Shown here one piece after another: positions 1 through 64,000 of a stretch of 64,000 bases of DNA (its first letter is position 1; every line of letters begins with the position of its first letter). The stretch is from a virus: the IMG/VR virus record IMGVR_UViG_3300023174_000036, positions 124,001 to 188,000 of that record. One strand, written 5' to 3'. The notes under the pieces were generated by a model. The model ran no database searches and was not told the DNA's origin. It saw nothing but the letters and a program-made list of their open reading frames with translations. A program made the translations under genes and the position numbers.

Positions 1-1
1 A

Positions 2-817
2 TTGGGCGGATACGAAATTAGTGAATTTGTAAGAGCTGGCGCAACTAGTTTTACTTCTTCAATCAATTTTGCTGATGTAGGATACACAGTTGGTAATCCA
101 GTTGTCAAATTACGTGTATTCAATGACAGCGCCACTACTCCAACAATTTATAACCAGCAAGGTGACACTATTGTTTTTAAAACAACTGTTGCAAGTGCCG
201 AAAAGACTCCAATGAAACTGGTAGGTACTGATATTGTACCTGGTATAACTCTTACTTCCAACTTAGGATCTCCTACATTAAAGTTCAAAGACGTGTATGC
301 AAACTACATATACGCCACAATTGAACAAGCAGATAAATTAACTGTTAATGGTGTTTACAGATCTGCAAGTACTGACCCTGGCATTAACACTATTGCCGCT
401 AGAGATGGAATAGGAACTCTTTCAGCAATTTTATTCTCAGGAGTAGCAACACAAGCTAATTATGCTGACTTGGCAGAAAAATATCTTGCTGATGCTGAAT
501 ATGAAGTTGGTACAGTTTTAATGATTGGCGGTGAAAAAGAAGTTACTGCTTGTACCATTGGTAGTCGAGCAATTGGCCCAGTGTCTGCAAATCCTGCCTA
601 TTTGATGAATAAAGATTTAGAAAACGGAACAGTCATTGCATTAAAAGGAAGAGTTCCAGTGAAAGTTACTGGGCCTATTGTTAAAGGTCAGCATTTGGTT
701 GCTGGTTTAAACGGAACAGCACAGTCCGCTGGTGCTGGAAATCCAGACACGTTTGCTATAGCATTAGAAAGTAACATTGATCCTTTAGTTAAATTAGTTG
801 AATGCATAATATTATAA
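2..817 (+). CDS. Tail-fibre/structural protein, C-terminal part (5' end cut by window)
   Basis: The frame is open to the left window edge, so the true start lies outside and only the last ~270 residues are visible. Mid-sequence reads YANYIYATIEQADKLTVNG, typical of beta-rich fibre shafts. The C-terminal ~120 residues contain YADLAEKYLADAEYEVGTV and a GRVPVKVTGP segment, a module I recall at the end of structural proteins in T4-like phages of aquatic bacteria. It probably forms part of a distal tail fibre or adhesin on the virion surface. Gene 828-1709 follows after 10 bases, so they are likely co-transcribed. Function is inferred from composition and context only. Confidence 0.7.
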   Translation: MGGYEISEFVRAGATSFTSSINFADVGYTVGNPVVKLRVFNDSATTPTIYNQQGDTIVFKTTVASAEKTPMKLVGTDIVPGITLTSNLGSPTLKFKDVYANYIYATIEQADKLTVNGVYRSASTDPGINTIAARDGIGTLSAILFSGVATQANYADLAEKYLADAEYEVGTVLMIGGEKEVTACTIGSRAIGPVSANPAYLMNKDLENGTVIALKGRVPVKVTGPIVKGQHLVAGLNGTAQSAGAGNPDTFAIALESNIDPLVKLVECIIL

Positions 818-827
818 AGGAATCACT

Positions 828-1709
828 ATGGCCGGCGCAAACACTGCTGTTTTAGCAACTGATTACAATACTATACAATCTAAAGTCAATAATATATTGG
901 GTACTGGCTCAGGTGACTACGGCTACGGGCAACCAGTTACTAGTAGCCAAGTTGCTAGAACAAACAGGATTACAGTGGCTCAATGGAACGCTTTAAGAAA
1001 TGATTTATTAAAAGCACGTAGACATCAAACTGCAACAGATGAAAGCGGACTTTTATCTATTGCATCGACTACGACTCGTATAAGAGAATCTGACAGATTG
1101 GCTTATAACACATTTTCTGATACTATCACCACAAACAGATTGGTAACACCTCCTAGTGATCAAGCGTCGCTGACAAATTTACAAACCGTAACCAGAACCT
1201 CCCCATGGGCAACTACTATTAGTCATCAGGTAACTGTAACTTTTGCATCAGCAGATGAAAGTAGATATTTTTTTAATAGCGGCAGTTCTATCAAATTTAG
1301 TTCTTCAATGACTGGATATTCCGCTGGTCTTAGTTTATTGGTCAATCAATCATGGGCCACCTTGCTAGCAAACATGGGAATTATTAGTTTTAATGCGTAC
1401 TCAACTACCAAAACCGGAACAGGAACTGCTCAAACAATTGGTTTTTATAATTTAACCACTACAAATCAATTGGTTTTCACTAAACTAGTTGAAGCAGGTA
1501 ACCAGTATACTCCTAATCGTTATGAGCTGTACGTAAGAAAATCTGGAAACAGCATCATTTTTACGCCAACTTGGAGTTATGTAGAAGATGGAAATTATGG
1601 AAATTTTGAACCAGCGGATGGCACATTGACCAGTCTGATTCAGGCATACACTGCTAGCGGAGCCAACGTTTCAGTAACACCTCCAACAAGTTCCACAACT
1701 AATTTATAA
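828..1709 (+). CDS. Structural/tail-fibre-associated protein, paralogue of the next gene
   Basis: 293 residues. The start is ATG with AAGGA seven bases upstream. Residues 1-70 (LATDYNTIQSKVNNILGTG, then a QWNALRNDLLKARRHQ segment) recur almost residue for residue at the start of the 1781 gene, and similarity continues to about residue 280 (EAGNQYTPNRYELY against EAGNQYTPNQYDLY). The two genes are therefore a tandem duplication in which the second gained a long C-terminal extension. Thr/Ser/Asn-rich composition suits a beta-structured virion protein. No enzymatic motif is seen. Confidence 0.75.
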   Translation: MAGANTAVLATDYNTIQSKVNNILGTGSGDYGYGQPVTSSQVARTNRITVAQWNALRNDLLKARRHQTATDESGLLSIASTTTRIRESDRLAYNTFSDTITTNRLVTPPSDQASLTNLQTVTRTSPWATTISHQVTVTFASADESRYFFNSGSSIKFSSSMTGYSAGLSLLVNQSWATLLANMGIISFNAYSTTKTGTGTAQTIGFYNLTTTNQLVFTKLVEAGNQYTPNRYELYVRKSGNSIIFTPTWSYVEDGNYGNFEPADGTLTSLIQAYTASGANVSVTPPTSSTTNL

Positions 1710-1751
1710 AAATGTGTAAGTTAAGGTATTTTTTGATACCAATACTTTGAT

Positions 1752-1759
1752 AATAAATA
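1752..1759 (+). promoter_or_regulatory. T4-type late promoter (AATAAATA)
   Basis: An AATAAATA octamer lies in the 71-base gap before the 1781 gene, 21 bases ahead of its ATG. T4-like late promoters consist of a single TATAAATA-type -10 element (NATAAATA in cyanophages) read by the phage sigma factor. The downstream gene encodes a structural protein, as expected for late expression. Confidence 0.6.
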
Positions 1760-1780
1760 CACATATAATAGGGGACAGTA

Positions 1781-4375
1781 ATGGCAGCAGGCGTCGGATC
1801 TAAAGTAGAATATTTAGATTACAATCAAATACAAACTATATTAAACAATGTTCTTGGCTCGGGGTCAGGAGACTCGGGCTACGGACAAACAGTTAGTAGT
1901 AGTCAAGTTGCCCAAAATTCGCTAGTCACAGTTTCCCAATGGAATTCGTTAAGAAACGATCTTCTCAAAGCTAGACAGCATCAAAGCGGTGTGGATGAAT
2001 CTGGAAATTTGGGTCTTCCTACACTTGATATTAAATTAACTGAAGCAGACCGTGCGGCATATTTGAGCATGGCAAATTTGATTAACAATAATAGGAATGT
2101 TACACCACCTAGCGGTGAAGCCAGCTTTGTAACTCTAATAACATCAAACAGATCTTCTGGTTGGAATACCACAGTTGATCAATCAATAACTATAGAATTT
2201 GGAACAGCTGATAATCTTCGCTGGTTTTTTAATGCCGGCGGAAATTTTCAACTCAGTGCTTCTCTTACTAATTTTACCACAACTGGCGACAGTAGATTAG
2301 TGAATGAATCATGGGAAGTGTTATTAAAAAATATGGGAATAATAAAGTTGTCAAATTTGACAACTACCAATACAGGAACAGGAACTCCTGCCACTAATAT
2401 TGGTTTTGTCAACTTAACTTCAACTAACCGATTGATTTTTAGTAAACTAGTTGAAGCTGGAAATCAATATACTCCTAATCAGTACGATTTATATGCAAGA
2501 ATATCAGGCGGATCAGCATTGGTGCTCACACCAACTTGGAGTTATACAGATGCTGGTAATGACGGCGGCTATAGGATATTTGAGCCAGTTCTTGGAACTT
2601 TGAATAGTTTTTGTCAGATGTATATTGCTACTGGTGCAAACGTGGCTGTTGCATATCCTCAAGTGCAATTCAGTGGAGTTGCATGGACATATTCATCAGC
2701 ATATGCTACACCTCCACCGTCCTATAGCATCCGACCTAATGTTACATTAGTGAACGAAGGCAGCACAGTTACTTACACAGTGAGTACTGACAACATCATA
2801 AACGGAACAGTATTGTATTGGAAAAATTTAGGATCTTCTACGTCACAGGATTTTGTTGACGGAAACAATTCAGGAACTGTTACTATAACAGCCGATACTG
2901 GTACTATAACTAGACAAATACGCTCAGACACTATAACAGAAGGTACTGAAACTGTTATTTTACAATTGTTAACTGGGTCGCTCACTGGAGTTCCAGTAGC
3001 AACTGCTGATACTGTAACGATCAGCGACACATCATTGACTCCTGTTAGTTATTCAATAACGCCAAATGTTCTTTCTCAAGATGAAGGGTTGCCAGTTATC
3101 TTTACTATCACCACAACTGGAGTTACAACTGGAACAGTATTATATTGGATCAACACAGGTACAACCAACGGCACTGACTTTCCAAATAGTGTCAATGACG
3201 GAACTGTTGTTATAAACAATGGCACTGCTAGTATTACACGGCCAGCAACTGCTGATCTTACAACAGAAGGTCCTGAAACTCTTATTTTGGAATTGCGTTC
3301 CGGCAGTGTGAACGGGCCTTTGCTGGCAACCAGCAGTACAGTAACAATAAATGATGCTAGTACTACTCCATTATTACCAACTTACGATGTGGCACCAAGT
3401 ATATACAGTGTCAACGAAGGCAGCAGTTTGATATTTTATGTTACCACTTCGCGTGTGGCCAACGGAACTGTGCTGTATTGGACCATTAATAACAGTACAA
3501 GCAACAATGCAGATTTCAGTAGTAGTACCAACGGTTCAGTCACGATAAATTCAAACGCGGCGCAGTTCTCAGTAACGCCAACATCGGACTCAACCACAGA
3601 AGGCCCTGAAAGTTTTTCAGTATCGCTTAGAACTGTCAGTATTTCTGGACAGGTAGTAGCAACCAGTCCCACCGTAACCATCGGTGATACTAGTCAAACT
3701 CCACCTCCACCTCCACCACCCGCGCCTGACCCAACTCCAGCTCCAACATTGGCCGCTAGTGCAGTTGGGCCTTATTATAATTATGTGGTTTTTGGACCAG
3801 GCGCAAACACCAAAGCGTACTATATAGAAATTAGCGCCGCACCTGGCGGATTCGGACAATATTATAATGTGACTACTAGTTTTAGTCAACAAAGTGGATT
3901 TGGTTCAAGCCCTTCTGGGACATTCTTTGGCGGCATAACTCGTGCTCTTATTGGATTCAACGGACCTCACGCCGGTGGATATGTGTATATAACTGTGTCG
4001 GCATCTGGATATACTTCCTATAATACCAGCATATATGTTCCTGCTAATACGGTATATACACCATACACTGCTTCTAACGGGTTTACACAAGAATTTGGTG
4101 TATCTGCTGGTGTTGCTGCCAGTGTGGTTGCTTTCTATAATGGAAATGGCACGTTCTATGTAACTCATGATCCAGGAGTACCTCGTTATCAGCCGTATCG
4201 TGCTCCAGAGTCAGGCGGCGCCGCTTATTGGACTAACTATCTAATAACCAATGGGTTGACTACAAGTTCTCAACAATTCCTTGACGCATTTGGCTCCGCT
4301 CCGGAGACGTTTACAGGCCCAAAAAACAGTTTCCAATACGGCACTGGTTGGGGTGACTTTTCAGATAAACCATAA
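1781..4375 (+). CDS. Large tail-fibre/adhesin-like protein with Calx-beta-type repeats
   Basis: 864 residues; ATG preceded by AGGGGACAGTA. Residues 1-300 are paralogous to the 828 gene. Residues ~310-640 hold three ~105-residue repeats, each with an NEGS/DEGL start, an NGTVLYW-type core, a T(E)G(P/T)E(T/S) turn and a VTI(S/N/G)D end, which is the Calx-beta pattern. A Pro-rich hinge (PPPPPPPAPDPTPAP) follows at ~645. The C-terminus (~800-850) reads RYQPYRAPESGGAAYWTNYL, resembling DUF4214 modules of surface proteins. It is probably a host-recognition or surface-binding virion protein. Calx-beta repeats usually bind calcium, but this was not tested here. Confidence 0.75.
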   Translation: MAAGVGSKVEYLDYNQIQTILNNVLGSGSGDSGYGQTVSSSQVAQNSLVTVSQWNSLRNDLLKARQHQSGVDESGNLGLPTLDIKLTEADRAAYLSMANLINNNRNVTPPSGEASFVTLITSNRSSGWNTTVDQSITIEFGTADNLRWFFNAGGNFQLSASLTNFTTTGDSRLVNESWEVLLKNMGIIKLSNLTTTNTGTGTPATNIGFVNLTSTNRLIFSKLVEAGNQYTPNQYDLYARISGGSALVLTPTWSYTDAGNDGGYRIFEPVLGTLNSFCQMYIATGANVAVAYPQVQFSGVAWTYSSAYATPPPSYSIRPNVTLVNEGSTVTYTVSTDNIINGTVLYWKNLGSSTSQDFVDGNNSGTVTITADTGTITRQIRSDTITEGTETVILQLLTGSLTGVPVATADTVTISDTSLTPVSYSITPNVLSQDEGLPVIFTITTTGVTTGTVLYWINTGTTNGTDFPNSVNDGTVVINNGTASITRPATADLTTEGPETLILELRSGSVNGPLLATSSTVTINDASTTPLLPTYDVAPSIYSVNEGSSLIFYVTTSRVANGTVLYWTINNSTSNNADFSSSTNGSVTINSNAAQFSVTPTSDSTTEGPESFSVSLRTVSISGQVVATSPTVTIGDTSQTPPPPPPPAPDPTPAPTLAASAVGPYYNYVVFGPGANTKAYYIEISAAPGGFGQYYNVTTSFSQQSGFGSSPSGTFFGGITRALIGFNGPHAGGYVYITVSASGYTSYNTSIYVPANTVYTPYTASNGFTQEFGVSAGVAASVVAFYNGNGTFYVTHDPGVPRYQPYRAPESGGAAYWTNYLITNGLTTSSQQFLDAFGSAPETFTGPKNSFQYGTGWGDFSDKP

Positions 4376-4384
4376 AGGATTAAC

Positions 4385-4636
4385 ATGTTAACAAGACAAC
4401 AAATTATCGATACATTTGTCGCTGGAATTAATGAAACGCCTGGCAATGAATTAATTGAAGCTTATCAAAATTTAAGATTTACGCAACAGCAACTGGATGA
4501 AGTAATTGCACGTAATCTTGCTACAAAAGCAGACCCAACATACGCTCAACGGGTAGCAGAAGATTACCAAAAGTACATGGCCGCAACTCCAGAAGAACAA
4601 GCGGCTTGGACACACGTTGAGCCCTTACAGTCCTGA
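4385..4636 (+). CDS. Small protein of unknown function downstream of fibre gene
   Basis: 83 residues, predicted helical and charged (QQIIDTFVAGINETPGNELI...). AAAGGA lies six bases before the ATG and only nine bases separate it from the fibre gene, so it is the last gene of that unit. Small genes after fibre genes can encode assembly chaperones, but nothing in this sequence shows that. I do not recognise the family. Confidence 0.6.
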   Translation: MLTRQQIIDTFVAGINETPGNELIEAYQNLRFTQQQLDEVIARNLATKADPTYAQRVAEDYQKYMAATPEEQAAWTHVEPLQS

Positions 4637-4671
4637 ACTAGTTATATTTCACAATAACTGATCTAATTTCC

Positions 4672-4700
4672 TTGACTAGATAATTATAATAGTGTATTAT
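4672..4700 (+). promoter_or_regulatory. Sigma70-type promoter (TTGACT - 17 - TATTAT)
   Basis: -35 TTGACT at 4672-4677 and -10 TATTAT at 4695-4700, with a 17-base spacer, 22 bases before the 4722 ATG. This is an early-type promoter recognised by unmodified host polymerase. The -10 sits inside a small inverted repeat (AGTGT...ACACT). Confidence 0.75.
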
Positions 4701-4721
4701 TACACTATCTCGGAGTTATCT

Positions 4722-5072
4722 ATGGACGAAAAAATTGAAAAAGCATTTGAAGTTGTCAACTATATGGCAACGCTGTCAAATCAAAGACGCTTGCTGGCTG
4801 AAGAAATAGATCAAAAATTAATCTATTATATCAACGGATCAACATTTAAAATTACACCTACTTTAATTAATTTTGCAAAATTGATGATTGATTTGAAGCA
4901 TACCGTTGATGCTGTATTCATTGACGATAACAACAATCCAGTTGTGGTAGAGGATGTAAAAAAATTCTTTGAAAGTATTACAAAACAATATTTTGAAGTA
5001 ACAGAAACTTACTCTGCTAGATTCCTGGCCATTAAATCTAAAAGAAAAATAAGCGATTTAATTGATCTATGA
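4722..5072 (+). CDS. Conserved T4-like phage protein of unknown function
   Basis: 116 residues counting from ATG 4722, chosen because GGAG lies seven bases upstream; an in-frame upstream ATG at 4692 lacks a binding site and lies inside the promoter. The sequence (NYMATLSNQRRLLAEEIDQ, INGSTFKITPTLINFAKLM, IKSKRKISDLIDL) resembles, from memory, a small protein found in many T4-like cyanophages. It has its own sigma70 promoter, which suggests early expression. It ends in an ATGA overlap with the next gene. Confidence 0.75.
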   Translation: MDEKIEKAFEVVNYMATLSNQRRLLAEEIDQKLIYYINGSTFKITPTLINFAKLMIDLKHTVDAVFIDDNNNPVVVEDVKKFFESITKQYFEVTETYSARFLAIKSKRKISDLIDL

Positions 5073-5926
5073 AAACAGTTGGTGCTGTAATTTTTGCTCA
5101 GAATAATTCTTCAGTTGATTACGTCAAACTGGCGATTTTTGCGGCTCAGCGTCTGCAAAAATTCTTAAAAATCCCAGTCAGCATCATAACAGATTCTGCA
5201 GATTGGATGTTAAAAACTTATCCCAAAGAATGTGGAATATTTGATCAACTTATCAGTATAGATAACACATCAGAACACAATCAAAAAAGATTCAACGACG
5301 GCACATTATCTTCAAAATTTTTAGAATGGAAAAATTTATCTAGGAATTCAGTGTATAATTTAACGCCGTACGATAAAACTTTGGTAATTGATAGTGATTA
5401 TATTATCAATTCAAGCATACTAACCAATGCATTAAATTCAGATCACAGTTTTCAGTTGTATAAAAACAGTGTTGGTATTGCATCCTGGAGAAATGATACT
5501 GAATTCAAAAAAATAAATCAATATTCTATTCCTTTTTATTGGGCCACTACTTTTGTTTTTGAAAAAACATTAGAAGTAGAATGTTTTTTTACCCTGGTAG
5601 AATATATTAAAAACAACTGGCAATACTTTAGAACATTGTACAGCATAGAAGTTCCTACATTTAGGAATGATTTTGCTTTTAGTATTGCTATACATTTAAT
5701 GAATGCAAAATCAGCAGGAATCTTTGCACAAGAATTGCCAGGAAAGATGTTTTATATATCCGATAGAGATTTATTAATTTCGTTAGATGACAGCAAGATG
5801 AAATTCTTAATTGAAAAAGAAAATTATCTAGGAGAATACACAGCAGTCAGTATCCAAGATACGGATGTACATATTATGAATAAACTTAGTCTTTCAAGGT
5901 TTATTGACGGAGGTTCAGGTGTCTAA
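5069..5926 (+). CDS. Glycosyltransferase-like protein (GT-A type)
   Basis: 285 residues, starting in the ATGA overlap with the preceding gene. The N-terminus (VGAVIFAQNNSSVDYVKLA) is a nucleotide-sugar-binding beta-alpha unit. A metal-binding DxD-like motif occurs as VIDSDYIINSS near residue 110, as in GT-A/GT8-type glycosyltransferases. It is paralogous to the next gene (AQNN...DY.K, then D.D). It belongs to a run of four sugar-transfer-like genes directly after the fibre genes, so plausible targets are the fibres, another virion protein, or a host glycan. The substrate cannot be read from the sequence. Confidence 0.6.
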   Translation: MKTVGAVIFAQNNSSVDYVKLAIFAAQRLQKFLKIPVSIITDSADWMLKTYPKECGIFDQLISIDNTSEHNQKRFNDGTLSSKFLEWKNLSRNSVYNLTPYDKTLVIDSDYIINSSILTNALNSDHSFQLYKNSVGIASWRNDTEFKKINQYSIPFYWATTFVFEKTLEVECFFTLVEYIKNNWQYFRTLYSIEVPTFRNDFAFSIAIHLMNAKSAGIFAQELPGKMFYISDRDLLISLDDSKMKFLIEKENYLGEYTAVSIQDTDVHIMNKLSLSRFIDGGSGV

Positions 5927-6761
5927 AGGATTTGTAGTTCTTGCACAAAACAATGGTACTGTTGATTATATCAAACAGGCATATGCACTGGCCTTGAGTA
6001 TCAAAAGCAGTCAAAAAGAAATTACGAACATTTCATTAGTTACAAATGACAAAGTTCCAAAAAAATATAAATCAGTGTTTGATAAAATTATTCCAATACC
6101 GTGGAACGATGATGCTGTAGAAACACAGTGGAAAATTGAGAATCGATGGAAGCTGTATCATGCCAGCCCATATTACGAATCCATTGTGTTGGATGTGGAC
6201 ATGTTATTGTTAGAAGATATCAGTGGCTGGTGGGAATACTGTGGCAATTTCAATATTCGATTTTGTTCTAAAATTACCAACTATAAATTAGAAAATGTAG
6301 TTGATACTGTACATAGAAAATCTTTTGTAGCAAACAAACTTCCCAATGTGTATCATGCATTGCATTATTTTAAAAAATCCGATGAAGCTGCCAATTTTTA
6401 TAAAGTACTAGAATACGTTGTAAACAACTGGGCATTTTGTTATGGACAGATTGCACCCAACGAATATCAAAATTGGTTAAGCATGGATTTGGCTTGTGCA
6501 GTTGCAATAGAATTATCGGGTATGCAAGAATTGATAGACATTAATTCTCCCTTGCAATTTACTCATATGAAAACGCCTATACAAGGATGGTCAGTAACTC
6601 CGGAAAGCTGGCAAGACATGATAGCCTGGCACTTAACACCCGCTGGAAAATTAGTGGTTGGAAATATTTCTCAAGATAAATTATTTCACTATGTAGAGAA
6701 AAATTTTATAACAGACAATCTACTATTGGAATTAAAGGAATTGATCAATGCCAAGTCCTAA
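5919..6761 (+). CDS. Glycosyltransferase-like protein (GT-A type), paralogue of upstream gene
   Basis: The start is taken as GTG 5919 (280 residues), because GGAGG lies five bases upstream and the resulting N-terminus (MSKGFVVLAQNNGTVDYIKQA) aligns with its neighbour; an upstream in-frame TTG at 5904 has no binding site. The motif IVLDVDMLLLEDIS near residue 95 provides the DxD. A conserved NNWAFCYGQ segment follows mid-protein. The gene overlaps the previous one by eight bases and the next by 14, so all are co-translated. Confidence 0.6.
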   Translation: MSKGFVVLAQNNGTVDYIKQAYALALSIKSSQKEITNISLVTNDKVPKKYKSVFDKIIPIPWNDDAVETQWKIENRWKLYHASPYYESIVLDVDMLLLEDISGWWEYCGNFNIRFCSKITNYKLENVVDTVHRKSFVANKLPNVYHALHYFKKSDEAANFYKVLEYVVNNWAFCYGQIAPNEYQNWLSMDLACAVAIELSGMQELIDINSPLQFTHMKTPIQGWSVTPESWQDMIAWHLTPAGKLVVGNISQDKLFHYVEKNFITDNLLLELKELINAKS

Positions 6762-7338
6762 ATTATATGCATATTTTGATGTTAGCACAGGTAACTTGTT
6801 GGCATTTTCCAACGAAATAAGAACTGAATACGAATACAAACTAGAAGTAACTAAAGAACAGTATCATATGTTCGTTAGCGGCATTGAAAAATTTACTGAC
6901 TGGGTAGTTTCTAGAACAAAAAATGTTGATTTTGAATTTGAATTAGTACAAAAACATCAGCAAAGTGTACTTTTTAAAAATAATTTGTTTGAAAAAATAA
7001 CAAACCCTGCTGGAGATAATACAGAGTTAACAGTTCACTATGACATTCCAGGCAAAAATTGGATTGTTATTATTACAGATGAATTTAGACAACGTATATA
7101 TGATGAAACTGCGCAAACCGGCATACGTCATAAAAATGTTGAATTCTATATCACAGCGGCAAACGAACCAAATTTATTGATACAACAAATAAGTATAGAT
7201 ATTCAAAAATTAATCCAAGATAAGATAGTAATACCGTTTGTATCTAAATACGAATTAGACGCTAAAAAAATTAATATTTTTACAAGAAACCCATTTTTCT
7301 CTTACGGTATTCAAATATGGGACACAACAAATGAATAA
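6748..7338 (+). CDS. Unknown protein in glycosyltransferase cluster
   Basis: 196 residues; AAGGAATTGATCA precedes the ATG. It opens with KLYAYFDVSTGNLLAFSNE and contains many acidic and aromatic residues but no recognised catalytic motif. It overlaps both flanking glycosyltransferase-like genes, so it may act in the same process, for example as a virion protein or accessory subunit. I do not recognise the family. Confidence 0.55.
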   Translation: MPSPKLYAYFDVSTGNLLAFSNEIRTEYEYKLEVTKEQYHMFVSGIEKFTDWVVSRTKNVDFEFELVQKHQQSVLFKNNLFEKITNPAGDNTELTVHYDIPGKNWIVIITDEFRQRIYDETAQTGIRHKNVEFYITAANEPNLLIQQISIDIQKLIQDKIVIPFVSKYELDAKKINIFTRNPFFSYGIQIWDTTNE

Positions 7339-8230
7339 TGTTATTAAAGTTATAGAGCAAGATATTATTTTTCTTAGTTACGACGAACCAAATGCTGAAA
7401 AAAATTATGCAGACTTGTGCAACAAAGTGCCTTGGGCAAAACGTGTACATGGAGTCAAGGGCAGTGATGCCGCGCACAAAGCCTGCGCCGCATTAAGTGA
7501 TACTGAATACTTTGTTACAGTGGACGCTGATAATATTATTGATCCAAAATTTCTTGAAGTTGAAATAGATTTAGACGCTTTGGGATTAACTGCTGATCAT
7601 GTGTTCAGCTGGTGCGGTCGAGTTCACGTAAATGGTCTAATGTACGGCAATGGTGGTTTAAAAATGTGGACACGCAAGTTTGTAAACAATATGCGTACAC
7701 ATGAAAATTCAGATCCTAATGATGCCAAGGGATTAGTTGAATTTTGTTTTGATGACAAATATTATCAATTCAATGAAAACTACAGCGAGAGTTTTACCAA
7801 TGCCACACCATTTCAAGCCTGGCGTGCCGGATTTCGTGAAGGCGTAAAGATGTCATTGAATCAAGGTGCCAAAGTTGAAGATTTAAAAACTGTGTGGTGG
7901 CAAAATTACGACAGAATGTTAATATGGTGTAACATTGGTGCTGATGTAGAGAACGGTGAATGGAGTATGTACGGAGCAAGAGAAGGAGCATACTTGACTA
8001 ATTGCACCGATTGGGATTATTCTAATGTGCGAGACTTTGAATGGTTGACTAATGAGTGGGAAACAAAATACAGCAAAGTAACGACTGAAATGCTACCTTA
8101 TGAAATTATGGGCCTTGGTGAAACATTACGTCACGAGTGCGGTTTAGAGGTTGCAGACTTAGACTCTGATGGTAGTAAATTTTTTAAATCAGTTTATAAT
8201 AATTCCCCTAGAATCATACGGAGACGCTAA
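7331..8230 (+). CDS. Glycosyltransferase-like protein with DAD motif
   Basis: 299 residues. The N-terminal segment (DIIFLSYDEPNAEKNYADL) is followed by a RVHGVKGSDAAHKAC segment and TVDADNIIDPKFL (~residue 62), the arrangement of a GT2-like nucleotide-sugar site with a metal-binding DxD. A TPFQAWRAGFREGVKMSL segment follows at ~155. The downstream gene shares every one of these blocks, so the two are paralogues. From memory, such proteins are common in T4-like phages of aquatic bacteria. Acceptor unknown. Confidence 0.6.
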   Translation: MNNVIKVIEQDIIFLSYDEPNAEKNYADLCNKVPWAKRVHGVKGSDAAHKACAALSDTEYFVTVDADNIIDPKFLEVEIDLDALGLTADHVFSWCGRVHVNGLMYGNGGLKMWTRKFVNNMRTHENSDPNDAKGLVEFCFDDKYYQFNENYSESFTNATPFQAWRAGFREGVKMSLNQGAKVEDLKTVWWQNYDRMLIWCNIGADVENGEWSMYGAREGAYLTNCTDWDYSNVRDFEWLTNEWETKYSKVTTEMLPYEIMGLGETLRHECGLEVADLDSDGSKFFKSVYNNSPRIIRRR

Positions 8231-8973
8231 TGTACGATATTGTATTTTTATCATTTAATGAACCAAACGCTGACAATCTTTACTTTCAATTTTTAAAAAA
8301 AATTGTTAATATTCCAAATCAAATACATAGAATTCACGGAATCAAGGGCATACATCAAGCTCATATAGAAGCCGCAAAACAAGTAAAAACTTCAATGTTT
8401 TATGTAGTTGATGCAGATGCAGATCTATTGCCTAGTTTTAAATTTGATATAAAATTGGATCCTAGCGAAGAAGACATTGTACATGTATGGCGCAGTATCA
8501 ATCCTATTAACAATTTAGAATACGGTTATGGCGGAGTCAAATTATTGCCAACTCAATTGACATTAGATATGGATGTTAATTCTGCAGATATGACTACTAG
8601 CATATCCACTAGATTTAAGGCAATGACAACTGCGTCCAATTTAACAGCATTCAATATTAATCCATTATGCACATGGCGCAGTGCATTTAGAGAATGTGCC
8701 AAATTAGCCAGCAGAACTATTGCTGGACAATTAGACGATGAATCTGCGTATAGATTGAAAGTATGGACACACATTGGCGGCGATAATCCTTTTGGAGAAT
8801 ATGCCAAAGGCGGAGCAAGTGCTGGAGAGTGGTTTGGAAAAACTTATAAGGACGACAAAAAAATGCTAGCCAAGATAAATGATTATGCTTGGCTAGAATC
8901 TCAATTCAACAGTCATATTAAAATGTTTCCGCCAGAGACATTTAAAGGAGACTGGCCGCTAGAGGAAAAATAG
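8230..8973 (+). CDS. Glycosyltransferase-like protein, paralogue of upstream gene
   Basis: 247 residues; starts in a TAATG overlap with the previous gene and has GGAGA upstream. Blocks shared with its neighbour are DIVFLSFNEPNADN, HRIHGIKGIHQAH, VVDADADLLPSF (DxD) and TWRSAFRECAKLA. It lacks the extra C-terminal ~50 residues of the paralogue. Its 3' end overlaps the opposing thyX gene by 32 bases, so the + and - units meet tail to tail with coding sequence on both strands. Confidence 0.6.
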   Translation: MYDIVFLSFNEPNADNLYFQFLKKIVNIPNQIHRIHGIKGIHQAHIEAAKQVKTSMFYVVDADADLLPSFKFDIKLDPSEEDIVHVWRSINPINNLEYGYGGVKLLPTQLTLDMDVNSADMTTSISTRFKAMTTASNLTAFNINPLCTWRSAFRECAKLASRTIAGQLDDESAYRLKVWTHIGGDNPFGEYAKGGASAGEWFGKTYKDDKKMLAKINDYAWLESQFNSHIKMFPPETFKGDWPLEEK

Positions 8974-9604
8974 TGGCTATTACTTTGGCACAAGCAACAG
9001 CAACTTCTTGATGTTCTTTCTGAGTACCGTTGGCACTGCGTAGTTCAATAAAATGAATCCAACTACGTAGAGTACCATTCATATATAAACGACTTTCAAT
9101 AAGTCCTTCTGGAAGCACAGCACGAGCTTGCTCTTTTGCTATGCCGTTTTTGATAGCCCATTCGTATTCACGTTTAGCGGCATAAATGACTCGTTGTTGA
9201 GCTCTGTACCATTCATTTTGTAACAGTTGATCATCCACTTCGATGCTGTTCTGTCTATTTTTGTCGTCTTGCAGTCTAGCTTCTCTTGTAACAAAATTGA
9301 GATCTTTCGTTGGGTCAGCATAGCGTTGAGAGAACTCTTGGAAACTGAAACTTCTGTGTCGCAAGATTTGGCGAGCAATATCTCTTGTGGTTGTGATTTC
9401 GATACAGGCGGAGACCATTTCAAGTGGGCTCCAGTGTTGGTGTTTGACCAAGTACTTGATGAGTTTTTCTGATGTGTCTGTGTTAAGTTGATTGGAAGGA
9501 TTGCTGACACGGGCGCAATACGCAATAAGTTCTTGCGCATCTGCAAGGCCCAAATCTCTAAATTCCGCTGTTGGCTGAGAATAGGATAATAGCTGAACAT
9601 TCAT
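8942..9604 (-). CDS. thyX: Flavin-dependent thymidylate synthase
   Basis: 220 residues, the usual length. The ThyX signature is complete at residues 82-95 (RHRSFSFQEFSQRY). The enzyme converts dUMP to dTMP using methylene-tetrahydrofolate and reduced FAD, feeding dTTP to phage DNA synthesis together with the dCMP deaminase at 57.3 kb. It follows the 9608 gene with only three bases between stop and start. The C-terminal part (EGLIESRLYMNGTLRSWIHF) carries the conserved substrate-binding arginine region. Confidence 0.95.
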   Translation of the reverse strand: MNVQLLSYSQPTAEFRDLGLADAQELIAYCARVSNPSNQLNTDTSEKLIKYLVKHQHWSPLEMVSACIEITTTRDIARQILRHRSFSFQEFSQRYADPTKDLNFVTREARLQDDKNRQNSIEVDDQLLQNEWYRAQQRVIYAAKREYEWAIKNGIAKEQARAVLPEGLIESRLYMNGTLRSWIHFIELRSANGTQKEHQEVAVACAKVIATIFPLAASLL

Positions 9605-9607
9605 TAT

Positions 9608-9928
9608 TTATAACTTCTTTTTCTTTAAGAATTTTTGGGTTGATTTTACAATGTCTTTTTTAACACGTTCAGTGTCAAGTTTAAAATCAATATTATCAAT
9701 AGAATCTTCGTAAGTTTTTACAAGCTCACGAAGATTCAATTCAAAACTAGACCATCCTTCGTTACGAGTGACTGTAGTTACTTTGATTTCCCACGTTTTA
9801 CCATCTTTAAAATTAACCAAAACTGAATGCAAATACCCAAGAGGTAATACGTTAAGTTTTACTTCACCGAATACTTCGGGCCAATGTTCAATGATTTCTT
9901 TGGGAAAGATTTTTCCCTTGGACATCAT
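9608..9928 (-). CDS. Conserved T4-like phage protein of unknown function
   Basis: 106 residues. EHWPEVFGEVKLNVLPLGYL and DFKLDTERVKKDIVKST match, from memory, a protein widespread in T4-like cyanophages. The C-terminus is very basic (FLKKKKL). It starts in a four-base overlap with the 9925 gene and lies just before thyX in the same operon. No catalytic motif is visible. Confidence 0.75.
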   Translation of the reverse strand: MMSKGKIFPKEIIEHWPEVFGEVKLNVLPLGYLHSVLVNFKDGKTWEIKVTTVTRNEGWSSFELNLRELVKTYEDSIDNIDFKLDTERVKKDIVKSTQKFLKKKKL

Positions 9929-10536
9929 TTTTGTTTTTTAGTTGGCACTAAGTCTTCGGCAAGTCTACGGAAATTTGCGGCTTCTTTAGCTAGTCTATCA
10001 GCTTGACTACGATACAATTTAGCCTGTGCTTCTGGGCTTGCATCAGCAACAGTTTCAACTTCATTAACTGATGACGATGTTGTTCGTGTAACATTGCTTT
10101 CTGCTTGTTTAGCATTGGGTGTTTCTGCTTGTTTAGCATCAGGAATACCTGATTTAACAGACAAATCGTCAATTGCTACACCGCGCTGTTCTGCAATAAC
10201 TTGGTTAAGTTCCGACAACAAAATTGATACGGATGTTGTTGGTTGCATTTCAACTTGATCTGTTGAAATCTTAATCAACTTACCTTGTGTATGCAATGCT
10301 GAGAGCATAATGCTACCATCTGGAAAATTACCTCTTGCCAATGCATCTGCAAATTCATGAGCATCTTGGCCAGTTGTGCTTTCCACAAGATTGATAATAG
10401 CATCATGATAGCTATCTGGTAAATTTTCTGTTGGCACAATTAAGCAGTTGTATGCATCACCGGGTAGTGTACGGTATGCAACAACACATTTCTTGTTGGT
10501 AGATTTTACTCTACCTACGTGTTTGAGTTCAGCCAT
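9925..10536 (-). CDS. Conserved T4-like phage protein, possibly DNA- or replisome-associated
   Basis: 203 residues. The N-terminal ~125 residues form a compact conserved domain (VVAYRTLPGDAYNCLIVPTE, then DSYHDAIINLVES). This is followed by a Thr/Ser/Ala-rich linker with a duplicated DAKQAE/NAKQAE element and a C-terminal helix (AQAKLYRSQADRLAKEA). From memory, homologues occur across T4-like cyanophages without assigned function. It overlaps both neighbours by a few bases, so translation is coupled. Confidence 0.75.
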   Translation of the reverse strand: MAELKHVGRVKSTNKKCVVAYRTLPGDAYNCLIVPTENLPDSYHDAIINLVESTTGQDAHEFADALARGNFPDGSIMLSALHTQGKLIKISTDQVEMQPTTSVSILLSELNQVIAEQRGVAIDDLSVKSGIPDAKQAETPNAKQAESNVTRTTSSSVNEVETVADASPEAQAKLYRSQADRLAKEAANFRRLAEDLVPTKKQK

Positions 10537-10765
10537 TTTGTTTTTGTCCTTCAGCTTGTTTAGCTACTTGATCTAAAAAAGCTGTTAATTTTGTATAAGT
10601 TTGTCCAACTGCTGTCATTTCATTTGGTTTAAATGCACCACGTGAACTGGCAATATCAATGATAACTTTCATTGCATTTAAATCGTTAATAGTTAAATCG
10701 TTTGGATTTTCTGCCGGAGCTTCAGTTTTTGGTAGCTCTTGATTGTCTTGTACGGATTCAGTCAT
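10529..10765 (-). CDS. Conserved small T4-like phage protein
   Basis: 78 residues; GGAGATACACT precedes ATG 10765. After an acidic, Pro-rich N-terminus, LTINDLNAMKVIIDIASSRGAF and LTAFLDQVAKQ form two helices. From memory this pairs with the 9925-type gene in other T4-like phages. Function unknown. Confidence 0.7.
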   Translation of the reverse strand: MTESVQDNQELPKTEAPAENPNDLTINDLNAMKVIIDIASSRGAFKPNEMTAVGQTYTKLTAFLDQVAKQAEGQKQNG

Positions 10766-10797
10766 AGTGTATCTCCTTCGGTTAAGTACATAGTTAA

Positions 10798-11085
10798 TTA
10801 TCTCGTTTCTAAAAGCGGGCAGGCAATCCTGAAGAAACTTAATTCTTTTTCGCTTTCAAAACCTATTCGTGTATTATGCACAATTGTGTTAGATTGGTCT
10901 AACCCAATGCTTTGTCCAATATAATACCTACTATTTAAATTATTAAAGATCCAATGATCTATATTCTTGAGTAAAATTGGATTGTATCGTTCTATAGTAG
11001 TGTATTTAAAATGAGGACAGGCAACCCTAACCCTCCGTAATTCGAAATAATTTAAAGGATTAGGTTTGCCGTTTTTCAAACTCAT
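10798..11085 (-). CDS. Small unknown protein
   Basis: 95 residues, starting one base after the stop of the 11087 gene. It is Asn/Ile/Arg-rich with four aromatic-rich strands and contains two similar segments (RRVRVACPHF near the N-terminus and SFFRIACPLL near the C-terminus), suggesting an internal repeat. I do not recognise it; coding potential is supported mainly by tight packing in the operon. Confidence 0.5.
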   Translation of the reverse strand: MSLKNGKPNPLNYFELRRVRVACPHFKYTTIERYNPILLKNIDHWIFNNLNSRYYIGQSIGLDQSNTIVHNTRIGFESEKELSFFRIACPLLETR

Positions 11086-11086
11086 A

Positions 11087-12268
11087 TTATGCGTTTTCAG
11101 TCACTTCTTCGTAGTATGCAAATTCACCGAATGGTGGAACAATAGTTGTATTCCCGTGAATGATGAATACTGTATCGCAGTAATTTTCATCGCCCCAAGA
11201 GCCCCAGGGATACCCGTCTGTAAACATGATAAACTTTTTAGGTTGAATATCGTTAGCTTTCATGTATTCCCAGTTAGCATCAAACTCAGTGCCACCGCCA
11301 CCCATAACTTTGTAGTCATCAAACTCGTCCATGCTATAGCCATCGTAGTCGGCTTCGTTATATACTTTAGTATCAAAACACCATACTTTAATGTTAAAGT
11401 CTTGATACTCTTGCATAATACCTTTGATCTCTGTTAAGAAATCCTTAGCTTGGTCGTCTCCAATAGACCCTGACATATCAATTGCTACACAAATGTCAAT
11501 TGTTTCTTTAAAGTTAGTTCCTGGAAGAATAGCACCCATGTGCCAGCCTTTGCGATTTGGACGCATAAAACTAAAGTCGTCTCGGATAGTACTTTGGATT
11601 TGCTGACGAATAATTTCACGCCAGTTCATCTTAGGCTCGGTGAGTTCTTTAATCATTCGTTGGATACTTGCAGGTGTATTTCCTGCACCCGCGGCCTGAG
11701 CGGCTTGCAAAGTAGCTTCACGAATCTCGTCACGAATTTTCTTCAACTCGTCTTTGCTGTACTGCGGCTGTCCGTCTTTACCGTTCTCACCCCAGTCAAC
11801 GTGTTCGTCTAACAACTGACCAAGTGCATCTAATTCTTCTTCGTCGTGTTTGTTGTAAATTTCGTCATAGACTTCTTCTGCACCTTTGCCGTAATACTTG
11901 GCATCGTGGAAGATTTTAATCTCTGGAGGTTGCTCGCCAATGCGATCACGCACCAATTGTCCGTTAACACAATAGTCAGCGGCAATATTCCAAATACGTT
12001 TATTTCGACCTTCCACACGAGTCATATGATCAAACACGTTATGCAAAATTTCATGTGCAATAACAAATTCGATTTGTTTAGTAGTTAAAGGTGTAAAAAA
12101 TTCACGATTAAAATAAATTGTACGCCCGTCTGTAGCGGCAGTGGGAAGCCAGTCGCTTGCTTCTTCAATTTTTAGGCGTGTAGCCATATTGCCAAAGAAT
12201 GGATGGCGGAGTAGTAGACCTACACGGGCTACGATAATTTTGTCGATAATTGGATCTGCGTGTGACAT
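11087..12268 (-). CDS. Putative metallopeptidase-VWA protein (DUF2201-like), MoxR partner
   Basis: 393 residues. The N-terminal domain has a zinc-protease motif HEILHNVFDH near residue 72. The C-terminal von Willebrand A domain (from ~residue 250) has the MIDAS residues DMSGSIG and a FTDGYPWG strand, so it can probably bind a divalent metal and a protein ligand. This layout matches DUF2201-type proteins, which act beside MoxR AAA+ ATPases; the MoxR gene lies immediately upstream in the same direction. As in MoxR-VWA systems generally, a role in metal-dependent remodelling or maturation of a target protein is likely, target unknown. Confidence 0.8.
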   Translation of the reverse strand: MSHADPIIDKIIVARVGLLLRHPFFGNMATRLKIEEASDWLPTAATDGRTIYFNREFFTPLTTKQIEFVIAHEILHNVFDHMTRVEGRNKRIWNIAADYCVNGQLVRDRIGEQPPEIKIFHDAKYYGKGAEEVYDEIYNKHDEEELDALGQLLDEHVDWGENGKDGQPQYSKDELKKIRDEIREATLQAAQAAGAGNTPASIQRMIKELTEPKMNWREIIRQQIQSTIRDDFSFMRPNRKGWHMGAILPGTNFKETIDICVAIDMSGSIGDDQAKDFLTEIKGIMQEYQDFNIKVWCFDTKVYNEADYDGYSMDEFDDYKVMGGGGTEFDANWEYMKANDIQPKKFIMFTDGYPWGSWGDENYCDTVFIIHGNTTIVPPFGEFAYYEEVTENA

Positions 12269-12297
12269 ATTTGCTCCTGAATTTACTGTATGTATAT

Positions 12298-12326
12298 ATT
12301 ATAACACCGCCCGAAGGCGGTGTCAA
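12298..12326 (-). promoter_or_regulatory. Perfect sigma70 promoter whose spacer is a UUCG hairpin
   Basis: On the - strand, TTGACA (12326-12321) and TATAAT (12303-12298) are separated by exactly 17 bases. The spacer is itself an inverted repeat: ACACCGCC and GGCGGTGT flank a TTCG loop. It fires towards the metallopeptidase-VWA gene (ATG at 12268). The same hairpin may act as a roadblock or weak terminator for transcripts from the moxR gene, which ends at 12342. Confidence 0.85.
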
Positions 12327-12341
12327 TCACTGCATTTTCAA

Positions 12342-13436
12342 TTACTTAGTCTTGTCAGTGGCTTGTGCAATGTACTTGCCAAACTTTTTATGGAACTCGT
12401 CAAAACATGCAATTTCGTCCGGATCCAGTGGCAATTTGTAAGTGCTCAATGCCAACTTAGTTCCCATGATAACCAATTCTGTTTCAAAGTTATTCATCAT
12501 AAATTCGAAGAAATTGTTAGTTTGCTCGCTCCAGTTTTTGGCTTTCTTGTCGCAAGATTCTTTCAATTCGTAGCACAATGACACAGTCAAAGAGTACATG
12601 GCAGAAATTTCTTTACTATCCATTTTCTTAACTTTGCCACTCAAAATATCGCTTGGATTTGGCATTTTGCTAGCATGTTTACGGTGAGCCATAAACTTAA
12701 GAGCAAGCCCTTCACCAACAGAACCTGACACCAAATCAGTCAATGTATCTGCATCGCAGTCGTCATCGTGCAACAATTCGCTAACAAAAGACCAGCTACG
12801 TGGAGTAGCAAATGCACGTGAGCTAGACTTAGGATCAAAGTCATACAAGTCTTTCTTAGAGAAACTCAAGAAACCAACTACGTCCTTATGCACTTTGTTT
12901 TCAGCGGCCCACTCAAAGTAGTCATCCCACTCAACAGTCATTTCCAAGTGAACAAAACGGTTAGCCAACGGAGCAGGCATACGGAATGTAACACCCTTGT
13001 CAGTTTCACGATTACCAGCCGCAACCATTACCACATTGTCTGGCAGTTTGTAAGTACCAACTCGGCGATTCAAAATCAATTGATAAGCCGCGGCCTGTAC
13101 GCTGGGAGCCGCACTATTCATTTCGTCCATGAACAAAATAATAGTTTTATGATGTTTTGCCATTACTTCGTCTGGCAATTCGCTAGGAGGAGCCCAAACC
13201 ATTTTGCTTGTGTTTGAGTCAAAATATGGAATACCTTTAATATCAGTAGGTTCCCACAATGACAAACGAACGTCAATAACGTGAGCTTCTAGCTCAGTAC
13301 CGAGTTGTTTAATAATATCCGACTTGCCAATTCCGGGAGGACCCCACAGGAAAATTGGACGCTGATTCTTAAACGCTTTGCGCAAAGACTTTTTAGCACC
13401 TTTAGGGCCTACGGTGCGGCTAATAATTTCTGCCAT
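12342..13436 (-). CDS. MoxR-family AAA+ ATPase
   Basis: 364 residues. Walker A is GPPGIGKSD (~residue 32), Walker B ILFMDEMNSA (~100), sensor-type VVMVAAGNRETD (~140) and an arginine-rich ALANRFVHLEM (~160). This is the MoxR layout: a hexameric ATPase that works with a VWA-domain partner, here encoded next in the same direction. AGGAAATGTAAA precedes the ATG. Its own consensus promoter lies at 13489-13517. It probably remodels or activates a target protein complex during early infection. Confidence 0.88.
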   Translation of the reverse strand: MAEIISRTVGPKGAKKSLRKAFKNQRPIFLWGPPGIGKSDIIKQLGTELEAHVIDVRLSLWEPTDIKGIPYFDSNTSKMVWAPPSELPDEVMAKHHKTIILFMDEMNSAAPSVQAAAYQLILNRRVGTYKLPDNVVMVAAGNRETDKGVTFRMPAPLANRFVHLEMTVEWDDYFEWAAENKVHKDVVGFLSFSKKDLYDFDPKSSSRAFATPRSWSFVSELLHDDDCDADTLTDLVSGSVGEGLALKFMAHRKHASKMPNPSDILSGKVKKMDSKEISAMYSLTVSLCYELKESCDKKAKNWSEQTNNFFEFMMNNFETELVIMGTKLALSTYKLPLDPDEIACFDEFHKKFGKYIAQATDKTK

Positions 13437-13488
13437 TTTACATTTCCTATCTTAAGTTAGCGGGGTTAAAAAATTAAGCTATGTGTAT

Positions 13489-13517
13489 ATTATATGGCCT
13501 AACCGCAACAAAGTCAA
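13489..13517 (-). promoter_or_regulatory. Sigma70-type promoter (TTGACT - 17 - TATAAT) for moxR
   Basis: -35 TTGACT (13517-13512) and -10 TATAAT (13494-13489) on the - strand, spacer 17 bases, 53 bases ahead of the moxR ATG. This 119-base gap (13437-13555) also holds a weak inverted repeat (TTCAAG...CTTGAA) behind the 13556 gene; nothing else is evident in it. Confidence 0.85.
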
Positions 13518-13555
13518 GTAAATTTTCAAGCAGTATTCTTGAATCTAGCCAAAAA

Positions 13556-13945
13556 TTAAGATTCTTTTTGGCGTTCGCTCATGGCCTTAACCAAACCAAA
13601 TTTGCGGATATCGTCCGAAAACAAATACAGTTCAAAACTCTTACGTTCGGAAAACACTGTAATACTTTGGTTTGTTAAGTAGTAAGGACAATCGATATAT
13701 TTTTCCAAAAATATGATTGTTTGAGGACTGAGCTCAATTGGCTCAGTGAATGGGATTTCATACATCTGAATTTCTAAAATGGTTGTTAGAAATTCATAAC
13801 CTTCGTCGCTTAGTCTAAATGCATTGGGTTTATTGACTCGATTTGATTGCCACCATTTTCTATTGTACAGTTCGATATTTGCATCATCTATACTTTTACC
13901 CCATTGTTGTAAAAATATTTTGGTTAGCAAATTTCGATCAATCAT
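13556..13945 (-). CDS. Conserved T4-like phage protein of unknown function
   Basis: 129 residues. The blocks FRLSDEGYEFL, PFTEPIELSPQTIIFLEKY and a SITVFSERKSFELYLFSDD segment resemble, from memory, a protein conserved in T4-like cyanophages. Its start overlaps the stop of the 13942 gene (ATGA). No catalytic motif can be named. Confidence 0.75.
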   Translation of the reverse strand: MIDRNLLTKIFLQQWGKSIDDANIELYNRKWWQSNRVNKPNAFRLSDEGYEFLTTILEIQMYEIPFTEPIELSPQTIIFLEKYIDCPYYLTNQSITVFSERKSFELYLFSDDIRKFGLVKAMSERQKES

Positions 13946-14226
13946 GGTACTACAGTGCCTTGTGTCAATTTTATCACTTGGAAGTCTTCAGTGCCAAACG
14001 TTAAATTTAATTTCTTAGCAAGGTTCAATGCGTGACCAGGATTACTGAAACTGGTCTTTTTATATTTAGGACCGGGATAGCTGGTAAGACTGTTAAACGA
14101 TTTTAAATTGAAAGGCTCGTTCTTATAGAACACGGCCCAAATGGCTTCAGATTCTAAAATCTGCTCAGATTTGTAAGTTTTTTTGTTAGTATACTCTAAC
14201 AACACTTTAGGCTTGGGTCTTGACAT
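13942..14226 (-). CDS. Small conserved phage protein
   Basis: 94 residues from ATG 14226, preferred over an upstream in-frame start at 14253 because GAGAGAC lies nine bases before it. It is basic (MSRPKPKVLLEYTNKKTYKSE) with an HALNLAKKLNLTFG segment that looks like a small alpha/beta fold. Function unknown. Confidence 0.65.
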   Translation of the reverse strand: MSRPKPKVLLEYTNKKTYKSEQILESEAIWAVFYKNEPFNLKSFNSLTSYPGPKYKKTSFSNPGHALNLAKKLNLTFGTEDFQVIKLTQGTVVP

Positions 14227-14254
14227 AATATGCGTCTCTCGATAAGTACGCATA

Positions 14255-14262
14255 TATTTATC
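14255..14262 (-). promoter_or_regulatory. Possible late promoter (GATAAATA)
   Basis: A GATAAATA octamer on the - strand sits in the short gap before the 13942-14226 gene, 28 bases ahead of its ATG. The neighbouring genes look early or middle, so this may be coincidental in AT-rich DNA. Confidence 0.35.
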
Positions 14263-14264
14263 TT

Positions 14265-14513
14265 TTATTTAGGCTCTACAAAGCCTCCGCCATCCATAGT
14301 AACAGTTATTACTTCTGTATTTTGAGTATTTTTAAGAGCACTGTACAATGTTTCCCAGTCCCTATTCAGTTTATCCAACGTTTCAGTTAGTGCTAGATTT
14401 AATAACCTTGCTTGCTGTATGGTCAATTTAACTTCTTTTTGTTGATTAAGTTCAGCTACTCTAAGTAGCTGAACAAATTGTGTTATTGGAGTTAGATTAA
14501 TAGGATTTTGCAT
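14265..14513 (-). CDS. Small helical phage protein
   Basis: 82 residues, helical (QLLRVAELNQQKEVKLTIQQ...), ending in a Gly-rich tail (TVTMDGGGFVEPK). It overlaps the upstream 14497 gene by 17 bases. Function unknown. Confidence 0.65.
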   Translation of the reverse strand: MQNPINLTPITQFVQLLRVAELNQQKEVKLTIQQARLLNLALTETLDKLNRDWETLYSALKNTQNTEVITVTMDGGGFVEPK

Positions 14514-14988
14514 TTGCCAACACTGCCTTCATTTCTAGTTTATCTTTAAAAGGACCTTTAAATGGATATCGTTCAATGGTAATAGCTTTAGGACAAAAAC
14601 TCTTAACCCACCCTTTATTAAATTTAATAATGTAATAGCCCGCACAGTATAAACTTTTACTGGCATTTGATTTTGTAAATAATGCCAATTTACGTCTCAC
14701 ATCGTACATACTATTAAACGGCTCACACAATGTTGGGTATCCGTGACATTCAAAATTTTCTTCTTCGGATGCAGTAACTTTGACTTTGACTTTGCTACTA
14801 GATAGAAAGAAACCATCACCAAACTGTTTGGTTAAATCTTGCTTTTTGTTGAACATTACCTCGCCGGTAGTGCTACTCAAAATAAATTTGTTATTTTCTT
14901 TTTTATGTAATGTGGCAATTTTGGATCCATCTTTTTCAACAATCCAAAATTTTCCATCCACAATAGGTTTTGCGTATATTTCTGTCAT
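14497..14988 (-). CDS. Conserved phage protein of unknown function
   Basis: 163 residues from ATG 14988, which overlaps the flap-nuclease stop as TAATG and has GGAAG six bases upstream; a longer frame starting at 15072 would lie inside the nuclease gene and is rejected. It opens with a beta-rich domain (AKPIVDGKFWIVEKDGSKIA) followed by a Lys-rich part and CHGYPTLCEPFNSMYDVRRK. It may bind the nuclease product or DNA, but this is only suggested by coupling. Confidence 0.65.
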   Translation of the reverse strand: MTEIYAKPIVDGKFWIVEKDGSKIATLHKKENNKFILSSTTGEVMFNKKQDLTKQFGDGFFLSSSKVKVKVTASEEENFECHGYPTLCEPFNSMYDVRRKLALFTKSNASKSLYCAGYYIIKFNKGWVKSFCPKAITIERYPFKGPFKDKLEMKAVLANAKSY

Positions 14989-15974
14989 TATTCTTCCTTG
15001 TATTTTGCTTGGAACGGTTCTGCATATGTTTGTATATTGTCCGCAATCTTTTTCATATCCCACGTATTGCAAAATTTTAACATGCGAATTCCCACTTGAT
15101 CTACAGATTTAGAAACAGCATTTGCTTTCACAGTTTCCATAATCTTTTCTTTAATCTCAGCGGGCTGTGCAGTCAAGTCGCACAACTGTATGTTGCGTTG
15201 ATAATCCTCTAGCACACGATGTTCTAAACCGTTATGGTCGGTCCAACGCTGAAGCATGAGATTGTTCCACGAGTAGCCTTTGCTTTTACGATCTTCAAAC
15301 GCTTCAATTAGACCAACTTTGTTTTTACTGCCTTTAGTACGTACACCAGGATATGCAGAAAAGACGTTGTCGCTGGTATCGCCCCGCATACATTTTTCAA
15401 ACAGCATCCATTCGGGATCTTGTGCGGCCTTAGGCTCACCGGTCTTTTTATCCTTAACAGGTTTACCTTTAGCATCAAAGGTGCCTTCGTGTGTAATATG
15501 CAAATCGCCTACGCCATTATATTGGCTCACATTAGCGTTAATCAATTGTGCAAAATCCCCATCTGTGCTGATGATAACATGTTTTGTATCTGGATGTGCT
15601 TGTACCCAGCCAGCAATTAAGTCATCTGCTTCTAGATTAGGATGTTGCATCACAGTGCAGTTGGTCTTTTCTGTGACAAACTTTTTGAATTCGTCAAATG
15701 CTTCCCAAAACAACTTGTCTTCTTCTTGTTGTTTTTCAGTTAACGCATCTCTAGCTTCTTTACGATTGGCCTTATACGGAGTATAAAAGTCCTTGCGCCA
15801 GCTACGACCTTCGAGGCAGAACACCACATGACTACCACCAAAGTCTTGCCATGCTTTTTTAATAGAGTTGAAAGTAATATGAAAAGCCATGCCAAGTTTG
15901 ATATCAGCACTGCCTTGCACCACATGTCTAGCACGAAAGAACGTGTTAGCAGTATCAACTATAATATGTGTCAT
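14988..15974 (-). CDS. rnh: Flap nuclease / T4 RNase H-like 5'-3' exonuclease
   Basis: 328 residues. FEN-family acidic motifs are HIIVDTANTFFRAR (~residue 4), NLEADDLIAGW (~115), ISTDGDFAQL (~135) and RGDTSDNVFSAYPGV (~200), followed by the helix-hairpin-helix region (KGSKNKVGLIEAFED). T4 RNase H removes RNA primers from Okazaki fragments and acts with gp43/gp45, all of which are in this window. Length is close to T4 RNase H (~305). Coupled to both neighbours. Confidence 0.9.
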   Translation of the reverse strand: MTHIIVDTANTFFRARHVVQGSADIKLGMAFHITFNSIKKAWQDFGGSHVVFCLEGRSWRKDFYTPYKANRKEARDALTEKQQEEDKLFWEAFDEFKKFVTEKTNCTVMQHPNLEADDLIAGWVQAHPDTKHVIISTDGDFAQLINANVSQYNGVGDLHITHEGTFDAKGKPVKDKKTGEPKAAQDPEWMLFEKCMRGDTSDNVFSAYPGVRTKGSKNKVGLIEAFEDRKSKGYSWNNLMLQRWTDHNGLEHRVLEDYQRNIQLCDLTAQPAEIKEKIMETVKANAVSKSVDQVGIRMLKFCNTWDMKKIADNIQTYAEPFQAKYKEE

Positions 15975-16405
15975 TCTACCTCTGCTTTGCCATCGGCAAG
16001 TTTTGTTACATTAATATATCCAGCACCTACACGTCCGGGATCGGCTACTCCAGCTTCGCCCAACATGTTTCTTGCCAAATCTCTAAACCAACGATCTACA
16101 ATTTCTTCATCAGGATCTCCATCGTAGCCGTATCCTGCACGTTTTAATTCTAGCACAAATATCTCATTCCAGTCAAGCTCAAAAAAACCGTTACGGATAT
16201 TATCTTTGTTTACATGAGTGTCCAGCACAGCTACCCACGGCTCGCCTTTGGCAGTAGCACGTTCTTTTGGTGTTAGTTTAGCTTGAGCTTCTAATTCTTG
16301 AGCTTTGGTTGTTTCTGCTTGTGCTAGAGCCAGTGCTTCTTGCGCTTGAGTTTTTTCAGCTTCAAGTTTATCAATACCAAATAATCGTTTGATTAATTTT
16401 TTCAT
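15971..16405 (-). CDS. Conserved phage protein with N-terminal coiled coil
   Basis: 144 residues from ATG 16405, which overlaps the queE stop (TGATG) and has GGGG six bases upstream; a GTG at 16417 in the queE coding end is less likely. Residues ~10-50 form an Ala/Gln/Glu-rich coiled coil (EKTQAQEALALAQAETTKAQ), followed by a conserved domain with WVAVLDTHVNKDNIRNGFFE and EIVDRWFRDLARNMLGEAG. Function unknown. Confidence 0.7.
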   Translation of the reverse strand: MKKLIKRLFGIDKLEAEKTQAQEALALAQAETTKAQELEAQAKLTPKERATAKGEPWVAVLDTHVNKDNIRNGFFELDWNEIFVLELKRAGYGYDGDPDEEIVDRWFRDLARNMLGEAGVADPGRVGAGYINVTKLADGKAEVE

Positions 16406-17256
16406 CAAGTTCCCCACTCGTTTTTAAACAACGGCACTTGTAGTCTATCGCTGTAGCGCAAGCCATTTTTCATAGCAAGTTCTGCAACACGGCGATTGTT
16501 CAAAGTATAAACGCTTTCAACACCACCAACAGGCATTAAGTATACTGGACCAGTAAATCCATTTTCTCTATAAATGTCTGCGGTTTCAATTGCTTCTTCT
16601 GCATCTTCTTCAGTTGCAACAACAAATTTCAAATATACATAACCCACATCTTGATAGTCATTAACAACTTCGGGTTTAATAGCTTCGTGTCTTGCCTCAC
16701 CACTGCAACTTAATTTGGCACTAACACTAAATGTCACACACCGTTCACCAGGCATACGCATGGTCCAATCCTGCAAGTATTCTTTAAATTCGGGTGTTAA
16801 TGGTTGAGTTCCATTGGTTTCAAAAGTAATTTCCTTTAACTGATTCATATAAACATGATCCAGTAAATCAGGATAAGCACGTTGCCAACCCAACAACGGT
16901 TCACCGCCAGTAATAACCAAATGCTCGTCGACCCATGTTTTATGTGGAAGTATTTCTACAATCTGTTCTGCAATGCCATCTGTTTCCATCAAAGGGCTTA
17001 GGTCTTTAAAACGTGGATCCCAACTTGCATAACTATCACACCCTGTACTTACTAATGGTAAGTCGTTGTAAGTTTTAAATTCTGCAATGCGTTCTGCAAT
17101 TGGTTCTATTTCATTACTTAGTTGACCTTTAGGCATGCCAAATCCAGAACATTTAAAGTTACAACCAAATGTACGTAGAAACACCGACGGGACGCCCATA
17201 TAGCGTCCTTCTCCTTGAATTGAATAAAACAATTCAGCAACTTTTAATTTACTCAT
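16405..17256 (-). CDS. queE: 7-carboxy-7-deazaguanine synthase-like radical SAM enzyme
   Basis: 283 residues from ATG 17256 (AGGA upstream, ATGA overlap with the preceding gene). The N-terminal motif ELFYSIQGEGRYMGVPSVF and the LVITGGEPLLGWQ SAM-binding motif identify QueE, which converts carboxy-tetrahydropterin to 7-carboxy-7-deazaguanine on the way to preQ0. The iron-sulfur ligands are unusual: Cys32 and Cys36 (GCNFKCSG) are present but the position expected for the third cysteine two residues later is Phe39; a conserved Cys73 (STGCDSYASW) may replace it. With folE (18.3 kb), a QueD-like gene (26.2 kb) and dpdA (29.7 kb) it forms a DNA deazaguanine modification pathway. Confidence 0.88.
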   Translation of the reverse strand: MSKLKVAELFYSIQGEGRYMGVPSVFLRTFGCNFKCSGFGMPKGQLSNEIEPIAERIAEFKTYNDLPLVSTGCDSYASWDPRFKDLSPLMETDGIAEQIVEILPHKTWVDEHLVITGGEPLLGWQRAYPDLLDHVYMNQLKEITFETNGTQPLTPEFKEYLQDWTMRMPGERCVTFSVSAKLSCSGEARHEAIKPEVVNDYQDVGYVYLKFVVATEEDAEEAIETADIYRENGFTGPVYLMPVGGVESVYTLNNRRVAELAMKNGLRYSDRLQVPLFKNEWGT

Positions 17257-17642
17257 ACACAATCCTGTTCTTTTGCCATTTTTGCTATTGTAGCACGTTC
17301 TTCTTTGTTTCGCCTAGCATTTTGAAACTCTTCAACATCTGTAATAGCACTTTTCAAAGTTTCTGCATAGTTAAGAGCTTGTTGTTTACTTAGATGTACT
17401 GAAGATTCAGTATCGATATAACCTTTGGTCAATAATGTCCAAATATGATACCATCGTGTTTTACTCCAATAATTTGTTTTGCCTGTAGTATAAATGGTCA
17501 CAACAATATCGCAATCATCTGCTTCTACCCACATGTTATGATTGTGATTTTCGTCATGACAATTACAAGCAATTCGGTAGACTTTACTGTCACCCCAATC
17601 GTTTGTTTTCATAATGCCTTCGGCCGGCACTTGTATTTTCAT
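17253..17642 (-). CDS. Conserved small phage protein of unknown function
   Basis: 129 residues with a His/Cys cluster (RIACNCHDENHNHNMWVEAD) that could bind metal, then WSKTRWYHIWTLLTKGYID and a helical C-terminus. It lies immediately upstream of queE with an ATGA overlap, hence co-translated, but no link to deazaguanine synthesis can be shown. Confidence 0.65.
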   Translation of the reverse strand: MKIQVPAEGIMKTNDWGDSKVYRIACNCHDENHNHNMWVEADDCDIVVTIYTTGKTNYWSKTRWYHIWTLLTKGYIDTESSVHLSKQQALNYAETLKSAITDVEEFQNARRNKEERATIAKMAKEQDCV

Positions 17643-17953
17643 CGTAGTGACTCCAACATTGAAATTTTAGCAATCTTTTCGCCAAAGTCTTCGTCTTTAC
17701 CAATAATGTATACCTGGCGATCATTACGATCAGTTTTAGGATCATAACGATTAAATTCTACAACTTTACCACCGACTGCACTATACACTTTAAATTGAAG
17801 TGTGGGTTCGCTGTCAATGCCTGAGCGTGTGCTAGCGGTATTCATACCGCGACTCAATTTAGGAGTTGGATAACAATCTTCTTCACGAGCCTGACCAGCG
17901 TTTTCCCAATCTTCTCGCACCCACTTGACTATCATTCTTTTAAACCATTTCAT
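17639..17953 (-). CDS. Small conserved phage protein
   Basis: 104 residues with a basic N-terminal helix (MKWFKRMIVKWVREDWENA) and a beta-rich remainder (TLQFKVYSAVGGKVVEFNRY). Four-base overlaps on both sides place it in the folE-queE operon. Function unknown. Confidence 0.65.
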   Translation of the reverse strand: MKWFKRMIVKWVREDWENAGQAREEDCYPTPKLSRGMNTASTRSGIDSEPTLQFKVYSAVGGKVVEFNRYDPKTDRNDRQVYIIGKDEDFGEKIAKISMLESLR

Positions 17954-18123
17954 AATGACATGATCCTTTCTATTACTTTCTTCGCATCAGCAAATTCACC
18001 ACGATCCAACCTAGCTTCAATTTGAATTTCGTATTCTTCGCGAAGGTGTCTAAGATAAGGACGCATTTGGTAAGTGGCATACGGTTGCGTCCACTTAATA
18101 GTATAAAGATATTTTGGATTCAT
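17950..18123 (-). CDS. Small basic phage protein
   Basis: 57 residues from ATG 18123 (overlapping the upstream stop); the longer reading from 18144 would start inside the upstream gene. MNPKYLYTIKWTQPYATYQM is followed by a basic helix (RPYLRHLREEYEIQIEARL). Unknown function. Confidence 0.6.
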   Translation of the reverse strand: MNPKYLYTIKWTQPYATYQMRPYLRHLREEYEIQIEARLDRGEFADAKKVIERIMSL

Positions 18124-18338
18124 TCTACATCCTCTTCGAACCATTCGTCTACCATTTCTTCTGCTTCCGCTTGCGTAAGTGCAGGCACAAATAATCGAGC
18201 AGGTTGTCCTATTGTATGTTGTATATTAAATCTAACAATACCACCAGGTATGCTATTAAAATCTCGTTCAACTACAAACTCTTTTAGATTTTTTGCACGA
18301 TGTATTAATTGATTAGTTAAATCTTGGGCTGTTGTCAT
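18120..18338 (-). CDS. Small conserved phage protein
   Basis: 72 residues with a strongly acidic C-terminus (AEEMVDEWFEEDVE). It is coupled by four-base overlaps to folE upstream and the 17950 gene downstream. Function unknown. Confidence 0.65.
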   Translation of the reverse strand: MTTAQDLTNQLIHRAKNLKEFVVERDFNSIPGGIVRFNIQHTIGQPARLFVPALTQAEAEEMVDEWFEEDVE

Positions 18339-19171
18339 CTTGGGGCAAACTCCTGTTGCATTTTAATATTGTCAAAAAATTCTTTCTTCGCTCCAGGGTC
18401 AGTCTTAAATGTACCTTGTAGCACCGTAGTCTGTGTAAGACTTGAGTGTGCCATAATTCCACGATTCTCACAACACCCATGTATAGCCTGAATATATACG
18501 CCTAAGTTTTCAGCGCCTGTGGCTTTTTGGATCTCTCTAGCAATGTCATTACAAAGTTCCTCCTGGAGAGTACCTCTACGGGCACACCACTGGGCGATAC
18601 GTGTGTACTTGCTGAGTCCGATGAGTTTCTCAGCCGCAATAATACCAATATAAGCAACGCCAGTAACGGGTTGGTGATGATGGCTACACATACTGCGAAG
18701 CTCGCTACGAACAACCAGCATACCTTCGTAGCGATCCTTCGTATCGTTTGGAAATGCTGTTGCGTCTGGTGCTGGTTCATATCTACCTGCCATTATTTCA
18801 TTAAAGTACATCTTGGCAAGTCTACGTGCTGTGCCTTTTGAGTTTGGATCGTTTTCTCGATCAATAAGCAATCGATCGAGCACTAGTTCAAATGCTTCTG
18901 TTGCCTCGTCAATTAGTTTTTCTTTATCGCCTTCGTGAAGATAATCACTGATATTATCTCCAGCCCAAAACCGTTTTTTATCGCGTTTCATTTTAAAACG
19001 AAGATGATCGCCGAGGTATGCTTCTTGATATCCGCCATCTCCAGCCATAGCGTCTAGTGCTGTTTCTTTTTTAATATATACAGGCTTACCTAGTGGCTCG
19101 TATTTGTCCTCAATAAATTCTCGACCATCGGGGGCGTTCATTACCGGATCTGTTTTAAATTCTCTAGTCAT
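18335..19171 (-). CDS. folE: GTP cyclohydrolase I
   Basis: 278 residues, longer than the ~220 of cellular FolE because of an ~85-residue N-terminal extension. Zinc and catalytic residues are in RSMCSHHHQPVTGVAYIG (CEHH in E. coli, CSHH here), then LIGLSKYTRIAQWCARR, the second zinc-Cys region IQAIHGCCENRGI and TTTVLQGTFKTD. It makes dihydroneopterin triphosphate from GTP, the first step to preQ0. QueE lies five genes downstream in the same operon, so it probably supplies deazaguanine DNA modification rather than folate. A sigma70 promoter directly precedes it. Confidence 0.92.
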   Translation of the reverse strand: MTREFKTDPVMNAPDGREFIEDKYEPLGKPVYIKKETALDAMAGDGGYQEAYLGDHLRFKMKRDKKRFWAGDNISDYLHEGDKEKLIDEATEAFELVLDRLLIDRENDPNSKGTARRLAKMYFNEIMAGRYEPAPDATAFPNDTKDRYEGMLVVRSELRSMCSHHHQPVTGVAYIGIIAAEKLIGLSKYTRIAQWCARRGTLQEELCNDIAREIQKATGAENLGVYIQAIHGCCENRGIMAHSSLTQTTVLQGTFKTDPGAKKEFFDNIKMQQEFAPR

Positions 19172-19189
19172 TATTACTCCTATGTTTGT

Positions 19190-19218
19190 ATTATATAGGT
19201 TTATTTAGGTTTTTGCAA
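19190..19218 (-). promoter_or_regulatory. Sigma70-type promoter (TTGCAA - 17 - TATAAT) for the folE-queE operon
   Basis: -35 TTGCAA (19218-19213) and -10 TATAAT (19195-19190) on the - strand with a 17-base spacer. It lies over the end of the 19201 gene, 18 bases ahead of the folE ATG. It would start an operon of folE, small genes, queE and the nuclease. Confidence 0.7.
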
Positions 19219-19416
19219 GATATTTTCTGCTCGAAGTTTTCGACATTGTTCCTTAACTTCTAACGGAAAGTCCGGACTAATCTCTGATATTGAACAGTTA
19301 TACGCTATCACATCGCCTTTTTTTGGAAGTGATAAAAATATTATCGGAATTGCTATTAAAAATGCAACAGCAACTACGGCTATTTCTACAGTCTCTCGCT
19401 TAGTAAAATTCTGCAT
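19201..19416 (-). CDS. Small single-pass membrane protein
   Basis: 71 residues with one transmembrane helix (residues ~10-31, TVEIAVVAVAFLIAIPIIFL) and a hydrophilic C-terminal half with two cysteines (YNCSISEIS...EQCRKL), probably outside the cytoplasm. Unknown function. Its 3' end contains the folE promoter. Confidence 0.65.
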   Translation of the reverse strand: MQNFTKRETVEIAVVAVAFLIAIPIIFLSLPKKGDVIAYNCSISEISPDFPLEVKEQCRKLRAENILQKPK

Positions 19417-19589
19417 AAGTCAGCATCCTTTTCGTTTTTAAAATTAAAAAACATAGCATCATGTTTTGGATGAGTTGAATATCTTTCACCAGGCAATCCG
19501 AATACTTCTAACACAATAGCACAGGTTTCATTCCACCAAAATCCATTTTGGTTATCCCATACTACGGAGACTGTATTTTCCGTAATCAC
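19386..19589 (-). CDS. Small unknown protein
   Basis: 67 residues from a GTG that overlaps the upstream stop (GTGA). It is Trp- and Asn-rich (VVWDNQNGFWWNETCAIVLE) with an acidic, helical C-terminus. It overlaps the next gene by 31 bases. Not recognised. Confidence 0.55.
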   Translation of the reverse strand: MITENTVSVVWDNQNGFWWNETCAIVLEVFGLPGERYSTHPKHDAMFFNFKNEKDADLCRILLSERL

Positions 19590-19786
19590 TCAGCCCGCCC
19601 GCTGGTGCAACTGTCATTCCACAATTCTTGTGCTTGTTTTTTATATTCATTTAATTCGTAGTCGTGTTTGGCTGTTTGATATTGCTCTTCGGTTAGCCCG
19701 TGCCAACCACAGCACTTGCCTGTTGGACTACGCCCACAACCGCATTTGCCAAACTCTTCTGGATTTTCTTTAACTCTTATTTGCAT
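19586..19786 (-). CDS. Small Cys-rich protein with CDGSH-like motif
   Basis: 66 residues from ATG 19786; ATG 19816 has a stronger site (GGAGG) and would add ten residues, so the start is uncertain. KCGCGRSPTGKCCGWHGLTE resembles a CDGSH iron-sulfur motif (CxC...S...C-x-G-x-H), with CCGWH in place of CDGSH and one residue fewer in the loop. The rest is a charged helix. It could bind a 2Fe-2S cluster or zinc; this needs testing. Confidence 0.6.
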   Translation of the reverse strand: MQIRVKENPEEFGKCGCGRSPTGKCCGWHGLTEEQYQTAKHDYELNEYKKQAQELWNDSCTSGRAE

Positions 19787-20153
19787 TTTTATAGTTTCCT
19801 TTTTCTGGTATAACATGTCTAACTCCTCCACGGGGATCTTGCATATCTCCCTTACGTCTTGGAATCATATGAACGTGTGGATACATTACTGTTTGACCAG
19901 CAGCCTCGCCACAGTTTTGTCCGACATTGAAAGCGTCCCACTTGCCTGATTCGACACCCATGTAGCCAAATTTGTATGCGGCTTTGTAGCAGTCCCAGAG
20001 ATGGTCCCAGTCTTCTTTGGTAGGCACAAAAAGCAAATGTCCTTCTGTGACAGGGTATGCATCTCGAAAGACCCAATAGTCTTTAGTTCGGTATTCAATA
20101 CCGGTCCACGGTGCTCTGTTTTCATCAAGTGCTCTTTCAAGATCTGTCGCCAT
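19770..20153 (-). CDS. HIT-family nucleotide-binding protein
   Basis: 127 residues, the usual HIT length. The histidine triad region is TVMYPHVHMIPRRKGD (~residue 90), preceded by VTEGHLLFVPTKEDWDHLWD and FNVGQNCGEAAGQT, as in HIT hydrolases. These cleave nucleotide phosphoramidates or dinucleoside polyphosphates. It is followed by MQDPRGGVRHVIP, which closes the active site. Its target in phage infection is unknown. Confidence 0.85.
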   Translation of the reverse strand: MATDLERALDENRAPWTGIEYRTKDYWVFRDAYPVTEGHLLFVPTKEDWDHLWDCYKAAYKFGYMGVESGKWDAFNVGQNCGEAAGQTVMYPHVHMIPRRKGDMQDPRGGVRHVIPEKGNYKNANKS

Positions 20154-20322
20154 GGGTCATTGAGTTAAGTTGGTCTTCTAAATATTTTTTATATTCTGTT
20201 AATGCTTCAACTTTGCGCGGACTAGAGCCGTCTGCTTGCAATTTTTTAATATCGTTTTCAACTATATCAATCTTAGTTTGAAAATCAGCAATCAATATTT
20301 CTGGTGGAGTTGGATTTGCCAT
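20137..20322 (-). CDS. Small coiled-coil protein
   Basis: 61 residues, almost entirely helical (EILIADFQTKIDIVENDIKK...LTEYKKYLEDQLNSM), likely a short coiled coil. It overlaps the HIT gene by 17 bases. Unknown function. Confidence 0.6.
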   Translation of the reverse strand: MANPTPPEILIADFQTKIDIVENDIKKLQADGSSPRKVEALTEYKKYLEDQLNSMTHGDRS

Positions 20323-20331
20323 ATTATTCCT

Positions 20332-20529
20332 TTACTTGTTTGTACCAATTCGTAAGCCTGTTATGCTTCCAAATAGTAAGAAAAATGCACACCATGTTTC
20401 TACTGTTAATGGTATCTGCAACACAGGAAATAGTGTGTTTAAGCTCCATATTCCTACAATGGGGCCAAACACAACAACAATCACAATTAGTGCAATGCCT
20501 AAAATTAATTTAATAAATGCTGATGTCAT
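20332..20529 (-). CDS. Small two-helix membrane protein
   Basis: 65 residues from ATG 20529, which overlaps the phosphoribosyltransferase stop (ATGA); a longer frame from 20592 would begin inside that gene. Two transmembrane helices (FIKLILGIALIVIVVVFGPI and ETWCAFFLLFGSITGLRIG). Possible membrane-modifying or superinfection function, not demonstrated. Confidence 0.6.
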   Translation of the reverse strand: MTSAFIKLILGIALIVIVVVFGPIVGIWSLNTLFPVLQIPLTVETWCAFFLLFGSITGLRIGTNK

Positions 20530-21017
20530 AACCAAAAATCCTCCCAAGGATAAACTAACCAACAATCTTCTTCTGCTTTGTTTACAGTCCATACATAATA
20601 GTCTGGATCTTTAAACTGACTTGATTGATTGTGTGTTAAAACTGCAAACCGAACATTATCTCCCCAGATGCCTTCCCATTTAGGATCGTCGGAAAAACAA
20701 CCACTTGGCCAATCTTGTTTAATCCAATTAACAGTGGATCCTTGATCGTTAATATCATCGACTATAAGAATCTTTTTACCGTTAAATGCATCTTCGGCCA
20801 TACCCAAATTACTAACACAATCGCCGCCGTCTCGAAGACTAACATCTAAACTGTTCATTTTAGTGCCAGTATATTGACTAAGCAAATTAGCAGGAACAAG
20901 TCCACCTCTAGTAATGCCTACTATATAATCCGGACGCCAATAATGAACGTGCATCTGCCTAGCAATTTCTAAACATGCACCTTCTACTTGTTGCCAAGTA
21001 TAATGAATTTTTTTCAC
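20526..21017 (-). CDS. Phosphoribosyltransferase-like protein
   Basis: 163 residues. The PRPP-binding motif is ILIVDDINDQGSTVNWI (~residue 82), preceded by DYIVGITRGGLVPANLLSQY, the type I PRTase layout as in xanthine/hypoxanthine phosphoribosyltransferases. It could salvage a purine base or a deazapurine, which would fit the deazaguanine genes nearby, but substrate residues cannot be assigned. Confidence 0.82.
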   Translation of the reverse strand: MKKIHYTWQQVEGACLEIARQMHVHYWRPDYIVGITRGGLVPANLLSQYTGTKMNSLDVSLRDGGDCVSNLGMAEDAFNGKKILIVDDINDQGSTVNWIKQDWPSGCFSDDPKWEGIWGDNVRFAVLTHNQSSQFKDPDYYVWTVNKAEEDCWLVYPWEDFWL

Positions 21018-21250
21018 GCTGTTAGCCCGTTTGCAAGTGATTGCAGTTCTTCTTTAGTCATAAAGAAGTTATAGGTTTGTGAATCACGCACAAGTCCATC
21101 TTCGTCTAAGGACTCTTGAATAATGTCCAAACTAAACAAACCCTTTGGAGCAAGTACTTCGTGTTTTTCTAATCGTACTCTAGATCCGGCGTTTTCTCTA
21201 ACAGTTATTTTTTTAGCAGTATGCGCTACTGATTCATGCAGTTCTTTCAT
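21014..21250 (-). CDS. Small unknown protein
   Basis: 78 residues (ITVRENAGSRVRLEKHEVLA, then LFSLDIIQESLDEDG), a mixed alpha/beta protein. It overlaps the PRTase gene (ATGA) and shares one base with the stop of the 21250 gene. Not recognised. Confidence 0.6.
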   Translation of the reverse strand: MKELHESVAHTAKKITVRENAGSRVRLEKHEVLAPKGLFSLDIIQESLDEDGLVRDSQTYNFFMTKEELQSLANGLTA

Positions 21251-21663
21251 TATTCATCTCCTTTAATTGATTCGAATGTTCTATACTTACCCAATGCCGT
21301 AATGTATTCATCATACAGTTTCTTTAGCTTCGGATGCTTCTTTTCAAGTATAACATCTCTTTCAGGAATTTGCAAGACTTTTTCAATGGTGTTTAACCGT
21401 TCTTCTAAGTCTCGACCATTAATAACCATTCGACCTTTGACTTCTAATTCTGGAGGATTATTTTTGGCAACCAATACATCGGGAGTTATCCAATGTGGAT
21501 GAGCACCGGTTCCTGTAGTGGTATAAATCTGACCACTAACACCGCCAGCTGGGTAAACTGTTCCAACTGTTAGCGGAGTTGCAGGCGGAATAGCACCGTA
21601 TCCGACAGACACAGTGCTACCAACTAATCCATTACTGACGACGTTCTTCAAGGTAGTTGTCAT
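21250..21663 (-). CDS. Conserved virion-type protein (ERDVILEKKHPKL family)
   Basis: 137 residues. The N-terminal ~70 residues are Gly/Thr/Pro-rich and fibre-like. The C-terminal half is a helical domain (KGRMVINGRDLEERLNTIEK, IPERDVILEKKHPKLKKL) that I recall from many T4-like phages. The same two-part design is seen in the 22053 gene. Likely a small structural or assembly protein; role unknown. Confidence 0.65.
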   Translation of the reverse strand: MTTTLKNVVSNGLVGSTVSVGYGAIPPATPLTVGTVYPAGGVSGQIYTTTGTGAHPHWITPDVLVAKNNPPELEVKGRMVINGRDLEERLNTIEKVLQIPERDVILEKKHPKLKKLYDEYITALGKYRTFESIKGDE

Positions 21664-22087
21664 TATGAATCCATTTGTCTTTAACGAGGAATCCCCATTC
21701 TCTCGTTTGTGGACCTGGCATAAACAAGGTCCAAGGCGTTACGCCTTCTTTTAATTCAATTCGGTGATAGCTATTAGCACTACAAAATCTAAAATGTCCA
21801 GGTCCGCGCCATTTACGTATTTCGCAATTTCCACTGAGTACCCACTCATAATACCCGCCTGCTAGTATTAGTGTAAAGTACGGCCACGGATGATCGTGTA
21901 CATCACCGGGATCACCTTTGTGAAACTTGTGTAAGAACACATTGAATGGAAATGTTTTTCGATCTTTTAAAAACAAATAATAACGAGTTAACAACGGCTC
22001 GTTACACTGACGATCCATAATAACTCGTTTGCGATCATGTCGCTCTAACCAGTTAAGGCTTAGGTCTTTTATCTTTTGGAGTATCAT
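21632..22087 (-). CDS. Cupin-fold protein
   Basis: 151 residues. The cupin metal-site motifs are KFHKGDPGDVHDHPWPYFTL (residues ~53-72) and FCSANSYHRIEL (~101). Such small cupins can be sugar-nucleotide epimerase-like or dioxygenase-like. It lies between two virion-type genes with overlaps of ~35 bases on both sides. Reaction not predictable from motifs alone. Confidence 0.65.
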   Translation of the reverse strand: MILQKIKDLSLNWLERHDRKRVIMDRQCNEPLLTRYYLFLKDRKTFPFNVFLHKFHKGDPGDVHDHPWPYFTLILAGGYYEWVLSGNCEIRKWRGPGHFRFCSANSYHRIELKEGVTPWTLFMPGPQTREWGFLVKDKWIHNDNYLEERRQ

Positions 22088-22475
22088 AGTGATCTGTTAC
22101 TAGTTTATAAGTTGTTACAAATTTTTCGTAGGCTATCTTTAATCCAGGATATTCTTCACACATTTTTTCAATACGTTTAAAATCAGGAAAACAATTGACC
22201 CACTCTTCCGGAAAATTTATTGTAAACGAAGAAGTATCTATGCTAGTTATTGCACCAAGTTGTGCAGTAGTCAATCCTGCAATTTGTGTAGTAGTAATTG
22301 TTGAAATCGATGAACTACTATAATAACTAGGATAAGATACTACACAAGGATTATAACCAGTTAATGTAATAGTATCACTGTTATATGTATTGTGACAGTT
22401 TATACCACTTAAATCAATAGTGTACGTATCATTTAATGTTATCGATGAGTCCGGTTGCTGAGAAGAACTGCTCAT
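22053..22475 (-). CDS. Conserved phage protein with Ser/Thr-rich N-terminus
   Basis: 140 residues. The first ~90 are Ser/Thr/Tyr-rich and repetitive (SISTITTTQIAGLTTAQLGA), fibre-like. The C-terminal ~45 contain a conserved helical block (RIEKMCEEYPGLKIAYEKF, DHYDTPKDKRPKP) I recall from T4-like cyanophages. It overlaps the glycosyltransferase gene by 47 bases. Function unknown. Confidence 0.65.
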   Translation of the reverse strand: MSSSSQQPDSSITLNDTYTIDLSGINCHNTYNSDTITLTGYNPCVVSYPSYYSSSSISTITTTQIAGLTTAQLGAITSIDTSSFTINFPEEWVNCFPDFKRIEKMCEEYPGLKIAYEKFVTTYKLVTDHYDTPKDKRPKP

Positions 22476-23541
22476 GTAATGCCTCCGTTTGTTTATGTAT
22501 AGACGGAATCATATGCGTGTAGTTATCCATATATTGGATTATCTTTGCGCATAAATTTGGTCTATATGTTGTGTAGGACTCAAAATTTTCAGTCCATTCA
22601 CTAGGATATTTAAATGTATCAAAGTACATTTCAGTATAACTAAGTCTATCAGGCACTAGTGGTATAGCATCAACTACTGCACCTTCGTAGCAACTAATGC
22701 CTAAAGTTTCTTGTAAGTTAGCACTAAACACCATCTTTGCTTCGCCTAACAAGTTATGATATTCATTTTTTGTTAGATATTGATCTTGGCAAACTACAAA
22801 TTCGTATTGTGGTAAATGAGTAGCGAGATCTCTAAAAATTTCAACTTGTTTTTCTGGAGCAATCCTGTGCGGAAATAAAATTAAGTCACGCTTAGGCATA
22901 CCCTTGTACGGTAACAAAGTATCGTGCATATATTCCATGGGCCAACCAGTACGTATAATTTTAGTATACTCGCCGGCTAGTATCTCACTCAGTTCCTCTT
23001 CATACCAGGGATTTTCTGTTTGGAACCCGCCATTAAGTAATTCCCTATGAAATAACTCAATATGAAAATTGGTAGCAAAATAGTTGTGATCAAATGCGTG
23101 GAAGAAACTTTTCTCCGCATTACGTACCCAAGGTTTGCCTCCAACAAGACGTCCTAGGAAATCTTGAGGATCATAACTGCCAGCATGCCATAAGCCATGT
23201 AAGGTCCAGTTAAAGCCTAATAGGTCCGACATATATTTCAGTTGGATCACAGTGGGGTTCCACGCATCTGTAAAGATAAAGTGATCGTCGGGACTGGTCT
23301 TGCCTTGATTGTGCTGTTCCAAGAACGCACACATTTGAGCACTCTTCCAATAGTTAGTATCGGAGAAGTTTAAGAACGCACCCGGAGTCAGTTGGCTGTT
23401 CTTCTGAACACCATCTACTTGAACCACATTAAACTTGTCGCCTAACTTGTTCTTGAGTAGTGCTGGCACATGACTGTGCCACTGTGCTGTATAGCGAGTC
23501 TCAATGGGCTCCAGTGAGAATATCCATATTGTTGATTTCAA
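22429..23541 (-). CDS. Glycosyltransferase (GT4-like)
   Basis: 370 residues. The N-terminal block (IETRYTAQWHSHVPALLK, TPGAFLNFSDTNYWKSAQ) is followed by a Rossmann C-half with ILFPHRIAPEKQVEIFRDL (~residue 220), FVVCQDQ and the GT4-type sugar-nucleotide region NLQETLGISCYEGAVVDAIP (~275). The acceptor could be modified phage DNA or a virion protein; neither is shown. A truncated copy of the same family lies at 25653-25928. Its own sigma70 promoter precedes it. Confidence 0.8.
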   Translation of the reverse strand: MKSTIWIFSLEPIETRYTAQWHSHVPALLKNKLGDKFNVVQVDGVQKNSQLTPGAFLNFSDTNYWKSAQMCAFLEQHNQGKTSPDDHFIFTDAWNPTVIQLKYMSDLLGFNWTLHGLWHAGSYDPQDFLGRLVGGKPWVRNAEKSFFHAFDHNYFATNFHIELFHRELLNGGFQTENPWYEEELSEILAGEYTKIIRTGWPMEYMHDTLLPYKGMPKRDLILFPHRIAPEKQVEIFRDLATHLPQYEFVVCQDQYLTKNEYHNLLGEAKMVFSANLQETLGISCYEGAVVDAIPLVPDRLSYTEMYFDTFKYPSEWTENFESYTTYRPNLCAKIIQYMDNYTHMIPSIHKQTEALHEQFFSATGLIDNIK

Positions 23542-23559
23542 AGTTGTCTCCTATACTAC

Positions 23560-23588
23560 ATTATATAGTAAAGTGGGGTATAGGTCAA
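23560..23588 (-). promoter_or_regulatory. Sigma70-type promoter (TTGACC - 17 - TATAAT)
   Basis: -35 TTGACC (23588-23583) and -10 TATAAT (23565-23560) on the - strand, 17-base spacer, 19 bases before the glycosyltransferase ATG. A 7-base inverted repeat (CCTATAC at 23550-23556, GTATAGG at 23578-23584) brackets the -10 and also covers the ribosome-binding AGG, a possible operator. Confidence 0.8.
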
Positions 23589-23606
23589 ATATATTTTGCT
23601 CATTCT

Positions 23607-23852
23607 TCAACTCCACCTTAACGCAAACCATGTGGCCAACTTGGGATCTTTGACTGTGATGGTGGGCACATATTTTGGTGCTAGGTTAAACCCTTCAAAC
23701 GCTTCATGTCCTTGTGGATACATCCGCTCACGCTTATAGAACCAAGTATAATCGTCGCTGTCATAAATGCTGGTCATGTTGCCTCTACCAATATTTTTAT
23801 ACAACCATTCAATACACCCTTCGGGTACACCTTGTGGAAACTCTACTCTCAT
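23607..23852 (-). CDS. Small unknown protein
   Basis: 81 residues, aromatic and Gly-rich (SIYDSDDYTWFYKRERMYP, then VTIKDPKLATWF-like end). It overlaps the upstream gene by four bases. Not recognised. Confidence 0.55.
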   Translation of the reverse strand: MRVEFPQGVPEGCIEWLYKNIGRGNMTSIYDSDDYTWFYKRERMYPQGHEAFEGFNLAPKYVPTITVKDPKLATWFALRWS

Positions 23853-24160
23853 ATATTTCCTAATCCAACTCTACTATAACCTAACTTGGACTTAATCTCT
23901 TTACGGTCTCGGTTCTTCTCTGGTTTCCATGCTCTAGGATCAACAGTTTCGCCCGTTAGTTCATAACGAAAATCTGGATCGTAGACCATATAGCCTAACT
24001 TGTTCCATTTGATTACGCCCGCATCAAAAAGAAAGACGCATCCACGACACATACAAAAACTGGCACCATTATCCGACCACACATTACCATTGACTGTGCC
24101 CACATACTTCACAACTTTTCCTGTGTTCATTTCTTTAAGTGCTTCGTAGTAATCAATCAT
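23849..24160 (-). CDS. Small unknown protein
   Basis: 103 residues with a beta-rich N-terminal half (KVVKYVGTVNGNVWSDNGAS, then FCMCRGCVFLFDAG) and a basic C-terminus. The CMCRGC cluster may bind metal. Four-base overlaps on both sides. Unknown function. Confidence 0.55.
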   Translation of the reverse strand: MIDYYEALKEMNTGKVVKYVGTVNGNVWSDNGASFCMCRGCVFLFDAGVIKWNKLGYMVYDPDFRYELTGETVDPRAWKPEKNRDRKEIKSKLGYSRVGLGNI

Positions 24161-24303
24161 TCTTGTTCCATCTTACTAAAGTCAGGATCCCGGCTGTACC
24201 CGATATTAAAGTTACCGAGTTTCCACCAAAGATAGCGTCCACCATAATCACAGGTTTGTACTGTAAATCCAAGAAACTTAAAATGTGTAGTCCATTCAAT
24301 CAT
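24157..24303 (-). CDS. Very small unknown protein (48 residues)
   Basis: An open frame from ATG 24303 to a stop overlapping the next start (ATGA at 24160). It reads MIEWTTHFKFLGFTVQTCDY followed by a GGRYLWWKLGNFNIGYSRD segment, compact and aromatic. It fills an otherwise empty 135-base gap between coupled genes. The 52-residue gene at 24832-24990 has a similar look (Phe/Gly/Tyr-rich), possibly related. Confidence 0.6.
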   Translation of the reverse strand: MIEWTTHFKFLGFTVQTCDYGGRYLWWKLGNFNIGYSRDPDFSKMEQE

Positions 24304-24616
24304 TCTTCACTCCTAGTAATTCTTTGATCAGGGTCTTTTTATCTTCAGTTGACATACCATCAACTCCGAAATGTTCTTTAATCCTGTCCTTGATAACTTC
24401 AGAAACATTGCCATTGATACCGTCTTCACGAGTATACCAAACCTGTTCAATACATTCTCGAACAATCAACTCGGCGAACTTTTCAAACGAATCGTTTGAA
24501 TCAAAAATCACACCGGCATCTTCTTCGTATTCTTTGCCTTCTAAATTGTTATAGTTGATCCTACGCATAAAGTCAGCACCAGCCTGTACAGCAAGTTCTC
24601 GAATTCGTTCGTTCAT
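24296..24616 (-). CDS. Small acidic protein, duplicated family (NERI type)
   Basis: 106 residues. MNERIRELAVQAG, FAELIVRECIEQV and RIKEHFGVDG are repeated in the next gene upstream (24613-24828), so these are tandem paralogues. The extra C-terminal STEDKKTLIKELLG helix is unique to this copy. From memory, similar small proteins occur in several copies in T4-like cyanophages. Function unknown. Confidence 0.65.
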   Translation of the reverse strand: MNERIRELAVQAGADFMRRINYNNLEGKEYEEDAGVIFDSNDSFEKFAELIVRECIEQVWYTREDGINGNVSEVIKDRIKEHFGVDGMSTEDKKTLIKELLGVKND

Positions 24617-24828
24617 TCTTCAACTCCGAAATGTTCTTTAATCTGGTCAATACACTGAGAACCACCGTTAAGCCAAGTGTCAACTGATTTAGGGACAGGA
24701 TCACTAATAACTTGTTCACAACATCCGATACATTCCCGAACAATCAACTCGGCGAAATATTCAATAGATTCTTCATCCTTTCTTAGGAAATTAGCCTGTA
24801 AAGCAAGTTCTTTAATTCGTTCGTTCAT
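24613..24828 (-). CDS. Small acidic protein, duplicated family (NERI type)
   Basis: 71 residues; shorter paralogue of the following gene (MNERIKELALQA, FAELIVRECIGCCEQV, IKEHFGVEE). It adds a CC pair after the conserved Cys. It starts three bases after the 24832 gene stop. Function unknown. Confidence 0.65.
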   Translation of the reverse strand: MNERIKELALQANFLRKDEESIEYFAELIVRECIGCCEQVISDPVPKSVDTWLNGGSQCIDQIKEHFGVEE

Positions 24829-24831
24829 TCT

Positions 24832-24990
24832 TCAACTCCCGACTGTTAATCGTTTAGTCACCTTGCTATACCTTAGCCAAACGATTTTTGATCCATAACG
24901 GAACCTAAATCCAAGGCTACTTTTATCACCGATCGGATAAAAGTTAAAACCATTGCGGATCACTCCGCCTTCCTCTGTGATATGTATCAT
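24832..24990 (-). CDS. Very small unknown protein (52 residues) after homing endonuclease
   Basis: Open frame from ATG 24990, overlapping the endonuclease stop (ATGA), to TGA at 24832. It reads MIHITEEGGVIRNGFNFYPI then a basic, aromatic C-terminal part ending VTKRLTVGS. Size and coupling support translation. It is not an obvious C-terminal remnant of the truncated glycosyltransferase upstream. Confidence 0.55.
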   Translation of the reverse strand: MIHITEEGGVIRNGFNFYPIGDKSSLGFRFRYGSKIVWLRYSKVTKRLTVGS

Positions 24991-25586
24991 TTCTTTTCCT
25001 TACAGTTATCAAAGTGGTATCTCTTCATACCGCTAACTCCGCCTTGTTTAGCACAGTGAGGACAAACAAGTACAGGTTGTAGTGTTCCTTTCAGCGAAGT
25101 AGAAACACCCAATCTACCAGAAGGCAATCCCTTCCTACGCTTATTTGATTCTGATATATGTGGAGCAGGACCAGTTGCCTTGCCCTTGTTCCAAGGTGTT
25201 ATACCTTTCTTATGGATAGCATTGGCTTTACTTGTACTGGGCATTTTAACTCCAGCAGGAGCACCATCTAATCCATTCTCCGGAATCATATTAGCCCATA
25301 CTTTCTTGCCACGGGAATCTACAGCATCTACTATGTTATGGAATTCACTAAAGAATGTAGCAAACTCTACCAACTGATCCATGTCAGTAAATTCTTCACA
25401 CCATACAGTTGTGATATCTTCGCTGTGTTCTTTTAAGTGTCTCAACCAATACTTACCAGAACCCAAATAGGTCTGTGGGTCCTTGGTAGTCTTGCCAAAG
25501 TATCGTAGTCCAGTGGTATTGTGTTGCTTGATATAAAGCCAGGTTGGCTTAAATTCCGGTGATGGAATATTACTATAAATATTCAT
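24987..25586 (-). CDS. Putative homing endonuclease (GIY-YIG/Seg-like)
   Basis: 199 residues from ATG 25586 (AGGA nine bases upstream); a GTG at 25646 would start too close to the late promoter at 25650-25657. The N-terminal catalytic region has WLYIKQHNTTGLRYFGKTTK, LGSGKYWLRHLKEHSEDI and WANMIPENGLDGAPAG. A NUMOD-like basic linker (GITPWNKGKATGPAPHISES) and a C-terminal CPHC...H..NC zinc-finger follow. This matches phage homing endonucleases that spread by cutting cognate DNA. It lies directly behind a truncated glycosyltransferase, marking the likely insertion site. Confidence 0.78.
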   Translation of the reverse strand: MNIYSNIPSPEFKPTWLYIKQHNTTGLRYFGKTTKDPQTYLGSGKYWLRHLKEHSEDITTVWCEEFTDMDQLVEFATFFSEFHNIVDAVDSRGKKVWANMIPENGLDGAPAGVKMPSTSKANAIHKKGITPWNKGKATGPAPHISESNKRRKGLPSGRLGVSTSLKGTLQPVLVCPHCAKQGGVSGMKRYHFDNCKEKK

Positions 25587-25649
25587 GCTGATAGTTCCTA
25601 ATAAACTGTTAGAGTCAGTGGATGTTGGTAGCATCGCGACTGGCACTTT

Positions 25650-25657
25650 TATTTATA
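25650..25657 (-). promoter_or_regulatory. T4-type late promoter (TATAAATA) for the homing endonuclease
   Basis: An exact TATAAATA octamer on the - strand overlaps the stop region of the truncated glycosyltransferase and lies 63 bases before the endonuclease ATG 25586. In T4, I-TevI and other homing endonuclease genes are likewise driven by their own late promoters. Confidence 0.7.
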
Positions 25658-25928
25658 CAGAACAGTTAGAAAGAATAAGACTGTCGCCGGAATGAACGGC
25701 TCCGTTACAAAATAAACGGCCCATTTGCTCAACCTGACTAGCCTTGTATATATTGGTACCACCAAAATTAAGGAAAGCACCAGGAGTAGTGGCTGTAGGA
25801 ATATCCTCAGGGCCAGAGATAATTTGAACATGGTGTCCTGCCTTTTTAAGAAGTTTAGGCACATGGGATTTCCATTGTCCCGTGTACCGTGTTTCAACAG
25901 CTTCTAGATCAATTATGAATATGTTCAT
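25653..25928 (-). pseudogene. Truncated glycosyltransferase (N-terminal fragment)
   Basis: 91 residues that match the N-terminus of the full-length enzyme at 22429-23541: LEAVETRYTGQWKSHVPKLL aligns with LEPIETRYTAQWHSHVPALL, and TPGAFLNFGGTNIYKASQ with TPGAFLNFSDTNYWKSAQ. The frame ends after SGDSLILSNCSV, where the full gene continues with its FIFTDAWNP segment. The remaining ~280 residues are absent. The homing endonuclease follows immediately, so the truncation probably arose when that element arrived. It is still translationally coupled to the upstream gene (ATGA). Confidence 0.85.
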
Positions 25929-26173
25929 TGGTTTCTGTTAACAAACGGACGATTGCCTTGATAAGGTTTTTTCTCGCCGGTCCATGCTTTCTTTGGACGC
26001 TTGCTCTTTTCGTAGTTGCGCCACACCCAACTTTCTCTATTGTACAAGTCGGCTTCGTTGTAAGGGAACAATTCAATCCTACAGAAGTTAAGAAAAGATT
26101 CTAGTTCATCGAAAATCTTAACGATATCCGGGCGAGTTTCAAAATAATTGATGTCTTTGTAATTCTTAGCCAT
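25925..26173 (-). CDS. Small unknown phage protein
   Basis: 82 residues; AAGGAAAGCTACA precedes the ATG. FETRPDIVKIFDELESFLNF and a YNRESWVWRNYEKSKRPKK segment, with a basic Pro/Asn-rich C-terminus. From memory, similar proteins occur in T4-like phages. Function unknown. Confidence 0.65.
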   Translation of the reverse strand: MAKNYKDINYFETRPDIVKIFDELESFLNFCRIELFPYNEADLYNRESWVWRNYEKSKRPKKAWTGEKKPYQGNRPFVNRNQ

Positions 26174-26184
26174 TGTAGCTTTCC

Positions 26185-26580
26185 TTAGTACTTAATAAAT
26201 GAACCATTTTCTCCGTCTTCGGAGACTTCAATCCAGACCTCACGGTCTGGATACTTTTGTGAAATAGTGTCGTACAATTCGTCCGACATCATTTCGCAAC
26301 TCTTGTGATCTAGCGACAAAACACCTTGTGTGCTAGAATACAGTTGTTCAAGCCATCGCTTGAATTGTATGAATTCCACATCTCGGTCATTGTGGGTAAC
26401 ACTAAGCCATACCCTAAAATGAAAGATGTGACGATGAGGATAACCCAGAAACGATACATCATATTCATCTCCTGTAGCTAAGTTAGGGTTTGTTAATGCC
26501 GCTGGGTATTTGTGAATACCCTCCTTACGAAATGTAACCCAAATCATTTTGTTAGGGCGGATGTCTTGTTTAATAATCAT
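26185..26580 (-). CDS. queD: QueD-like 6-carboxy-tetrahydropterin synthase (divergent)
   Basis: 131 residues from ATG 26580 (a TTG at 26589 is possible). Family landmarks appear in QueD order: EGIHKYPAAL (first zinc His), GYPHRHIFHFRVWLSV (HxH zinc pair), LSLDHKSCEMM (Asp-His pair) and VWIEVSEDGENG (catalytic Glu). The usual Cys before the HxH is not obvious, so activity may differ. QueD turns dihydroneopterin triphosphate into carboxy-tetrahydropterin, the step between FolE and QueE, both encoded in this window. Identity rests on motif order only. Confidence 0.65.
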   Translation of the reverse strand: MIIKQDIRPNKMIWVTFRKEGIHKYPAALTNPNLATGDEYDVSFLGYPHRHIFHFRVWLSVTHNDRDVEFIQFKRWLEQLYSSTQGVLSLDHKSCEMMSDELYDTISQKYPDREVWIEVSEDGENGSFIKY

Positions 26581-26581
26581 T

Positions 26582-27130
26582 TTAGTCAAAGAACCTTTCT
26601 CTAGATTGAGATGTACGAGAGATGCTTATAATTTTTTTCATAGATTTAACTGGAATTCTAATCCTAACAGAATTTTCATGGCCCCAGCAATCTCCAACTA
26701 GATACTTATTAGGTCCATAAATGTCTTTAGAAGAATTGCCTTGCAATACTTGTTTGGCAATATAATTATAGTCTTGTTCAAATTTTTCTTGTATTTCGTT
26801 ATCAGTCATATCAACATTTATAGGTTCTTTAGTAATCCTAAAAATTGGATCTGTTAAAACTACTTCTTGTTTCTGAACTTTTTTATAGATATCAGTTTTA
26901 TTCCACGGCAAAGTTTTTATATTATCTATAGTTATAGAACCTTGAGAGTACGACGAATTGCTGTATATACTATGACTTTTTATTTCAGTACCTTCTGTTG
27001 GCATATCTACAGGCCCAACACGATCTATAATATTTCCTGCTTTTTCGTATGCGTCTTCGATAAATCGACCGTCAGAGCCGTCATTTCTTTTTTTTGGTAG
27101 CAGTGTTCCTGCCGGTATACGTTTAATCAT
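26582..27130 (-). CDS. Unknown protein between queD-like and 27127 genes
   Basis: 182 residues from ATG 27130, overlapping the upstream stop (ATGA). It begins MIKRIPAGTLLPKKRNDGSD and ends with basic RIRIPVKSMKKIISISRTS. There is no recognised domain. Ser/Asn/Lys-rich composition is compatible with a nucleic-acid-binding or structural role. Confidence 0.55.
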   Translation of the reverse strand: MIKRIPAGTLLPKKRNDGSDGRFIEDAYEKAGNIIDRVGPVDMPTEGTEIKSHSIYSNSSYSQGSITIDNIKTLPWNKTDIYKKVQKQEVVLTDPIFRITKEPINVDMTDNEIQEKFEQDYNYIAKQVLQGNSSKDIYGPNKYLVGDCWGHENSVRIRIPVKSMKKIISISRTSQSRERFFD

Positions 27131-27666
27131 AATGTTGTATCTTGTGTGTACTGATCCCAATGAGTATACTTGTCTTTACTCATTAAGCTCTGTAGGTGAT
27201 GTGTCCACACACCTGGATTTGTAGCACCCCAAGTTCGGTCGTCCAGTTTAAGTGTGGCATTATAGTTGAGTTGATTAATGTAAGGTAACTTGACACTAAT
27301 CATAGGGACAAAGCGAGGATATTCGTTATAAGCAGATTCCAATACACCTTCAATGTGTTCAACACCGAAGTCCAATGAAACCCAATAGTCGGCTTTAAGG
27401 CAACCAATAATAACTTCATCCCACGCTTTATATTCTTCTTGCGAGATAGATTTGGGATTAAAACTTTGACTAGTGCCAAAGTAAATGTGTTTAATGCGTT
27501 TAGACTCGTCTAACAGTGCTTGAGTGTCGTCTGCCTTACGCAAAATTTCTTCAAGTGGAGGAGTGCCCACTACAAATAGTGTAAACATACCATAACAAAT
27601 AGTATGCTCGACTTCATAACCTGTAAAGTATACGACGTCTTGTCGTTCTTCAGTGTTTAGTCCCAT
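27127..27666 (-). CDS. Conserved phage protein of unknown function in modification cluster
   Basis: 179 residues, probably an alpha/beta enzyme fold: CYGMFTLFVVGTPPLEEIL, HIYFGTSQSFNPKSISQEEY, VIIGCLKADYWVSLDFGVEH and VPMISVKLPYINQLNYNATL. From memory it also occurs in T4-like cyanophages. It overlaps the zinc dehydrogenase by ten bases and sits two genes from the QueD-like gene, so a role in sugar or base modification is possible but unproven. Confidence 0.6.
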   Translation of the reverse strand: MGLNTEERQDVVYFTGYEVEHTICYGMFTLFVVGTPPLEEILRKADDTQALLDESKRIKHIYFGTSQSFNPKSISQEEYKAWDEVIIGCLKADYWVSLDFGVEHIEGVLESAYNEYPRFVPMISVKLPYINQLNYNATLKLDDRTWGATNPGVWTHHLQSLMSKDKYTHWDQYTQDTTL

Positions 27667-28547
27667 TTGATATAACCTCTGCTGTAACCGTTTGGACGAT
27701 CCTTACCATCCGCAAACGCTTGTTGCCACTCTATGTTTCTATTATAACCTCTAGTCCAAAAAGAATCAACCTCAAGTTCACCGTTTTCAATCATCCAACG
27801 TGCTTGATGCATGGCTGTGATAAATCGAGACGTTCTTGGACTAGGTTTAACTGTGGTAACAGCTTTCCAAAGTTGCTGTTGTGCTTCTTCTTTGGTTACT
27901 GCTTTACCAACGGCATCTATAATTAGTGCTTCGTTATTTAGGTTAATATCTGTACCTATATCATATTTTCCTGATAAGTCCACGACAATGTCATAACTTT
28001 CACTGGTCCACAATAACAAAGTGTCTCCCCAGAGATCTATGTTATTAGATCCCAATGCGTCAACATCCATATCTGGAAAATGATGTTTTAAATTATTAAA
28101 AACAACCCAAGCAAGAAATCCGCTACCTAAGATCAAACATTTACCTTTGGATCTGCGTTCAAATTCTTCGTATGCTTGACTAACACAATTAATACCACAA
28201 GCAACTGGTTCTAAAATATATTTTGGATGTGCTTCTGGAACTTGTACATATTCATTGGCACGTACATTATAAAAGTCTGCGTATGCTGGTTCACCCCGAG
28301 TAGCAACAAAGTCGCCTTTTGCAAGACCAGTGACACCAGCACCCATTTCAATTACTTGACCCAAGCCTTCGTGTCCTTGCATACTAAGTGGCAATGGTCC
28401 AAAATTACCTTGCATCATATCAATGTCGCTACGACATACGCCTGTCATGATAGCTTGTACACGAATATCAGTAGGCCCTAGTGGAGGCAATTCATAGGTT
28501 ACTTCTTCAAAGTAACCTTGACCTGTAGTTTGCAAACAGCGTGTCAT
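27657..28547 (-). CDS. Zinc-dependent alcohol dehydrogenase-like protein
   Basis: 296 residues. Catalytic zinc ligands are in MTGVCRSDID (~residue 37) and SMQGHEGLGQVIEMGAG (~58), and the Rossmann NAD(P) site is CLILGSGFLAWVVFNNL (~135). It lacks the four-Cys structural zinc lobe and is ~50 residues shorter than typical medium-chain dehydrogenases. It overlaps the Gfo/Idh gene (ATGA), so the two may oxidise the same sugar-like substrate in succession. Substrate unknown. Confidence 0.82.
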   Translation of the reverse strand: MTRCLQTTGQGYFEEVTYELPPLGPTDIRVQAIMTGVCRSDIDMMQGNFGPLPLSMQGHEGLGQVIEMGAGVTGLAKGDFVATRGEPAYADFYNVRANEYVQVPEAHPKYILEPVACGINCVSQAYEEFERRSKGKCLILGSGFLAWVVFNNLKHHFPDMDVDALGSNNIDLWGDTLLLWTSESYDIVVDLSGKYDIGTDINLNNEALIIDAVGKAVTKEEAQQQLWKAVTTVKPSPRTSRFITAMHQARWMIENGELEVDSFWTRGYNRNIEWQQAFADGKDRPNGYSRGYIKWD

Positions 28548-29428
28548 AGATTTTCGATCCTTTCATGGATCCACGAATCTTGTTTATATTGCTCAAGCCA
28601 AAAAGTCTGATTATCTATATTTTTAATAGCATCAGAAATCATATTCTGATAAGCATATTCTGGACAAAGGCCTAACTCAACAGTAATCACGCTGTCGTCT
28701 TCCATAACAAATTCGATATTTCTTTTATCAGATTTTAAATCTCGCCAATCAGCAGTTAGTTGCCATTTGTCTGTAAAATTAATTTGACAAAAATCATCTA
28801 CATCATACGTGCCATTAACATTAACAGTTCCGTAATCTGTGCCAGTCAATTGACCCAGTGTCCACCTTTTAAATGCAGTTTGCTTAGTCAAGTTAGCTCT
28901 AATCCAGTCTGGTGCCAATGCTATGAACCAACTTAACAAGTGAGGCATTAAATCTCTACTAACACCACCAAATGCCAGTTCTTTATTAGTAAACCAACTA
29001 CCTGGATTTGGTATACGATCTTTGTTAATCCAATTAAGATTAACTTTTTTAGATTTATTTGCTAAATCTTTTAGCTCAACAATGTTGTCTCGCCACATAT
29101 TATTTTTGACCATCATAAAACGTGTAAACGGTCTGGTCTTAATCATACCAGTCCAGTCGTTACTTGTTTTGAATCCTGGCTTTTCAACAAACACTATTTT
29201 AGTATAAGGTGCTACCTGTTCGGCTATGTCTTTATGCGTAAAATTTGGCGTACAAATATGTGCAGTATCAAAAATACTATATTTTCTAATAGCATCTGCA
29301 ACACTAGTAAACTCAGCACCTTTGGAAGGATCCATATCTACTGTAATAACTGTGTGCCCAATATTTTCTAGGACAGTCTTGTATAACTGTCCAATACCCA
29401 TACCGATAACGAGACTACGCTTGTTCAT
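28544..29428 (-). CDS. Gfo/Idh/MocA-family oxidoreductase
   Basis: 294 residues. N-terminal dinucleotide-binding region SLVIGMGIGQLYKTVLEN (residues 5-22), TAHICTPNFTHKDIA (~57) and the family-typical EKP motif in VFVEKPGFKTS (~80), then GGVSRDLMPHLLSWFIAL (~155) with the catalytic DxxxH. These enzymes oxidise or reduce sugars or nucleotide-sugars with NAD(P). Coupled to the zinc dehydrogenase downstream and overlapping the 29415 gene by 14 bases. Confidence 0.82.
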   Translation of the reverse strand: MNKRSLVIGMGIGQLYKTVLENIGHTVITVDMDPSKGAEFTSVADAIRKYSIFDTAHICTPNFTHKDIAEQVAPYTKIVFVEKPGFKTSNDWTGMIKTRPFTRFMMVKNNMWRDNIVELKDLANKSKKVNLNWINKDRIPNPGSWFTNKELAFGGVSRDLMPHLLSWFIALAPDWIRANLTKQTAFKRWTLGQLTGTDYGTVNVNGTYDVDDFCQINFTDKWQLTADWRDLKSDKRNIEFVMEDDSVITVELGLCPEYAYQNMISDAIKNIDNQTFWLEQYKQDSWIHERIENL

Positions 29429-29660
29429 TTTTCTTTTCCTCGTAGACTCTAAACATTCGAGTCACTTCTTCCATTTGTTTTTGGAACACTTCAGGCGCAC
29501 CGATTGCCGCAATTTGCATATCATATTCGCTAGGATAGTGACGCAACATACTACGTGCTTCGTCTTTAACGGCTTTGGGAACTCGAGGAGTGGTTAAGAT
29601 CTTTAGTAAAAATCTTTGAGTCTGTACTACTGCTCGATATCTTTCGTCGGGTAAAGTCAT
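29415..29660 (-). CDS. BPSL0761-like small protein
   Basis: 81 residues from ATG 29660 (AGAG upstream); an upstream GTG at 29711 would overlap the dpdA end. MTLPDERYRAVVQTQRFLLK, PRVPKAVKDEARSMLRHYPS and a short charged tail match the BPSL0761-like family, which I know mainly from Burkholderia and relatives. If correct, this hints at gene exchange with a betaproteobacterial host. Function of the family is unknown. Confidence 0.7.
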   Translation of the reverse strand: MTLPDERYRAVVQTQRFLLKILTTPRVPKAVKDEARSMLRHYPSEYDMQIAAIGAPEVFQKQMEEVTRMFRVYEEKKNEQA

Positions 29661-29697
29661 TTTATAGCTCTTTTTGTGAAAGTTTTCGCGGGTGATG

Positions 29698-31431
29698 TTA
29701 TTCGTGTACACTAGCTTCTAATTCGTCTAGTTTGTTATCATCAAATTCAAGGTCGTCTTCTAATTGTACAATATCTTCTTGGACTTCTTCAAAGAATTTG
29801 GAGTACATAGTTGATGCATTAACTGTTTTCTTACCAGTTGCGCCACGTGTACCAGGTATAGCTTGCCAAAATTTATCATAATAATCAATAATTGCCATTG
29901 CTGAATCTCTATCTGGCGCACTAAAGATAGCGTCTACAACATCTCTAAATTTATTTGGTAACGGAGAGTAATCTGTAAATGGTTTTGGTATAGCTGTAGT
30001 AACATCTAACATGCCAGGACATAACCCAGCATCATATTGACGATTGGCTTCTTGTACGCTGTTCAAATGTAGCCACACATTATGACCCATCATAATAGCA
30101 TAGGTAAAACTATCCCAACTTGTTTTACCAACTTTACCGATTTTGTTTACATCGTTAGGACCATAGATGCAAATGTCTTTAACTTCCACACCGTCCATTA
30201 GCGGACTAGTAGTAAACGATTTAAAATGACCATCTTGCACAACCACATCTTGGAACAGTCTAGTGTCTTTGCTGTACTTTTTGTTGTCTAAACTTGGCAA
30301 CATACGGTAGAGCCATTTTTCTCTATCTGTAATTTCTGTTTGAACATAAATTTGTCCATTAGCTGTAGCAAGAAAAGGACTAGCACAATCAAAACTAATT
30401 GTAAAACTGGGATTATGATATTTTCGAATAGCACGTTGTATATCTGTCAGCAACAACGCCCATTCTAATTTACTTGTTCCAAGAAAGTGCATCCAGTCTT
30501 GATGACCTTGTTCTAACAAACCGTCAAACTTTAATGCAACAAGTCTACGCAGTACTAGATCTACGTCACACATATTCTGCCCACCCATGGCCCAGCCATT
30601 AAATGGCTTGTCATATTTCTTTGGGTCGCAAAAGTCTTTCATTTGTTGATACCAGTCTTCTGCTTGGTCGTGGTTTTCGCCTTGTAATACATTTAAGAAT
30701 TTACAAGCGCCTGTGCGATGTTTGATAAAATATTCGTTATTATATTTGGTAGCCGCGACAGCTTGTGGATAATTACCAACGCCGCTATTTTTAGCACCAA
30801 CAGGACTTCGACCAACCCATGCTGGAATATCTAGCACCATGCCATAATCCATTAGTGCATCCATCCATGCTAGTACTTGTTCACGTTTTTTCTGTGCCGC
30901 ATCTAATTGTGCTTGATACAGTTTAACATGATCAATCTTAGTATACTTAGGATTACCGTTTTTATCTGTCTTAGGATGACCTGTTGGGTGTAATTGAGGA
31001 ACTAGTTCAACACCTTTGGCAACGGCTTCGGCCATACGTTGTGCTACTACTGGACCGTTAGGATCATTCCATTCGCCTGCCCATACGCCTTTACCAATCT
31101 GGAAACCTCCAGAGTCGCCTAACACCCAACTAGTGCTACGGTCTCTGTTACGAAACATGTCTTCACTAGGATCTGGTTTAGTCAAATCTAAGTTAGCATG
31201 ACCAGCAGAATACAAACAATGGTCAAAGTAAAATGCCGCATTGGGATTCAAATAGTTCATAGCTTCAATGCCCATAGGCCCAAAGCTAGCAGGAATACGT
31301 GCAGGATCCACGTAGTTGCTATATCTCTGTTTACCTATATATGTACTATAGAATCCTGAAGTTGCCGGCAAAAAGTAAGCATACGGTTCACCAGAGGCAT
31401 CAAATTGTGCTTTCGTTAGATTTTTATTCAT
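29698..31431 (-). CDS. dpdA: DpdA-like DNA 7-deazaguanine transglycosylase
   Basis: 577 residues. TGT-superfamily features are VLGDSGGFQIGKGVW (~residue 103), KFLNVLQGENHDQAEDWYQQ (~245), FNGWAMGGQNMCDVDLVLRR (~280) and SFDCASPFLAT (~355, probable catalytic Asp). It is longer than tRNA-guanine transglycosylases (~375) and lacks an obvious Cys3-His zinc cluster, as expected for DpdA. It should exchange guanine in phage DNA for preQ0 or a derivative, protecting it from host restriction. It starts in a TAATG overlap with the sliding clamp gene, so modification and replication are co-expressed. Confidence 0.87.
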   Translation of the reverse strand: MNKNLTKAQFDASGEPYAYFLPATSGFYSTYIGKQRYSNYVDPARIPASFGPMGIEAMNYLNPNAAFYFDHCLYSAGHANLDLTKPDPSEDMFRNRDRSTSWVLGDSGGFQIGKGVWAGEWNDPNGPVVAQRMAEAVAKGVELVPQLHPTGHPKTDKNGNPKYTKIDHVKLYQAQLDAAQKKREQVLAWMDALMDYGMVLDIPAWVGRSPVGAKNSGVGNYPQAVAATKYNNEYFIKHRTGACKFLNVLQGENHDQAEDWYQQMKDFCDPKKYDKPFNGWAMGGQNMCDVDLVLRRLVALKFDGLLEQGHQDWMHFLGTSKLEWALLLTDIQRAIRKYHNPSFTISFDCASPFLATANGQIYVQTEITDREKWLYRMLPSLDNKKYSKDTRLFQDVVVQDGHFKSFTTSPLMDGVEVKDICIYGPNDVNKIGKVGKTSWDSFTYAIMMGHNVWLHLNSVQEANRQYDAGLCPGMLDVTTAIPKPFTDYSPLPNKFRDVVDAIFSAPDRDSAMAIIDYYDKFWQAIPGTRGATGKKTVNASTMYSKFFEEVQEDIVQLEDDLEFDDNKLDELEASVHE

Positions 31432-32162
31432 TACTTAGACTGTGCTGGAAGAATATAATCGTATACTGCAACACCGCTGTCGATGTTAATGTTCAACAAC
31501 CCACCATCTGCAATACGCATAGTAGCAGTACCGCTTAGTCCAAGAATACTTTGAACTTGATTAACGGGCCACGACCATGTTTGTTTTAGTTTGCCTTTGA
31601 CATTTGCTTGGAAAATAAAACTACCAGCGTGTGTGCTTGAATCACCAAAGCTAAACACCAAATGACCGTCTTCTGTTTTAACTTGAAAAACAGTTTCTTC
31701 TGAATGTGCATTTGATTGGAATTTCAATTTCTGTATACTGGCAACAGCAGGCGTAAATTCAATATCCCACTGTGCGCCTTTGAACTTGGCCGACTTCAAT
31801 TTGTCGTTAATAATGTCCTGGTTCATGAAACGATAATCGTTTTCAAAGTCAGCAGTTGCATTGATAAAATGCAAACCTGTTGGAACTTCTTCTCCGTTAC
31901 GTTGCTGTTTAACTACCTTGATAGTTGCACCTTCTTTGTACTCTGGACACTTGAGGTGAATATCTAGCTTGTTCAAGTTAGGCATGCCAAAGGTGCCTTC
32001 AAAGTCACTGACTGGTTCGTGCGCTTTGGCATTCAAAATAACGCTACGATCTTCAGCCATAGATTCGATTGTAGTTTCTTTGTCTGTTGCACTTACCTTG
32101 ACCAAAGGTAAAAAGCCCAAACTGTGTGTATGTGCTACTAGGTCTTGTAAAAAGTCTTTCAT
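31431..32162 (-). CDS. 45: Sliding clamp (gp45-like)
   Basis: 243 residues from ATG 32162, chosen because GGAG lies six bases upstream; the ATG at 32174 has none. Opening MKDFLQDLVAHTHSLGFLPL and the blocks FGMPNLNKLDIHLKCPEY, DYRFMNQDIINDKLKSAKF and WDIEFTPAVASIQKLKF match gp45-type clamps of T4-like phages. It forms a ring that tethers gp43 and activates late promoters with gp33/gp55. It precedes dpdA in one operon behind a consensus promoter. Confidence 0.88.
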   Translation of the reverse strand: MKDFLQDLVAHTHSLGFLPLVKVSATDKETTIESMAEDRSVILNAKAHEPVSDFEGTFGMPNLNKLDIHLKCPEYKEGATIKVVKQQRNGEEVPTGLHFINATADFENDYRFMNQDIINDKLKSAKFKGAQWDIEFTPAVASIQKLKFQSNAHSEETVFQVKTEDGHLVFSFGDSSTHAGSFIFQANVKGKLKQTWSWPVNQVQSILGLSGTATMRIADGGLLNINIDSGVAVYDYILPAQSK

Positions 32163-32182
32163 GAGATTCTCCATATGTTATG

Positions 32183-32211
32183 ATTATACTTAGGTTTTTT
32201 GATTATGTCAA
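32183..32211 (-). promoter_or_regulatory. Perfect sigma70 promoter (TTGACA - 17 - TATAAT) for clamp-dpdA operon
   Basis: -35 TTGACA (32211-32206) and -10 TATAAT (32188-32183) on the - strand, 17-base spacer, 21 bases before the clamp ATG. Both hexamers are the consensus. Confidence 0.9.
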
Positions 32212-32981
32212 GCATTTTTTCTTACCGTTTCATTGTATTCCGCCGAAGCTTCTAAAATACTAAACGGTGCATTGATAGTTTTGGCATATTTTATAAATGC
32301 TTGAGTGTCTTTAGGAAAACACGCACCACCAAAACCACGTTCCCCATCAAGCCCAGGTACTAAGGTATGACTGGAACCAATTCTTTGATCATGTGTAATC
32401 ATTTGACGCACTATTGAATAGTCTGCACCATTTGCCTCACATATATCAAACAGTTGATTAAAAAAGGCTACTTTTGCCGCTAGGAAAGAGTTTATACTGT
32501 ACTTGGTCATAGCCGCTTCTAATTTAGTACATTGAAAAAACAGTTTACAATTAGGCAATACTGAACTAAAAGTCTCCTGCCAAAATCCTTCAGGATCTTC
32601 ACCGCCAATAATCATAAACTTTTGTTCGGCAAAGTCCTTAGCAGAAGTAGCCGCCCGTAAAAATTCTGGACTATACACAACGGAATGATCTTTATATACA
32701 TCATCGAATGCTTCCAGCGCACTAGGTGTTACAGTGCTTTTAATCATTACCGGCATAAAAATTGGCACTGTATCTAAAATATCAGCGATGTTTCGGACAT
32801 CACATATGCCATCTTCTGTGGTAGGAGTATTCACACAGATAATTAATCCGTCTGCATCTGGATGATCTTTTATTTGTTCTTCGGTATATTTTGGATCAAC
32901 AATTACAATTTCGTGTTTAGTTTGTAATGTTTGTCCAACTGCTTTGCCAACAAATCCGTATCCTGCAATTATAATTTTCAT
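32208..32981 (-). CDS. Short UDP-glucose/GDP-mannose dehydrogenase-like protein
   Basis: 257 residues from ATG 32981, four bases after the polymerase stop; frames reaching further upstream lie inside the polymerase gene. NAD site IIIAGYGFVGKAVG (residues 3-16), CVNTPTTEDG (~52), VYSPEFLRAATSAKDF (~105) and catalytic Cys in GFGGACFPKDTQAF (~223). It lacks the C-terminal UDP-binding domain, being ~260 instead of ~390-450 residues. It may oxidise a different nucleotide-sugar or work with a separate domain. Confidence 0.82.
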   Translation of the reverse strand: MKIIIAGYGFVGKAVGQTLQTKHEIVIVDPKYTEEQIKDHPDADGLIICVNTPTTEDGICDVRNIADILDTVPIFMPVMIKSTVTPSALEAFDDVYKDHSVVYSPEFLRAATSAKDFAEQKFMIIGGEDPEGFWQETFSSVLPNCKLFFQCTKLEAAMTKYSINSFLAAKVAFFNQLFDICEANGADYSIVRQMITHDQRIGSSHTLVPGLDGERGFGGACFPKDTQAFIKYAKTINAPFSILEASAEYNETVRKNA

Positions 32982-32982
32982 A

Positions 32983-35664
32983 TTAGAACTCGAAAAAACT
33001 GTTAAAGGTATTCTTTTCTTCTGTGCTGTTGATATCCCAGTTAAGAACACCAATTAAGTTGTCTAATTTATTATCAATAATTGTCTGTTCCATTTCGGCA
33101 TGATCAAATGCTAAATCTTTAAACCACTGCGGAAGTCGCAACTCGTCTACCGGATAAGCAACACTAGTAAAACCTAGTGCATTAGGTTTTAGTTTACATA
33201 CAATAACTTTAGCACCGTCTGTAATAGCCATGCTATACTTGTCTCCGTACATGCGTTTTAATGTGTTCCAATTAATACTTGCACGAACGTGACCAGGCAT
33301 ATTAGTCTTGCCAGCTTTGGCTTCTTTGGCTTGGTAGTCTGTAATGTTGTTGGCACGTTTTGGACTGCCTTTTTCCCAACCGGGACGAGCTTTAAATCGA
33401 ATTCTAAATTCACTAATATGATCCAATACTTGTTGTTCAGTTGCACCTGTCAATACTAGTTCAAGTACATCACTTAAAAAGTTTTGAATAAATTCAGGCG
33501 TGTCACTACGCTTGAGGTCCAACCCCATGGCTTTAATTTTGCCGGGTTTACCTTCAACGTCTGTACGTTTGCCTTCTTTGTCGTAATACAACACAGCATA
33601 ACGCTTCTTGGTAATAAACAAACTTTTACTACCAACAATCTCACGACCTGCTTTGATAACTTCTCCACGCGACTTGGGCACGTGAAACGAATCCAACATA
33701 AACTGTGGAAATGTACTGTTAACTTCCTCACCAATTTGGTCGTACAACTGAACAACTGATTCTTTAGTCCACGGCAACTGCCCTGCATTGATTTCTTTTT
33801 CCAATGTTTTATATGCTGAGAAATAACATGAGTCTGTATCACCGTAGATAATAGCTTTGCCTGTGTGATTGTATTCACCCGCAATAATCTCATTAACTTT
33901 ACTGGCCATGTGTTTAGCAATAGCACGACCTGTTAGTGTAGTTGATTGTCCGATACGCTTGTCAAAGAATCTACAACCGTTGTTAAGAATAGCACCATAC
34001 AAACTGTTCAAGTTAATTTTCTTGACTAGTTGTCGTTTGTCCCAGTATTCTTCTTCAACCTTATTGCCGGCTTTGATAGCTTCTTTAAGTTTAGCCTGCA
34101 TCTCTTTACGTTCAGCATACCAACGCTTTAACAAGCCAGGAATAATACCTTCTTTTTCATACGTGAAAATTGTGCCGTTGGCACTGAGGATCCACGGCTG
34201 GTTGCTTTCGTAAATTAATCTATACACTTCTGCGGCACTGACAACATCAGTGTCGCCGTTCTCCCAGTCAATAGTAATGTCTGTGCCAATTTCTTGATTT
34301 ATCACAGCAGTATACTCTAATGATCCAAACACACCTTCCCATGCCGCCGCAAAACTCTTACCTTTTGCTACAAGATTATCAATGTATTCTTGCGTAAGTG
34401 TTTGACGTAACTGCCCTACAATGGTCTCTGGCCCCATGTTAAGTGCTCTAATAGCACTAGGATACAGTGAGTTAATGTCTAGTGAACCGATCCAATCATG
34501 GATGCCTTCTTTAGGATAAGCAACATACGCACCTGCGGCCCCCTCGTTGCCTTCTCTGTCGTCCATTTTAGTTCTGTTGGGAACTTGGAAACCTCTGCGG
34601 TGTGCTTCGTTAATAATAGCCTGCTCAGTCACAGCCACAGCACCCATTGTAGTCTGTAACAACACAGTACATTCATGTGCCAGCGTGTTAGCAAGGTCCA
34701 TGAATTTTAATTTCTTGTCTAATTTTTCAAGAAGCATACAGTCATTGATGTTGTATTCAATGAAAGTTCTAAAATCATTGTTGTACAACTGATCCAATGT
34801 GCCTTCGTATTGCGTCTTACGCTCACCTAGTTCGTATTCAGCAATAGCATCCAGTCGATAGGTATGACGTTCTTCATAAGTATACTTTCGATACAGTTCA
34901 AGACTATCCAAGTGTACACGACCAATAAAGTCGTATGTAACAGCTTGTCTTCCATATTTTTCATATTCACGTTTCTTTGGCAATTGGTCAAACAAACAAA
35001 AACGTCTTGTATCTTCTTTGCTTAATGCCTTGGTCACACGATTAACCGTGTAGGGAATATCAAAGCCTTCGCTGTTCCAACCACTCAGTACATCAGCATC
35101 TTTGATCAAATCCAAGAACACATCCAACATCTCTGCTTCTGTTTCATACAGCATTACGTTGTCAAAGTCTTTGACCATTTCTTTGGCATCCGCCATGTTG
35201 AGTTTCTTGGGTGGCACAGCCAAACATATCATTGTTTCCATCCATTGTAGGTAAACAGCAATCGCAGTGATTGGCATAAATGCATCATCGGGTGACGCAT
35301 AGCCACGCTCTGGGTCGAAGTCTACTTCAATATCGAAAAATGCTACATTTAGTTTGGGAGGTTCTGCGTTTAGATAGTTTTCGCTTAGACAAACAAAGAT
35401 GGGGTTAATGTCTGCTTCAAACAGTTTTTTGCTTGAATTAATAGCTTGTTCTTTTCTTAGCTCTTTGGTATTTTTACAAATAATACGTGTGAGTGGATCA
35501 CCGTAAATACTTTGAAATTTGCCCTTGGGGTCTTTAAAGTAAAACGTGTGTTTGACAGGAATGTCACGGAACTCACGTTCTTGTTTTTTATTACGTTCGA
35601 CCACTTTAATAACGTCATTCTCGCGGTCAAACCATGCGTCTACATAGCTCAATATATTCTCCAT
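32983..35664 (-). CDS. 43: Family-B DNA polymerase (gp43-like)
   Basis: 893 residues, T4 gp43 size. Exonuclease motifs: VAFFDIEVDFD (Exo I, ~109), LSGWNSEGFDIPY (Exo II, ~195), YNINDCMLLEKL (Exo III). Polymerase motifs: SLDINSLYPSAI (A, ~390), KKINLNSLYGAILN (B, ~555), IIYGDTDSCYF (C, ~612), followed by KKRYAVLYYDKEG. It replicates the phage genome with gp45 and gp44. The start is ambiguous: ATG 35664 has no ribosome site, while TTG 35652 has GGAG six bases upstream. A hairpin at 35666-35683 precedes it. Confidence 0.96.
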   Translation of the reverse strand: MENILSYVDAWFDRENDVIKVVERNKKQEREFRDIPVKHTFYFKDPKGKFQSIYGDPLTRIICKNTKELRKEQAINSSKKLFEADINPIFVCLSENYLNAEPPKLNVAFFDIEVDFDPERGYASPDDAFMPITAIAVYLQWMETMICLAVPPKKLNMADAKEMVKDFDNVMLYETEAEMLDVFLDLIKDADVLSGWNSEGFDIPYTVNRVTKALSKEDTRRFCLFDQLPKKREYEKYGRQAVTYDFIGRVHLDSLELYRKYTYEERHTYRLDAIAEYELGERKTQYEGTLDQLYNNDFRTFIEYNINDCMLLEKLDKKLKFMDLANTLAHECTVLLQTTMGAVAVTEQAIINEAHRRGFQVPNRTKMDDREGNEGAAGAYVAYPKEGIHDWIGSLDINSLYPSAIRALNMGPETIVGQLRQTLTQEYIDNLVAKGKSFAAAWEGVFGSLEYTAVINQEIGTDITIDWENGDTDVVSAAEVYRLIYESNQPWILSANGTIFTYEKEGIIPGLLKRWYAERKEMQAKLKEAIKAGNKVEEEYWDKRQLVKKINLNSLYGAILNNGCRFFDKRIGQSTTLTGRAIAKHMASKVNEIIAGEYNHTGKAIIYGDTDSCYFSAYKTLEKEINAGQLPWTKESVVQLYDQIGEEVNSTFPQFMLDSFHVPKSRGEVIKAGREIVGSKSLFITKKRYAVLYYDKEGKRTDVEGKPGKIKAMGLDLKRSDTPEFIQNFLSDVLELVLTGATEQQVLDHISEFRIRFKARPGWEKGSPKRANNITDYQAKEAKAGKTNMPGHVRASINWNTLKRMYGDKYSMAITDGAKVIVCKLKPNALGFTSVAYPVDELRLPQWFKDLAFDHAEMEQTIIDNKLDNLIGVLNWDINSTEEKNTFNSFFEF

Positions 35665-35665
35665 A

Positions 35666-35683
35666 TGTCATTTTTGGCTGACA
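35666..35683 (-). promoter_or_regulatory. Hairpin at polymerase start, candidate gp43 translational operator
   Basis: On the - strand, TGTCA and TGACA form a five-base-pair stem around the eight-base loop GCCAAAAA, ending three bases before the GGAG site. T4 gp43 represses its own translation by binding a hairpin with an eight-base loop next to its ribosome-binding site. The loop sequence differs from T4's. The 69-base gap holds nothing else obvious. Confidence 0.5.
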
Positions 35684-35733
35684 AATACCCAACTTGCGGT
35701 TTATGGCCCGCTTGCCCTTGCATGTACTACTTA

Positions 35734-35991
35734 TTAGATACGTTTTGTAATATCTAAAATTGCTTCAATTTCTTCCCAGTCTGCATTATGTGCCTGCCAA
35801 TCGCCTTTGTGTGCAATTTTAATAGCTTTGTTAATAACACTGGGTTTAACTTGTAATTCTTCTGCCACTGCCTGTACTGTTTCTTTTAAGCCTACTTGCA
35901 AGTCTTCAATTTCACGTAATACTGTTGATCCTTCGGTAATCAATCTTTCTAGTTTTGCCTTTTCTTCTGCGCCGTATGAACGTCCTGACAT
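35734..35991 (-). CDS. dsbA: DsbA-like double-stranded DNA-binding protein
   Basis: 85 residues; AGGAGACTTAC precedes the ATG. SGRSYGAEEKAKLERLITEG, VLREIEDLQVGLKETVQAVA, KPSVINKAIKIAHKGDW: an all-helical protein with a C-terminal helix-turn-helix, matching T4-like DsbA (~89 residues), which binds DNA near late promoters. It lies just upstream of the polymerase in the same direction. Confidence 0.82.
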   Translation of the reverse strand: MSGRSYGAEEKAKLERLITEGSTVLREIEDLQVGLKETVQAVAEELQVKPSVINKAIKIAHKGDWQAHNADWEEIEAILDITKRI

Positions 35992-36070
35992 GTAAGTCTC
36001 CTAATGTATATTGCCTATTGTACAGTACTTATGTTGTTAATGCAACCTCAATGATATTTTTGAGGTGAAA

Positions 36071-36091
36071 ATGGCGGAATCAATCCGCCAT
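36071..36091 (-). terminator. Hairpin behind the 36094 gene, probable terminator
   Basis: A perfect 8-base-pair inverted repeat (ATGGCGGA / TCCGCCAT) with a five-base loop lies directly after the stop of the 36094 gene. In the - direction it is followed by TTTC, a short U-tract, so termination is likely weak to moderate. It separates the virion-protein operon from dsbA-polymerase. Confidence 0.5.
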
Positions 36092-36093
36092 AA

Positions 36094-36477
36094 TCAATAT
36101 TTGATACTTTTAATTCTTTCCAATACTGCATCGTCTTGCGCTTTGACTGATTCATCCATTCCTGCTATACCTTTTACAACGCCCTTGCCAAATCGCCATG
36201 CTTTGTCAGCAACATCGCCGATTAGTTCTCCAGTCCCAACCACAACATCTTTAGCCACTTTTCCTGTTTTTTTACCTGCTTCATCCGCAGTTAACTCTGG
36301 CTCTGTTACTTTAGGAGCCTGACCGCTGACAGGTTCGCCGTTAATAGTGGCAACTGTTTTATCTGGATATTTCTCTTTGGCTTTTTTAACTAATAGTTCG
36401 TTGGTATATCTATCATCAGCGTTCCAAACTACAGATGTTTTATCGGTAAATTCAATTGTAAATTTTTTTGTTCCCAC
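36094..36477 (-). CDS. Small virion-block protein of unknown function
   Basis: 127 residues from GTG 36477 (AGGGG upstream). Beta-rich N-terminus (TIEFTDKTSVVWNADDRYTN, KAKEKYPDKTVATINGEPV) then an amphipathic, Gly/Val/Lys-rich helix (AGKKTGKVAKDVVVGTGELI). Last gene of a block of large, low-complexity proteins. Not recognised. Confidence 0.55.
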   Translation of the reverse strand: MGTKKFTIEFTDKTSVVWNADDRYTNELLVKKAKEKYPDKTVATINGEPVSGQAPKVTEPELTADEAGKKTGKVAKDVVVGTGELIGDVADKAWRFGKGVVKGIAGMDESVKAQDDAVLERIKSIKY

Positions 36478-36490
36478 GCCAGCCCCTTAT

Positions 36491-38224
36491 TTAATTTTTG
36501 CCAGATCGGTCTGTTAGCCTTGCATGTTTCAATAATTCTGCATTGGTCATCTTGGAGTACTTATCTACCTGTCCAGCATCATACGGAATATTTTCCACTG
36601 TTCCACGTTTAACAAAGGTGCCGTCTTCATCGTAGCCGTCCGGACCATACCATCTTCTATAGTTGTTACCAATGTTTTTCCATCCACCTTTTTCAGTTGA
36701 TGTAACACTTGCGCCTTGATTAGTTTGCCCTAATTTTGCTCTAACCGCCGCTAATCGTTTTTGTATTGCAGGATCTTTGGATTTTGCTAACTCTGCAATA
36801 AGAGCATCAATTTGTGCTTTTAATTTTGCTAACTCTGCGGCTTGTTCTGCTGTAGGTTTATTAGCAACAACAGTTTCTTTGTCTTTTACTTTTCCTGCTT
36901 GATTAACTTCGGCTTTTTTCTCAGCATCAGTCTTTCCTTCAGGACCATTAGCAGTCTTACCATCAGTCTTACCATCAGTCTTACCATCAGTCTTACCATC
37001 AGTCTTACCATCAGTCTTACCATCAGTCTTACCATCAGTCTTACCATCAGTTTTACCATCAGTATTGGCATCTGTACTGTCATCAGTTTTATCATCTGTT
37101 GGGTTGTCTAATACTTCTTCTGGTTCAGGTAATGGTTTATCTCGCATAGCAAGGTATGCGCCGCCAGCAGCCAAAGCTACAGGAATACTGATTAATCCAC
37201 CGACTTTAAGTTTTCTACCTAACCAGCGCCAGAATCCAACTTCTTTTTCAGTGCCTTCAATTCCTTCCCATGCACCTTTATAAGATGGGTCATCTTTTAA
37301 TGTACGCTCTAATTGTTCGCTAGGAGTTTCGTTAGGTTTCTTAGGTAGCAACTCGCCTTCTTTAACTTTTATTGTACCGTCATCGAGTGCTGGCTTAACA
37401 GCATCTTTTTCTTTTGCAATTTCTTTTTTAACAAGTACTTCTTCACCAGTTTTAGGAGCAGTTGGTTCTTCTTTTGGTGATGTTGTAGATTTTGGACGTT
37501 TTGCTAATTCAAGTTCGTATTCTTTTCTTGTTACTGCTGGAATGTCTTTATTTTTTAATGCGGCTTCGAGTTCTTCTCGACTCATGCCTTGAGCTTTTTT
37601 TCTTGCAACTTCTGCACTATCAAATTTATCTTTAGGTGCTTCTGCCGGCGGCGCTGACCCTTTTTTCTTGGCTAGTTCATCAGCAAATGCTTTTCGTTCT
37701 ATTGCAGTGCCTTCTCCGGATGCAATTCTTTTTTCTAATTCAGGAATACTTAATTTTTCAGCTTTTGCAGTTGCTTCAGCGGCAGGGTCTAAGGCAGGGC
37801 CTGTTGGTTCAGCAACTGTTTTGCCAGCATTAGCACTAGTACTTTTTACCACTCTGCCTTCGTTTGCGGCTGTTTCAACTTCAGTTTTGATAACATCAGC
37901 TGTTCTGGTTGTGATTTTTTTGGGTACTTTACCGTTAACGGTTTTAATGGCATACAGTTCAGTTCCAGGCATGTGTTCCCATACTTCGGTAATTTCACGC
38001 TCAGCGAGGACCTTGACGCCCTTATCTACTTTTGGTACCATTTTCACACTAGTAATTTCAACACGCGGCCCTAGTTCTTTTATTAACTCTTTGCCGCTTT
38101 TGCCAATTAGTCTTTTTACAAATTGTTCGCCGGTTTCTCCAACAGCGCCTTCGGTTAGGGTTTTGTTTTCAATACTGTCAAGAATACGTTTAAGTTCTGA
38201 CATGTGTGTAGTTAAATTTGTCAT
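36491..38224 (-). CDS. Low-complexity virion-type protein with TDGK repeats and one TM helix
   Basis: 577 residues; AGGAAGG lies before the ATG, which overlaps the upstream stop. The N-terminus has a helical tag (MSELKRILDSIENKTLTEG) similar to those in neighbouring genes and an LTE|G site that fits prohead-protease cleavage. The middle is Lys/Glu/Ala/Pro-rich with repeated units (EL.K.....R..F..ELAKK). A transmembrane helix (GGLISIPVALAAGGAYLAM, ~345) precedes nine TDGK repeats (~385-420). The C-terminus is a compact domain (WKNIGNNYRRWYGPDGYDED). Could be a head-internal or injected protein. Confidence 0.6.
   Translation of the reverse strand: MTNLTTHMSELKRILDSIENKTLTEGAVGETGEQFVKRLIGKSGKELIKELGPRVEITSVKMVPKVDKGVKVLAEREITEVWEHMPGTELYAIKTVNGKVPKKITTRTADVIKTEVETAANEGRVVKSTSANAGKTVAEPTGPALDPAAEATAKAEKLSIPELEKRIASGEGTAIERKAFADELAKKKGSAPPAEAPKDKFDSAEVARKKAQGMSREELEAALKNKDIPAVTRKEYELELAKRPKSTTSPKEEPTAPKTGEEVLVKKEIAKEKDAVKPALDDGTIKVKEGELLPKKPNETPSEQLERTLKDDPSYKGAWEGIEGTEKEVGFWRWLGRKLKVGGLISIPVALAAGGAYLAMRDKPLPEPEEVLDNPTDDKTDDSTDANTDGKTDGKTDGKTDGKTDGKTDGKTDGKTDGKTDGKTANGPEGKTDAEKKAEVNQAGKVKDKETVVANKPTAEQAAELAKLKAQIDALIAELAKSKDPAIQKRLAAVRAKLGQTNQGASVTSTEKGGWKNIGNNYRRWYGPDGYDEDGTFVKRGTVENIPYDAGQVDKYSKMTNAELLKHARLTDRSGKN
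36959..37066 (-). repeat. Nine tandem 12-base units encoding TDGK
   Basis: Nine consecutive copies of a 12-base unit (ACCATCAGTCTT on the + strand), with single-base changes only in the last two copies. In frame, they encode a (TDGK)9 hydrophilic linker in the 36491 gene. Near-perfect copies indicate recent expansion or contraction by slippage, so copy number probably varies among relatives. Confidence 0.95.
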
Positions 38225-39849
38225 TGTAGGCCTTCCTCTAACCCTGTTTTTTTCCTTGCCCAGTCTATGCCAGGTTGTATAGTGTCCAAGGCCTTATCAA
38301 CCCCTTTACCTATGGCTTTGTATGTATCTGGTAAAAATTCTTTTAATATCAAAGCCGCACCATTGAATCCTGCAGAAATTAAAGCTGAAATTAACAAAGC
38401 CAATTTTGACAAATTACCTGTTAAGCCTTTATAAAATGCATCTGCATGTACTTTAAGTGCGGCGCTTACTGCTTCAGCAGCCTTTGTGGGATTTAATTTT
38501 ACTAATTCCCAATAAGGTTTACCCCAGATTTTTACCATACTTTGAATGCCACGAGCTATTCTAATAATCCATCTAACAAATATTGCACCAGCTCCTGCAT
38601 ATCCAACCACTGCAGAACCACCTGCGGTAAATGGAGCCATAATAGTTCCCACAAGTACAAACCCAGCCGCAATGCCTAAATCTATTCCAAGATCTTTAAA
38701 GCTGTATACTCCGGGTATAATTTCGTCTTCCCAAGACAAAGTGCCTTCGTTCCATATGGCATTAGGGATAGTTGTTACTATATTTTTCTCTTTCCATGTA
38801 CGGCGATCAACTCTGCCAGATTTAGTATCATCTGGATCTCCGTATTTGCTTTGTAAATACGCATCCACATCAAAGTCATCATCGTCTTTTTTAGATTTTG
38901 TATCTTTGGGTTTGTCATACTTAGACGACAAATTCAAATCAGCTTCAGCTTCTAGCAATGAGTAAGGATGATTTTTTCTATAACCAAAACTTTCAATCAG
39001 TTCTGCAATTGAAGTTTTTTTTTGATAACCAAAACTTTCAACTAGTGAAGCGGCTAGGTTAGATTCTTTAACAACACCGGGCACTGCTATTTGTTTTGCG
39101 TTGTCCCATGTAGCTCCAGCATTTGGCGCCACAGTTTGCCCGCCCGTGGCTTTTGTGCCACCCCATGTGGGATCAAATGCATGTGCATTGGCATCATCGC
39201 TATCGTCCATGGGGTCTCTAGTTGAAGTAACTTTTGCGGCCTGATCTTTTTTAGCACCAGTGTTGATATCTTCTTTAAGTTTGAGATACTGATCAACCAA
39301 GCCTTCCAGTTGAGTCATTTTTGCTTCTTCATCTGCTGATGAAACTTTAGCGGCTTGTGCCGCATCAACTGGCGCTGTTGTATTAGCCGCCACATCTGCT
39401 GATTGTTTTTTAACAGCATCAAATTCTTTTTGTGCTCCACCGCTGGATAACCAGTTGGTTAATCCTGCTGGGCCCTTTGCATTTGCAGGGATTAATCCCT
39501 TAGCGGCTAGCGGCTTCCAATCATCTGGACTTGGTGGAACGACCCGAGGATTTTCTCCAGGGTGCATTTCGCTATTAGAACTCCACGTTCTATTTCCGTA
39601 GGCCACAACAAAATCGCCTTCGCTGTTGAATAAGCCTTCAAAATTGTTTTGCTGTGCCAGTTTAGCTAACGCAATGTTACCAGCAACACGAGGATCCCAT
39701 GTGGTAAATCCAGTCCAACCGCCTTTGGCTTTTTCAGCAACAGCTTTGTCCATTGCGGCTTTTTCTACAGCGGCAATGCTTTGCAAGGTAAGAGAACCTT
39801 CTGCTTCATTGATATGATCTAATTTATTAATGAGTTCTCTAAAGTTCAT
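38221..39849 (-). CDS. Large virion-block protein, candidate internal head protein
   Basis: 542 residues from ATG 39849 (GGAAAAAG upstream; TTG 39861 rejected). N-terminal tag MNFRELINKLDHINEAEGSL contains INE|A, fitting T4 prohead-protease cleavage. Residues ~20-100 look like a folded module (WTGFTTWDPRVAGNIALAKL). A duplicated SLVESFGYQKK / LIESFGYRKN segment lies at ~270-300. The C-terminal ~150 residues are hydrophobic (AAGFVLVGTIMAPFTAGGSA, ALLISALISAGFNGAALILK), so it may insert into membranes. Function unknown. Confidence 0.6.
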   Translation of the reverse strand: MNFRELINKLDHINEAEGSLTLQSIAAVEKAAMDKAVAEKAKGGWTGFTTWDPRVAGNIALAKLAQQNNFEGLFNSEGDFVVAYGNRTWSSNSEMHPGENPRVVPPSPDDWKPLAAKGLIPANAKGPAGLTNWLSSGGAQKEFDAVKKQSADVAANTTAPVDAAQAAKVSSADEEAKMTQLEGLVDQYLKLKEDINTGAKKDQAAKVTSTRDPMDDSDDANAHAFDPTWGGTKATGGQTVAPNAGATWDNAKQIAVPGVVKESNLAASLVESFGYQKKTSIAELIESFGYRKNHPYSLLEAEADLNLSSKYDKPKDTKSKKDDDDFDVDAYLQSKYGDPDDTKSGRVDRRTWKEKNIVTTIPNAIWNEGTLSWEDEIIPGVYSFKDLGIDLGIAAGFVLVGTIMAPFTAGGSAVVGYAGAGAIFVRWIIRIARGIQSMVKIWGKPYWELVKLNPTKAAEAVSAALKVHADAFYKGLTGNLSKLALLISALISAGFNGAALILKEFLPDTYKAIGKGVDKALDTIQPGIDWARKKTGLEEGLQ

Positions 39850-39861
39850 TTCTTTTTCCAA

Positions 39862-41232
39862 TTATTTTTTCTTTGTAATACTTGCGCCTTGACCAGACTT
39901 TAAATCATTAGAAATTTCTTTTTCGTCAAATGGTCTTGGTATTGAGCTAACCGCTTTATCCACTGCTTGTCTTGCATTTGCACCTGCTGACACCAAGGTA
40001 TTGGTAACTTTATTTACCACTGAGTTAGCACCTTGCTCTCCAATGTGTGGATTAATACCTTTGCTCTGCACTCCGCCTTTACGACGTTTTGCGGCAAGCT
40101 CACCAATACCATGACGAATTTGTTCTAGATTTTGTTCAAGACCCATGAACATGCCGCCTTTGGCTTTCTTACAAATTTCTTCCCAAGCAAGCAGACTATC
40201 GCTTTCTGCTAGTTCAGCTAATTCTTTTAATTGTGCGCGAGCTTGTGCAATGCGACCTTTCAAGCTCATTGGGTTTGCTTTCTCGTGTCCGTATATGTGC
40301 GGATCATTGGGATCTCCAGTCATTTCAATCGGAGTCTCCGATACTGTTTGTGCAGATTCTTTCATCAGCACTCGTTCAGCAATGGTCTTGGCATATTGAT
40401 TAATCAATGCACGTTTTTCTTCTTTGCGTTGCATAATCTCAGTTTCAGCTTCAACAAAGTATTTGTCAATTAGTCGTTCACGTGGTTGTGGTTTTGTTTT
40501 AGGTTGCTGATAATGTTGCATGGCCATTTGCACTGGCAATGCAACCTTGTGTGGATTAGTGCCTTCACTTAGTATACTAACATCATTTTTATCTACAATA
40601 GATAAGAATTTACTTAGACTGTTTTCTTGGACTGGCGCACCATTAACTTGCGCCATTGCACGACCATATGTGGCTTCTTTATCTTTGTTACCCATAGCGT
40701 ATAAATCTTTATTTGACACAATATTGTTAGCTTCCTCGCCACGGCCCTGCCATGATTTAGATGTTATTCCTTTGGCATCTCGACCCATTGCCATCTTACC
40801 TACACCTAAATCGTATTCAGTATTATGTGATACCACTTTACCTTTAGCATCAACAGTTTGGGTAGTATTCATTGGGCCAGCATTATAATTTTGTGTAGTT
40901 TGATTATTAGTCAAATCAATTGTTTGACTTGCTCCAGTGAATTGAGGTGTAGTGTATTTTATAGCCTTACCTGACTTATCATAGATAAATGTTCCAAACC
41001 CACCAGCATAAGTTTTAGTACCATCTGGATTTGTTGTTAATTTAGATCCATCGCCTTGGTCGCCATCTTGTGCAGGCAGTTGCGGTATGGGAGGAACTTT
41101 GACTGGTTTAACGGCTGGTTGATTAATCTCAGCTTCTTTGACCACACGAAGAAACTTAGACATGCTGTCAGCACCTTCTACAGGCTTTGAAGCAACACCG
41201 TCCATTGCCTGTAAAATTTTCTTCATGTCCAT
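39862..41232 (-). CDS. Virion-block protein, candidate internal head protein
   Basis: 456 residues; AAGG lies eight bases before ATG 41232. N-terminal MDMKKILQAMDGVA is followed by SMSKFLRVVKEAE (~residue 23), repeated later as SLSKFLSIVDKND (~205). A Gln/Asn/Thr-rich beta module (TKTYAGGFGTFIYDKSGKAI) and a helical domain (AQARAQLKELAELAESDSLL ~330) follow. It ends DLKSGQGASITKKK. Same operon and style as its neighbours; no enzyme motif. Confidence 0.6.
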   Translation of the reverse strand: MDMKKILQAMDGVASKPVEGADSMSKFLRVVKEAEINQPAVKPVKVPPIPQLPAQDGDQGDGSKLTTNPDGTKTYAGGFGTFIYDKSGKAIKYTTPQFTGASQTIDLTNNQTTQNYNAGPMNTTQTVDAKGKVVSHNTEYDLGVGKMAMGRDAKGITSKSWQGRGEEANNIVSNKDLYAMGNKDKEATYGRAMAQVNGAPVQENSLSKFLSIVDKNDVSILSEGTNPHKVALPVQMAMQHYQQPKTKPQPRERLIDKYFVEAETEIMQRKEEKRALINQYAKTIAERVLMKESAQTVSETPIEMTGDPNDPHIYGHEKANPMSLKGRIAQARAQLKELAELAESDSLLAWEEICKKAKGGMFMGLEQNLEQIRHGIGELAAKRRKGGVQSKGINPHIGEQGANSVVNKVTNTLVSAGANARQAVDKAVSSIPRPFDEKEISNDLKSGQGASITKKK

Positions 41233-41236
41233 GCTA

Positions 41237-42148
41237 TTAACCTTTTAATACTCTGCTGGTTATATCTTTAATGCGAGTTAATTCTGAATTTTCTTTTAAA
41301 CTTCTAAACTGTGCAGTACCGCCGGGCATTATTGGCCCGCCATGCAAGTTGTCGCGTTCTTGTCCTGCTTTGTTGTACCACTTACCATCTTGACCTTTTG
41401 TCAGTGGTTCTCCAGTTTGATAATCTTTAGGAACAAATGGCGCAGATGGAGCAGGTTCTGGCTCGCGTTGTCTAGGTTCGCGGACATTCCATCCTGCGGC
41501 TTTCATTGCGGCAAGTGTTTGCTTTCCTGGCATTCCGGCAGTTGCTTTGCCATTTTCAATCTTGATATGTGAACCAAACCCAATGGTATGGATATTGTCT
41601 GTTAATTCAAGCCAATATATTTTACCTTGTGTATCAAATACAGTAGGATAATTCTGCCCATCATAGTTAGTTGTTGTTAAAGTAAATCCATTTCCTAAAT
41701 CCTGATCAGCACCTTCTTCTAAACCAATAGCACCTTTAATTTTATCTACTATGCTTGGCTTTTGCATACTTGGCGGTAAGCAATTGTTTGGTAATGTCTT
41801 AACAACACTTGGATTTCTCGCCATCCATTCTTTAGCAGGTAACACAGGAATGTAATTTCCTTTAGAATCTAACGGTGCTCCGTTTCCGGCACCAGGTTCC
41901 CCAGCCATAGCTTCTGCACTGCGAAGATTTTCAATACGCCATTTAATTTGATTTCTTTCCCACGGCTCACGGGCACGTGATAACAAATCATTAAGTTGCC
42001 TAAATTGTGGATTTTTATTGTTATAGTCTTTATCAGCTTGATCAGCTTCTGCACGATCGTCCCCAGGCCATCCAGGCTGACCATTTAGCTCAGATAATCG
42101 AGTATTATACTCAAAAATAAATCCTGGTTCAACATCAGTTATACGCAT
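41237..42148 (-). CDS. Virion-block protein with C-terminal shared peptide
   Basis: 303 residues. It starts MRITDVEPGFIFEYNTRLSE. The N-terminal helical domain (QFRQLNDLLSRAREPWERNQ) is followed by a beta-rich middle (GFTLTTTNYDGQNYPTVFDT) and the tail LKENSELTRIKDITSRVLKG. That tail closely matches the end of the 42153 gene product (KESADLDRMKQFLTRLNG). Function unknown; probably packaged with its neighbours. Confidence 0.6.
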   Translation of the reverse strand: MRITDVEPGFIFEYNTRLSELNGQPGWPGDDRAEADQADKDYNNKNPQFRQLNDLLSRAREPWERNQIKWRIENLRSAEAMAGEPGAGNGAPLDSKGNYIPVLPAKEWMARNPSVVKTLPNNCLPPSMQKPSIVDKIKGAIGLEEGADQDLGNGFTLTTTNYDGQNYPTVFDTQGKIYWLELTDNIHTIGFGSHIKIENGKATAGMPGKQTLAAMKAAGWNVREPRQREPEPAPSAPFVPKDYQTGEPLTKGQDGKWYNKAGQERDNLHGGPIMPGGTAQFRSLKENSELTRIKDITSRVLKG

Positions 42149-42152
42149 ACTA

Positions 42153-43958
42153 TTAACCGTTCAAACGTGTCAAGAATTGTTTCATGCGATCTAAGTCCGC
42201 TGATTCTTTAACAGGGTATGTTTTTCCATCCACTTTGAATTCAGTCTTGCCAGCTTTTCTAGCCGCGTCTAATTCTCCTGAAAATTCGTTACCCTCATCA
42301 GCCACATCATTGCCTTTGGTAGGTTTGTCTTTTTTCTGAACAGCTGATTTTTCGGCAATGTATGCTTGTGTTTCTTTAATGTTCTTCCACATAGCGGCAG
42401 CGGCAATCTTTTCACCTTTCTCACCACCACCAGCAGCCTTGGCCACTTTGTCAAAACTCTTACCTGGCTTGCCAATGTCTTTGCCTGCTTTAGCATCTTT
42501 AACTACAGCTGACTTCTTAGCCTTGCTTAGACCTGCACTTGGTTTGGCGGCCTCTGGTAAATTTGGACGAGGATGAGTGCCTTGTGCTGATTTGATACTG
42601 CCTTTTAAACTACTGACGTGATTTCTACTTGGCATGCCTTTGCGTTTGCCGTGTGTGTTCATCGAACCAGCACCGCCGCGGCCGTATCCTTTGACTAGTG
42701 GATCATTGTGGTCAAATTCGCCACCGCCCTTTAGATTCTTTTCGCCCGGATAGTCATCTGGTTTTGGACCATTGTAATAATCATCATCATGATAATCATA
42801 CTGGTCATAATCACGCGGCTCTTGAGTATACAATTTGTCTTTGTGTTTAGGATCACGCCACTTGGCAGCTTCTTTAACTGTCTTGCCGCCTTTTTCATCT
42901 TTACCAAGACGTCCGGCAATAACATCACCGCGTGTTACTTTGTCGTATGGTTTGGCATTGTTGGCCAAGTTGCCATCGCCTTTCTTTTTAGCTTCGTAAA
43001 CGCCTGTGCCATAAGTTTCGTCAACTTCTTTGGCTTTCTTTGGTTTAGCAGGAGCACCATCTCTGTTGTCAAACTTCTCGCTGTCCTTCATGCCCCAAGT
43101 CTTGGCACTCTTTGGACTTTGCTTTTGTGCTGGAGCTCGCTTTGCTTTCTCTTCAGCTGATTGTGCTTTGGCATGACTTGCTTTGCCTTTGCCTGATTTA
43201 GCCATCGAATCCAGCTCGTCGCCGTCATCTTTGTAGCTGGTATTTTTATGAATTACACCTGTGTCAGTTTTAGTTAATTCGCCAGTGGCTGTTTTCTTTG
43301 TGGAACCCACTTTGGCATTTGCATCAAAATCTTCGTCCACTTCTTCGTCGTCTGGAATACCATTGTGGTTACGGTCAAGACGTTTGCTGGCAGCATGGAA
43401 CGCTTTGGCTTGACGATTGTATTTTTCAACTTTTGATTTAACATGATCTGGAATTGCTTTAGGCTCTTCGTAAACCATTCCACTGCCGCCACATTCTGTA
43501 CATTCACGATGTCCACCACTCAAAATACCTTCGGCAATTTTGTCGTCGGCATCGGCTTTGATTTTTTCTGCGTGTACTTTCTTAAGCTCTTTAACTTTAG
43601 ATTTAGCCTCCATCAGGCGATTATTAATAATACGCTTTTGGCTTTCGGTATAAACTTCGCTGTCTTCAAGAGCTTTGCCATACTGGCTAAACTTCATTTC
43701 ATATTCAAGATAATGGTAAACGGATGCAATATAGTCAGCGGCTTTGGTAATCTTGGCTTGCACCCAGGCTTCCATCTGATCTTCATCATTAATCTGTTTA
43801 AACAGCTTGTGTGAATAGTTTGCAATCTTGTATAAATCAGCTTTGGCCATTGCACCTTCGCGATCGGACTGTCCGGGCTGTAATCCAATTACATTTTCCG
43901 CGTCTTGCGACATGATTTCTGGCTCTGCTGGTCCCATTGGGTTCATTTGATCTGACAT
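42153..43958 (-). CDS. Large conserved phage protein with Cys motif and charged C-terminus
   Basis: 601 residues; GGAG lies before the ATG. The N-terminal ~150 residues (AKADLYKIANYSHKLFKQIN, AADYIASVYHYLEYEMKF) are a helical domain I recall as conserved in T4-like cyanophages. Then ECTECGGSGMVYEEP (~155) resembles half a DnaJ-type zinc finger, and DRNHNGIPDDEEVDE (~200) resembles a calcium-binding loop. The remaining ~380 residues are Lys/Gly/Asp-rich and probably disordered, ending in the shared ADLDRMKQFLTRLNG peptide. Candidate internal head or scaffold-associated protein. Confidence 0.65.
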   Translation of the reverse strand: MSDQMNPMGPAEPEIMSQDAENVIGLQPGQSDREGAMAKADLYKIANYSHKLFKQINDEDQMEAWVQAKITKAADYIASVYHYLEYEMKFSQYGKALEDSEVYTESQKRIINNRLMEAKSKVKELKKVHAEKIKADADDKIAEGILSGGHRECTECGGSGMVYEEPKAIPDHVKSKVEKYNRQAKAFHAASKRLDRNHNGIPDDEEVDEDFDANAKVGSTKKTATGELTKTDTGVIHKNTSYKDDGDELDSMAKSGKGKASHAKAQSAEEKAKRAPAQKQSPKSAKTWGMKDSEKFDNRDGAPAKPKKAKEVDETYGTGVYEAKKKGDGNLANNAKPYDKVTRGDVIAGRLGKDEKGGKTVKEAAKWRDPKHKDKLYTQEPRDYDQYDYHDDDYYNGPKPDDYPGEKNLKGGGEFDHNDPLVKGYGRGGAGSMNTHGKRKGMPSRNHVSSLKGSIKSAQGTHPRPNLPEAAKPSAGLSKAKKSAVVKDAKAGKDIGKPGKSFDKVAKAAGGGEKGEKIAAAAMWKNIKETQAYIAEKSAVQKKDKPTKGNDVADEGNEFSGELDAARKAGKTEFKVDGKTYPVKESADLDRMKQFLTRLNG

Positions 43959-43982
43959 ATTTGTAACTCCGTTAACTTGTAA

Positions 43983-43990
43983 TATTTATC
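43983..43990 (-). promoter_or_regulatory. T4-type late promoter (GATAAATA)
   Basis: GATAAATA on the - strand overlaps the stop codon of the 43986 gene and lies 24 bases before the ATG of the large 42153 gene. It would drive the virion-block operon (42153 down to 36094). Confidence 0.6.
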
Positions 43991-44588
43991 TTTTGACGCT
44001 GCCGCCGCCCAATAGGTTGGCACCCTTCATATCAAGGGCATTTTTAGCAGTACCATCTTTGTTCTTAGGCTGTTTTACTGGTTTGTTCTTGTATACTGCA
44101 CCAACGCCCACATTGGCCGCAGTAGTCATGTTTCCAGGTGCGCTGGCGAATTCTTTTAGGGTTTCACTGACCGGAGCGCCAGTTTCGTGTACTGAAGCTT
44201 TTTTACCTTTGTTTTGCAAACTTCTAGCCACAGCTTCTGCGTGTGATTTGCTACCAAACACCTTCCAAGTTTTACCATCTATTGCAACTGCGTAATTGTT
44301 AGTTTCATGGCCTAATTCGTGTTCCATCTCACGACGTTTGAATTCACGTTTTTCGCGATCCCCAAATCCAGTACGATTGTCATCGTAGTTACGATAGCTT
44401 TCAGCCACACTTTCCTTCTTGGCAGTTTTGGCCGCATCTTTCCATGCTTGTGCTGTGGGCGCTTTAGGACTATCAGCATCTCTACTAGTGCCTGCTTTTT
44501 TACGTTTGTTCACATAGTAGTATAGTCCTTTCTTTTCACTTTCTACTATATCTTTTTTAACACTTTCATCTAATTCATGCATTTTCAT
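43986..44588 (-). CDS. Conserved basic phage protein
   Basis: 200 residues; GGGGAG before the ATG. Motif GLYYYVNKRKKAGTSRDADS (~21-40) then PKAPTAQAWKDAAKTAKKE recurs, from memory, in marine T4-like phages. A small folded module lies at ~95-130 (NYAVAIDGKTWKVFGSKSHA, resembling a SPOR/single-strand-binding-like beta-alpha unit). Basic, Gly-rich C-terminus. Possibly a DNA-associated head protein; not demonstrated. Confidence 0.62.
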   Translation of the reverse strand: MKMHELDESVKKDIVESEKKGLYYYVNKRKKAGTSRDADSPKAPTAQAWKDAAKTAKKESVAESYRNYDDNRTGFGDREKREFKRREMEHELGHETNNYAVAIDGKTWKVFGSKSHAEAVARSLQNKGKKASVHETGAPVSETLKEFASAPGNMTTAANVGVGAVYKNKPVKQPKNKDGTAKNALDMKGANLLGGGSVKR

Positions 44589-44872
44589 AATTTTTTCTCC
44601 CCAGTCATGTATGGTAAACTAAACCATAATTTGAACCATTCAGGAGTTCCTGGTTTAATATTGTTTTTGCGCTGTATCTCACCGTTGTTATCGCCGGTTA
44701 CACTGATGTTGCTGCCTAAGCTAGCACGATACTCGTGTAGTCTTGCTTCACCACCTAGACCACCTAGACCAGCCAGTGCTTTTAATTCGTGTATAGGATC
44801 ATTGGGATCGAGATAACAATCGTCATCTGCACTTTGATTCAAATCCTGTGTAGTGATCCTATATTGTTTCAT
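44585..44872 (-). CDS. Small phage protein of unknown function
   Basis: 95 residues from ATG 44872, overlapping the Dps-like gene stop (ATGA); a longer frame from 44896 lies inside that gene. MKQYRITTQDLNQSADDDCY, a Gly/Leu-rich segment (LAGLGGLGG) and a C-terminal WFKLWFSLPYMTGEKK motif. Unknown function. Confidence 0.6.
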   Translation of the reverse strand: MKQYRITTQDLNQSADDDCYLDPNDPIHELKALAGLGGLGGEARLHEYRASLGSNISVTGDNNGEIQRKNNIKPGTPEWFKLWFSLPYMTGEKKL

Positions 44873-45306
44873 TTTAAACTTGCTCTTAACATCCAACTGT
44901 GTTTCTTATGCGCATCCTGACGATCTGCAAAGAAGTTACTTAGTCCGTGATCACCAGCATCTTCGGCCATGGCAAACACTATCTTGAACATGTTGGCCAT
45001 TTTATCACTATCAGCTAACAGTTCGCGTAACATACTTTGAAAATCTGGAACTGAGTTCTCATCTTCAATCTTGCTCAGCATACTAAATTTGCTGTAACTA
45101 GCAGGCGCATAAATTTGCAAAGCACGTAGTTCTTCTGCAAATTTATCAACTACTCCATACACTTCGTCATATATTCTTTCAAACAACAAATGATGCTGAT
45201 AAAACAACGGCCCTTCGGTATTCCAGTGAAAGTTTTGCGCCTTTAATGCAAATGAATATTCGCTGGCAAATGCTGTTTTTAATGCTAAATGATATTTTTC
45301 GTCCAC
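44869..45306 (-). CDS. dps: Dps-like ferritin
   Basis: 145 residues from GTG 45306 (GGAG upstream), close to Dps length (~150-167). NFHWNTEGPLFYQHHLLFER and IYDEVYGVVDKFAEELRALQ place His27, His39, Glu43, Asp54 and Glu58 at exactly the spacing of the Dps ferroxidase site (His31, His43, Asp47, Asp58, Glu62 in E. coli-type numbering). Dps proteins form 12-subunit shells that oxidise and store iron using peroxide and may bind DNA. The basic N-terminal tail of E. coli Dps is missing. Its place among virion-type genes makes packaging or protection of phage DNA from oxidants conceivable. Confidence 0.85.
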   Translation of the reverse strand: MDEKYHLALKTAFASEYSFALKAQNFHWNTEGPLFYQHHLLFERIYDEVYGVVDKFAEELRALQIYAPASYSKFSMLSKIEDENSVPDFQSMLRELLADSDKMANMFKIVFAMAEDAGDHGLSNFFADRQDAHKKHSWMLRASLK

Positions 45307-45307
45307 T

Positions 45308-46402
45308 TTAAACTCCGTATTTGTTTCGTTTAGGTTTTGCTACAGGACTGACTTTATGAGTAGAATCCAATTCTCGACTCTTCATATCGCCTTTATTTGT
45401 ATCCTTGTAACTAGCACCAACAACCTTATATGCTTGTTTAAGCATGTCTTGTTCTTCTTGTGTATAAGGATGAGTTGTTTTTTGTTTACCAATCCAGCTC
45501 TTGGCCTTCATCTCAATAGGGTCTTTGCCGTTAGCACCAGCCACGGCCATGCCTAATCGATATGCGGTGTAATCACCGCTAACATGCTCGCTATCACCGT
45601 AAGTATTAACACCTCTAGTGGGCTGTTGTTGTCGCTTGGTCATTTTAGCCTGCGATGACTCTAGCATTGCAGTCATTTCTCTAATTTGTTCTGCTAGTTG
45701 AAATGCACGAAGATTTTTCTTTGGTGTATTCTTGTTTACGTCAACTGTGGTGTTTTGTTTTGTAATAATACCAACACCTGCGGCATCTTCTTTGGCTTTA
45801 ACTGCTTTTTTAACTTTTTCTGGATACTGATTTAAATAATATGCAACCACATCAAATATAGGTTTTGCTTCACCATCAACTTCGACGGTCACACTAGGAT
45901 CAATGCCCATGTCTTTATAGAACGCATTACGGTCACCGGTTCTTACAGCCTTACGCAAATCCGTTGCACTTGCCAATCGTTCTGTTGCAACATGCTCAAT
46001 ATTTTTAAATTTATACATACCATGTTCGCTTTCAGCGCCATTGTATTTGACCAATACGTCAGCTAACCATGTTTCATCGGTATATACTTTCAAATGTACA
46101 TTTTCACCATACTTGTCGTAAACACTGGTGGCTAATGTTAGCAAACTTTGTTCAGGAACAACATGACCTGCAACTGGCGGAAATACTGCGGCCATGCATT
46201 GTAATTTAACATCATAGGGTAATGGATCTTTAGGGCCGCTAGTGCTGTCGTTAGTTCCTACATACCAAATTGGATTTTTGCTGGCTGCTTTCCATACACC
46301 TTTGTGACCTTTGTGCGGAGGATTAAAGCGTCCAAATGAAATCCCAATAGTCTTTATACTATTAGTTGGTTGCTCACCTTCAAACATTTCTCTTAACTTC
46401 AT
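45308..46402 (-). CDS. NMNAT/cytidylyltransferase-like nucleotidylyltransferase
   Basis: 364 residues from ATG 46402 (AGGTGG upstream, ATGA overlap); GTG 46411 rejected. N-terminal tag MKLREMFEGEQ, then the HIGH-type motif FGRFNPPHKGHKGVW (~25) and the second motif SATDLRKAVRTGD (~145), as in NMN adenylyltransferases and related enzymes. These transfer a nucleotide from NTP to a phosphorylated substrate such as NMN. The C-terminal ~150 residues are a Lys/Gln-rich extension not found in cellular enzymes. The tag resembles those of neighbouring genes, so the enzyme may be carried in the head. Confidence 0.78.
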   Translation of the reverse strand: MKLREMFEGEQPTNSIKTIGISFGRFNPPHKGHKGVWKAASKNPIWYVGTNDSTSGPKDPLPYDVKLQCMAAVFPPVAGHVVPEQSLLTLATSVYDKYGENVHLKVYTDETWLADVLVKYNGAESEHGMYKFKNIEHVATERLASATDLRKAVRTGDRNAFYKDMGIDPSVTVEVDGEAKPIFDVVAYYLNQYPEKVKKAVKAKEDAAGVGIITKQNTTVDVNKNTPKKNLRAFQLAEQIREMTAMLESSQAKMTKRQQQPTRGVNTYGDSEHVSGDYTAYRLGMAVAGANGKDPIEMKAKSWIGKQKTTHPYTQEEQDMLKQAYKVVGASYKDTNKGDMKSRELDSTHKVSPVAKPKRNKYGV

Positions 46403-47613
46403 GGTACCCACCTTGATAATGTTTCCCCGCTACCGTGTTGAACGTTATCTCGTGGAACAAATTTAGTATGCATATCACCTGCTGAATCGTACTGTACCCA
46501 TCCTTCTGAATTGATAACTTTAATTTCTGGAGGATTCATTTCTAATTGCGATAACAGTTGATTTTTCAAATTCATAATTCGCTTAACATAATTAAACACA
46601 GTAGTAACGCCAGCCGGAACAGCATCTATACGGGATCTAATATTCAACTTCATGCTGTCGGATTTGACCATACCACTTGCACCTGTATCAACCCAAGTTA
46701 TAAAATCATCACCAACATTGGCCAACTGTCCTGATTTGGATTTTTCATTCATGTAACGATATATAATACCTTTGAAGTTTGATACTTTTGGAATAGGTGA
46801 CAAGAACGCATCAATAGTTGCTTTATCTTGTTTGAGATCCATTTCAATTTTATCAATAACTTTGGTATCCATTTTTGGTTGTACTTTGGCATAGTATGGA
46901 CTCAATACAATTAACTCAGGTATTGGATTCATATATGTAGTAAAATCTCTAACTGGTTTTTGTTCACTATCACCAGCACCAAATTTATCAAAGCTACCGT
47001 GTGCGGCAACCATGGCCTGTGCACCTTCCGCAATACGCTGACCCAGTGTAGAGTCGACAGCAATGTGATATTGTGTTTGACTTTTTAAATTAGGATTTAA
47101 TTCATACACACCATCCACTTCTTCTGGGGGTGTTGTAAATAGACCATCGGCATAAAAATAAATTTCTTTACCTTTACGTGGAACTTTGGTAGAAGCTTTG
47201 AAAATCTCATACAAGTGACTAAACTCTGTGGCAAACTGTTGGCGCTCTGCTTGTTTGGCAGGATCGTTGCCAGCATCACCGCTTTTGTTCAAAATAAAAT
47301 TATAAATGCCACGCACACTGGTAAAATCGCTTATATCGCTAGTGCCTGTTCCACCGCGACTCCAACCGTTGTGACCGCATAAGATAAACTGTCCGTCTTT
47401 AGTGTAGCCCCAATAAATTTGCGGTGCTCCGTCCCATTTAAATCTGGTATTTTCTGAACTAGCAGTTCCAGCTTTACGTATATGCTCAAGAGCTTTGATT
47501 ACACCAGCAGTGCCGTGTAAAAAAGTCAAATCTTCTACGTGGTTAAATGCTCTGCCAACTTTTGCTTTGACAGGTTCAACAGCCTCACGTATAAACAATT
47601 CTCTTAGTAACAC
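46399..47613 (-). CDS. Ligase-fold nucleotidyltransferase-like protein (DUF6267 type)
   Basis: 404 residues. N-terminal tag MLLRELFIREAVEP contains IRE|A, a possible prohead-protease site. FKWDGAPQIYWGYTKDG (~residue 56) has the KxDG lysine of DNA/RNA ligases and capping enzymes, and SNFKGIIYRYMNEKSKSG (~275) could be a later motif. From memory this is the phage DUF6267 family. It may adenylylate or join a nucleic acid, but full ligase motifs cannot all be assigned. It is coupled to the NMNAT-like gene. Confidence 0.65.
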   Translation of the reverse strand: MLLRELFIREAVEPVKAKVGRAFNHVEDLTFLHGTAGVIKALEHIRKAGTASSENTRFKWDGAPQIYWGYTKDGQFILCGHNGWSRGGTGTSDISDFTSVRGIYNFILNKSGDAGNDPAKQAERQQFATEFSHLYEIFKASTKVPRKGKEIYFYADGLFTTPPEEVDGVYELNPNLKSQTQYHIAVDSTLGQRIAEGAQAMVAAHGSFDKFGAGDSEQKPVRDFTTYMNPIPELIVLSPYYAKVQPKMDTKVIDKIEMDLKQDKATIDAFLSPIPKVSNFKGIIYRYMNEKSKSGQLANVGDDFITWVDTGASGMVKSDSMKLNIRSRIDAVPAGVTTVFNYVKRIMNLKNQLLSQLEMNPPEIKVINSEGWVQYDSAGDMHTKFVPRDNVQHGSGETLSRWVP

Positions 47614-47615
47614 AA

Positions 47616-47987
47616 TTAGTCCTTGTACTTGCCATCAGCTAGATGTTGTTTAAAGTCTTCTTGCATTTTTTTGCAAATACTAGTAACAGTTTTGTCGTCT
47701 AACGATTCAGGCAGTTCACGTATAGGGAATCGTTTAACATATTGCTGATAGCTACTTACAACTGCTGGCTTAAAAACATCAGGATTTATTGAACGATTGC
47801 TGTTGGCCCTATCAAGGCAGCGGGCAATGCTGGGATAAACATGACGTCGATACACATCATCGTCATGATTCATGAAATGAGTCAAGTCTTCTACAAGGTC
47901 ATAGTCCAGTTCTCTACCCTTTTCAGTAGATTTAACAAAATCTAAATCTTTAAAGAATTTATTTTCTAATAGTTCACGTATACGCAT
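47616..47987 (-). CDS. Small phage protein with N-terminal tag
   Basis: 123 residues from ATG 47987. MRIRELLENKFFKDLDFVKS shares the (R)REL tag of the two genes downstream. The remaining sequence is helical (EDLTHFMNHDDDVYRRHVYP, LDDKTVTSICKKMQEDFKQH). It lies two bases before the ligase-like gene. Function unknown. Confidence 0.65.
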   Translation of the reverse strand: MRIRELLENKFFKDLDFVKSTEKGRELDYDLVEDLTHFMNHDDDVYRRHVYPSIARCLDRANSNRSINPDVFKPAVVSSYQQYVKRFPIRELPESLDDKTVTSICKKMQEDFKQHLADGKYKD

Positions 47988-48045
47988 TATAAAGCCCGGT
48001 TTTAACAAAAATTACATACATGGCGGCAGATGCTCGCCTTTAGAG

Positions 48046-48053
48046 TATTTATC
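48046..48053 (-). promoter_or_regulatory. T4-type late promoter (GATAAATA)
   Basis: GATAAATA on the - strand lies in the 84-base gap before the 47616-47987 gene, 58 bases ahead of its ATG. It would drive the small tagged protein, the ligase-like and the NMNAT-like genes late in infection, consistent with virion packaging. Confidence 0.6.
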
Positions 48054-48071
48054 GTAAAACACAATTACTGT

Positions 48072-48704
48072 TTAGGCTTTCTCGTTTACGACCCGCTCAA
48101 CTTTGGAAATTACGCCGCTAAGATGCATCTTTGCCATGAGCAAATTATTATCACCTGTAATGTAAAAGTAACTGCCGCCCCAGCTATTGTTTCTTAACAG
48201 CTGAATTTTACAAGATTTAGTTAGTTTTATCTTGGAATTATTACTAGCCCATGTGATAAAAGTGCTGTATTCTTGCGAAGTTTTGCCCAGTGTTACCCTG
48301 TAATCGTATTTTATCTTGGGCAAAATAACTGTGTTTTCTTCTAGAGTTGTGCCGGTTGCCGGCTTGCAAATATACTTTACTCGAGATGCATCCAATTTGA
48401 TTAATTTGTCAACATCTTGTTTGTTATTAGTATACACTGTGACCCATGGAGTTTCTACACGTATTTCTATGTTGTCTAACGCAGAAAGCACATGCTCTAA
48501 CTTGATAGCATATTGCAACTCTTCTTCAGTTTTGATAGTCCAACGTTTTCTAGAATACACATCAGTTTCTAATTTTACATTTTTTATGCGGTCAGCAATA
48601 ACATCGCTGGGTGCGTTTCTAAATAAATGAGCGCCAGAAAATACCAATACAATTTTGTACTGGTACTTTCCGTAAAACAGTTTTTTAGTCTGCTTGAACT
48701 GCAT
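48072..48704 (-). CDS. Conserved phage protein of unknown function
   Basis: 210 residues from ATG 48704; the frame extends to a TTG at 48719 with no better site. MQFKQTKKLFYGKYQYKIVL, FSGAHLFRNAPSDVIADRIK and WTIKTEEELQYAIKLEHVLS suggest an alpha/beta protein. It overlaps clpA by 20 bases. From memory, it resembles a T4-like phage protein without known function. Confidence 0.65.
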   Translation of the reverse strand: MQFKQTKKLFYGKYQYKIVLVFSGAHLFRNAPSDVIADRIKNVKLETDVYSRKRWTIKTEEELQYAIKLEHVLSALDNIEIRVETPWVTVYTNNKQDVDKLIKLDASRVKYICKPATGTTLEENTVILPKIKYDYRVTLGKTSQEYSTFITWASNNSKIKLTKSCKIQLLRNNSWGGSYFYITGDNNLLMAKMHLSGVISKVERVVNEKA

Positions 48705-50961
48705 GGTCAGTAGTTTCAATTGCCAACATTGGCGCTTTAGATGTTTTACCTTTAGCTACCAATGCTATTTTATCTTCACTAATAGAGATAGTAAGCCACC
48801 CGCCGTTCTTGAGGTCTCCAAACAACATCATGCGAGCAAGGTCACGTTTAATTTCCTTGTCAATAACACGTTGTAATGGACGAGCACCCATTTTAGGATC
48901 AAAGCCTTTGGCAATAAGCCAGTTGGTAGCCTCGTTATTAATTTTGATACGAATACCTTTTTCTTTAACTTGATCACGCATTTCGTCAATGAACTTGGTA
49001 ACAACTTTGACCATTGTTTCTTTATTGAGTTTGTTGAATGTAATAACTGCATCAAGTCGATTTCGAAACTCTGGAGTAAAAAACTTTTTCAAGTCTTTAT
49101 CGCTGTAGTCTTTACTTTGTGATCCAAATCCAATAGTATTCTTTTCAGCATCCTGCGCACCTGCATTGGTGGTGAGAATCAATACAATGTTACGGCAATC
49201 AGCTTTTTTACCATTCGAACCAGTAATAAAACCGTTATCCATAATTTGCAACAATACTGTGCTGACATCTGGATGTGACTTTTCAACTTCGTCAAACAAC
49301 AAAACAGCATTAGGGTTTTCTTGAATCTGTGTAATCAACAAGCCAGCATTTTCTTCAAAGCCAACATACCCTGGTGGACTACCAATCAGTTTGGAGATGC
49401 TATGCTTCTCTTGGTATTCTGACATGTCAAACCGCAACAGTTTGACACCCAAGTGCTTGGCCAGCGACTTGGCAGTTTCGGTCTTACCGCAACCAGTTGG
49501 CCCCATGAATATAAATGATCCAACAGGTTTGTTTTCACTCTTAAGTCCTGCCTGTGCAACAATGATCTTGTCCACAATTTCTTCCACAGCGGTGTCTTGT
49601 CCAAACACATCTGCGCTGACATTGTCTTGCAATTTGGAAATACTTGCACTTTCAGTTTCAGAAACTTGTTCTTCAGGAATTTGTACCATCTTAGCAAGTT
49701 CGTATTGAATTTCACGTTCGGTAATGATACGCTCGTCTGCAAGTTTGAGATTGAAACGACTACAAGCCAAGTCAATCAAATCAATGGCCTTATCTGGAAG
49801 TTTCTTATCTGTTTGATATTTTACACTTAGCTTGATTGCTGAATGTAATGCATCGTCTTTAATTTTAACATTATGGAATCCTTCATAGTATTTTTTAATA
49901 CCCTTAAGGATCTGTGTAGTAACTTCAATTGTTGGTTCATCAACAGTAATACGTTGGAAACGACGCATCAATGCACGATCCTTTTCAAAGTGCTTGCGAT
50001 ATTCTTCCCATGTTGTACTAGCAACAACTTTGATATTGCCTTTGCTCAATGCAGGTTTCATCATGTTGGCAAGGTCGTTTGCACTGTTACCAGCAGATCC
50101 TGCACCAGAGATCATGTGTGCTTCGTCGATAAACAACACAGTCTTGCCTTTCTTTTGAAGAGCTTTGATAACTGCTTTAAATCTTTCTTCAAAGTCTCCG
50201 CGATATTTAGATCCAGCTAGCATAGCTGAGATATCTAAATTATAAACAGTGTAGTCTTTTAAGAAGTCTGGAACAGCACCCTTGACAATATTGTAGGCTA
50301 GTCCTTCTGCTATGGCAGTCTTACCTACACCCGGATCTCCAACTAAGATAACATTATTTTTATTACGACGACCCATTGCAAGTGCAATATTTTCCAGTTC
50401 GTCAACACGACCAATAACTGGGTCAATTTTATTTTTTTCTACTTGAGCATTTAAGTTTGTAGTAAACGCCTGCAGAGCTTTACTTGGTTGACCGCCTTCT
50501 TGAGGTTGTTCTTCCTCTTCAGGATCATCCACGCTGTTATTCAAGAAGTCAGCAAACTTGTCTCTATCAATGCCAGCTTTTGCAATATAAAAATATGCCC
50601 AACTGCGTTTTTCACCCATCATTGCAACAAACACATCAGTGGGCTCAATGCGCTGGCGTCCGTTGAACAACACTTGTGTAAACGCACGATTCAACACACG
50701 CTCCACGCTTTGTGTTTTCTTAGGCTTGACCACAACATCTTGCACAGTGATTTCACCGCATTTGTTTTTCAAATAATCAGTTAATTCTGATTTCATTGTT
50801 TCAGGCTTGGAACCAAAACTTTGTAAACAACTAACAAACGATTCTTCAGTCAGCATAGCTAGAAAGATATGTTCGATTGTTAAATATTCATGATGCAGTT
50901 TTTTAGCAGTCTCTAATGCTTTTTCAAATACTGCCTGCAAATTATCACTTGGTTCTACCAT
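48685..50961 (-). CDS. clpA: ClpA-type AAA+ unfoldase
   Basis: 758 residues, full ClpA length. N-terminal Clp-N repeats (EKALETAKKLHHEYLTIEHI, AMLTEESF), first AAA+ domain with Walker A GDPGVGKTAIAEGLA (~209) and Walker B VLFIDEAHMISGAGS, second with GPTGCGKTETAKSLA (~487) and LLFDEVEKSHPDV. The IGF tripeptide in NTIGFGSQSKD (~607) is the loop by which ClpA docks on ClpP. The protein can therefore probably recruit host ClpP and redirect degradation; no ClpP gene is in the window. Followed by the deformylase and DnaJ genes upstream in the same operon. Confidence 0.95.
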   Translation of the reverse strand: MVEPSDNLQAVFEKALETAKKLHHEYLTIEHIFLAMLTEESFVSCLQSFGSKPETMKSELTDYLKNKCGEITVQDVVVKPKKTQSVERVLNRAFTQVLFNGRQRIEPTDVFVAMMGEKRSWAYFYIAKAGIDRDKFADFLNNSVDDPEEEEQPQEGGQPSKALQAFTTNLNAQVEKNKIDPVIGRVDELENIALAMGRRNKNNVILVGDPGVGKTAIAEGLAYNIVKGAVPDFLKDYTVYNLDISAMLAGSKYRGDFEERFKAVIKALQKKGKTVLFIDEAHMISGAGSAGNSANDLANMMKPALSKGNIKVVASTTWEEYRKHFEKDRALMRRFQRITVDEPTIEVTTQILKGIKKYYEGFHNVKIKDDALHSAIKLSVKYQTDKKLPDKAIDLIDLACSRFNLKLADERIITEREIQYELAKMVQIPEEQVSETESASISKLQDNVSADVFGQDTAVEEIVDKIIVAQAGLKSENKPVGSFIFMGPTGCGKTETAKSLAKHLGVKLLRFDMSEYQEKHSISKLIGSPPGYVGFEENAGLLITQIQENPNAVLLFDEVEKSHPDVSTVLLQIMDNGFITGSNGKKADCRNIVLILTTNAGAQDAEKNTIGFGSQSKDYSDKDLKKFFTPEFRNRLDAVITFNKLNKETMVKVVTKFIDEMRDQVKEKGIRIKINNEATNWLIAKGFDPKMGARPLQRVIDKEIKRDLARMMLFGDLKNGGWLTISISEDKIALVAKGKTSKAPMLAIETTDHAVQAD

Positions 50962-51448
50962 TTAATTTCCTCTGTTTTTTAATTGCCATTGCTAGTTTAA
51001 GTGGACTTAGTCCATCTGTAAAACATACGCCATCCAAATGATCTAGTTCGTGTAAGAAACATCTGGCATCTAGACCCTCTAATTGTATTATACGCTCTTG
51101 GCCTGTATTGTCAAGGTATTTTGCAATCAAACTTGTACTGCGTTCAACTTTTAACCATAAATCCGGAAAACTCAAACATCCTTCGTCTCCTATGGCTTTT
51201 TCATTATTTACTTCAAGGATAATGGGATTAAACAGCCCACACTCTCGACCATCCTGAGTACGCATGACAAATACACGTTTCAACAATCCAACTTGTTGTG
51301 CGGCAAGTCCTATACCGTTTGATATCTTCATTAAACTAAGCATCTCTTGCTCGACACGTGCCGCTTGTTCACAATCTTCTGCACTTTCAAATTGCCAAGG
51401 CGTTGCTGATTGTTTTAATATTGGATTAGGATGTTTTATTAATTTCAT
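50945..51448 (-). CDS. def: Peptide deformylase
   Basis: 167 residues. All three motifs are present: [10 protein letters not shown] (45-54), EGCLSFPD (~92, zinc Cys) and [10 protein letters not shown] (~135, zinc His and catalytic Glu). It removes the formyl group from nascent proteins on the ribosome; phage copies, known in cyanophages, are thought to aid high-level phage protein synthesis. It overlaps clpA by 17 bases and dnaJ by 23 bases. Confidence 0.95.
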
Positions 51449-52277
51449 TGTTAATTGAGCGAAGTCTTTCTACTAACGAAGGATCTGTAACGGCCGGAGT
51501 TCGGATTTTAATAACAGATACAAAACGACCTTTGTGCCCAGTGTTTACATTTGGAAATCCATTACCGTGACTGGCAAATTCTGAACCGTCTTCAATACCA
51601 GCACGTAAATCAAGATCCAATGCTTGTCCTGACAATGTTTTTACTTGTTTTCTACAACCAACCATAGCGTCAATGGGACTAATGTACACTTTTGTGTAAA
51701 TGTCATCGCCCACACGGGTAAAGTTAGCATCGGGCAATATCACAATAGTAACATTTAAATTACCACGGGGTGCATTTGGAATACTGTCGTCACCAAGTCC
51801 TTGATATCTGATAGTTTCAGCATGTCCAATACCAGGCGGCACATTAATAACAACAGTTTGTGTACGTCCACTAGGCAATTTATAATTTGCTTCTAGTTGT
51901 TTGCCTACAAACGAATCCATTAACGTAATTTGACATTGGATATTTAAATCTCTATTTCGGCCACGGCCACCGTGTCTGCCAAAAATATCTCCAAACGGAT
52001 GTCCAGCAAATGGATTGTTTTGCCCAAATGCTTGTTCAAACGGATCCCAACCACCAGTATGAAAACGTACTTGTGGGCCACCCATTCTTTGTTGGTCGTA
52101 TTCAGCACGTTTATTTTGATCACTTAGTGTGTCGTATGCCACACTAATATCTTTAAACTTGGCTTGATCACCGCCTTTGTCCGGGTGATGCTTATTGGCC
52201 AAACTTCTGTAGGCTTTTTTAATTTCTTCAGGAGTTGCTTGTTCATTAACTCCAAGGGTTTGATAATAATCAGTCAT
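51426..52277 (-). CDS. dnaJ: DnaJ-like co-chaperone without zinc fingers
   Basis: 283 residues. J domain at 1-70 with the HPD motif ([20 protein letters not shown]), a Gly/Phe-rich region ([20 protein letters not shown], ~85-110) and two C-terminal beta-barrel domains ([20 protein letters not shown], ~145). The Cys-rich zinc region is missing, so it is of the CbpA type. It should stimulate host DnaK for phage protein folding. Coupled to def and clpA; a late promoter lies 30 bases upstream. Confidence 0.92.
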
Positions 52278-52289
52278 TGATGTAATTCC

Positions 52290-52967
52290 TTAAGGATATT
52301 TATGAATAACATTTTCATCGTTATGAAAGTTAAATGCCACGGTCATTCTTTCACCGTCCGCAGTAAAAGGATTAACCAAATGAGACATCCAACCGGGAAA
52401 AATTAATACATCTCCAGGTTTTCCTCTAAAAGAAAAACTAGTTGAATCTAGAAAGTTTTTGTTTGCACTGTATATAAAATGAGTCACACCCGGCAAATAA
52501 CTTCCACCTTTAATTTTAGAAAGTTCTTCTAATGCATCAATTTCTTCGGCTATGCTAGGATCTTCTTTTAGATATATAATACCGGATAATGGACTTTTAT
52601 TATGATCGTGTAAACAATTATAGTCGTGTTTTCGAGTAATATTTAACCAAGCAGATGCAATTGCTAATTTTGTTTCTTTAACTGACTGATCCGCAGTATG
52701 ATGACTTTGTAAATAATATTCCCCTAATGCTACTAAAAACGATTGTAAATTTGATTCAACAAAAAAATCATAATTCAGCAACAGTTGATTTGTATTTTTC
52801 CCTACAAGATATTCTGACCAGTCGTATTCTTTAAGATATGCTTCGTCTTGTGTCTTTGCCTTCATTGCTTCGCTTTCGGCAAGCACGGCCGCAAGTATAT
52901 CATCGGGTAAATGAAATTTTAAAAATACGGGCCCAAAAGGGCTAATCATAATCGGTTGTTCAGTCAT
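52290..52967 (-). CDS. 2-oxoglutarate/Fe(II) oxygenase-like protein
   Basis: 225 residues. HDYNCLHDHNKSPLSGIIYL (~residue 112) and GDVLIFPGWMSHLVNPFT (~188) supply the His-x-Asp...His iron triad, and ADGERMTVAFNFH the Arg for 2-oxoglutarate. This is the phage prolyl-hydroxylase-like type. A protein or nucleic-acid hydroxylase is plausible, substrate unknown. It has its own sigma70 promoter. A second, unrelated-length member lies at 59343. Confidence 0.78.
   Translation of the reverse strand: MTEQPIMISPFGPVFLKFHLPDDILAAVLAESEAMKAKTQDEAYLKEYDWSEYLVGKNTNQLLLNYDFFVESNLQSFLVALGEYYLQSHHTADQSVKETKLAIASAWLNITRKHDYNCLHDHNKSPLSGIIYLKEDPSIAEEIDALEELSKIKGGSYLPGVTHFIYSANKNFLDSTSFSFRGKPGDVLIFPGWMSHLVNPFTADGERMTVAFNFHNDENVIHKYP
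52307..52314 (-). promoter_or_regulatory. T4-type late promoter (CATAAATA) for dnaJ-def-clpA
   Basis: CATAAATA on the - strand lies at the 3' end of the oxygenase gene, 30 bases before the dnaJ ATG, followed by AAGGAATTACATCA. It suggests late expression of the chaperone/protease operon. Confidence 0.55.
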
Positions 52968-52991
52968 AATAATGGGTCAAGTAATACAGTA

Positions 52992-53020
52992 ATTATACTA
53001 TATTAGACTTGACCCGTCAA
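52992..53020 (-). promoter_or_regulatory. Sigma70-type promoter with -35 inside a 14-base palindrome
   Basis: -35 TTGACG (53020-53015) and -10 TATAAT (52997-52992) on the - strand, 17-base spacer, 25 bases before the oxygenase ATG. The -35 lies in an inverted repeat, CTTGAC-CC-GTCAAG (53009-53022), a likely operator; GGGTCAAG recurs at 52975-52982. The extended repeat could also stop transcripts leaving the 53034 gene. Confidence 0.8.
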
Positions 53021-53033
53021 GAGTCTGAGCTAA

Positions 53034-53246
53034 TTATTTCTTTTTAGCTGGCTCTGGAACTGCGTGACCTTCGGCTTTTTCATGTACTTTGATCTTCTTG
53101 CACACTTGAACTGGCTTACCGTCCTTACCATTTACAACTTTACCAGCCTTGTCCAATTTGTCTTTACAAACTTCTTTGGTCTCGCCACCGGCATATGCAC
53201 ATACAGCAATACCAAAACTCATCATCAATGCTAAAATTAATTTCAT
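53034..53246 (-). CDS. Small secreted, Lys-rich protein in lysis cassette
   Basis: 70 residues with a signal peptide (MKLILALMMSFGIAVCAYAG, cleavage probably after AYA) and a Lys-rich mature part with two cysteines (EVCKDKLDKAG...VQVCKKIKVHEK). It is likely periplasmic. It is the last gene after holin, spanins and endolysin, so it may assist lysis or envelope modification. Not recognised. Confidence 0.7.
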   Translation of the reverse strand: MKLILALMMSFGIAVCAYAGGETKEVCKDKLDKAGKVVNGKDGKPVQVCKKIKVHEKAEGHAVPEPAKKK

Positions 53247-53256
53247 TTTATTTTCC

Positions 53257-53814
53257 TTATAAAACAGGATCTGGATCCTGAGGTACTATTTTCTTACCAC
53301 CAGCTGTTGTTGTTACTCCTGTTGGAGTTGTCCCCCAACTTGGTGCTGGTGTAAAACTTGTTGTTGGCGCTGAAGGTATGCTTCCAAACCCGCCTCCGCC
53401 AAAGCCACTTGGCGCTGGTTGGTTGAACCCTGTTGGTGCTGGAGTACTGAAGCCCCCAGGCGAGGCACCAAATCCTGTTTGAGGTGAGCCAAATGTTGTT
53501 GTGACGCTCTGTGATACGGGTGCAAGTCCACCATTATTTGCTCCGCCTAATTTTTCTTGTGTACGACCAAATGCCGCAATACCTAAAACAGCACCCATTG
53601 CAATGTGGAATAAACCAGCACCTTGTAGTGTTAGCGGATTCCACTGTGTGATTTGTGTGTGGGTCATTGTTTGTAACAGACTCCATAAGATTGGAAATAC
53701 CACCATGTCCATAGTACAAACCAACATGTACATCCAACCCATCATTGGACGCCATTTGCTGTTCATCCAATCTTCTTTCTTTTGCTCGCTTGCGCTTTTG
53801 ACTTCTTCTGACAT
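53257..53814 (-). CDS. Holin (3-TM GTA-holin-like)
   Basis: 185 residues. The N-terminal part has a KWRPMMGWMYMLVCTMDMVV transmembrane segment (~20-45), a second hydrophobic stretch (MVVFPILWSLLQTM) and a third GAGLFHIAMGAVLGIAAFG (~75-95), as in GTA-type holins. The C-terminal ~80 residues are Gly/Pro/Thr-rich (FGASPGGFSTPAPTGFNQPA), unusually long for a holin. It should form the membrane lesions that time lysis. Next to spanin and endolysin genes. Confidence 0.78.
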   Translation of the reverse strand: MSEEVKSASEQKKEDWMNSKWRPMMGWMYMLVCTMDMVVFPILWSLLQTMTHTQITQWNPLTLQGAGLFHIAMGAVLGIAAFGRTQEKLGGANNGGLAPVSQSVTTTFGSPQTGFGASPGGFSTPAPTGFNQPAPSGFGGGGFGSIPSAPTTSFTPAPSWGTTPTGVTTTAGGKKIVPQDPDPVL

Positions 53815-53838
53815 TTAGTTCGCTCCTAAATTATACTA

Positions 53839-54459
53839 CTATTTAACTGATTCAAAGATTTTTTTCTGTTCCTTGTACCATTCTTGCCATGCTTCTAATT
53901 TGGCTGCGTTTTCGTGACAGCTTCCGTAGTTTTCAACGACTCTGTCGAGGAGTTGACTGGCTTTAACTTCGCTGGGGGTTCCATCAGTTGCGGCGGCACG
54001 TCCGGCCACTTCATTACGACTGGCGCTGTCGTGCAAGCTGACAGTAGACTTAGGCAAGCTACAACTAGCATCCAACTGCTTGCCGGCAACTTCTTTAATG
54101 ATTTCTCTGTTGACATAAACATTTTCCTTGACTACTTTAATTTTTTCAACTATTTTAGTTTCTATAACTTTGTTAACTTGCTGACTTTTTTCTTCTGCAA
54201 TTTTAACTTTGGCTTCTAATTCTTGGACTCTGGCCAACCATGCTTGTTGTACGCCGTGCCCACCGTAAAAATACGCTCCTACTACTAACAATACAACACC
54301 AACTAATTCCGCTGGTAATTTATATTGACCCATTAAAGGAAGCCACTTTACCAGTTTACTAGCAATGTAAAGTGCAACACCTGCTGTTAGGATTATATAA
54401 TAAATCCAAACAAACAAATTATCTGGAATGAGACTTAGCATCCATCCAAGTTGGCCCAT
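53839..54459 (-). CDS. Rz: Rz-like inner-membrane spanin
   Basis: 206 residues. Two N-terminal transmembrane segments (WIYYIILTAGVALYIASKLV ~20-40, LVGVVLLVVGAYFYGGHG ~52-70) are followed by a long coiled coil (VQELEAKVKIAEEKSQQVNK) and a periplasmic domain. It encloses an Rz1-like lipoprotein frame at 53895-54116. Spanins bridge inner and outer membrane and cause the last step of lysis. It lies between holin and endolysin. Confidence 0.82.
   Translation of the reverse strand: MGQLGWMLSLIPDNLFVWIYYIILTAGVALYIASKLVKWLPLMGQYKLPAELVGVVLLVVGAYFYGGHGVQQAWLARVQELEAKVKIAEEKSQQVNKVIETKIVEKIKVVKENVYVNREIIKEVAGKQLDASCSLPKSTVSLHDSASRNEVAGRAAATDGTPSEVKASQLLDRVVENYGSCHENAAKLEAWQEWYKEQKKIFESVK
53895..54116 (-). 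CDS. Rz1: Rz1-like outer-membrane lipoprotein spanin, embedded in Rz
   Basis: 73 residues (from ATG 54116; ATG 54122 also possible), read in another frame wholly within the Rz gene. The signal peptide ends in a lipobox, CLSLLSAC, giving a mature lipoprotein that begins CTTAPVVMKWPDVPPQL and is Pro-rich, typical of Rz1. Embedded Rz1 genes are known from lambda and T7-type phages. It shows that the host has a Gram-negative envelope. Confidence 0.85.
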   Translation of the reverse strand: MSTEKSLKKLPASSWMLVVACLSLLSACTTAPVVMKWPDVPPQLMEPPAKLKPVNSSTESLKTTEAVTKTQPN

Positions 54460-54460
54460 G

Positions 54461-55090
54461 TTAGCTTCCTAAAATGTGCATGGCATGATTATAATGCTTG
54501 ATGCGATCATCTAAACCCAATGTGCCACCATTAATACGTTTAGTCAATGTTAGCATGTCTCCACTGTCTGCCCATTGATTCAAGTTGTTGGTTTCCCAAA
54601 ACCAGCAAGCACTTTGTACAGCGCCTTCAAATGTTCCAAGAAATTCTGGAATCTCTTCCACAGGAGTTTCGATACTTTCTGCAAATCGAGTATAGTTGTC
54701 TTTGCCGGTTAATTGAATTAGACCACGACCACAATAACGGAAACCGTCGCCTGATGCCTCAGGACCGTTACCCATACGCCCGCCGTATGCGCGATTAGCA
54801 ATGCGTTCTGGTTGTTGTGCATACTGTCGAGCTACATCAATATTGGGAAAATAACGTGGCCACACTTTCATCAATGTTTCTGCACGATAGTTTAAATTTT
54901 CCTTTAATGCTTTATAACCGCCTGACTCGTGTGCTGTTTGCGCTAAAAAAGCCGCTACACGTGGCACTGTGTTAATGTCATAGTCTGGAAGTAGCAATGC
55001 TAGTGCTTCATACCAATGATTAACATACTGATTATTTGTGATAATTTGTGATAATTTATTTTCTGTAAATTCAAAATCAAAGTTTGACAT
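54461..55090 (-). CDS. Endolysin, GH19 chitinase-like muramidase
   Basis: 209 residues without signal peptide. GH19 motifs: AAFLAQTAHESGGYKALKEN (catalytic Glu, ~residue 53), GDGFRYCGRGLIQLTGKDNY (~115) and TLTKRINGGTLGLDDRIKHY (~182). It cleaves the glycan strands of peptidoglycan after holin opens the membrane. First gene of the lysis cassette, one base before Rz. Confidence 0.93.
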   Translation of the reverse strand: MSNFDFEFTENKLSQIITNNQYVNHWYEALALLLPDYDINTVPRVAAFLAQTAHESGGYKALKENLNYRAETLMKVWPRYFPNIDVARQYAQQPERIANRAYGGRMGNGPEASGDGFRYCGRGLIQLTGKDNYTRFAESIETPVEEIPEFLGTFEGAVQSACWFWETNNLNQWADSGDMLTLTKRINGGTLGLDDRIKHYNHAMHILGS

Positions 55091-55092
55091 TA

Positions 55093-55824
55093 TTAAATCC
55101 TTTCAAGTGCAACGGCCCATCCGTTGTTTTCAAATATAAACTTACTATTAATTTTGGTAATATTGTAGTTACCAATTGTTTTAGTTAGAAATAATACTTC
55201 TGAGATATCTTTTCCTTCTAACATAATAGGCCCTTGTATATTATTGTATACATCGTGCCTTGATCCACTGTCAACGATATTAAACGATACTGGTTGATTA
55301 ACAGATCGTCTAAATGTAATAGACTCGTCTAGTACTGTTACTTTATCAGCATAACTTTTAGCAAAAAACTCACTGAAGTTATTCAATCCAGTTCTTTCTG
55401 TGGCAATTTTATAAGAATTTTTATCTGTGGGAACGATCGATGTAATATTTTCTTTAGTTGCTTCTTGGCTTTTGAAATTTTTAAAATAACGGAATCTCAT
55501 ATAATCAAATTCTGTTAACTTAGTAACTCCGTTGATAATTTCCATAATTTGTTCAGCCGCATGCCTACCGCGTTCTAATTCTACAAAAACTAAAAATTCG
55601 CCGTCGTCTGTTTCGCCTGGTGTGACATCTGCGTCAAGTACAAAATCGTAGCCCATCTCAATAAAATTTTCTAAATCTTTAGCAGGATCTTCTTCGGCCA
55701 CTACAAAACTTAAAACAATAACTTCTTCGTCGTTGCCAACTTTACTTTTGTAGCTGTCAATTCCAAATACTTTTTTAATCATGTGGCGCAAGTCGCCTGC
55801 TCTCAAACTTTCAGTAATTTTCAT
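55093..55824 (-). CDS. Conserved T4-like phage protein, virion-type
   Basis: 243 residues; it starts MKITESLRAGDLRHMIKKVF, which I recall from T4-like cyanophages. It is alpha/beta with acidic stretches (LSFVVAEEDPAKDLENFIEM, DADVTPGETDDGEFLVFVEL) and a C-terminal half rich in beta strands. It lies two bases before the endolysin gene. Function unknown. Confidence 0.65.
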   Translation of the reverse strand: MKITESLRAGDLRHMIKKVFGIDSYKSKVGNDEEVIVLSFVVAEEDPAKDLENFIEMGYDFVLDADVTPGETDDGEFLVFVELERGRHAAEQIMEIINGVTKLTEFDYMRFRYFKNFKSQEATKENITSIVPTDKNSYKIATERTGLNNFSEFFAKSYADKVTVLDESITFRRSVNQPVSFNIVDSGSRHDVYNNIQGPIMLEGKDISEVLFLTKTIGNYNITKINSKFIFENNGWAVALERI

Positions 55825-55832
55825 ATTGATCC

Positions 55833-56423
55833 TTACGCTACCGGAGCCATTCCACCCGCTGGAGCGCCACCTGGCATACCACCACCTGCTGGAGCGCCGC
55901 CCGGCGGAGCCATTCCACCAGGAGCTGCCGGAGTGGTAGGAGCCGCTGTTGCTGGACCCTGAGCTTCACTTGGAGCAGTTCCTGATTGATTTTCGTTTTT
56001 CATCTTGTCCATGTAGCCTTTGTAAACATCAAACGCTACTTTTTTTGGCATTTGAATTTCAACAAGCCAGATAGGCTTACGATCTAATTTGCCTTTTTTA
56101 CTGCCTGGACGAATATCTTCATGTGTGCGGATTTTACGTGGTTCAAGTAAATGACTTTTTTGATATCTTACTTTGCAACCTAAATCTATTAGTCTCTTGC
56201 CTGCATTGGGATCAGGCATCTTGTCTTGAGGCCACATAAAACTAGCAGTTATCCAGTGACGGTCAACTCGAGGCCCATATGCCAACTCGCCGTCAACCCA
56301 GTTTTCAAATACGTAAGTGTCCATCTCGTCGAGAACACGCTCAAAATCTTTTAAAACAGCTAGATTAGAGTTGTTTTCATACAGTGTTTGTATATTGTTA
56401 ATGACGTCTATTATATCATGCAT
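55833..56423 (-). CDS. Conserved phage protein with Pro/Gly-rich tail
   Basis: 196 residues. The N-terminal ~140 residues are folded (LKDFERVLDEMDTYVFENWV, DRHWITASFMWPQDKMPDP, IWLVEIQMPKKVAFDVYKGY). The tail (~150-196) is Ala/Pro/Gly-rich with repeated GGAPAGG units, probably disordered. First gene of its operon, diverging from phoH. Unknown function; paired with the 55093 gene. Confidence 0.65.
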   Translation of the reverse strand: MHDIIDVINNIQTLYENNSNLAVLKDFERVLDEMDTYVFENWVDGELAYGPRVDRHWITASFMWPQDKMPDPNAGKRLIDLGCKVRYQKSHLLEPRKIRTHEDIRPGSKKGKLDRKPIWLVEIQMPKKVAFDVYKGYMDKMKNENQSGTAPSEAQGPATAAPTTPAAPGGMAPPGGAPAGGGMPGGAPAGGMAPVA

Positions 56424-56515
56424 TATGGTAAGTCCCAGAAGTTTCTATACTTATTTAGCTGGTTTTAAACGATAACATAACAGTTTATTATTCTGCGGAT
56501 CGAGTAAATAAAAAT

Positions 56516-56578
56516 GTAGGACCTCTGTAGTTATCAAGGGCGGTCGCTACAAGTCCTACTTAACCAAGTAAAGTAGGA
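56516..56578 (+). promoter_or_regulatory. Structured phoH leader with two exclusive helices
   Basis: In the 164-base gap before phoH, GTAGGAC (56516-56522) can pair with GTCCTAC (56553-56559), closing a nested helix TGTAG (56526-56530) / CTACA (56547-56551). The same 3' strand, TCCTACTT (56554-56561), can instead pair with AAGTAGGA (56571-56578), covering the AGGAG ribosome site. This is the layout of a translational riboswitch. I could not match it to a known class. The rest of the gap holds nothing clear. Confidence 0.55.
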
Positions 56579-56587
56579 GCAACTTAG

Positions 56588-57322
56588 ATGAGTAAACAGC
56601 GAGTAACGCAACGAGTGAAAAAACGTTTTACATCAGAAGTTAACATAATTGATTTTCAACCATACTTGCCTCAAAAGAAGCAACGTGTACAATTATCACC
56701 AAGAAACTCTAATCAAGAATTATACGTAAGAAAATTGCAAGATGATGCTAAAAGCATTATTTTAGCCATTGGTCCAGCCGGCACAGGTAAAACTATGCTA
56801 GCCGTACAGAACGGGATTAGATTATTTCAAGAGGGTAAAGTTGACAAGATCATTGTGACAAGACCCGCCGTGAGTGTAGATGAAGATTTGGGATTTTTGC
56901 CAGGAACGCTGAATGAAAAAATGGCGCCTTGGACAAGACCTATATTTGACGTCTTAGGAGAGTATTACCAGCAAAAAGACATTGCAAAGATGTTGGAGGA
57001 TGGAACTATCGAAATAAGCCCGCTCGCTTATATGCGAGGCCGCACATTTAAAAACGCTTACATTATCGCTGACGAATGTCAGAATACAACTGTAAACCAA
57101 ATGAAAATGTTGTTGACCAGACTTGGAGATAATTCTAGAATGGTAGTGACAGGAGATTTAGCTCAAGCAGATAGATTAAACGATAATGGATTAATCAATT
57201 TTTGTAATTTACTTGGAGGGAAGCCAGGATTGAAACATATTGACATTGTTCAATTTAATGCCAAAGATATTGAACGTCATAATGCTGTTAAGGAGGTTTT
57301 AGCATTATACGGTGATTCATAA
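56588..57322 (+). CDS. phoH: PhoH-family ATPase
   Basis: 244 residues; AGGAG lies eight bases before ATG 56588. Walker A ILAIGPAGTGKTMLAVQNGI (~58), Walker B NAYIIADECQNTT (~155) and sensor-type RMVVTGDLAQAD (~180) define PhoH. Such genes are common in phages of aquatic bacteria; the role is thought to be RNA-related or linked to phosphate stress but is not settled. It is the only + strand gene in this half of the window and ends in a UUCG-loop terminator. Confidence 0.95.
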   Translation: MSKQRVTQRVKKRFTSEVNIIDFQPYLPQKKQRVQLSPRNSNQELYVRKLQDDAKSIILAIGPAGTGKTMLAVQNGIRLFQEGKVDKIIVTRPAVSVDEDLGFLPGTLNEKMAPWTRPIFDVLGEYYQQKDIAKMLEDGTIEISPLAYMRGRTFKNAYIIADECQNTTVNQMKMLLTRLGDNSRMVVTGDLAQADRLNDNGLINFCNLLGGKPGLKHIDIVQFNAKDIERHNAVKEVLALYGDS

Positions 57323-57347
57323 AAAAAGGACCTTCGGGTCCTTTTTT
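57321..57347. terminator. Bidirectional UUCG hairpin terminator between phoH and dCMP deaminase
   Basis: AAAAAAAGGACC (57321-57332), loop TTCG, GGTCCTTTTTT (57337-57347): a GC-rich stem extended by A/T on both sides, giving a U-tract in both directions. It lies between the convergent ends of phoH and the dCMP deaminase gene, so both transcripts probably stop here. Confidence 0.92.
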
Positions 57348-57774
57348 ACAGTTGTGTTACAGTTATTCCTGATCGTTCAAGGAACGTAACACCATCAGTA
57401 CTACGATAACTGTTACGATAGAATACACTGCGAATGCCACTTTGAAATATAAGTTTTGCACAGTCCAAGCATGGGCTATGAGTAACAAACAATACAGCCC
57501 CATCACCAGATTCTGTACTTTTCGCAAGTTTAGCAATAGCATTAGTTTCTGCATGTAACACCTCTGGTTTACTTTTTAATGTAACTGTATCATCACTATG
57601 TTGGATAACGTACTCGCAATCGTTATCCCATCCTGCGGGCATGCCATTATAGCCAATACTGATAATACGATCATCCTTGACCACAATAGCACCAACATGA
57701 AGCCTACGTGCTGAACTAAGTTCAGCAAATCGTTCAGCAACATCCATGTAGGCATTTATGAATTTTTCTTTCAT
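57346..57774 (-). CDS. dCMP deaminase
   Basis: 142 residues. Zinc-binding motifs [14 protein letters not shown] (~residue 73) and [15 protein letters not shown] (~97) are those of deoxycytidylate deaminases. It converts dCMP to dUMP, the substrate of ThyX. It starts in an ATGA overlap with the ferredoxin gene and ends at the shared terminator. T4 has an equivalent (Cd). Confidence 0.93.
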
Positions 57775-58094
57775 TCTTCTAGCAAGTCTAATTTATTAGG
57801 TTTGTTATTCCATTCTTCTGCATCAGGTAGCGCAGGTTTACGTTTAGTAATGGTAGGCCATTTTTTAGCAAGCCGTGTATTAAGCTCAGTCCAAAACACA
57901 ACATCAACAGTTTTATCAGTATCGGGAACAATAGCATCGATCGGGCACTCAGGAACGCACACACCACAGTCAATACATTCGTCTGGATCGATAACAAGAA
58001 AGTTAGGACCTTCTTTAAAACAATCAACAGGACAAACTTCTACACAATCAGTATGTTTGCATTTAATACAATTCTCTAATACCAAATATGTCAT
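57771..58094 (-). CDS. 7Fe-type ferredoxin (FdxA-like)
   Basis: 107 residues. The first ~60 match bacterial seven-iron ferredoxins: [20 protein letters not shown] provides the 3Fe-4S type set and [12 protein letters not shown] the 4Fe-4S set, with [11 protein letters not shown] between. The C-terminus ([20 protein letters not shown]) is of the usual type. It could supply electrons to QueE, ThyX-related flavin chemistry or host enzymes. Coupled to the clamp loader (ATGA). Confidence 0.93.
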
Positions 58095-59005
58095 AGGTGA
58101 CTCAGTCTAATTAGGGTTGCCGCAAGATTAATTTCTGGATCAATAATTAATGTATGATCTACCAGTCCTTGTTTAATAATAAGAATTGCCTTGTCTTGAA
58201 CGGTTTCATCTCCAAAAATTTCCACATTATCATATAACCAACGGAATATTTCCTCCATCTCTTCTGGCCGTGCTTGACTACAAACAAGTTTACGACCTTC
58301 TGTAATTTTTCCTGCTTTAAACAATCGAACCATGTCTAACTTATAATCAGCTTGTCCGCTATCTGCTTTCTCAGGAGTATGCAATTTTCCATCCATACTG
58401 TTCATTTGTGTAGTGTTAATACACTTGCGAAGGTCAGGGTAAGTTGCTTTGACAAAGGTGTCCAATGTGTCCAAATCAAACTCTACGGATTCCTCCATAA
58501 GAATAGTAGCAACACGGGCAGTAAATTCTGCAATGTCAACACGTTCGATATGAAAACCTTGGCAACGACTGTGCAGTGCAGGAATAATCCTATTGGGATA
58601 ATTACAAGTAAGAATAAAACGTGCAGTGGTATGATACTCTTCCATAACTCCACGCAATGCCGCTTGTGCATTGGGACTCAAATAGTCTGCTTCGTCTAAC
58701 AGCACAACTTTAAAGTCTCCAAATGGAATCATCTGTACAAAGTTCACAATCTTATCACGAACATCCTCAACTGAGTTTGTACGTGATGCGTTGATTTCCA
58801 AAACATCTAGATCATTAATTTGTAGTTCATTGAACAACACTCTGGCAAGAGTAGTTTTACCAATGCCAGCATTACCGCTAAACAACAAATGCGGGATACT
58901 TTTTTGTTTAATCCAAGATTCTACTTGCTCTTTTTGATGATTATCTCTAAACACATAGCCGTCAATAGTGTTAGGACGGTATTTCTCAACCCATAATTCT
59001 TTCAT
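58091..59005 (-). CDS. 44: Clamp-loader ATPase subunit (gp44/RFC-like)
   Basis: 304 residues from ATG 59005, after the upstream stop; the longer frame from 59047 lies within that gene. [19 protein letters not shown], Walker [17 protein letters not shown] (~43), Walker [16 protein letters not shown] (~100), SRC motif [14 protein letters not shown] (~150). It loads gp45 on primer ends. A gp62 gene was not seen in the window. Confidence 0.93.
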
Positions 59006-59006
59006 T

Positions 59007-59270
59007 TTAAACCATTTCCTCGTAAATGCCAAGTGCTTCTGCAACAATTAATAGTACGCCAGCAACAGTAAATTCACCAAAGCACAATGCAATGCCAGCA
59101 ATAATTCTAAAGAAGCTTTTTACAAAGCTAATATATTTGTGTTTAGTTGGATCTGGGTGTTCAACTTCGCTAGTAGTTTTTTTCTCTACAGCATCTAAAC
59201 GACCCATAAGGTCTTGCATTAGTTGAATATTTGCTTCGTAGTCTTGCTTTGCTTGATCTTTAGCGTTCAT
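59007..59270 (-). CDS. Small membrane protein
   Basis: 87 residues; AAGGAGATACT precedes the ATG. A helical N-terminus (NIQLMQDLMGRLDAVEKKTT) and one or two transmembrane segments at the C-terminus (FFRIIAGIALCFGEFTVAGV, LLIVAEALGIYEEM). Immediately upstream of the clamp loader, behind a sigma70 promoter. Unknown function. Confidence 0.65.
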   Translation of the reverse strand: MNAKDQAKQDYEANIQLMQDLMGRLDAVEKKTTSEVEHPDPTKHKYISFVKSFFRIIAGIALCFGEFTVAGVLLIVAEALGIYEEMV

Positions 59271-59301
59271 AGTATCTCCTTAATTAGAAACTCTTGCTCT
59301 A

Positions 59302-59330
59302 ATTGTACTATGAACGTTAGCGATAGTCAA
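59302..59330 (-). promoter_or_regulatory. Sigma70-type promoter (TTGACT - 17 - TACAAT)
   Basis: -35 TTGACT (59330-59325) and -10 TACAAT (59307-59302) on the - strand with a 17-base spacer, 32 bases before the 59007-59270 ATG. It would drive the small membrane protein, clamp loader, ferredoxin and dCMP deaminase. Confidence 0.8.
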
Positions 59331-59342
59331 GGAAAATATTAC

Positions 59343-59903
59343 TCAAATATTAAATGAAAATGTTTTTCTAGGATTATCGTTTAATTTTTGTGGAACTTCA
59401 TGTTCTATCCACGAATTCCACATCACAATCTTTCCAGCTTGAGGCTCAATAAATTTTGTATTTTGTATTTCACCATTAAATACCGATATCGGTTTTGGAT
59501 TAAACAACACTAATGGCGGAACATCTTTGCCCACTTCTAAATAAATGATTCCAGAAAATGTACATCGATGATGCATGTGCCTTCTTAGATAAGCATTTTT
59601 ATTCATAGAACTAAAAAAACCGTAAGGTTTAAATTCTATTTGATTGTAATCCATTTCTGAAGCTTCAGCCAGTTGAACAGCATAGGTCATGATGATCATA
59701 CTCAATGTCTGTTGTACAACCGGATCCGACATTACAACAGGATTAAGATCATCTGATCCCAGCGTTGACGGAAAATTATCAATATTAAGTAAATTGTCCT
59801 TAGTTAGCGACGTATACTTATTACACAGCGGAAGCAATGTGTTTGCCAACTCAATATTTGAGTCCTGAAGCACAAATGTTGGAAATACAGACTCAATTAT
59901 CAT
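59343..59903 (-). CDS. 2-oxoglutarate/Fe(II) oxygenase-like protein
   Basis: 186 residues. LRRHMHHRCTFSGIIYLEVG (~110) and IVMWNSWIEHEVPQKLNDNP (~158) fit the second iron ligand pair of the 2OG-Fe(II)-Oxy_5 type found in T4-like phages; RKTFSFNI ends the protein. The substrate is unknown. It follows the GroES-like gene without a gap. Only distantly similar to the 52290 oxygenase. Confidence 0.75.
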   Translation of the reverse strand: MIIESVFPTFVLQDSNIELANTLLPLCNKYTSLTKDNLLNIDNFPSTLGSDDLNPVVMSDPVVQQTLSMIIMTYAVQLAEASEMDYNQIEFKPYGFFSSMNKNAYLRRHMHHRCTFSGIIYLEVGKDVPPLVLFNPKPISVFNGEIQNTKFIEPQAGKIVMWNSWIEHEVPQKLNDNPRKTFSFNI

Positions 59904-60314
59904 TTATTGTTCAAAACTTGGTCTTGAAAACGAAGCTGGATCAAATGTTGCGTGTGTTACGGTACTGTGAGCGCCGTGAATAATTTGATCAGGTTTTTCA
60001 TCAGTGACCATTAATATACCATTTGGGTCAGCACGACGAATAATCATATCGTTGCCATCGTCGTCTAGCACTGTAAATCCTCTACTCCACCGGCCATGTT
60101 CGAGTAAGATCCACTCGCCTACTTTTACATCAATTTGTTCCGGCCCAACGGAATACACTCGACCCCATCGACTTTTAACACCCTCGCTTTTACCATCATC
60201 GCTGGGTAGAACAATTCCGCCTTTAGTTACTTGCGCACCAAAATCCATATCAACAATAACAATATTATCGCGAATTGGTCTTAGTTTGCTGGCATATACT
60301 GGTGTTCTTTTCAT
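59904..60314 (-). CDS. GroES/gp31-like co-chaperonin
   Basis: 136 residues, longer than GroES (~97). The GroES core is readable: SKLRPIRDNIVIVDMDFGAQ (~9-28), VTKGGIVLPSDDGKSEG with the mobile-loop position, RWGRVYSVGPEQIDVKVGEW and ILLEHGRWSRGFTVLDDDGN. T4 gp31 replaces GroES to let GroEL fold the large capsid protein, so this is the probable role. The C-terminal ~35 residues are an extra, His-containing tail. Coupled to the 60311 gene. Confidence 0.82.
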   Translation of the reverse strand: MKRTPVYASKLRPIRDNIVIVDMDFGAQVTKGGIVLPSDDGKSEGVKSRWGRVYSVGPEQIDVKVGEWILLEHGRWSRGFTVLDDDGNDMIIRRADPNGILMVTDEKPDQIIHGAHSTVTHATFDPASFSRPSFEQ

Positions 60315-60613
60315 TCGTTGCCTTCTGGATCCATGTCTGCTACATTTTTCTTAGCAATCACTGGTTTTGCAGTAGCAACTTCTTCGACTTGACGTACATT
60401 AATTTGATCAGGTACGATTCTGTTGGCTTCTGCTTCTCTTAGAATATCTTCGCGCTTTCTAACGATCTTGCCGCCTGGCCCTAGTTCGTCACCACGTGCA
60501 TTTACCTTAAGATTACCCACAGCTGGCGTGAGTTCGTTTATGTTTACTAAACGATTCATATCAACTTCTTTGCCTTGCATTGAACGATATATTTGTTTTG
60601 GTTGTTGTTCCAT
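60311..60613 (-). CDS. Conserved T4-like phage protein of unknown function
   Basis: 100 residues; AAGGAG precedes the ATG. YRSMQGKEVDMNRLVNINEL and LGPGGKIVRKREDILREAEA resemble, from memory, a small protein of T4-like cyanophages. The C-terminus is Ala/Lys-rich. Coupled to the GroES-like gene. A TATAAT-like sequence lies upstream but no -35 is convincing. Confidence 0.7.
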   Translation of the reverse strand: MEQQPKQIYRSMQGKEVDMNRLVNINELTPAVGNLKVNARGDELGPGGKIVRKREDILREAEANRIVPDQINVRQVEEVATAKPVIAKKNVADMDPEGNE

Positions 60614-60640
60614 TTTAAATCTCCTTAATTATACTAGTAC

Positions 60641-61153
60641 TTATCTCAGGAATTCCTGCCAGTCAAGATTATATTTAATACTATCAATATGGTGTACCCC
60701 TATCAAATAGAGTATGTAACTGGCCACACTGGATCCTCTACCCACACCCCAAACCACATTGTTTTTATTGCAAGTATCCACAAAATATTTGAGCCAACGT
60801 AATAAATCCAGCATATTGCGCTCTTTGAATGCCACTAGTTCTTCAGTAACTCTAGTGTGTTGCGGATCCCAAGGGGGTGTTTGTTGCCAAATCCACGCTT
60901 CTATATCCAGTGTTTTGTATTCTTCAGGCATGTACCAATTTGATTGGCAAGCTGAATCGTAGTCACCGACTTCAAAGTGGGTATCGTAAGGTTCTAGGAA
61001 TTTAAATCCTATTTTGGATTCCAGTTGTTTGATTGCGTCAGATCGTTGATCAACTAGTAAGGTATCCGTTGCATCAAATTGATAACTTTGATACAACGCA
61101 TCAAACAGATCTTGTTCTGAAAATATGGGATTACTGTATTTGTCTAGGCGCAT
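60641..61153 (-). CDS. Stand-alone DnaE-like fragment (DNA polymerase III alpha related)
   Basis: 170 residues. The C-terminal half (VVWGVGRGSSVASYILYLIG then a HHIDSIKYNLDWQEFLR segment) closely follows the bacterial DnaE core region GRGSAAGSLVAYLLGIT...YNLLFERFL. The frame ends exactly before the position where DnaE has its catalytic Asp-x-Asp, so it cannot be a polymerase. The N-terminal part is unrelated-looking and acidic. It has its own sigma70 promoter. It may bind DNA or interfere with or recruit host replication components. Confidence 0.72.
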   Translation of the reverse strand: MRLDKYSNPIFSEQDLFDALYQSYQFDATDTLLVDQRSDAIKQLESKIGFKFLEPYDTHFEVGDYDSACQSNWYMPEEYKTLDIEAWIWQQTPPWDPQHTRVTEELVAFKERNMLDLLRWLKYFVDTCNKNNVVWGVGRGSSVASYILYLIGVHHIDSIKYNLDWQEFLR

Positions 61154-61160
61154 AGCCTAT

Positions 61161-61189
61161 ATTTTACTGTATGTTGATTAGCTTGTCAA
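61161..61189 (-). promoter_or_regulatory. Sigma70-type promoter (TTGACA - 17 - TAAAAT) for the DnaE-like gene
   Basis: -35 TTGACA (61189-61184) and -10 TAAAAT (61166-61161) on the - strand, spacer 17 bases, overlapping the 3' end of the 61164 gene. The downstream ATG is only eight bases beyond the -10, so the transcript would be nearly leaderless at 61153. Confidence 0.7.
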
Positions 61190-61394
61190 GGTTTTTATCG
61201 CGATTATCAACCATTTTTTGCCATTCAGCACGTTGCCTTCTGGCTTGCTCAGTTTTATATGTGTCCAAAGCCAATGATACTTGTTGTCGCAAATCTGGAT
61301 TTGCGGATTGAAAATATTTTTTAGTGAGATCGTTGATTTTAAAATCAATCTCACTGTCTTTTAAATTTTCTAAATTTGATATTAATGGATGCAT
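61164..61394 (-). CDS. Small helical phage protein
   Basis: 76 residues, helical and charged (SEIDFKINDLTKKYFQSANP, RRQRAEWQKMVDNRDKNLDK). It resembles, from memory, a small conserved cyanophage protein. It overlaps the upstream gene stop by one base. Function unknown. Confidence 0.65.
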   Translation of the reverse strand: MHPLISNLENLKDSEIDFKINDLTKKYFQSANPDLRQQVSLALDTYKTEQARRQRAEWQKMVDNRDKNLDKLINIQ

Positions 61395-62485
61395 TAATTG
61401 TATTCGCCTAAATATCGAAGATACACATTGAGACCGCCGTCAATACTCCATGCTTCTATAACTTTAACGTTATCATTAGTTATGGTTGTTAACACAGCAG
61501 TTGCAGTTGCTTGTACTCCAGTCACCGCAGGAGCTCCTATAGTAACTTGCGGTGGCACAGTAGTCCAGCCGTCTCCGCCATCTGTAACAACTATGCTGTC
61601 AATAGCACATACCAAATCTACTCTTGCTCCTGAACCTATACCGGTTAATGCTGTGACAGTTTTTGAACCAGCCAGTGGTGTTGTCAACGGGCCGTTAACA
61701 CTGACGCTGACGTTGGTAATACCACCTGAACCGTTAACTCCGGTTACTGATAACACAATACTTGTGTCTTGGTTTACAACTAGCAAATCGCCGTTGGCAT
61801 AATTAGAACCAAGTGAACCTGAACTAACAGTTGCTGACAGAACTTTGTATTTGGCAGTTGCGGTTGCAACTGTACCGCCAGCTAATGTTGGACTAGTAAA
61901 TGAAACAGTAGTTGGTGTAATATATTTACTACCTGGTTCAGTAACAGTAATGCTTCTAACACTTTCTCCACCAACTTTAAATCCATAAGTTGTGCTGTTT
62001 GGCAATGTGGGATATGCCACATCATATCTAATAGATCCGCCACCGCTGGTTGCAAATCCTGGTGTTCGCACTCCGTTTTGATCGCTGGCAATCAATACAC
62101 GAATTAATCCCATTTTGCCCGCAGTTGGCCATCCTGTAAATGTTAAAGTTGCATCTCCTGCTAGAATGAATCTCTGCACAGGACCGTTAATTAAATCTAC
62201 ATTAGAAGCTGTTGAAACAGTGCCTCCGCTAAAATACACGCCGTAAAATCTATTGTACAAGCCATTGCTTATAGTGCTACCATTTAGGTCGTTGTTAACA
62301 ACTGCGTTGGTTGCGAGGTTGGCTTTCAACACTGCATTGGTTTGCAATGCGGTAAGTTCAGTTTTGGCAATGGCTAATCCTGCTGAAATAGCTGTAAAAT
62401 TATCACGAAACCCTTGGCTGTTATTGTCAACACCTGCAACTGGGTAAGATGTGTTAATTGTTCCGACATTTATTTGACTGGTCAT
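61394..62485 (-). CDS. Structural/tail-fibre-type protein
   Basis: 363 residues, Thr/Val/Gly-rich and beta-structured. The N-terminus (INVGTINTSYPVAGVDNNSQ, FRDNFTAISAGLAIAKTELT) looks like a fibre attachment region with a short coiled coil. Later segments (SITVTEPGSKYITPTTVSFT, IVVTDGGDGWTTVPPQVTIG) are two copies of a Gly-turn repeat typical of phage baseplate or fibre proteins. It overlaps the next upstream gene (ATGA). A late promoter lies 31 bases before it. Confidence 0.72.
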   Translation of the reverse strand: MTSQINVGTINTSYPVAGVDNNSQGFRDNFTAISAGLAIAKTELTALQTNAVLKANLATNAVVNNDLNGSTISNGLYNRFYGVYFSGGTVSTASNVDLINGPVQRFILAGDATLTFTGWPTAGKMGLIRVLIASDQNGVRTPGFATSGGGSIRYDVAYPTLPNSTTYGFKVGGESVRSITVTEPGSKYITPTTVSFTSPTLAGGTVATATAKYKVLSATVSSGSLGSNYANGDLLVVNQDTSIVLSVTGVNGSGGITNVSVSVNGPLTTPLAGSKTVTALTGIGSGARVDLVCAIDSIVVTDGGDGWTTVPPQVTIGAPAVTGVQATATAVLTTITNDNVKVIEAWSIDGGLNVYLRYLGEYN

Positions 62486-64000
62486 ACTGTTATCCTATCG
62501 TTTCTAAATACAAGATATTTATCGTTAATCGAACCGGTGACAGAATCTATTATGTATCTGTCCACTGTGTAATCTAAAGATTTAAAATCAAATTCGCTGT
62601 GTTGGATATTTAATAAAATATCAGCACTTTTGCCCGCTTCGCAGTAACAAATTGGAATAGCCAACACAAATCCTAATTCTTGACTATTCCCAGGTTGTAT
62701 ACTACGCATCCATAAAGGCATGTAGTTCCTCTCTGTTGCACCAGTATCTTTAATCCTGCTACGCCAATTGGTAATACTGTTTGGAAAATAGGTATTGACA
62801 TTGGGATTTGAAACTTCGTAACCTGTGCTGTCGGCTGTGATTATTGGCTCCGGCCTAATGTTTTCCGGACTGTCGGCACCTAATGAATCCAAAGTTCTAC
62901 TCCAAATATTGGTACTGCTATCGATAGTTATAGTATCGCTAGACAGCCCTGGTAATTGAATATTTCTTGGCAAATATTTGCCGTTTGGCTCTTGCGGGTC
63001 CACAACACTGACATATATCACTTCATATACTGTATCGGTAGTACCGGGCTGAATAGCAACTGCGGATTTAACCGGACCAAAAGCAAATCGTTTTCTTTTG
63101 TGATTCAAACCAATTGCACCAACAAACCTAGCGGCATCTTTGGTTTCTATACCAGCATATACCATCATGTTTAAATCAGTCTGAACTCCAAAATTAGCAT
63201 CATTGGTTCTATAAATGCTACTAGGTGTAAAAATAGAAGTATCGGTAATGAATGATTTCCAAAGAGCTCGTTGTGATTGTTTTAAGAACGGCTTGGTTCT
63301 GATATTGCTGAAACTTATATCGTTTGGGGTATCAATGTACAAGGTAAATGCGCGAGTAGTTGCACTATAGTCATATTGATCTCTAGCTTGCACGGTAAAC
63401 GTATATTGCTTGTCTATACTGGTAGTATCAAAATCAAAAGTTATAAATTTTCTACTTGAGCCAACTGTGTCGTAAAATCTCGTAAGGCCTTTGGATCCAG
63501 AAACAGCATCATAAAATTGATTGACCTTGCCTATAATTTCTCCGTCATAGTTTAGTGATAAACCTGGAGGCAGTGATCCACTTGTTAACGTATAAGAAAT
63601 AATTGCATCAGGTATGGTACTTGAAGCGGCCACATGCAAATTAGAAATAAAATTTGCATTGATGTTGCCCAAGTTGGCATCAGTTAGCCACGTTATTACA
63701 CTGTCAATCTCGCCAATAATACCAATAGTAAATGTTCTGGATGCAGTCGCACTGTCTTGTTTGTCTCCAAATCTAGTAGCAGTGATGGTGAAGTTATAAG
63801 TTTTTGTGATAGCTGGCTGATATGGAACCAGTCCGTATACCGTAGCAGTTTGTATATCAAAATTGGTACCTTTGGGTAACACACTCAAAGTTCCAATATA
63901 AAAACTGGTTCCTGTTGGTATGCTTACTTGTAGCGGTGTTAAGATAGTGAGACGATAACGTCCATTGCCTAAATTCTCCACCACACTGATTTTATAAAGT
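62482..64000 (-). CDS. Large structural protein with putative Ig/cadherin-like domains (5' end cut)
   Basis: The frame stays open to the right window edge, so only the C-terminal ~505 residues are visible; the apparent GTG start at 63984 is internal. He_PIG-like repeats are evident: ITSYTLTSGSLPPGLSLNYD-type segment (~130), NYDGEIIGKV, KQYTFTVQARDQYDYSATTR and a similar KTYNFTITATRFGDKQDSAT earlier. The C-terminal ~230 residues form another domain (LYIDTPNDISFSNIRTKPFL...). Virion protein, probably baseplate wedge-associated or fibre; exact identity not assignable. Confidence 0.75.
   Translation of the reverse strand, partial: LYKISVVENLGNGRYRLTILTPLQVSIPTGTSFYIGTLSVLPKGTNFDIQTATVYGLVPYQPAITKTYNFTITATRFGDKQDSATASRTFTIGIIGEIDSVITWLTDANLGNINANFISNLHVAASSTIPDAIISYTLTSGSLPPGLSLNYDGEIIGKVNQFYDAVSGSKGLTRFYDTVGSSRKFITFDFDTTSIDKQYTFTVQARDQYDYSATTRAFTLYIDTPNDISFSNIRTKPFLKQSQRALWKSFITDTSIFTPSSIYRTNDANFGVQTDLNMMVYAGIETKDAARFVGAIGLNHKRKRFAFGPVKSAVAIQPGTTDTVYEVIYVSVVDPQEPNGKYLPRNIQLPGLSSDTITIDSSTNIWSRTLDSLGADSPENIRPEPIITADSTGYEVSNPNVNTYFPNSITNWRSRIKDTGATERNYMPLWMRSIQPGNSQELGFVLAIPICYCEAGKSADILLNIQHSEFDFKSLDYTVDRYIIDSVTGSINDKYLVFRNDRITV
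62516..62523 (-). promoter_or_regulatory. T4-type late promoter (GATAAATA)
   Basis: GATAAATA on the - strand inside the 3' end of the 62482 gene, 31 bases before the ATG of the 61394-62485 structural gene. Position and gene type fit late transcription. Confidence 0.6.

Follow-up and report, generated by a model that had tools for sequence, protein, structure and literature searches.

Phage T4 directs certain proteins into its capsid by means of an N-terminal capsid-targeting tag (CTS), a mechanism established in the literature. The tags of IPI, IPII, IPIII and Alt are hydrophobic-acidic helices of 8-19 residues that end in L/I-x-E before A, G or S, as in the MKTYQEFIAE↓A of IPII and IPIII (the arrow marks the cut). 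Peptides of the same form open several genes in a block of 11 within a 64,000-nt stretch, hereafter the window, of a 356-kb jumbo phage record that encodes T4-type gp21 and gp23; as in T4, the mature proteins behind the tags are unrelated. Do these peptides address the block proteins to the head, and does the cargo reach the next host? We conclude that the tagged block proteins, including an NMNAT-like enzyme, are probably loaded into the head, and that infection may deliver them to the next host.

Every peptide quoted in an earlier, sequence-only reading of this DNA was found on the minus strand between 36491 and 47987 (Table 1), as was the pair claimed for gene C, SKFLRVVKE and its internal half-copy SKFLSIVDK. 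The claim that neighbouring genes share similar starts followed by L/I-x-E sites was confirmed, with limits. The site is strict in gene H, the ligase-like protein, B and A, and looser in C (VKE) and F (IVE); in the NMNAT-like tag, P3 is M in the window (MFE) and I in four relatives (EIFE). Two candidate tags had gone unremarked: MKMHELDESVKKDIVE↓S in gene F and the N-terminus of gene D, MRITDVEPGFIFE, which is followed by G in relatives. Gene E has a C-terminal peptide only. G (44585) and the Dps-like gene (44869) are untagged within the block, which counts against the CTS model.

Table 1. Genes of the block and their predicted or candidate terminal peptides (window coordinates)
Feature	Position	Strand	Remarks
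Gene H, 124 aa, function unassigned	47616..47987	-	predicted tag MRIRELLE↓N at 47964-47987
DUF6267 protein, ligase-like motifs, 404 aa, GTG start	46399..47613	-	Pfam PF19782, E 1e-13
DUF6267 predicted tag MLLRELFIRE↓A	47584-47613	-	
NMNAT-like adenylyltransferase, 364 aa	45308..46402	-	PHROG cytidyltransferase; fold match NadM/NadD
NMNAT-like predicted tag MKLREMFE↓G	46379-46402	-	
Dps/ferritin-like protein, no tag seen	44869..45306	-	PF00210, E 4e-20
Gene G, 95 aa, conserved, no tag seen	44585..44872	-	
Gene F, 200 aa	43986..44588	-	candidate tag MKMHELDESVKKDIVE↓S at 44541-44588
Gene E, 601 aa, low complexity	42153..43958	-	C-terminal peptide ADLDRMKQFLTRLNG at 42156-42200
Gene D, 303 aa	41237..42148	-	N-terminal MRITDVEPGFIFE at 42110-42148; C-terminal SELTRIKDITSRVLKG at 41240-41287
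Gene C, 456 aa	39862..41232	-	candidate tag ending SMSKFLRVVKE↓A, 41134-41232
Gene B, 542 aa	38221..39849	-	predicted tag MNFRELINKLDHINE↓A at 39805-39849
Gene A, about 570 aa, GKTD repeats	36491..38203	-	predicted tag MSELKRILDSIENKTLTE↓G at 38150-38203

How unusual are these starts? The anchored pattern M-x-x-R-E-[LM], picked post hoc from the same data, opens four genes of the block's 11 (P 1.6e-11) and occurs in 6 of the record's 415 proteins against 0.19 expected (P 6e-8). The motif [LIVMF]xE↓[AGSNT] lies within the first 38 residues in 7/11 block genes versus 85/415 overall (Fisher P 0.002). In a generic alignment of every N-terminus the block did not stand out, with 1 of its 55 pairs among the top 0.5% (P 0.24), and a profile built from classical T4 and Kyanoviridae tags ranked the block genes 19th to 367th of 416 (P 0.14). 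The only clear match to the classical MKTYQEFIAE-like profile is 29269, outside the window. Judged by their sequences, the block tags, with the core xxRE[LM][FLI] where T4 has MKTYQEF, are a divergent subtype that generic similarity tests and the classical-tag profile miss.

The sequence-only reading had suggested looking for the motif in relatives, and there the tags are kept, apart from the mature proteins behind them. The NMNAT-like tag, MKLRE[M/I]FE followed by G, S or N, is present in 13/13 relatives, including those in which the linker that follows has been replaced; the DUF6267 tag, [IVL]RE↓[AS], is likewise found in 13/13, and MRIRELLEN of gene H in all 12 relatives whose gene start is covered. 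In gene B, tag identity is 93-100% against 55-70% elsewhere in the protein. The gene A tag in one relative (L011) is 67% identical against 22% for the remainder, and the N-terminal tag of gene D in another (L008) 100% against 15% over the adjacent 40 residues. Relatives of gene C begin MARFLRVVKE↓A or MARFLRVVRE↓S. Gene F is the exception: its tag is 50-75% identical versus 73-77% for the protein, and its site is IVE↓S in the window and VTE↓A in one relative. We take the block peptides to be real, conserved and not a product of chance.

The C-termini of D and E, described earlier as nearly identical, do form a close pair (SELTRIKDITSRVLKG and SADLDRMKQFLTRLNG, rank 35 among 85,905 C-terminal pairs). 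The end of gene D is kept in relatives, and the gene E peptide is conserved at 88-94% against 32-48% for the 40 residues next to it; a role as tags is possible. As copies of the gp22 tail DIRRLAGL they did no better than random sequence (11-12% of random 20-mers score as high); 24105 and 310032 do match that tail (P 0.002 and 0.006).

A T4-type CTS requires a cognate gp21 protease and a gp22 core, and the same genome encodes both. Its gp21 belongs to Pfam PF03420 (E 6.5e-27), with a catalytic region that matches T4 gp21 (5jbl) by phmmer (E 3e-14), and a gp22-like scaffold gene adjoins gp23. The gp23 of this genome has an L-x-E site; among 79 relatives the sites read KYLxE↓S/T/A in gp23 and [LI]xE↓A/G in gp22. 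Read from these two proteins, the local gp21 site is L-x-E. Outside the block only two genes of the record start MxxRE[L/M], and both are head- or virion-linked: 83446 sits between the portal and core genes and has homologues beginning MKLVELFE↓A and MLDEIFE↓A, and 308307 is a homologue of CBB_298, detected by mass spectrometry (MS). The best classical CTS of the genome is that of 29269 (MKSFTQYLVE↓S); 29269, 308307 and 24105 are all members of PHROG virion structural families.

The NMNAT-like protein carries GRFNPPHKGH (HxGH motif), and Foldseek matched it to NadM/NadD (E 3e-5) with PPAT close behind, confirming an NMNAT-like nucleotidyltransferase fold for the enzyme named in the earlier reading. 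In 80 viral contigs, NMNAT-like N-termini fit the CTS pattern in 34 of the 37 scored, versus 27% of neighbouring genes; a stricter pattern was found in 29/37, with background rates of 19% among neighbours and 3.8% among shuffled N-termini. The DUF6267 protein has KWDGAP (KxDG motif) and EGxV, invariant in 25 homologues, and its low-confidence structure model matched no known fold at E 0.001, which leaves the ligase fold of the earlier reading a candidate. Each of the 25 DUF6267 homologues found, of marine type, opens with a CTS-like peptide, for example MKNFNNYLAE↓A; tblastn found no DUF6267 protein in the phage collection, and no nucleotide relatives turned up there. Distant homologues of both enzymes bear a near-perfect T4-type CTS at the same place.

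Three such NMNATs have been detected in cyanophage virions by MS: those of S-CREM2 (MKNFSSFLTE↓A), S-SCSM1 (MKSFLQFLKE↓A) and S-SZBM1 (MRFRQFIIE↓A). All three examined start with a T4-type CTS; the part of the cyanophage proteome literature covered here reports no processing and makes no mention of these tags. The authors, in that same part, could not exclude carry-over of abundant proteins, which counts against packaging. In these Kyanoviridae (T4-like cyanophages, Melnitz-like) the homologous enzyme has its tag directly before the domain and the DUF6267 gene adjoins NMNAT (Melnitz, S-SZBM1 and many contigs), as here. The tag sequence depends on lineage, and the window enzyme has its own disordered C-terminal extension, ending VSPVAKPKRNKYGV (SPVAKPKRNKYGV). 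Related jumbo phages contain a protein inner body (PMC7247149), which counts in favour of the CTS model. Those of the Rak2/GAP32/121Q type share with this genome a gp23 68% identical, the order gp20-core-gp21-gp22-gp23 and short-tagged virion proteins (CBB_210, MNKLQKILTE↓L; CBB_214). Unlike the window enzyme, the NMNAT homologue of these phages is short and lacks a tag (121Q, GAP32), and neither the CBB nor the phAPEC6 virion list includes it; phAPEC6 is conspecific with jumbo coliphage 121Q, and its virion proteome has nothing corresponding to the untagged 121Q NMNAT. Applied blind to CBB, a tag rule did not separate MS-detected from undetected proteins (OR 1.9, P 0.18), which counts against the model.

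The best explanation of the block tags is a lineage-specific version of the known T4 CTS, extended to NMNAT-like and DUF6267 cargo and possibly to C-terminal peptides. We put at about 0.7 the probability that the block proteins are sent to the prohead core, trimmed by gp21, kept with the DNA and partly delivered. The tag helix would bind a gp22-type core during head assembly, so that the cargo co-assembles; gp21 would then cut after [L/I/V/M]-x-E, a cleavage predicted for the window proteins, and free the mature protein inside the head. There it would remain with the DNA until infection and at least part of it would be injected, the NMNAT-like enzyme most likely providing the host with NAD-type dinucleotides at time zero. 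That the window's own proteins would be packaged is well supported by homology because the gp21 site is L-x-E, the homologous enzymes bear a CTS and tagged NMNATs occur in three virion proteomes. As far as homology reaches, then, the earlier proposal of capsid targeting stands.

Could the tagged proteins instead be packaged as parts of the core, scaffold or inner body, to be degraded or retained in the head with none delivered? This is a genuine possibility, though we hold it to be less probable than delivery. T4 gp67, gp68 and gp22 are degraded by gp21, CBB core proteins start MANIKLLQE↓A and MSKLDKFLNE↓S, and 83446 of the head cluster has the same start as the block genes. Moreover, A-F are of low complexity and rich in internal LxE sites, and a head-cluster core protein (G000:82430) shares GANL[LM]xG with the C-terminus of gene F (KGANLLGGGS) and SPVAKP with the NMNAT-like tail. 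Yet two of the tagged proteins are enzyme-like, with domains intact and no evident core role, and the CTS-tagged IPs and Alt of T4 are injected.

That the peptides bind some other target (a host protein, the replisome, a membrane), their capsid location being incidental, seems improbable. The block does lie apart from the head genes (in the record, 160-172 kb versus 79-84 kb). A search for T4-type late promoters found none in the block but one at each of three tagged or virion-like genes elsewhere, which counts against the CTS model. Nevertheless, the peptides have the position and form of a T4 CTS with a conserved LxE site, tagged homologues are in virions by MS, and other carriers of the tag are head-linked. 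Chance, or generic N-terminal composition, is more improbable still: the generic pairwise and profile tests were non-significant for the block, but the post hoc anchored pattern (P of order 1e-11), tags kept in 13/13 relatives across a replaced linker, the contrast between tag and body identity and homologues with an unmistakable CTS all stand against it.

More tentatively, and with some doubt, we suggest that lineage-specific N-terminal, perhaps also C-terminal, capsid address peptides are a general T4-type code and that the NMNAT-like/DUF6267 pair is injected with the DNA. To our knowledge, injected proteins are known for few phages. If a tag with its L-x-E site does mark cargo, cargo lists are readable from sequence, and one could list what very many uncultured phages inject. 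A question still debated for cyanophages, whether the NMNAT seen in preparations of virions is genuinely packaged or a contaminant, would be answered as well. The NMNAT-like/DUF6267 pair would then restore NAD and nucleic acids ahead of any phage gene expression, and a NAD-making enzyme present at time zero would be well suited to counter defences that deplete NAD.

The sequence-only reading suggested that short peptides in a block of neighbouring genes are T4-like capsid tags on injected proteins, cut at L/I-x-E. All the peptides it quoted are present in the window sequence. The start-anchored pattern M-x-x-R-E-[LM] occurs in 6 of the 415 proteins of the virus record versus 0.19 expected, 4 of them inside the block of 11 genes (P 1.6e-11, for a pattern picked post hoc). 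The other two are genes 83446 and 308307 (bare numbers are record positions). The first lies in the head cluster and has homologues starting MKLVELFE/A in Vibrio phage 2.275.O and MLDEIFE/A in GAP32 (a slash marks the predicted gp21 cut); the second is a homologue of CBB_298, a jumbo phage CBB protein found in virions. Because neither an all-pairs alignment of N-termini nor a profile built from classical tags singles out the block, it is correctly described as bearing its own, divergent tag subtype. A blind tag test in CBB was not significant.

Does the virus have a protease to cut such tags? The record, 356,312 bases of which the window is positions 124001-188000, encodes a T4-type prohead protease and a gp23 capsid protein, in the order core-gp21-gp22-gp23. 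Its gp23 shares 68-72% identity with those of Sinorhizobium phage Phosso, Vibrio phage 2.275.O and GAP32/CBB/Rak2-type jumbo phages. Its gp21 matches T4 gp21 (5jbl; E 3e-14) and retains the catalytic histidine and serine in the active-site segments. In 79 gp23-locus relatives, gp23 carries KYLxE followed by S, T or A, or near variants, where x is any residue (LLE, LIE, LME, LQE, LTE, LSE, LAE); gp22 carries [LI]xE followed by A, G or S, then a variable linker and the nearly invariant tail DIRRLAGL. Such a site, linker and tail recall the architecture of herpesvirus scaffolds. Judging by these gp23 and gp22 sites, the lineage of the phage follows the L-x-E rule that PMC9026906 reports for T4.

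A nucleotide search of the phage collection returned no close DNA relative of the window. The same enzyme genes occur in 13 IMG/VR contigs, where the DUF6267 protein is 80-98% identical. Across the genome, TATAAATA is present 15 times, 12 copies lying at most 120 nt upstream of a gene; such copies precede two tagged genes, 89082 and 308307, as well as 313902, a virion-homologue gene. The virus probably uses late promoters of the T4 type.

Two enzymes in the block can be followed across phages. The NMNAT-like model, whose first 12 residues are disordered, matches NadM/NadD structures (E 3e-5 to 1e-3), followed closely by phosphopantetheine adenylyltransferases, so its substrate may be that of either group. 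DUF6267 has invariant KWDGAP and EGxV, which recall ligase motifs I and IV; a fold search from a weak structural model matched nothing. T4 tags read MKTYQEFIAE/A (IPII and IPIII) and MKTFKEFTSTTTPVSTITE/A (IPI), and the first ten residues are enough for packaging (PMC9026906). NMNAT-like homologues start MKSFFQFLSE/A in S-SM2, MKSFTSFFTE/A in P-TIM68, MKKFSEIIE/A in Melnitz-3 and MKSFSQFLTE/T in P-SSM2. Of the NMNAT-like genes in 80 viral contigs, 37 were scored, and 34 of these match the pattern of a T4-type capsid-targeting sequence (CTS) versus 102 of 384 neighbouring genes; a stricter pattern is matched by 29 of 37 versus 73 of 384 (and by 3.8% of shuffled N-termini). The neighbours are an impure control in which many genes appear tagged themselves. 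Many such neighbours in marine T4-like contigs (L132-L211) have CTS-like starts, including P-loop kinase-like proteins (MKSFRQFLE/AVNGPKIIMIGGPGAGKS in L187; MKYRQLMAVLQE/GVYDKN...GGPGSGKS in L199). All 25 DUF6267 homologues found begin with a CTS-like peptide immediately ahead of the conserved domain. Tag position is thus shared across families while tag sequence tracks phage lineage, and the tag probably evolves in step with the core protein that it binds.

Closer relatives preserve the block's tags. The NMNAT-like protein of 13 relatives opens with MKLREMFE or MKLREIFE and continues with G, S or N; 6 of the 13 have a longer, unrelated linker behind the tag and a body only ~40-50% identical. 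In locus L011, the tag of gene A is 67% kept versus 22% for the remainder; in L008, the first 13 residues of gene D are 100% kept versus 15% for the next 40. At the predicted cut [LIVM]-x-E is constant and the residue after E varies among A, G, S and N. Gene F alone departs from this, with a tag no better preserved than the remainder, yet an LxE-type site stays (IVE/S, VTE/A).

Table. Coordinates of features (C1, the virus record; L, loci of relatives)
Feature	Coordinates	Remarks
Block with predicted tags	window 36491-47987 (-)	Genes A-H, NMNAT-like (MKLREMFE/G), DUF6267, Dps
Repeat run, gene A	window 36886-37111	GKTD; open frames in other frames are a by-product
Dps/ferritin-like gene	window 44869-45306	In block, untagged; present in 10/10 relatives covering the position
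NMNAT-like C-terminal end	window 45308-45360	SPV[AS]KPKRNxYGV
Small tagged protein	G000:C1:334320-334703	Same C-terminal end; MRAKEFLPE/T
Chaperone-like group	window 48685-52277	Upstream of block; predicted ClpA-like ATPase, peptide-deformylase-like and DnaJ-like proteins
Best classical CTS in genome	G000:C1:29269-29856	MKSFTQYLVE/S; PHROG virion structural family; resembles MS-detected CBB_210 in place and start, direct match below threshold (none at E 1e-3)
gp22	G000:C1:80667-81767	Further examples, L039-L118
Head-cluster core protein	G000:C1:82430-83338	Contains KSPVAKPNRMGGANLMAGS
Tagged-looking protein	G000:C1:332020-333336	MRFTEFKLVLKE/N; GDSL-like start, LysM and phage lysozyme domains; adjoins M23 peptidase
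S-SCSM1_93	L128:5047-5256	Annotated virion protein; C-terminal end KKRTFKEFLEYIE, a CTS-like peptide

The C-termini of D and E are also alike (rank 35 of 85,905 pairs) and conserved in relatives, but neither resembles the gp22 tail. Two proteins elsewhere do match that tail, 310032 and 24105 (SSELTTMLKIAGLR), the latter a homologue of MS-detected CBB_276. A C-terminal capsid address is possible.

Are such enzymes found in virions? Three reports record NMNAT/cytidylyltransferase by mass spectrometry in virions of S-CREM2 (PMC10665884), S-SCSM1 (PMC9602691) and S-SZBM1 (PMC9146016); the first two leave packaging versus contamination undecided. All three detected proteins are tagged (MKNFSSFLTE/A, MKSFLQFLKE/A and MRFRQFIIE/A, respectively). 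Short homologues in 121Q, GAP32 and Phosso are untagged, and no NMNAT-type enzyme is listed among the virion proteins of CBB or of phAPEC6, which belongs to the species of 121Q; S-SZBM1_141, an apparent, untagged DUF6267 relative, is not in the S-SZBM1 list. These are natural controls, though few in number, and a missing list entry counts as weak evidence. In phAPEC6 a 91-nm inner body lies along the portal axis (PMC7247149), so this type of capsid holds internal protein.

In the main rival explanation, the low-complexity proteins A-F belong to the core or to an inner body. T4 is the known example of CTS targeting, and the packaging of NAD-linked enzymes into the heads of myoviruses has already been proposed (PMC9503650); in the searchable literature outside subscription, we found no paper in which NMNAT or DUF6267 proteins are described as carrying CTS tags. 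Most likely, by analogy with T4, the tag helix would bind the prohead core, gp21 would cleave behind x-x-E, and the mature protein would remain with the DNA, a portion of it entering the host.

Follow-up and report, generated by a model that had tools for sequence, protein, structure and literature searches.

A Dps mini-ferritin at a fixed operon position in a lineage of large, uncultured T4-like phages

Dps, a hollow protein cage in which iron is oxidised and stored so that peroxide does less harm, is usually regarded as a bacterial stress protein, and a gene for such a protein in a large phage genome raises the question of what it does there: whether it handles iron and peroxide in the infected cell, travels in the virion, or acts on DNA. 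The gene was analysed in a window of 64,000 nucleotides, corresponding to positions 124001-188000 of a 356,312-bp IMG/VR virus record, in which dps is located at record 168.9 kb.

The dps gene and its product

The gene and its ribosome-binding site are as follows.

44869-45306, minus strand: dps, coding sequence of a 145-aa Dps mini-ferritin, GTG start and TGA stop; matched by Pfam, PHROG, PDB and structure searches
45313-45316, minus strand: GGAG ribosome-binding site of dps, within the final codons of the upstream gene; CGGAG or CGGAA precedes the start in most relatives

The open reading frame at 44869-45306 was confirmed as a genuine gene on the minus strand, with matches far beyond chance, and a plus-strand reading of the same interval was rejected because of stops throughout. 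The Pfam Ferritin family matched the 145-aa protein at 3.9e-20, the PHROG 3636 profile matched it over nearly its whole length at 4.7e-27, and a search of PDB sequences yielded 46 distinct sequences, nearly all of the Dps type, with 8ff9 (P. aeruginosa PA0962) as the best match (4.9e-27). The GTG start was fixed by the conserved start column and the GGAG ribosome-binding site in relatives. In-frame N-terminal extensions, considered as a hidden targeting peptide, were rejected, being unconserved in relatives and preceding the conserved start and ribosome-binding site. No T4-type late promoter (TATAAATA) was found near dps, and three were present in the window against 5.7 expected.

A first AlphaFold model, based on an alignment of close relatives alone, had a pLDDT of 78.7, and a model based on 54 diverse phage and bacterial rows reached a pLDDT of 95.9 and a pTM of 0.90. 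The latter consists of helices 3-29, 35-62, 71-77 (short), 89-117 and 120-144, namely a four-helix bundle in which the BC loop contains a short helix (71-77) and the fifth helix of ferritins is missing, as in a Dps subunit. Modelling covered the monomer, the 12-mer cage being predicted from family and fold. When the model was compared with known structures, the best 50 PDB entries were all dodecameric Dps or Dps-like mini-ferritins (Z 20.1-22.6), and the predicted fold is that of Dps and not the other fold that would have spoken against the original prediction. P. aeruginosa Dps (PaDps; PA0962, PDB 8ff9-8ffd) is alike in fold (Z 22.0, rmsd 1.5 Å over 145 residues) and shares with the phage protein the four iron ligands, the Trp beside the site and the absence of a basic tail; it differs in that identity is 33%, the PaDps tyrosine network is only partly kept in phage Dps, and the phage pore acid is mostly at 128 instead of 124. 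By its sequence and predicted structure, the encoded protein is a bona fide Dps of ordinary anatomy.

Ferroxidase site, three-fold pore and handling of iron

The codons of the ferroxidase site, numbered in the window, are listed below with the corresponding PaDps residues (PMC10002758).

45226-45228, minus strand: H27, ferroxidase ligand (PaDps H37); invariant in 194/194 phage Dps
45190-45192, minus strand: H39, ferroxidase ligand (PaDps H49); invariant in 194/194
45178-45180, minus strand: E43, the fifth residue of the original prediction; variable in the family (G/E/Q/D/K/A)
45145-45147, minus strand: D54, ferroxidase ligand of the partner subunit (PaDps D64); invariant in 194/194
45133-45135, minus strand: E58, ferroxidase ligand of the partner subunit (PaDps E68); invariant in 194/194

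In the crystal structure of PaDps the iron ligands are H37, H49, D64 and E68 (PMC10002758), which fall on phage H27, H39, D54 and E58 with an alignment offset of 10. The Dps-type ligand set, two His of one subunit with Asp and Glu of its partner, is therefore predicted in the phage protein; the four residues were also invariant in the 54-row alignment of phage and bacterial sequences, and W28, adjoining the site, was retained in 193/194 phage Dps. A complete site had originally been proposed from five residues at spacings of 12, 4, 11 and 4, with one conservative Asp-to-Glu change. These residues are H27, H39, E43, D54 and E58, and the spacings and the intact predicted inter-subunit site were borne out, but the fifth position varies (G 106, E 74, Q 7, D 5, K 1 and A 1 across 194 phage Dps) and its counterpart is unlisted among the PaDps iron ligands (PMC10002758). 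Since Gly is found in 106/194, E43 is no fixed part of the ferroxidase site. A site of four ligands that never vary, combined with a fifth position that is free to change, is added by this analysis to what was known.

Because most phage members have Gly at position 43, the kinetics of the ferroxidase could differ, which counts against the reading preferred below. The same Gly (106/194) might suggest that activity was lost and that Dps is now a structural protein, but this is extremely improbable, since the four iron ligands, the adjacent Trp and an acidic pore residue are retained under strong purifying selection, as judged from a dps dN/dS of about 0.06-0.10 (relatives with unsaturated dS). 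In PaDps, iron is bound in the three-fold pore by D134 and Q138 (PMC10002758), matched by phage positions 124 and 128. Among 193 phage sequences with both positions, 145 had N124 with D or E at 128, 47 had D124 and no acid at 128, and a single sequence had two acids (D+E), against about 36 double-acid pairs expected under independence, a contrast inflated by shared ancestry. The pore acid appears to shift between 124 and 128 rather than to be lost, with one acid per subunit.

As the inter-subunit ferroxidase site is intact, iron oxidation and storage are the natural reading of the protein. The phage product is probably an intracellular, peroxide-using Dps ferroxidase cage that shields both the cell under infection and the DNA being replicated. 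Direct support extends to its family and fold, to the invariance of the ligands, to purifying selection, to the fixed place in the operon and to the phage-specific clade. We infer that Dps would be made in the infected cell from the conserved operon and act there rather than in the virion, and that its subunits would assemble into a 12-mer cage with a ferroxidase site at each dimer interface, each site being formed by H27 and H39 of one subunit and D54 and E58 of the partner. Fe(II) would enter the cage via the acidic three-fold pores and be oxidised mainly with H2O2, an oxidant adopted by analogy with PaDps, and the ferric mineral would be stored; both Fenton reactants would be removed while the phage, in a host under stress, replicates its very large genome, which would presumably benefit the phage.

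It is quite unlikely that the protein is mainly an iron bank, one that during infection keeps iron from the host or delivers it to iron enzymes of phage or host. The intact cage anatomy and the presence of a ferredoxin, an Fe-S carrier, a rubrerythrin and a 2OG-Fe(II) oxygenase in the same record would suit such a role, but its chemistry is the same as that of the peroxide-using cage and hard to tell apart by sequence, and the iron capacity of Dps cages is far below that of 24-mer ferritins. The ferredoxin is FdxA-like (Fer4 plus DUF3470; window 57771-58094, minus strand), and the A-type iron-sulphur carrier (L090:18065-18415, minus strand; PF01521, 3.3e-20) belongs to the same phage; alongside dps, the two suggest a wider iron/redox gene set, which together with the rubrerythrin of the record counts in favour of the peroxide-using cage. 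A second ferritin-like match in the record, at 277 kb, was rejected as a Dps, being a stand-alone rubrerythrin-type protein (L002:1207-1656, minus strand, record about 277.2-277.5 kb; PF02915, 3.7e-17). Rubrerythrin was also present in two other large Dps-bearing records (G005, G015); over the 13 records searched, many of them fragments, it was found in 3, and the iron/redox set is thus inconsistently linked, which counts against the peroxide-using cage.

Action on DNA, by non-specific binding or compaction of host or phage DNA or by cleavage as for PaDps in vitro, is improbable. PaDps, the closest solved relative, lacks a basic tail and still cleaves DNA in vitro, but Dps of several organisms are without DNA binding (PMC10002758). 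The phage protein begins at helix A and ends in RASLK, and the basic N- or C-terminal tail that is a feature of the DNA-binding Dps of the E. coli type was absent from its sequence; with a pI of 5.6 (4.9-6.3 across the phage family) and a net charge of -5.9, direct DNA binding through a tail is unlikely. PHROG 3636 is labelled 'DNA binding protein', whereas phage Dps shows no DNA-binding tail.

Distribution and descent

The original remark that Dps is uncommon in phages was right for sequenced isolates, where 13 out of 50,697 phage records had one, but does not apply to aquatic phages that are uncultured: 278 IMG/VR stretches encode relatives, the best 80 of them 74-90% identical, and a wider IMG/VR search gave at least 539 relative-encoding stretches. 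In some 80 IMG/VR loci, dps occupied the same place in the operon. In a sample of 37 loci anchored on ClpA and extending 5.5 kb or more downstream, dps was present in 33 and lacking in 4, and no other ferritin-like gene was found in the records of these four, which are fragments. As a few related phages are without it, dps is not essential in all, which counts against the peroxide-using cage. In two dps-lacking loci (L140 and L166) the upstream nucleotidyltransferase gene directly abuts the gene for a 103-aa protein. Dps was among the best conserved proteins of the operon block (median identity 78% versus 36-57% for most neighbours). From these sequences, dps proves to be a standard gene in a group of uncultured large T4-like lake phages, the lake or freshwater habitat being suggested by the company of the relatives (annotated S-SRM01 from a reservoir) and by recognised metagenome sources.

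A tree of 83 rows placed 56 phage Dps and one actinobacterium-binned contig in a single clade (97/89), from which 23 bacterial rows, a limited sample picked by peptide pattern, were separate; the Dps of isolates (S-SRM01, LAh_8 and BS162P1) took far-off positions on long branches. Recent transfer from a bacterium is disfavoured, the nearest bacterial Dps found in the peptide-pattern sample showing about 43% identity at best, over partial stretches, and lying outside the phage clade. The contig inside the phage clade (L234), binned as an actinobacterial MAG, is probably a phage contig. Within dps, window positions 44951-45100 were 65% identical to L007 versus 90-100% over most of the flanking 8 kb, and have the look of a recombined segment.

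Cyanophage S-SRM01 (Kyanoviridae, Pantevenvirales), a cultured, large T4-like freshwater phage, likewise encodes a Dps, annotated as DNA starvation/stationary phase protection protein, but this differs in its 30.7% identity, its long separate branch and its unrelated neighbours (porin and tail fibre). Dps in a cultured T4-like phage was already known in this way, as was phage Dps in PHROGs, BFVD and GenBank; the fixed place in a large lake-phage lineage and the phage-only clade are added by this analysis. No paper on Dps in this phage lineage was found in the literature searched, and induction of host dps has been reported for YerA41 infection. With dps standard and selected in a widespread uncultured lake-phage lineage, control of peroxide and iron during infection becomes testable phage biology.

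Operon neighbours and the virion question

The genes around dps in the window are the following.

43986-44588, minus strand: neighbour; capsid-targeting-like N-terminus in about half of relatives
44585-44896, minus strand: downstream neighbour (103 aa); start probably at 44872 (MKQYRITTQ), which gives an overlap with the dps stop; adjoins the upstream gene in dps-lacking loci
45308-46411, minus strand: upstream neighbour, HxGH nucleotidyltransferase (NMNAT/cytidylyltransferase-like) with a C-terminal ...NKYGV module; PHROG 3041/395 cytidyltransferase; N-terminus MKLREMFEGE capsid-targeting-like
46399-47613, minus strand: DUF6267 protein with KWDG motif (PF19782, 1.1e-13); N-terminus MLLRELFIRE|A capsid-targeting-like
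47616-48008, minus strand: conserved protein of about 123 aa; N-terminus MRIRELLE capsid-targeting-like; start likely inside the open reading frame
48685-50961, minus strand: ClpA-type ATPase at the upstream end of the conserved block (PHROG 4871, 1.8e-251); anchor for measuring the presence of Dps

In the best 80 loci the order ClpA, 215 aa, 130 aa, DUF6267, nucleotidyltransferase, Dps and 103 aa was largely kept, with homologues of each direct dps neighbour in 79/80. The flanks of dps encode DNA polymerase, DsbA, ClpA, peptide deformylase, DnaJ and proteins of unknown function, the polymerase (family B) and the DsbA-like protein being within the window. The phage is T4-like by its gene complement, with homologues of terminase, sheath, portal, head protease, capsid and gp25 at record 27-101 kb (the first five at 27-85 kb). 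The virion gene block in which dps had originally been placed is borne out only in part: the canonical head and tail genes proved to be 70-140 kb away, but several neighbours do have capsid-targeting-like N-termini.

A T4-type internal protein has an N-terminal targeting peptide that runs up to a head-protease site. The N-terminal peptide of T4 ipII and ipIII is a capsid-targeting sequence (PMC9026906), with MKTYQEFIAEA as the type used for comparison. Such N-termini were sought with a regular expression of our own making, which detects T4 ipII and ipIII and misses T4 ipI and Alt, and is thus non-exhaustive. Of the 398 genes in the record, 13 had the motif, as did 0.4% of shuffled N-termini. 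Among genes lying no more than 1.5 kb from dps, it was found in 132/341 in operon loci and in 48/336 in other phage-Dps loci with differing neighbours, counts that are not independent because the loci are related, and beyond 5 kb in 1/180. Control loci without Dps gave 0/700 genes; as these belong to phages of different types, a fair control is provided only by the fall-off with distance and by the shuffled sequences. Among orthologue sets, the families of the 130-aa protein, the DUF6267 protein, the nucleotidyltransferase and the 200-aa protein often showed motif-like features, and Dps showed none; no match to the motif occurred in 151 phage Dps open reading frames. The N-termini of T4 ipII and ipIII resemble those of the dps neighbours, unlike that of Dps itself. 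With such N-termini on its direct neighbours, the gene block may supply packaged proteins, and dps sits among probable packaged proteins yet without their targeting peptide. This association with capsid-targeted genes is a further addition to what was known.

With 0/151 phage Dps carrying a capsid-targeting N-terminus, an intracellular role is favoured, and the packaging suggested in the original prediction is so far unsupported. The resemblance of the neighbours to packaged head proteins makes a virion role possible and counts against the intracellular cage. A Dps that enters the capsid and leaves it with the DNA, in the manner of T4 internal proteins, to guard packaged DNA or DNA on its way into the cell from peroxide, or to carry iron, is nevertheless unlikely: the enrichment of ipII/ipIII-type N-termini close to dps, fusions of Dps to a module matching an isolate gene annotated as capsid maturation protease, and 'Prohead protease' labels in BFVD argue for it, but the phage Dps start is fixed at helix A, the head genes are located elsewhere in the record, and the targeting peptides of the neighbours are inferred by motif only. 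It is likewise rather unlikely that large T4-like lake phages pack a Dps cage, or co-deliver it with internal head proteins, as a shield of packaged or just-injected DNA against peroxide; such a virion-borne antioxidant cage would be consistent with the recurrence of dps in capsid-targeted gene clusters of divergent phages and with the module fusions. Dps and its capsid-targeted neighbours are clear candidates for virion proteomics.

In the fusions (L277:2446-3291 and L319-L327) the Dps domain follows a module of about 110 aa (KPTEGMASAA...RVAWDLWGGD), which matches a gene annotated as capsid maturation protease in Actinomycetia phage DSL-LC01, and in BFVD Dps-like domains occur in proteins annotated 'Prohead protease'. 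True fusions of Dps to a prohead protease were rejected, the readable IMG/VR fusions being module plus Dps (263-281 aa) with no recognised protease domain. A 333-aa BFVD protein seems too short for Dps, module and full protease, and its annotation may derive from the shared module.

Further gene clusters with capsid-targeting-like N-termini were observed at record 309.8-310.8 kb and 328-335 kb, homologues of the second being near dps in other phages. The C-terminal module of the nucleotidyltransferase (...VSPVAKPKxNKYGV) also occurs as separate small genes with capsid-targeting-like N-termini, three of them in tandem in L133 (L133:8180-9365). The KWDG of the DUF6267 protein (46399-47613, minus strand), judged by eye, recalls the motif I lysine of nucleotidyltransferases and ligases.
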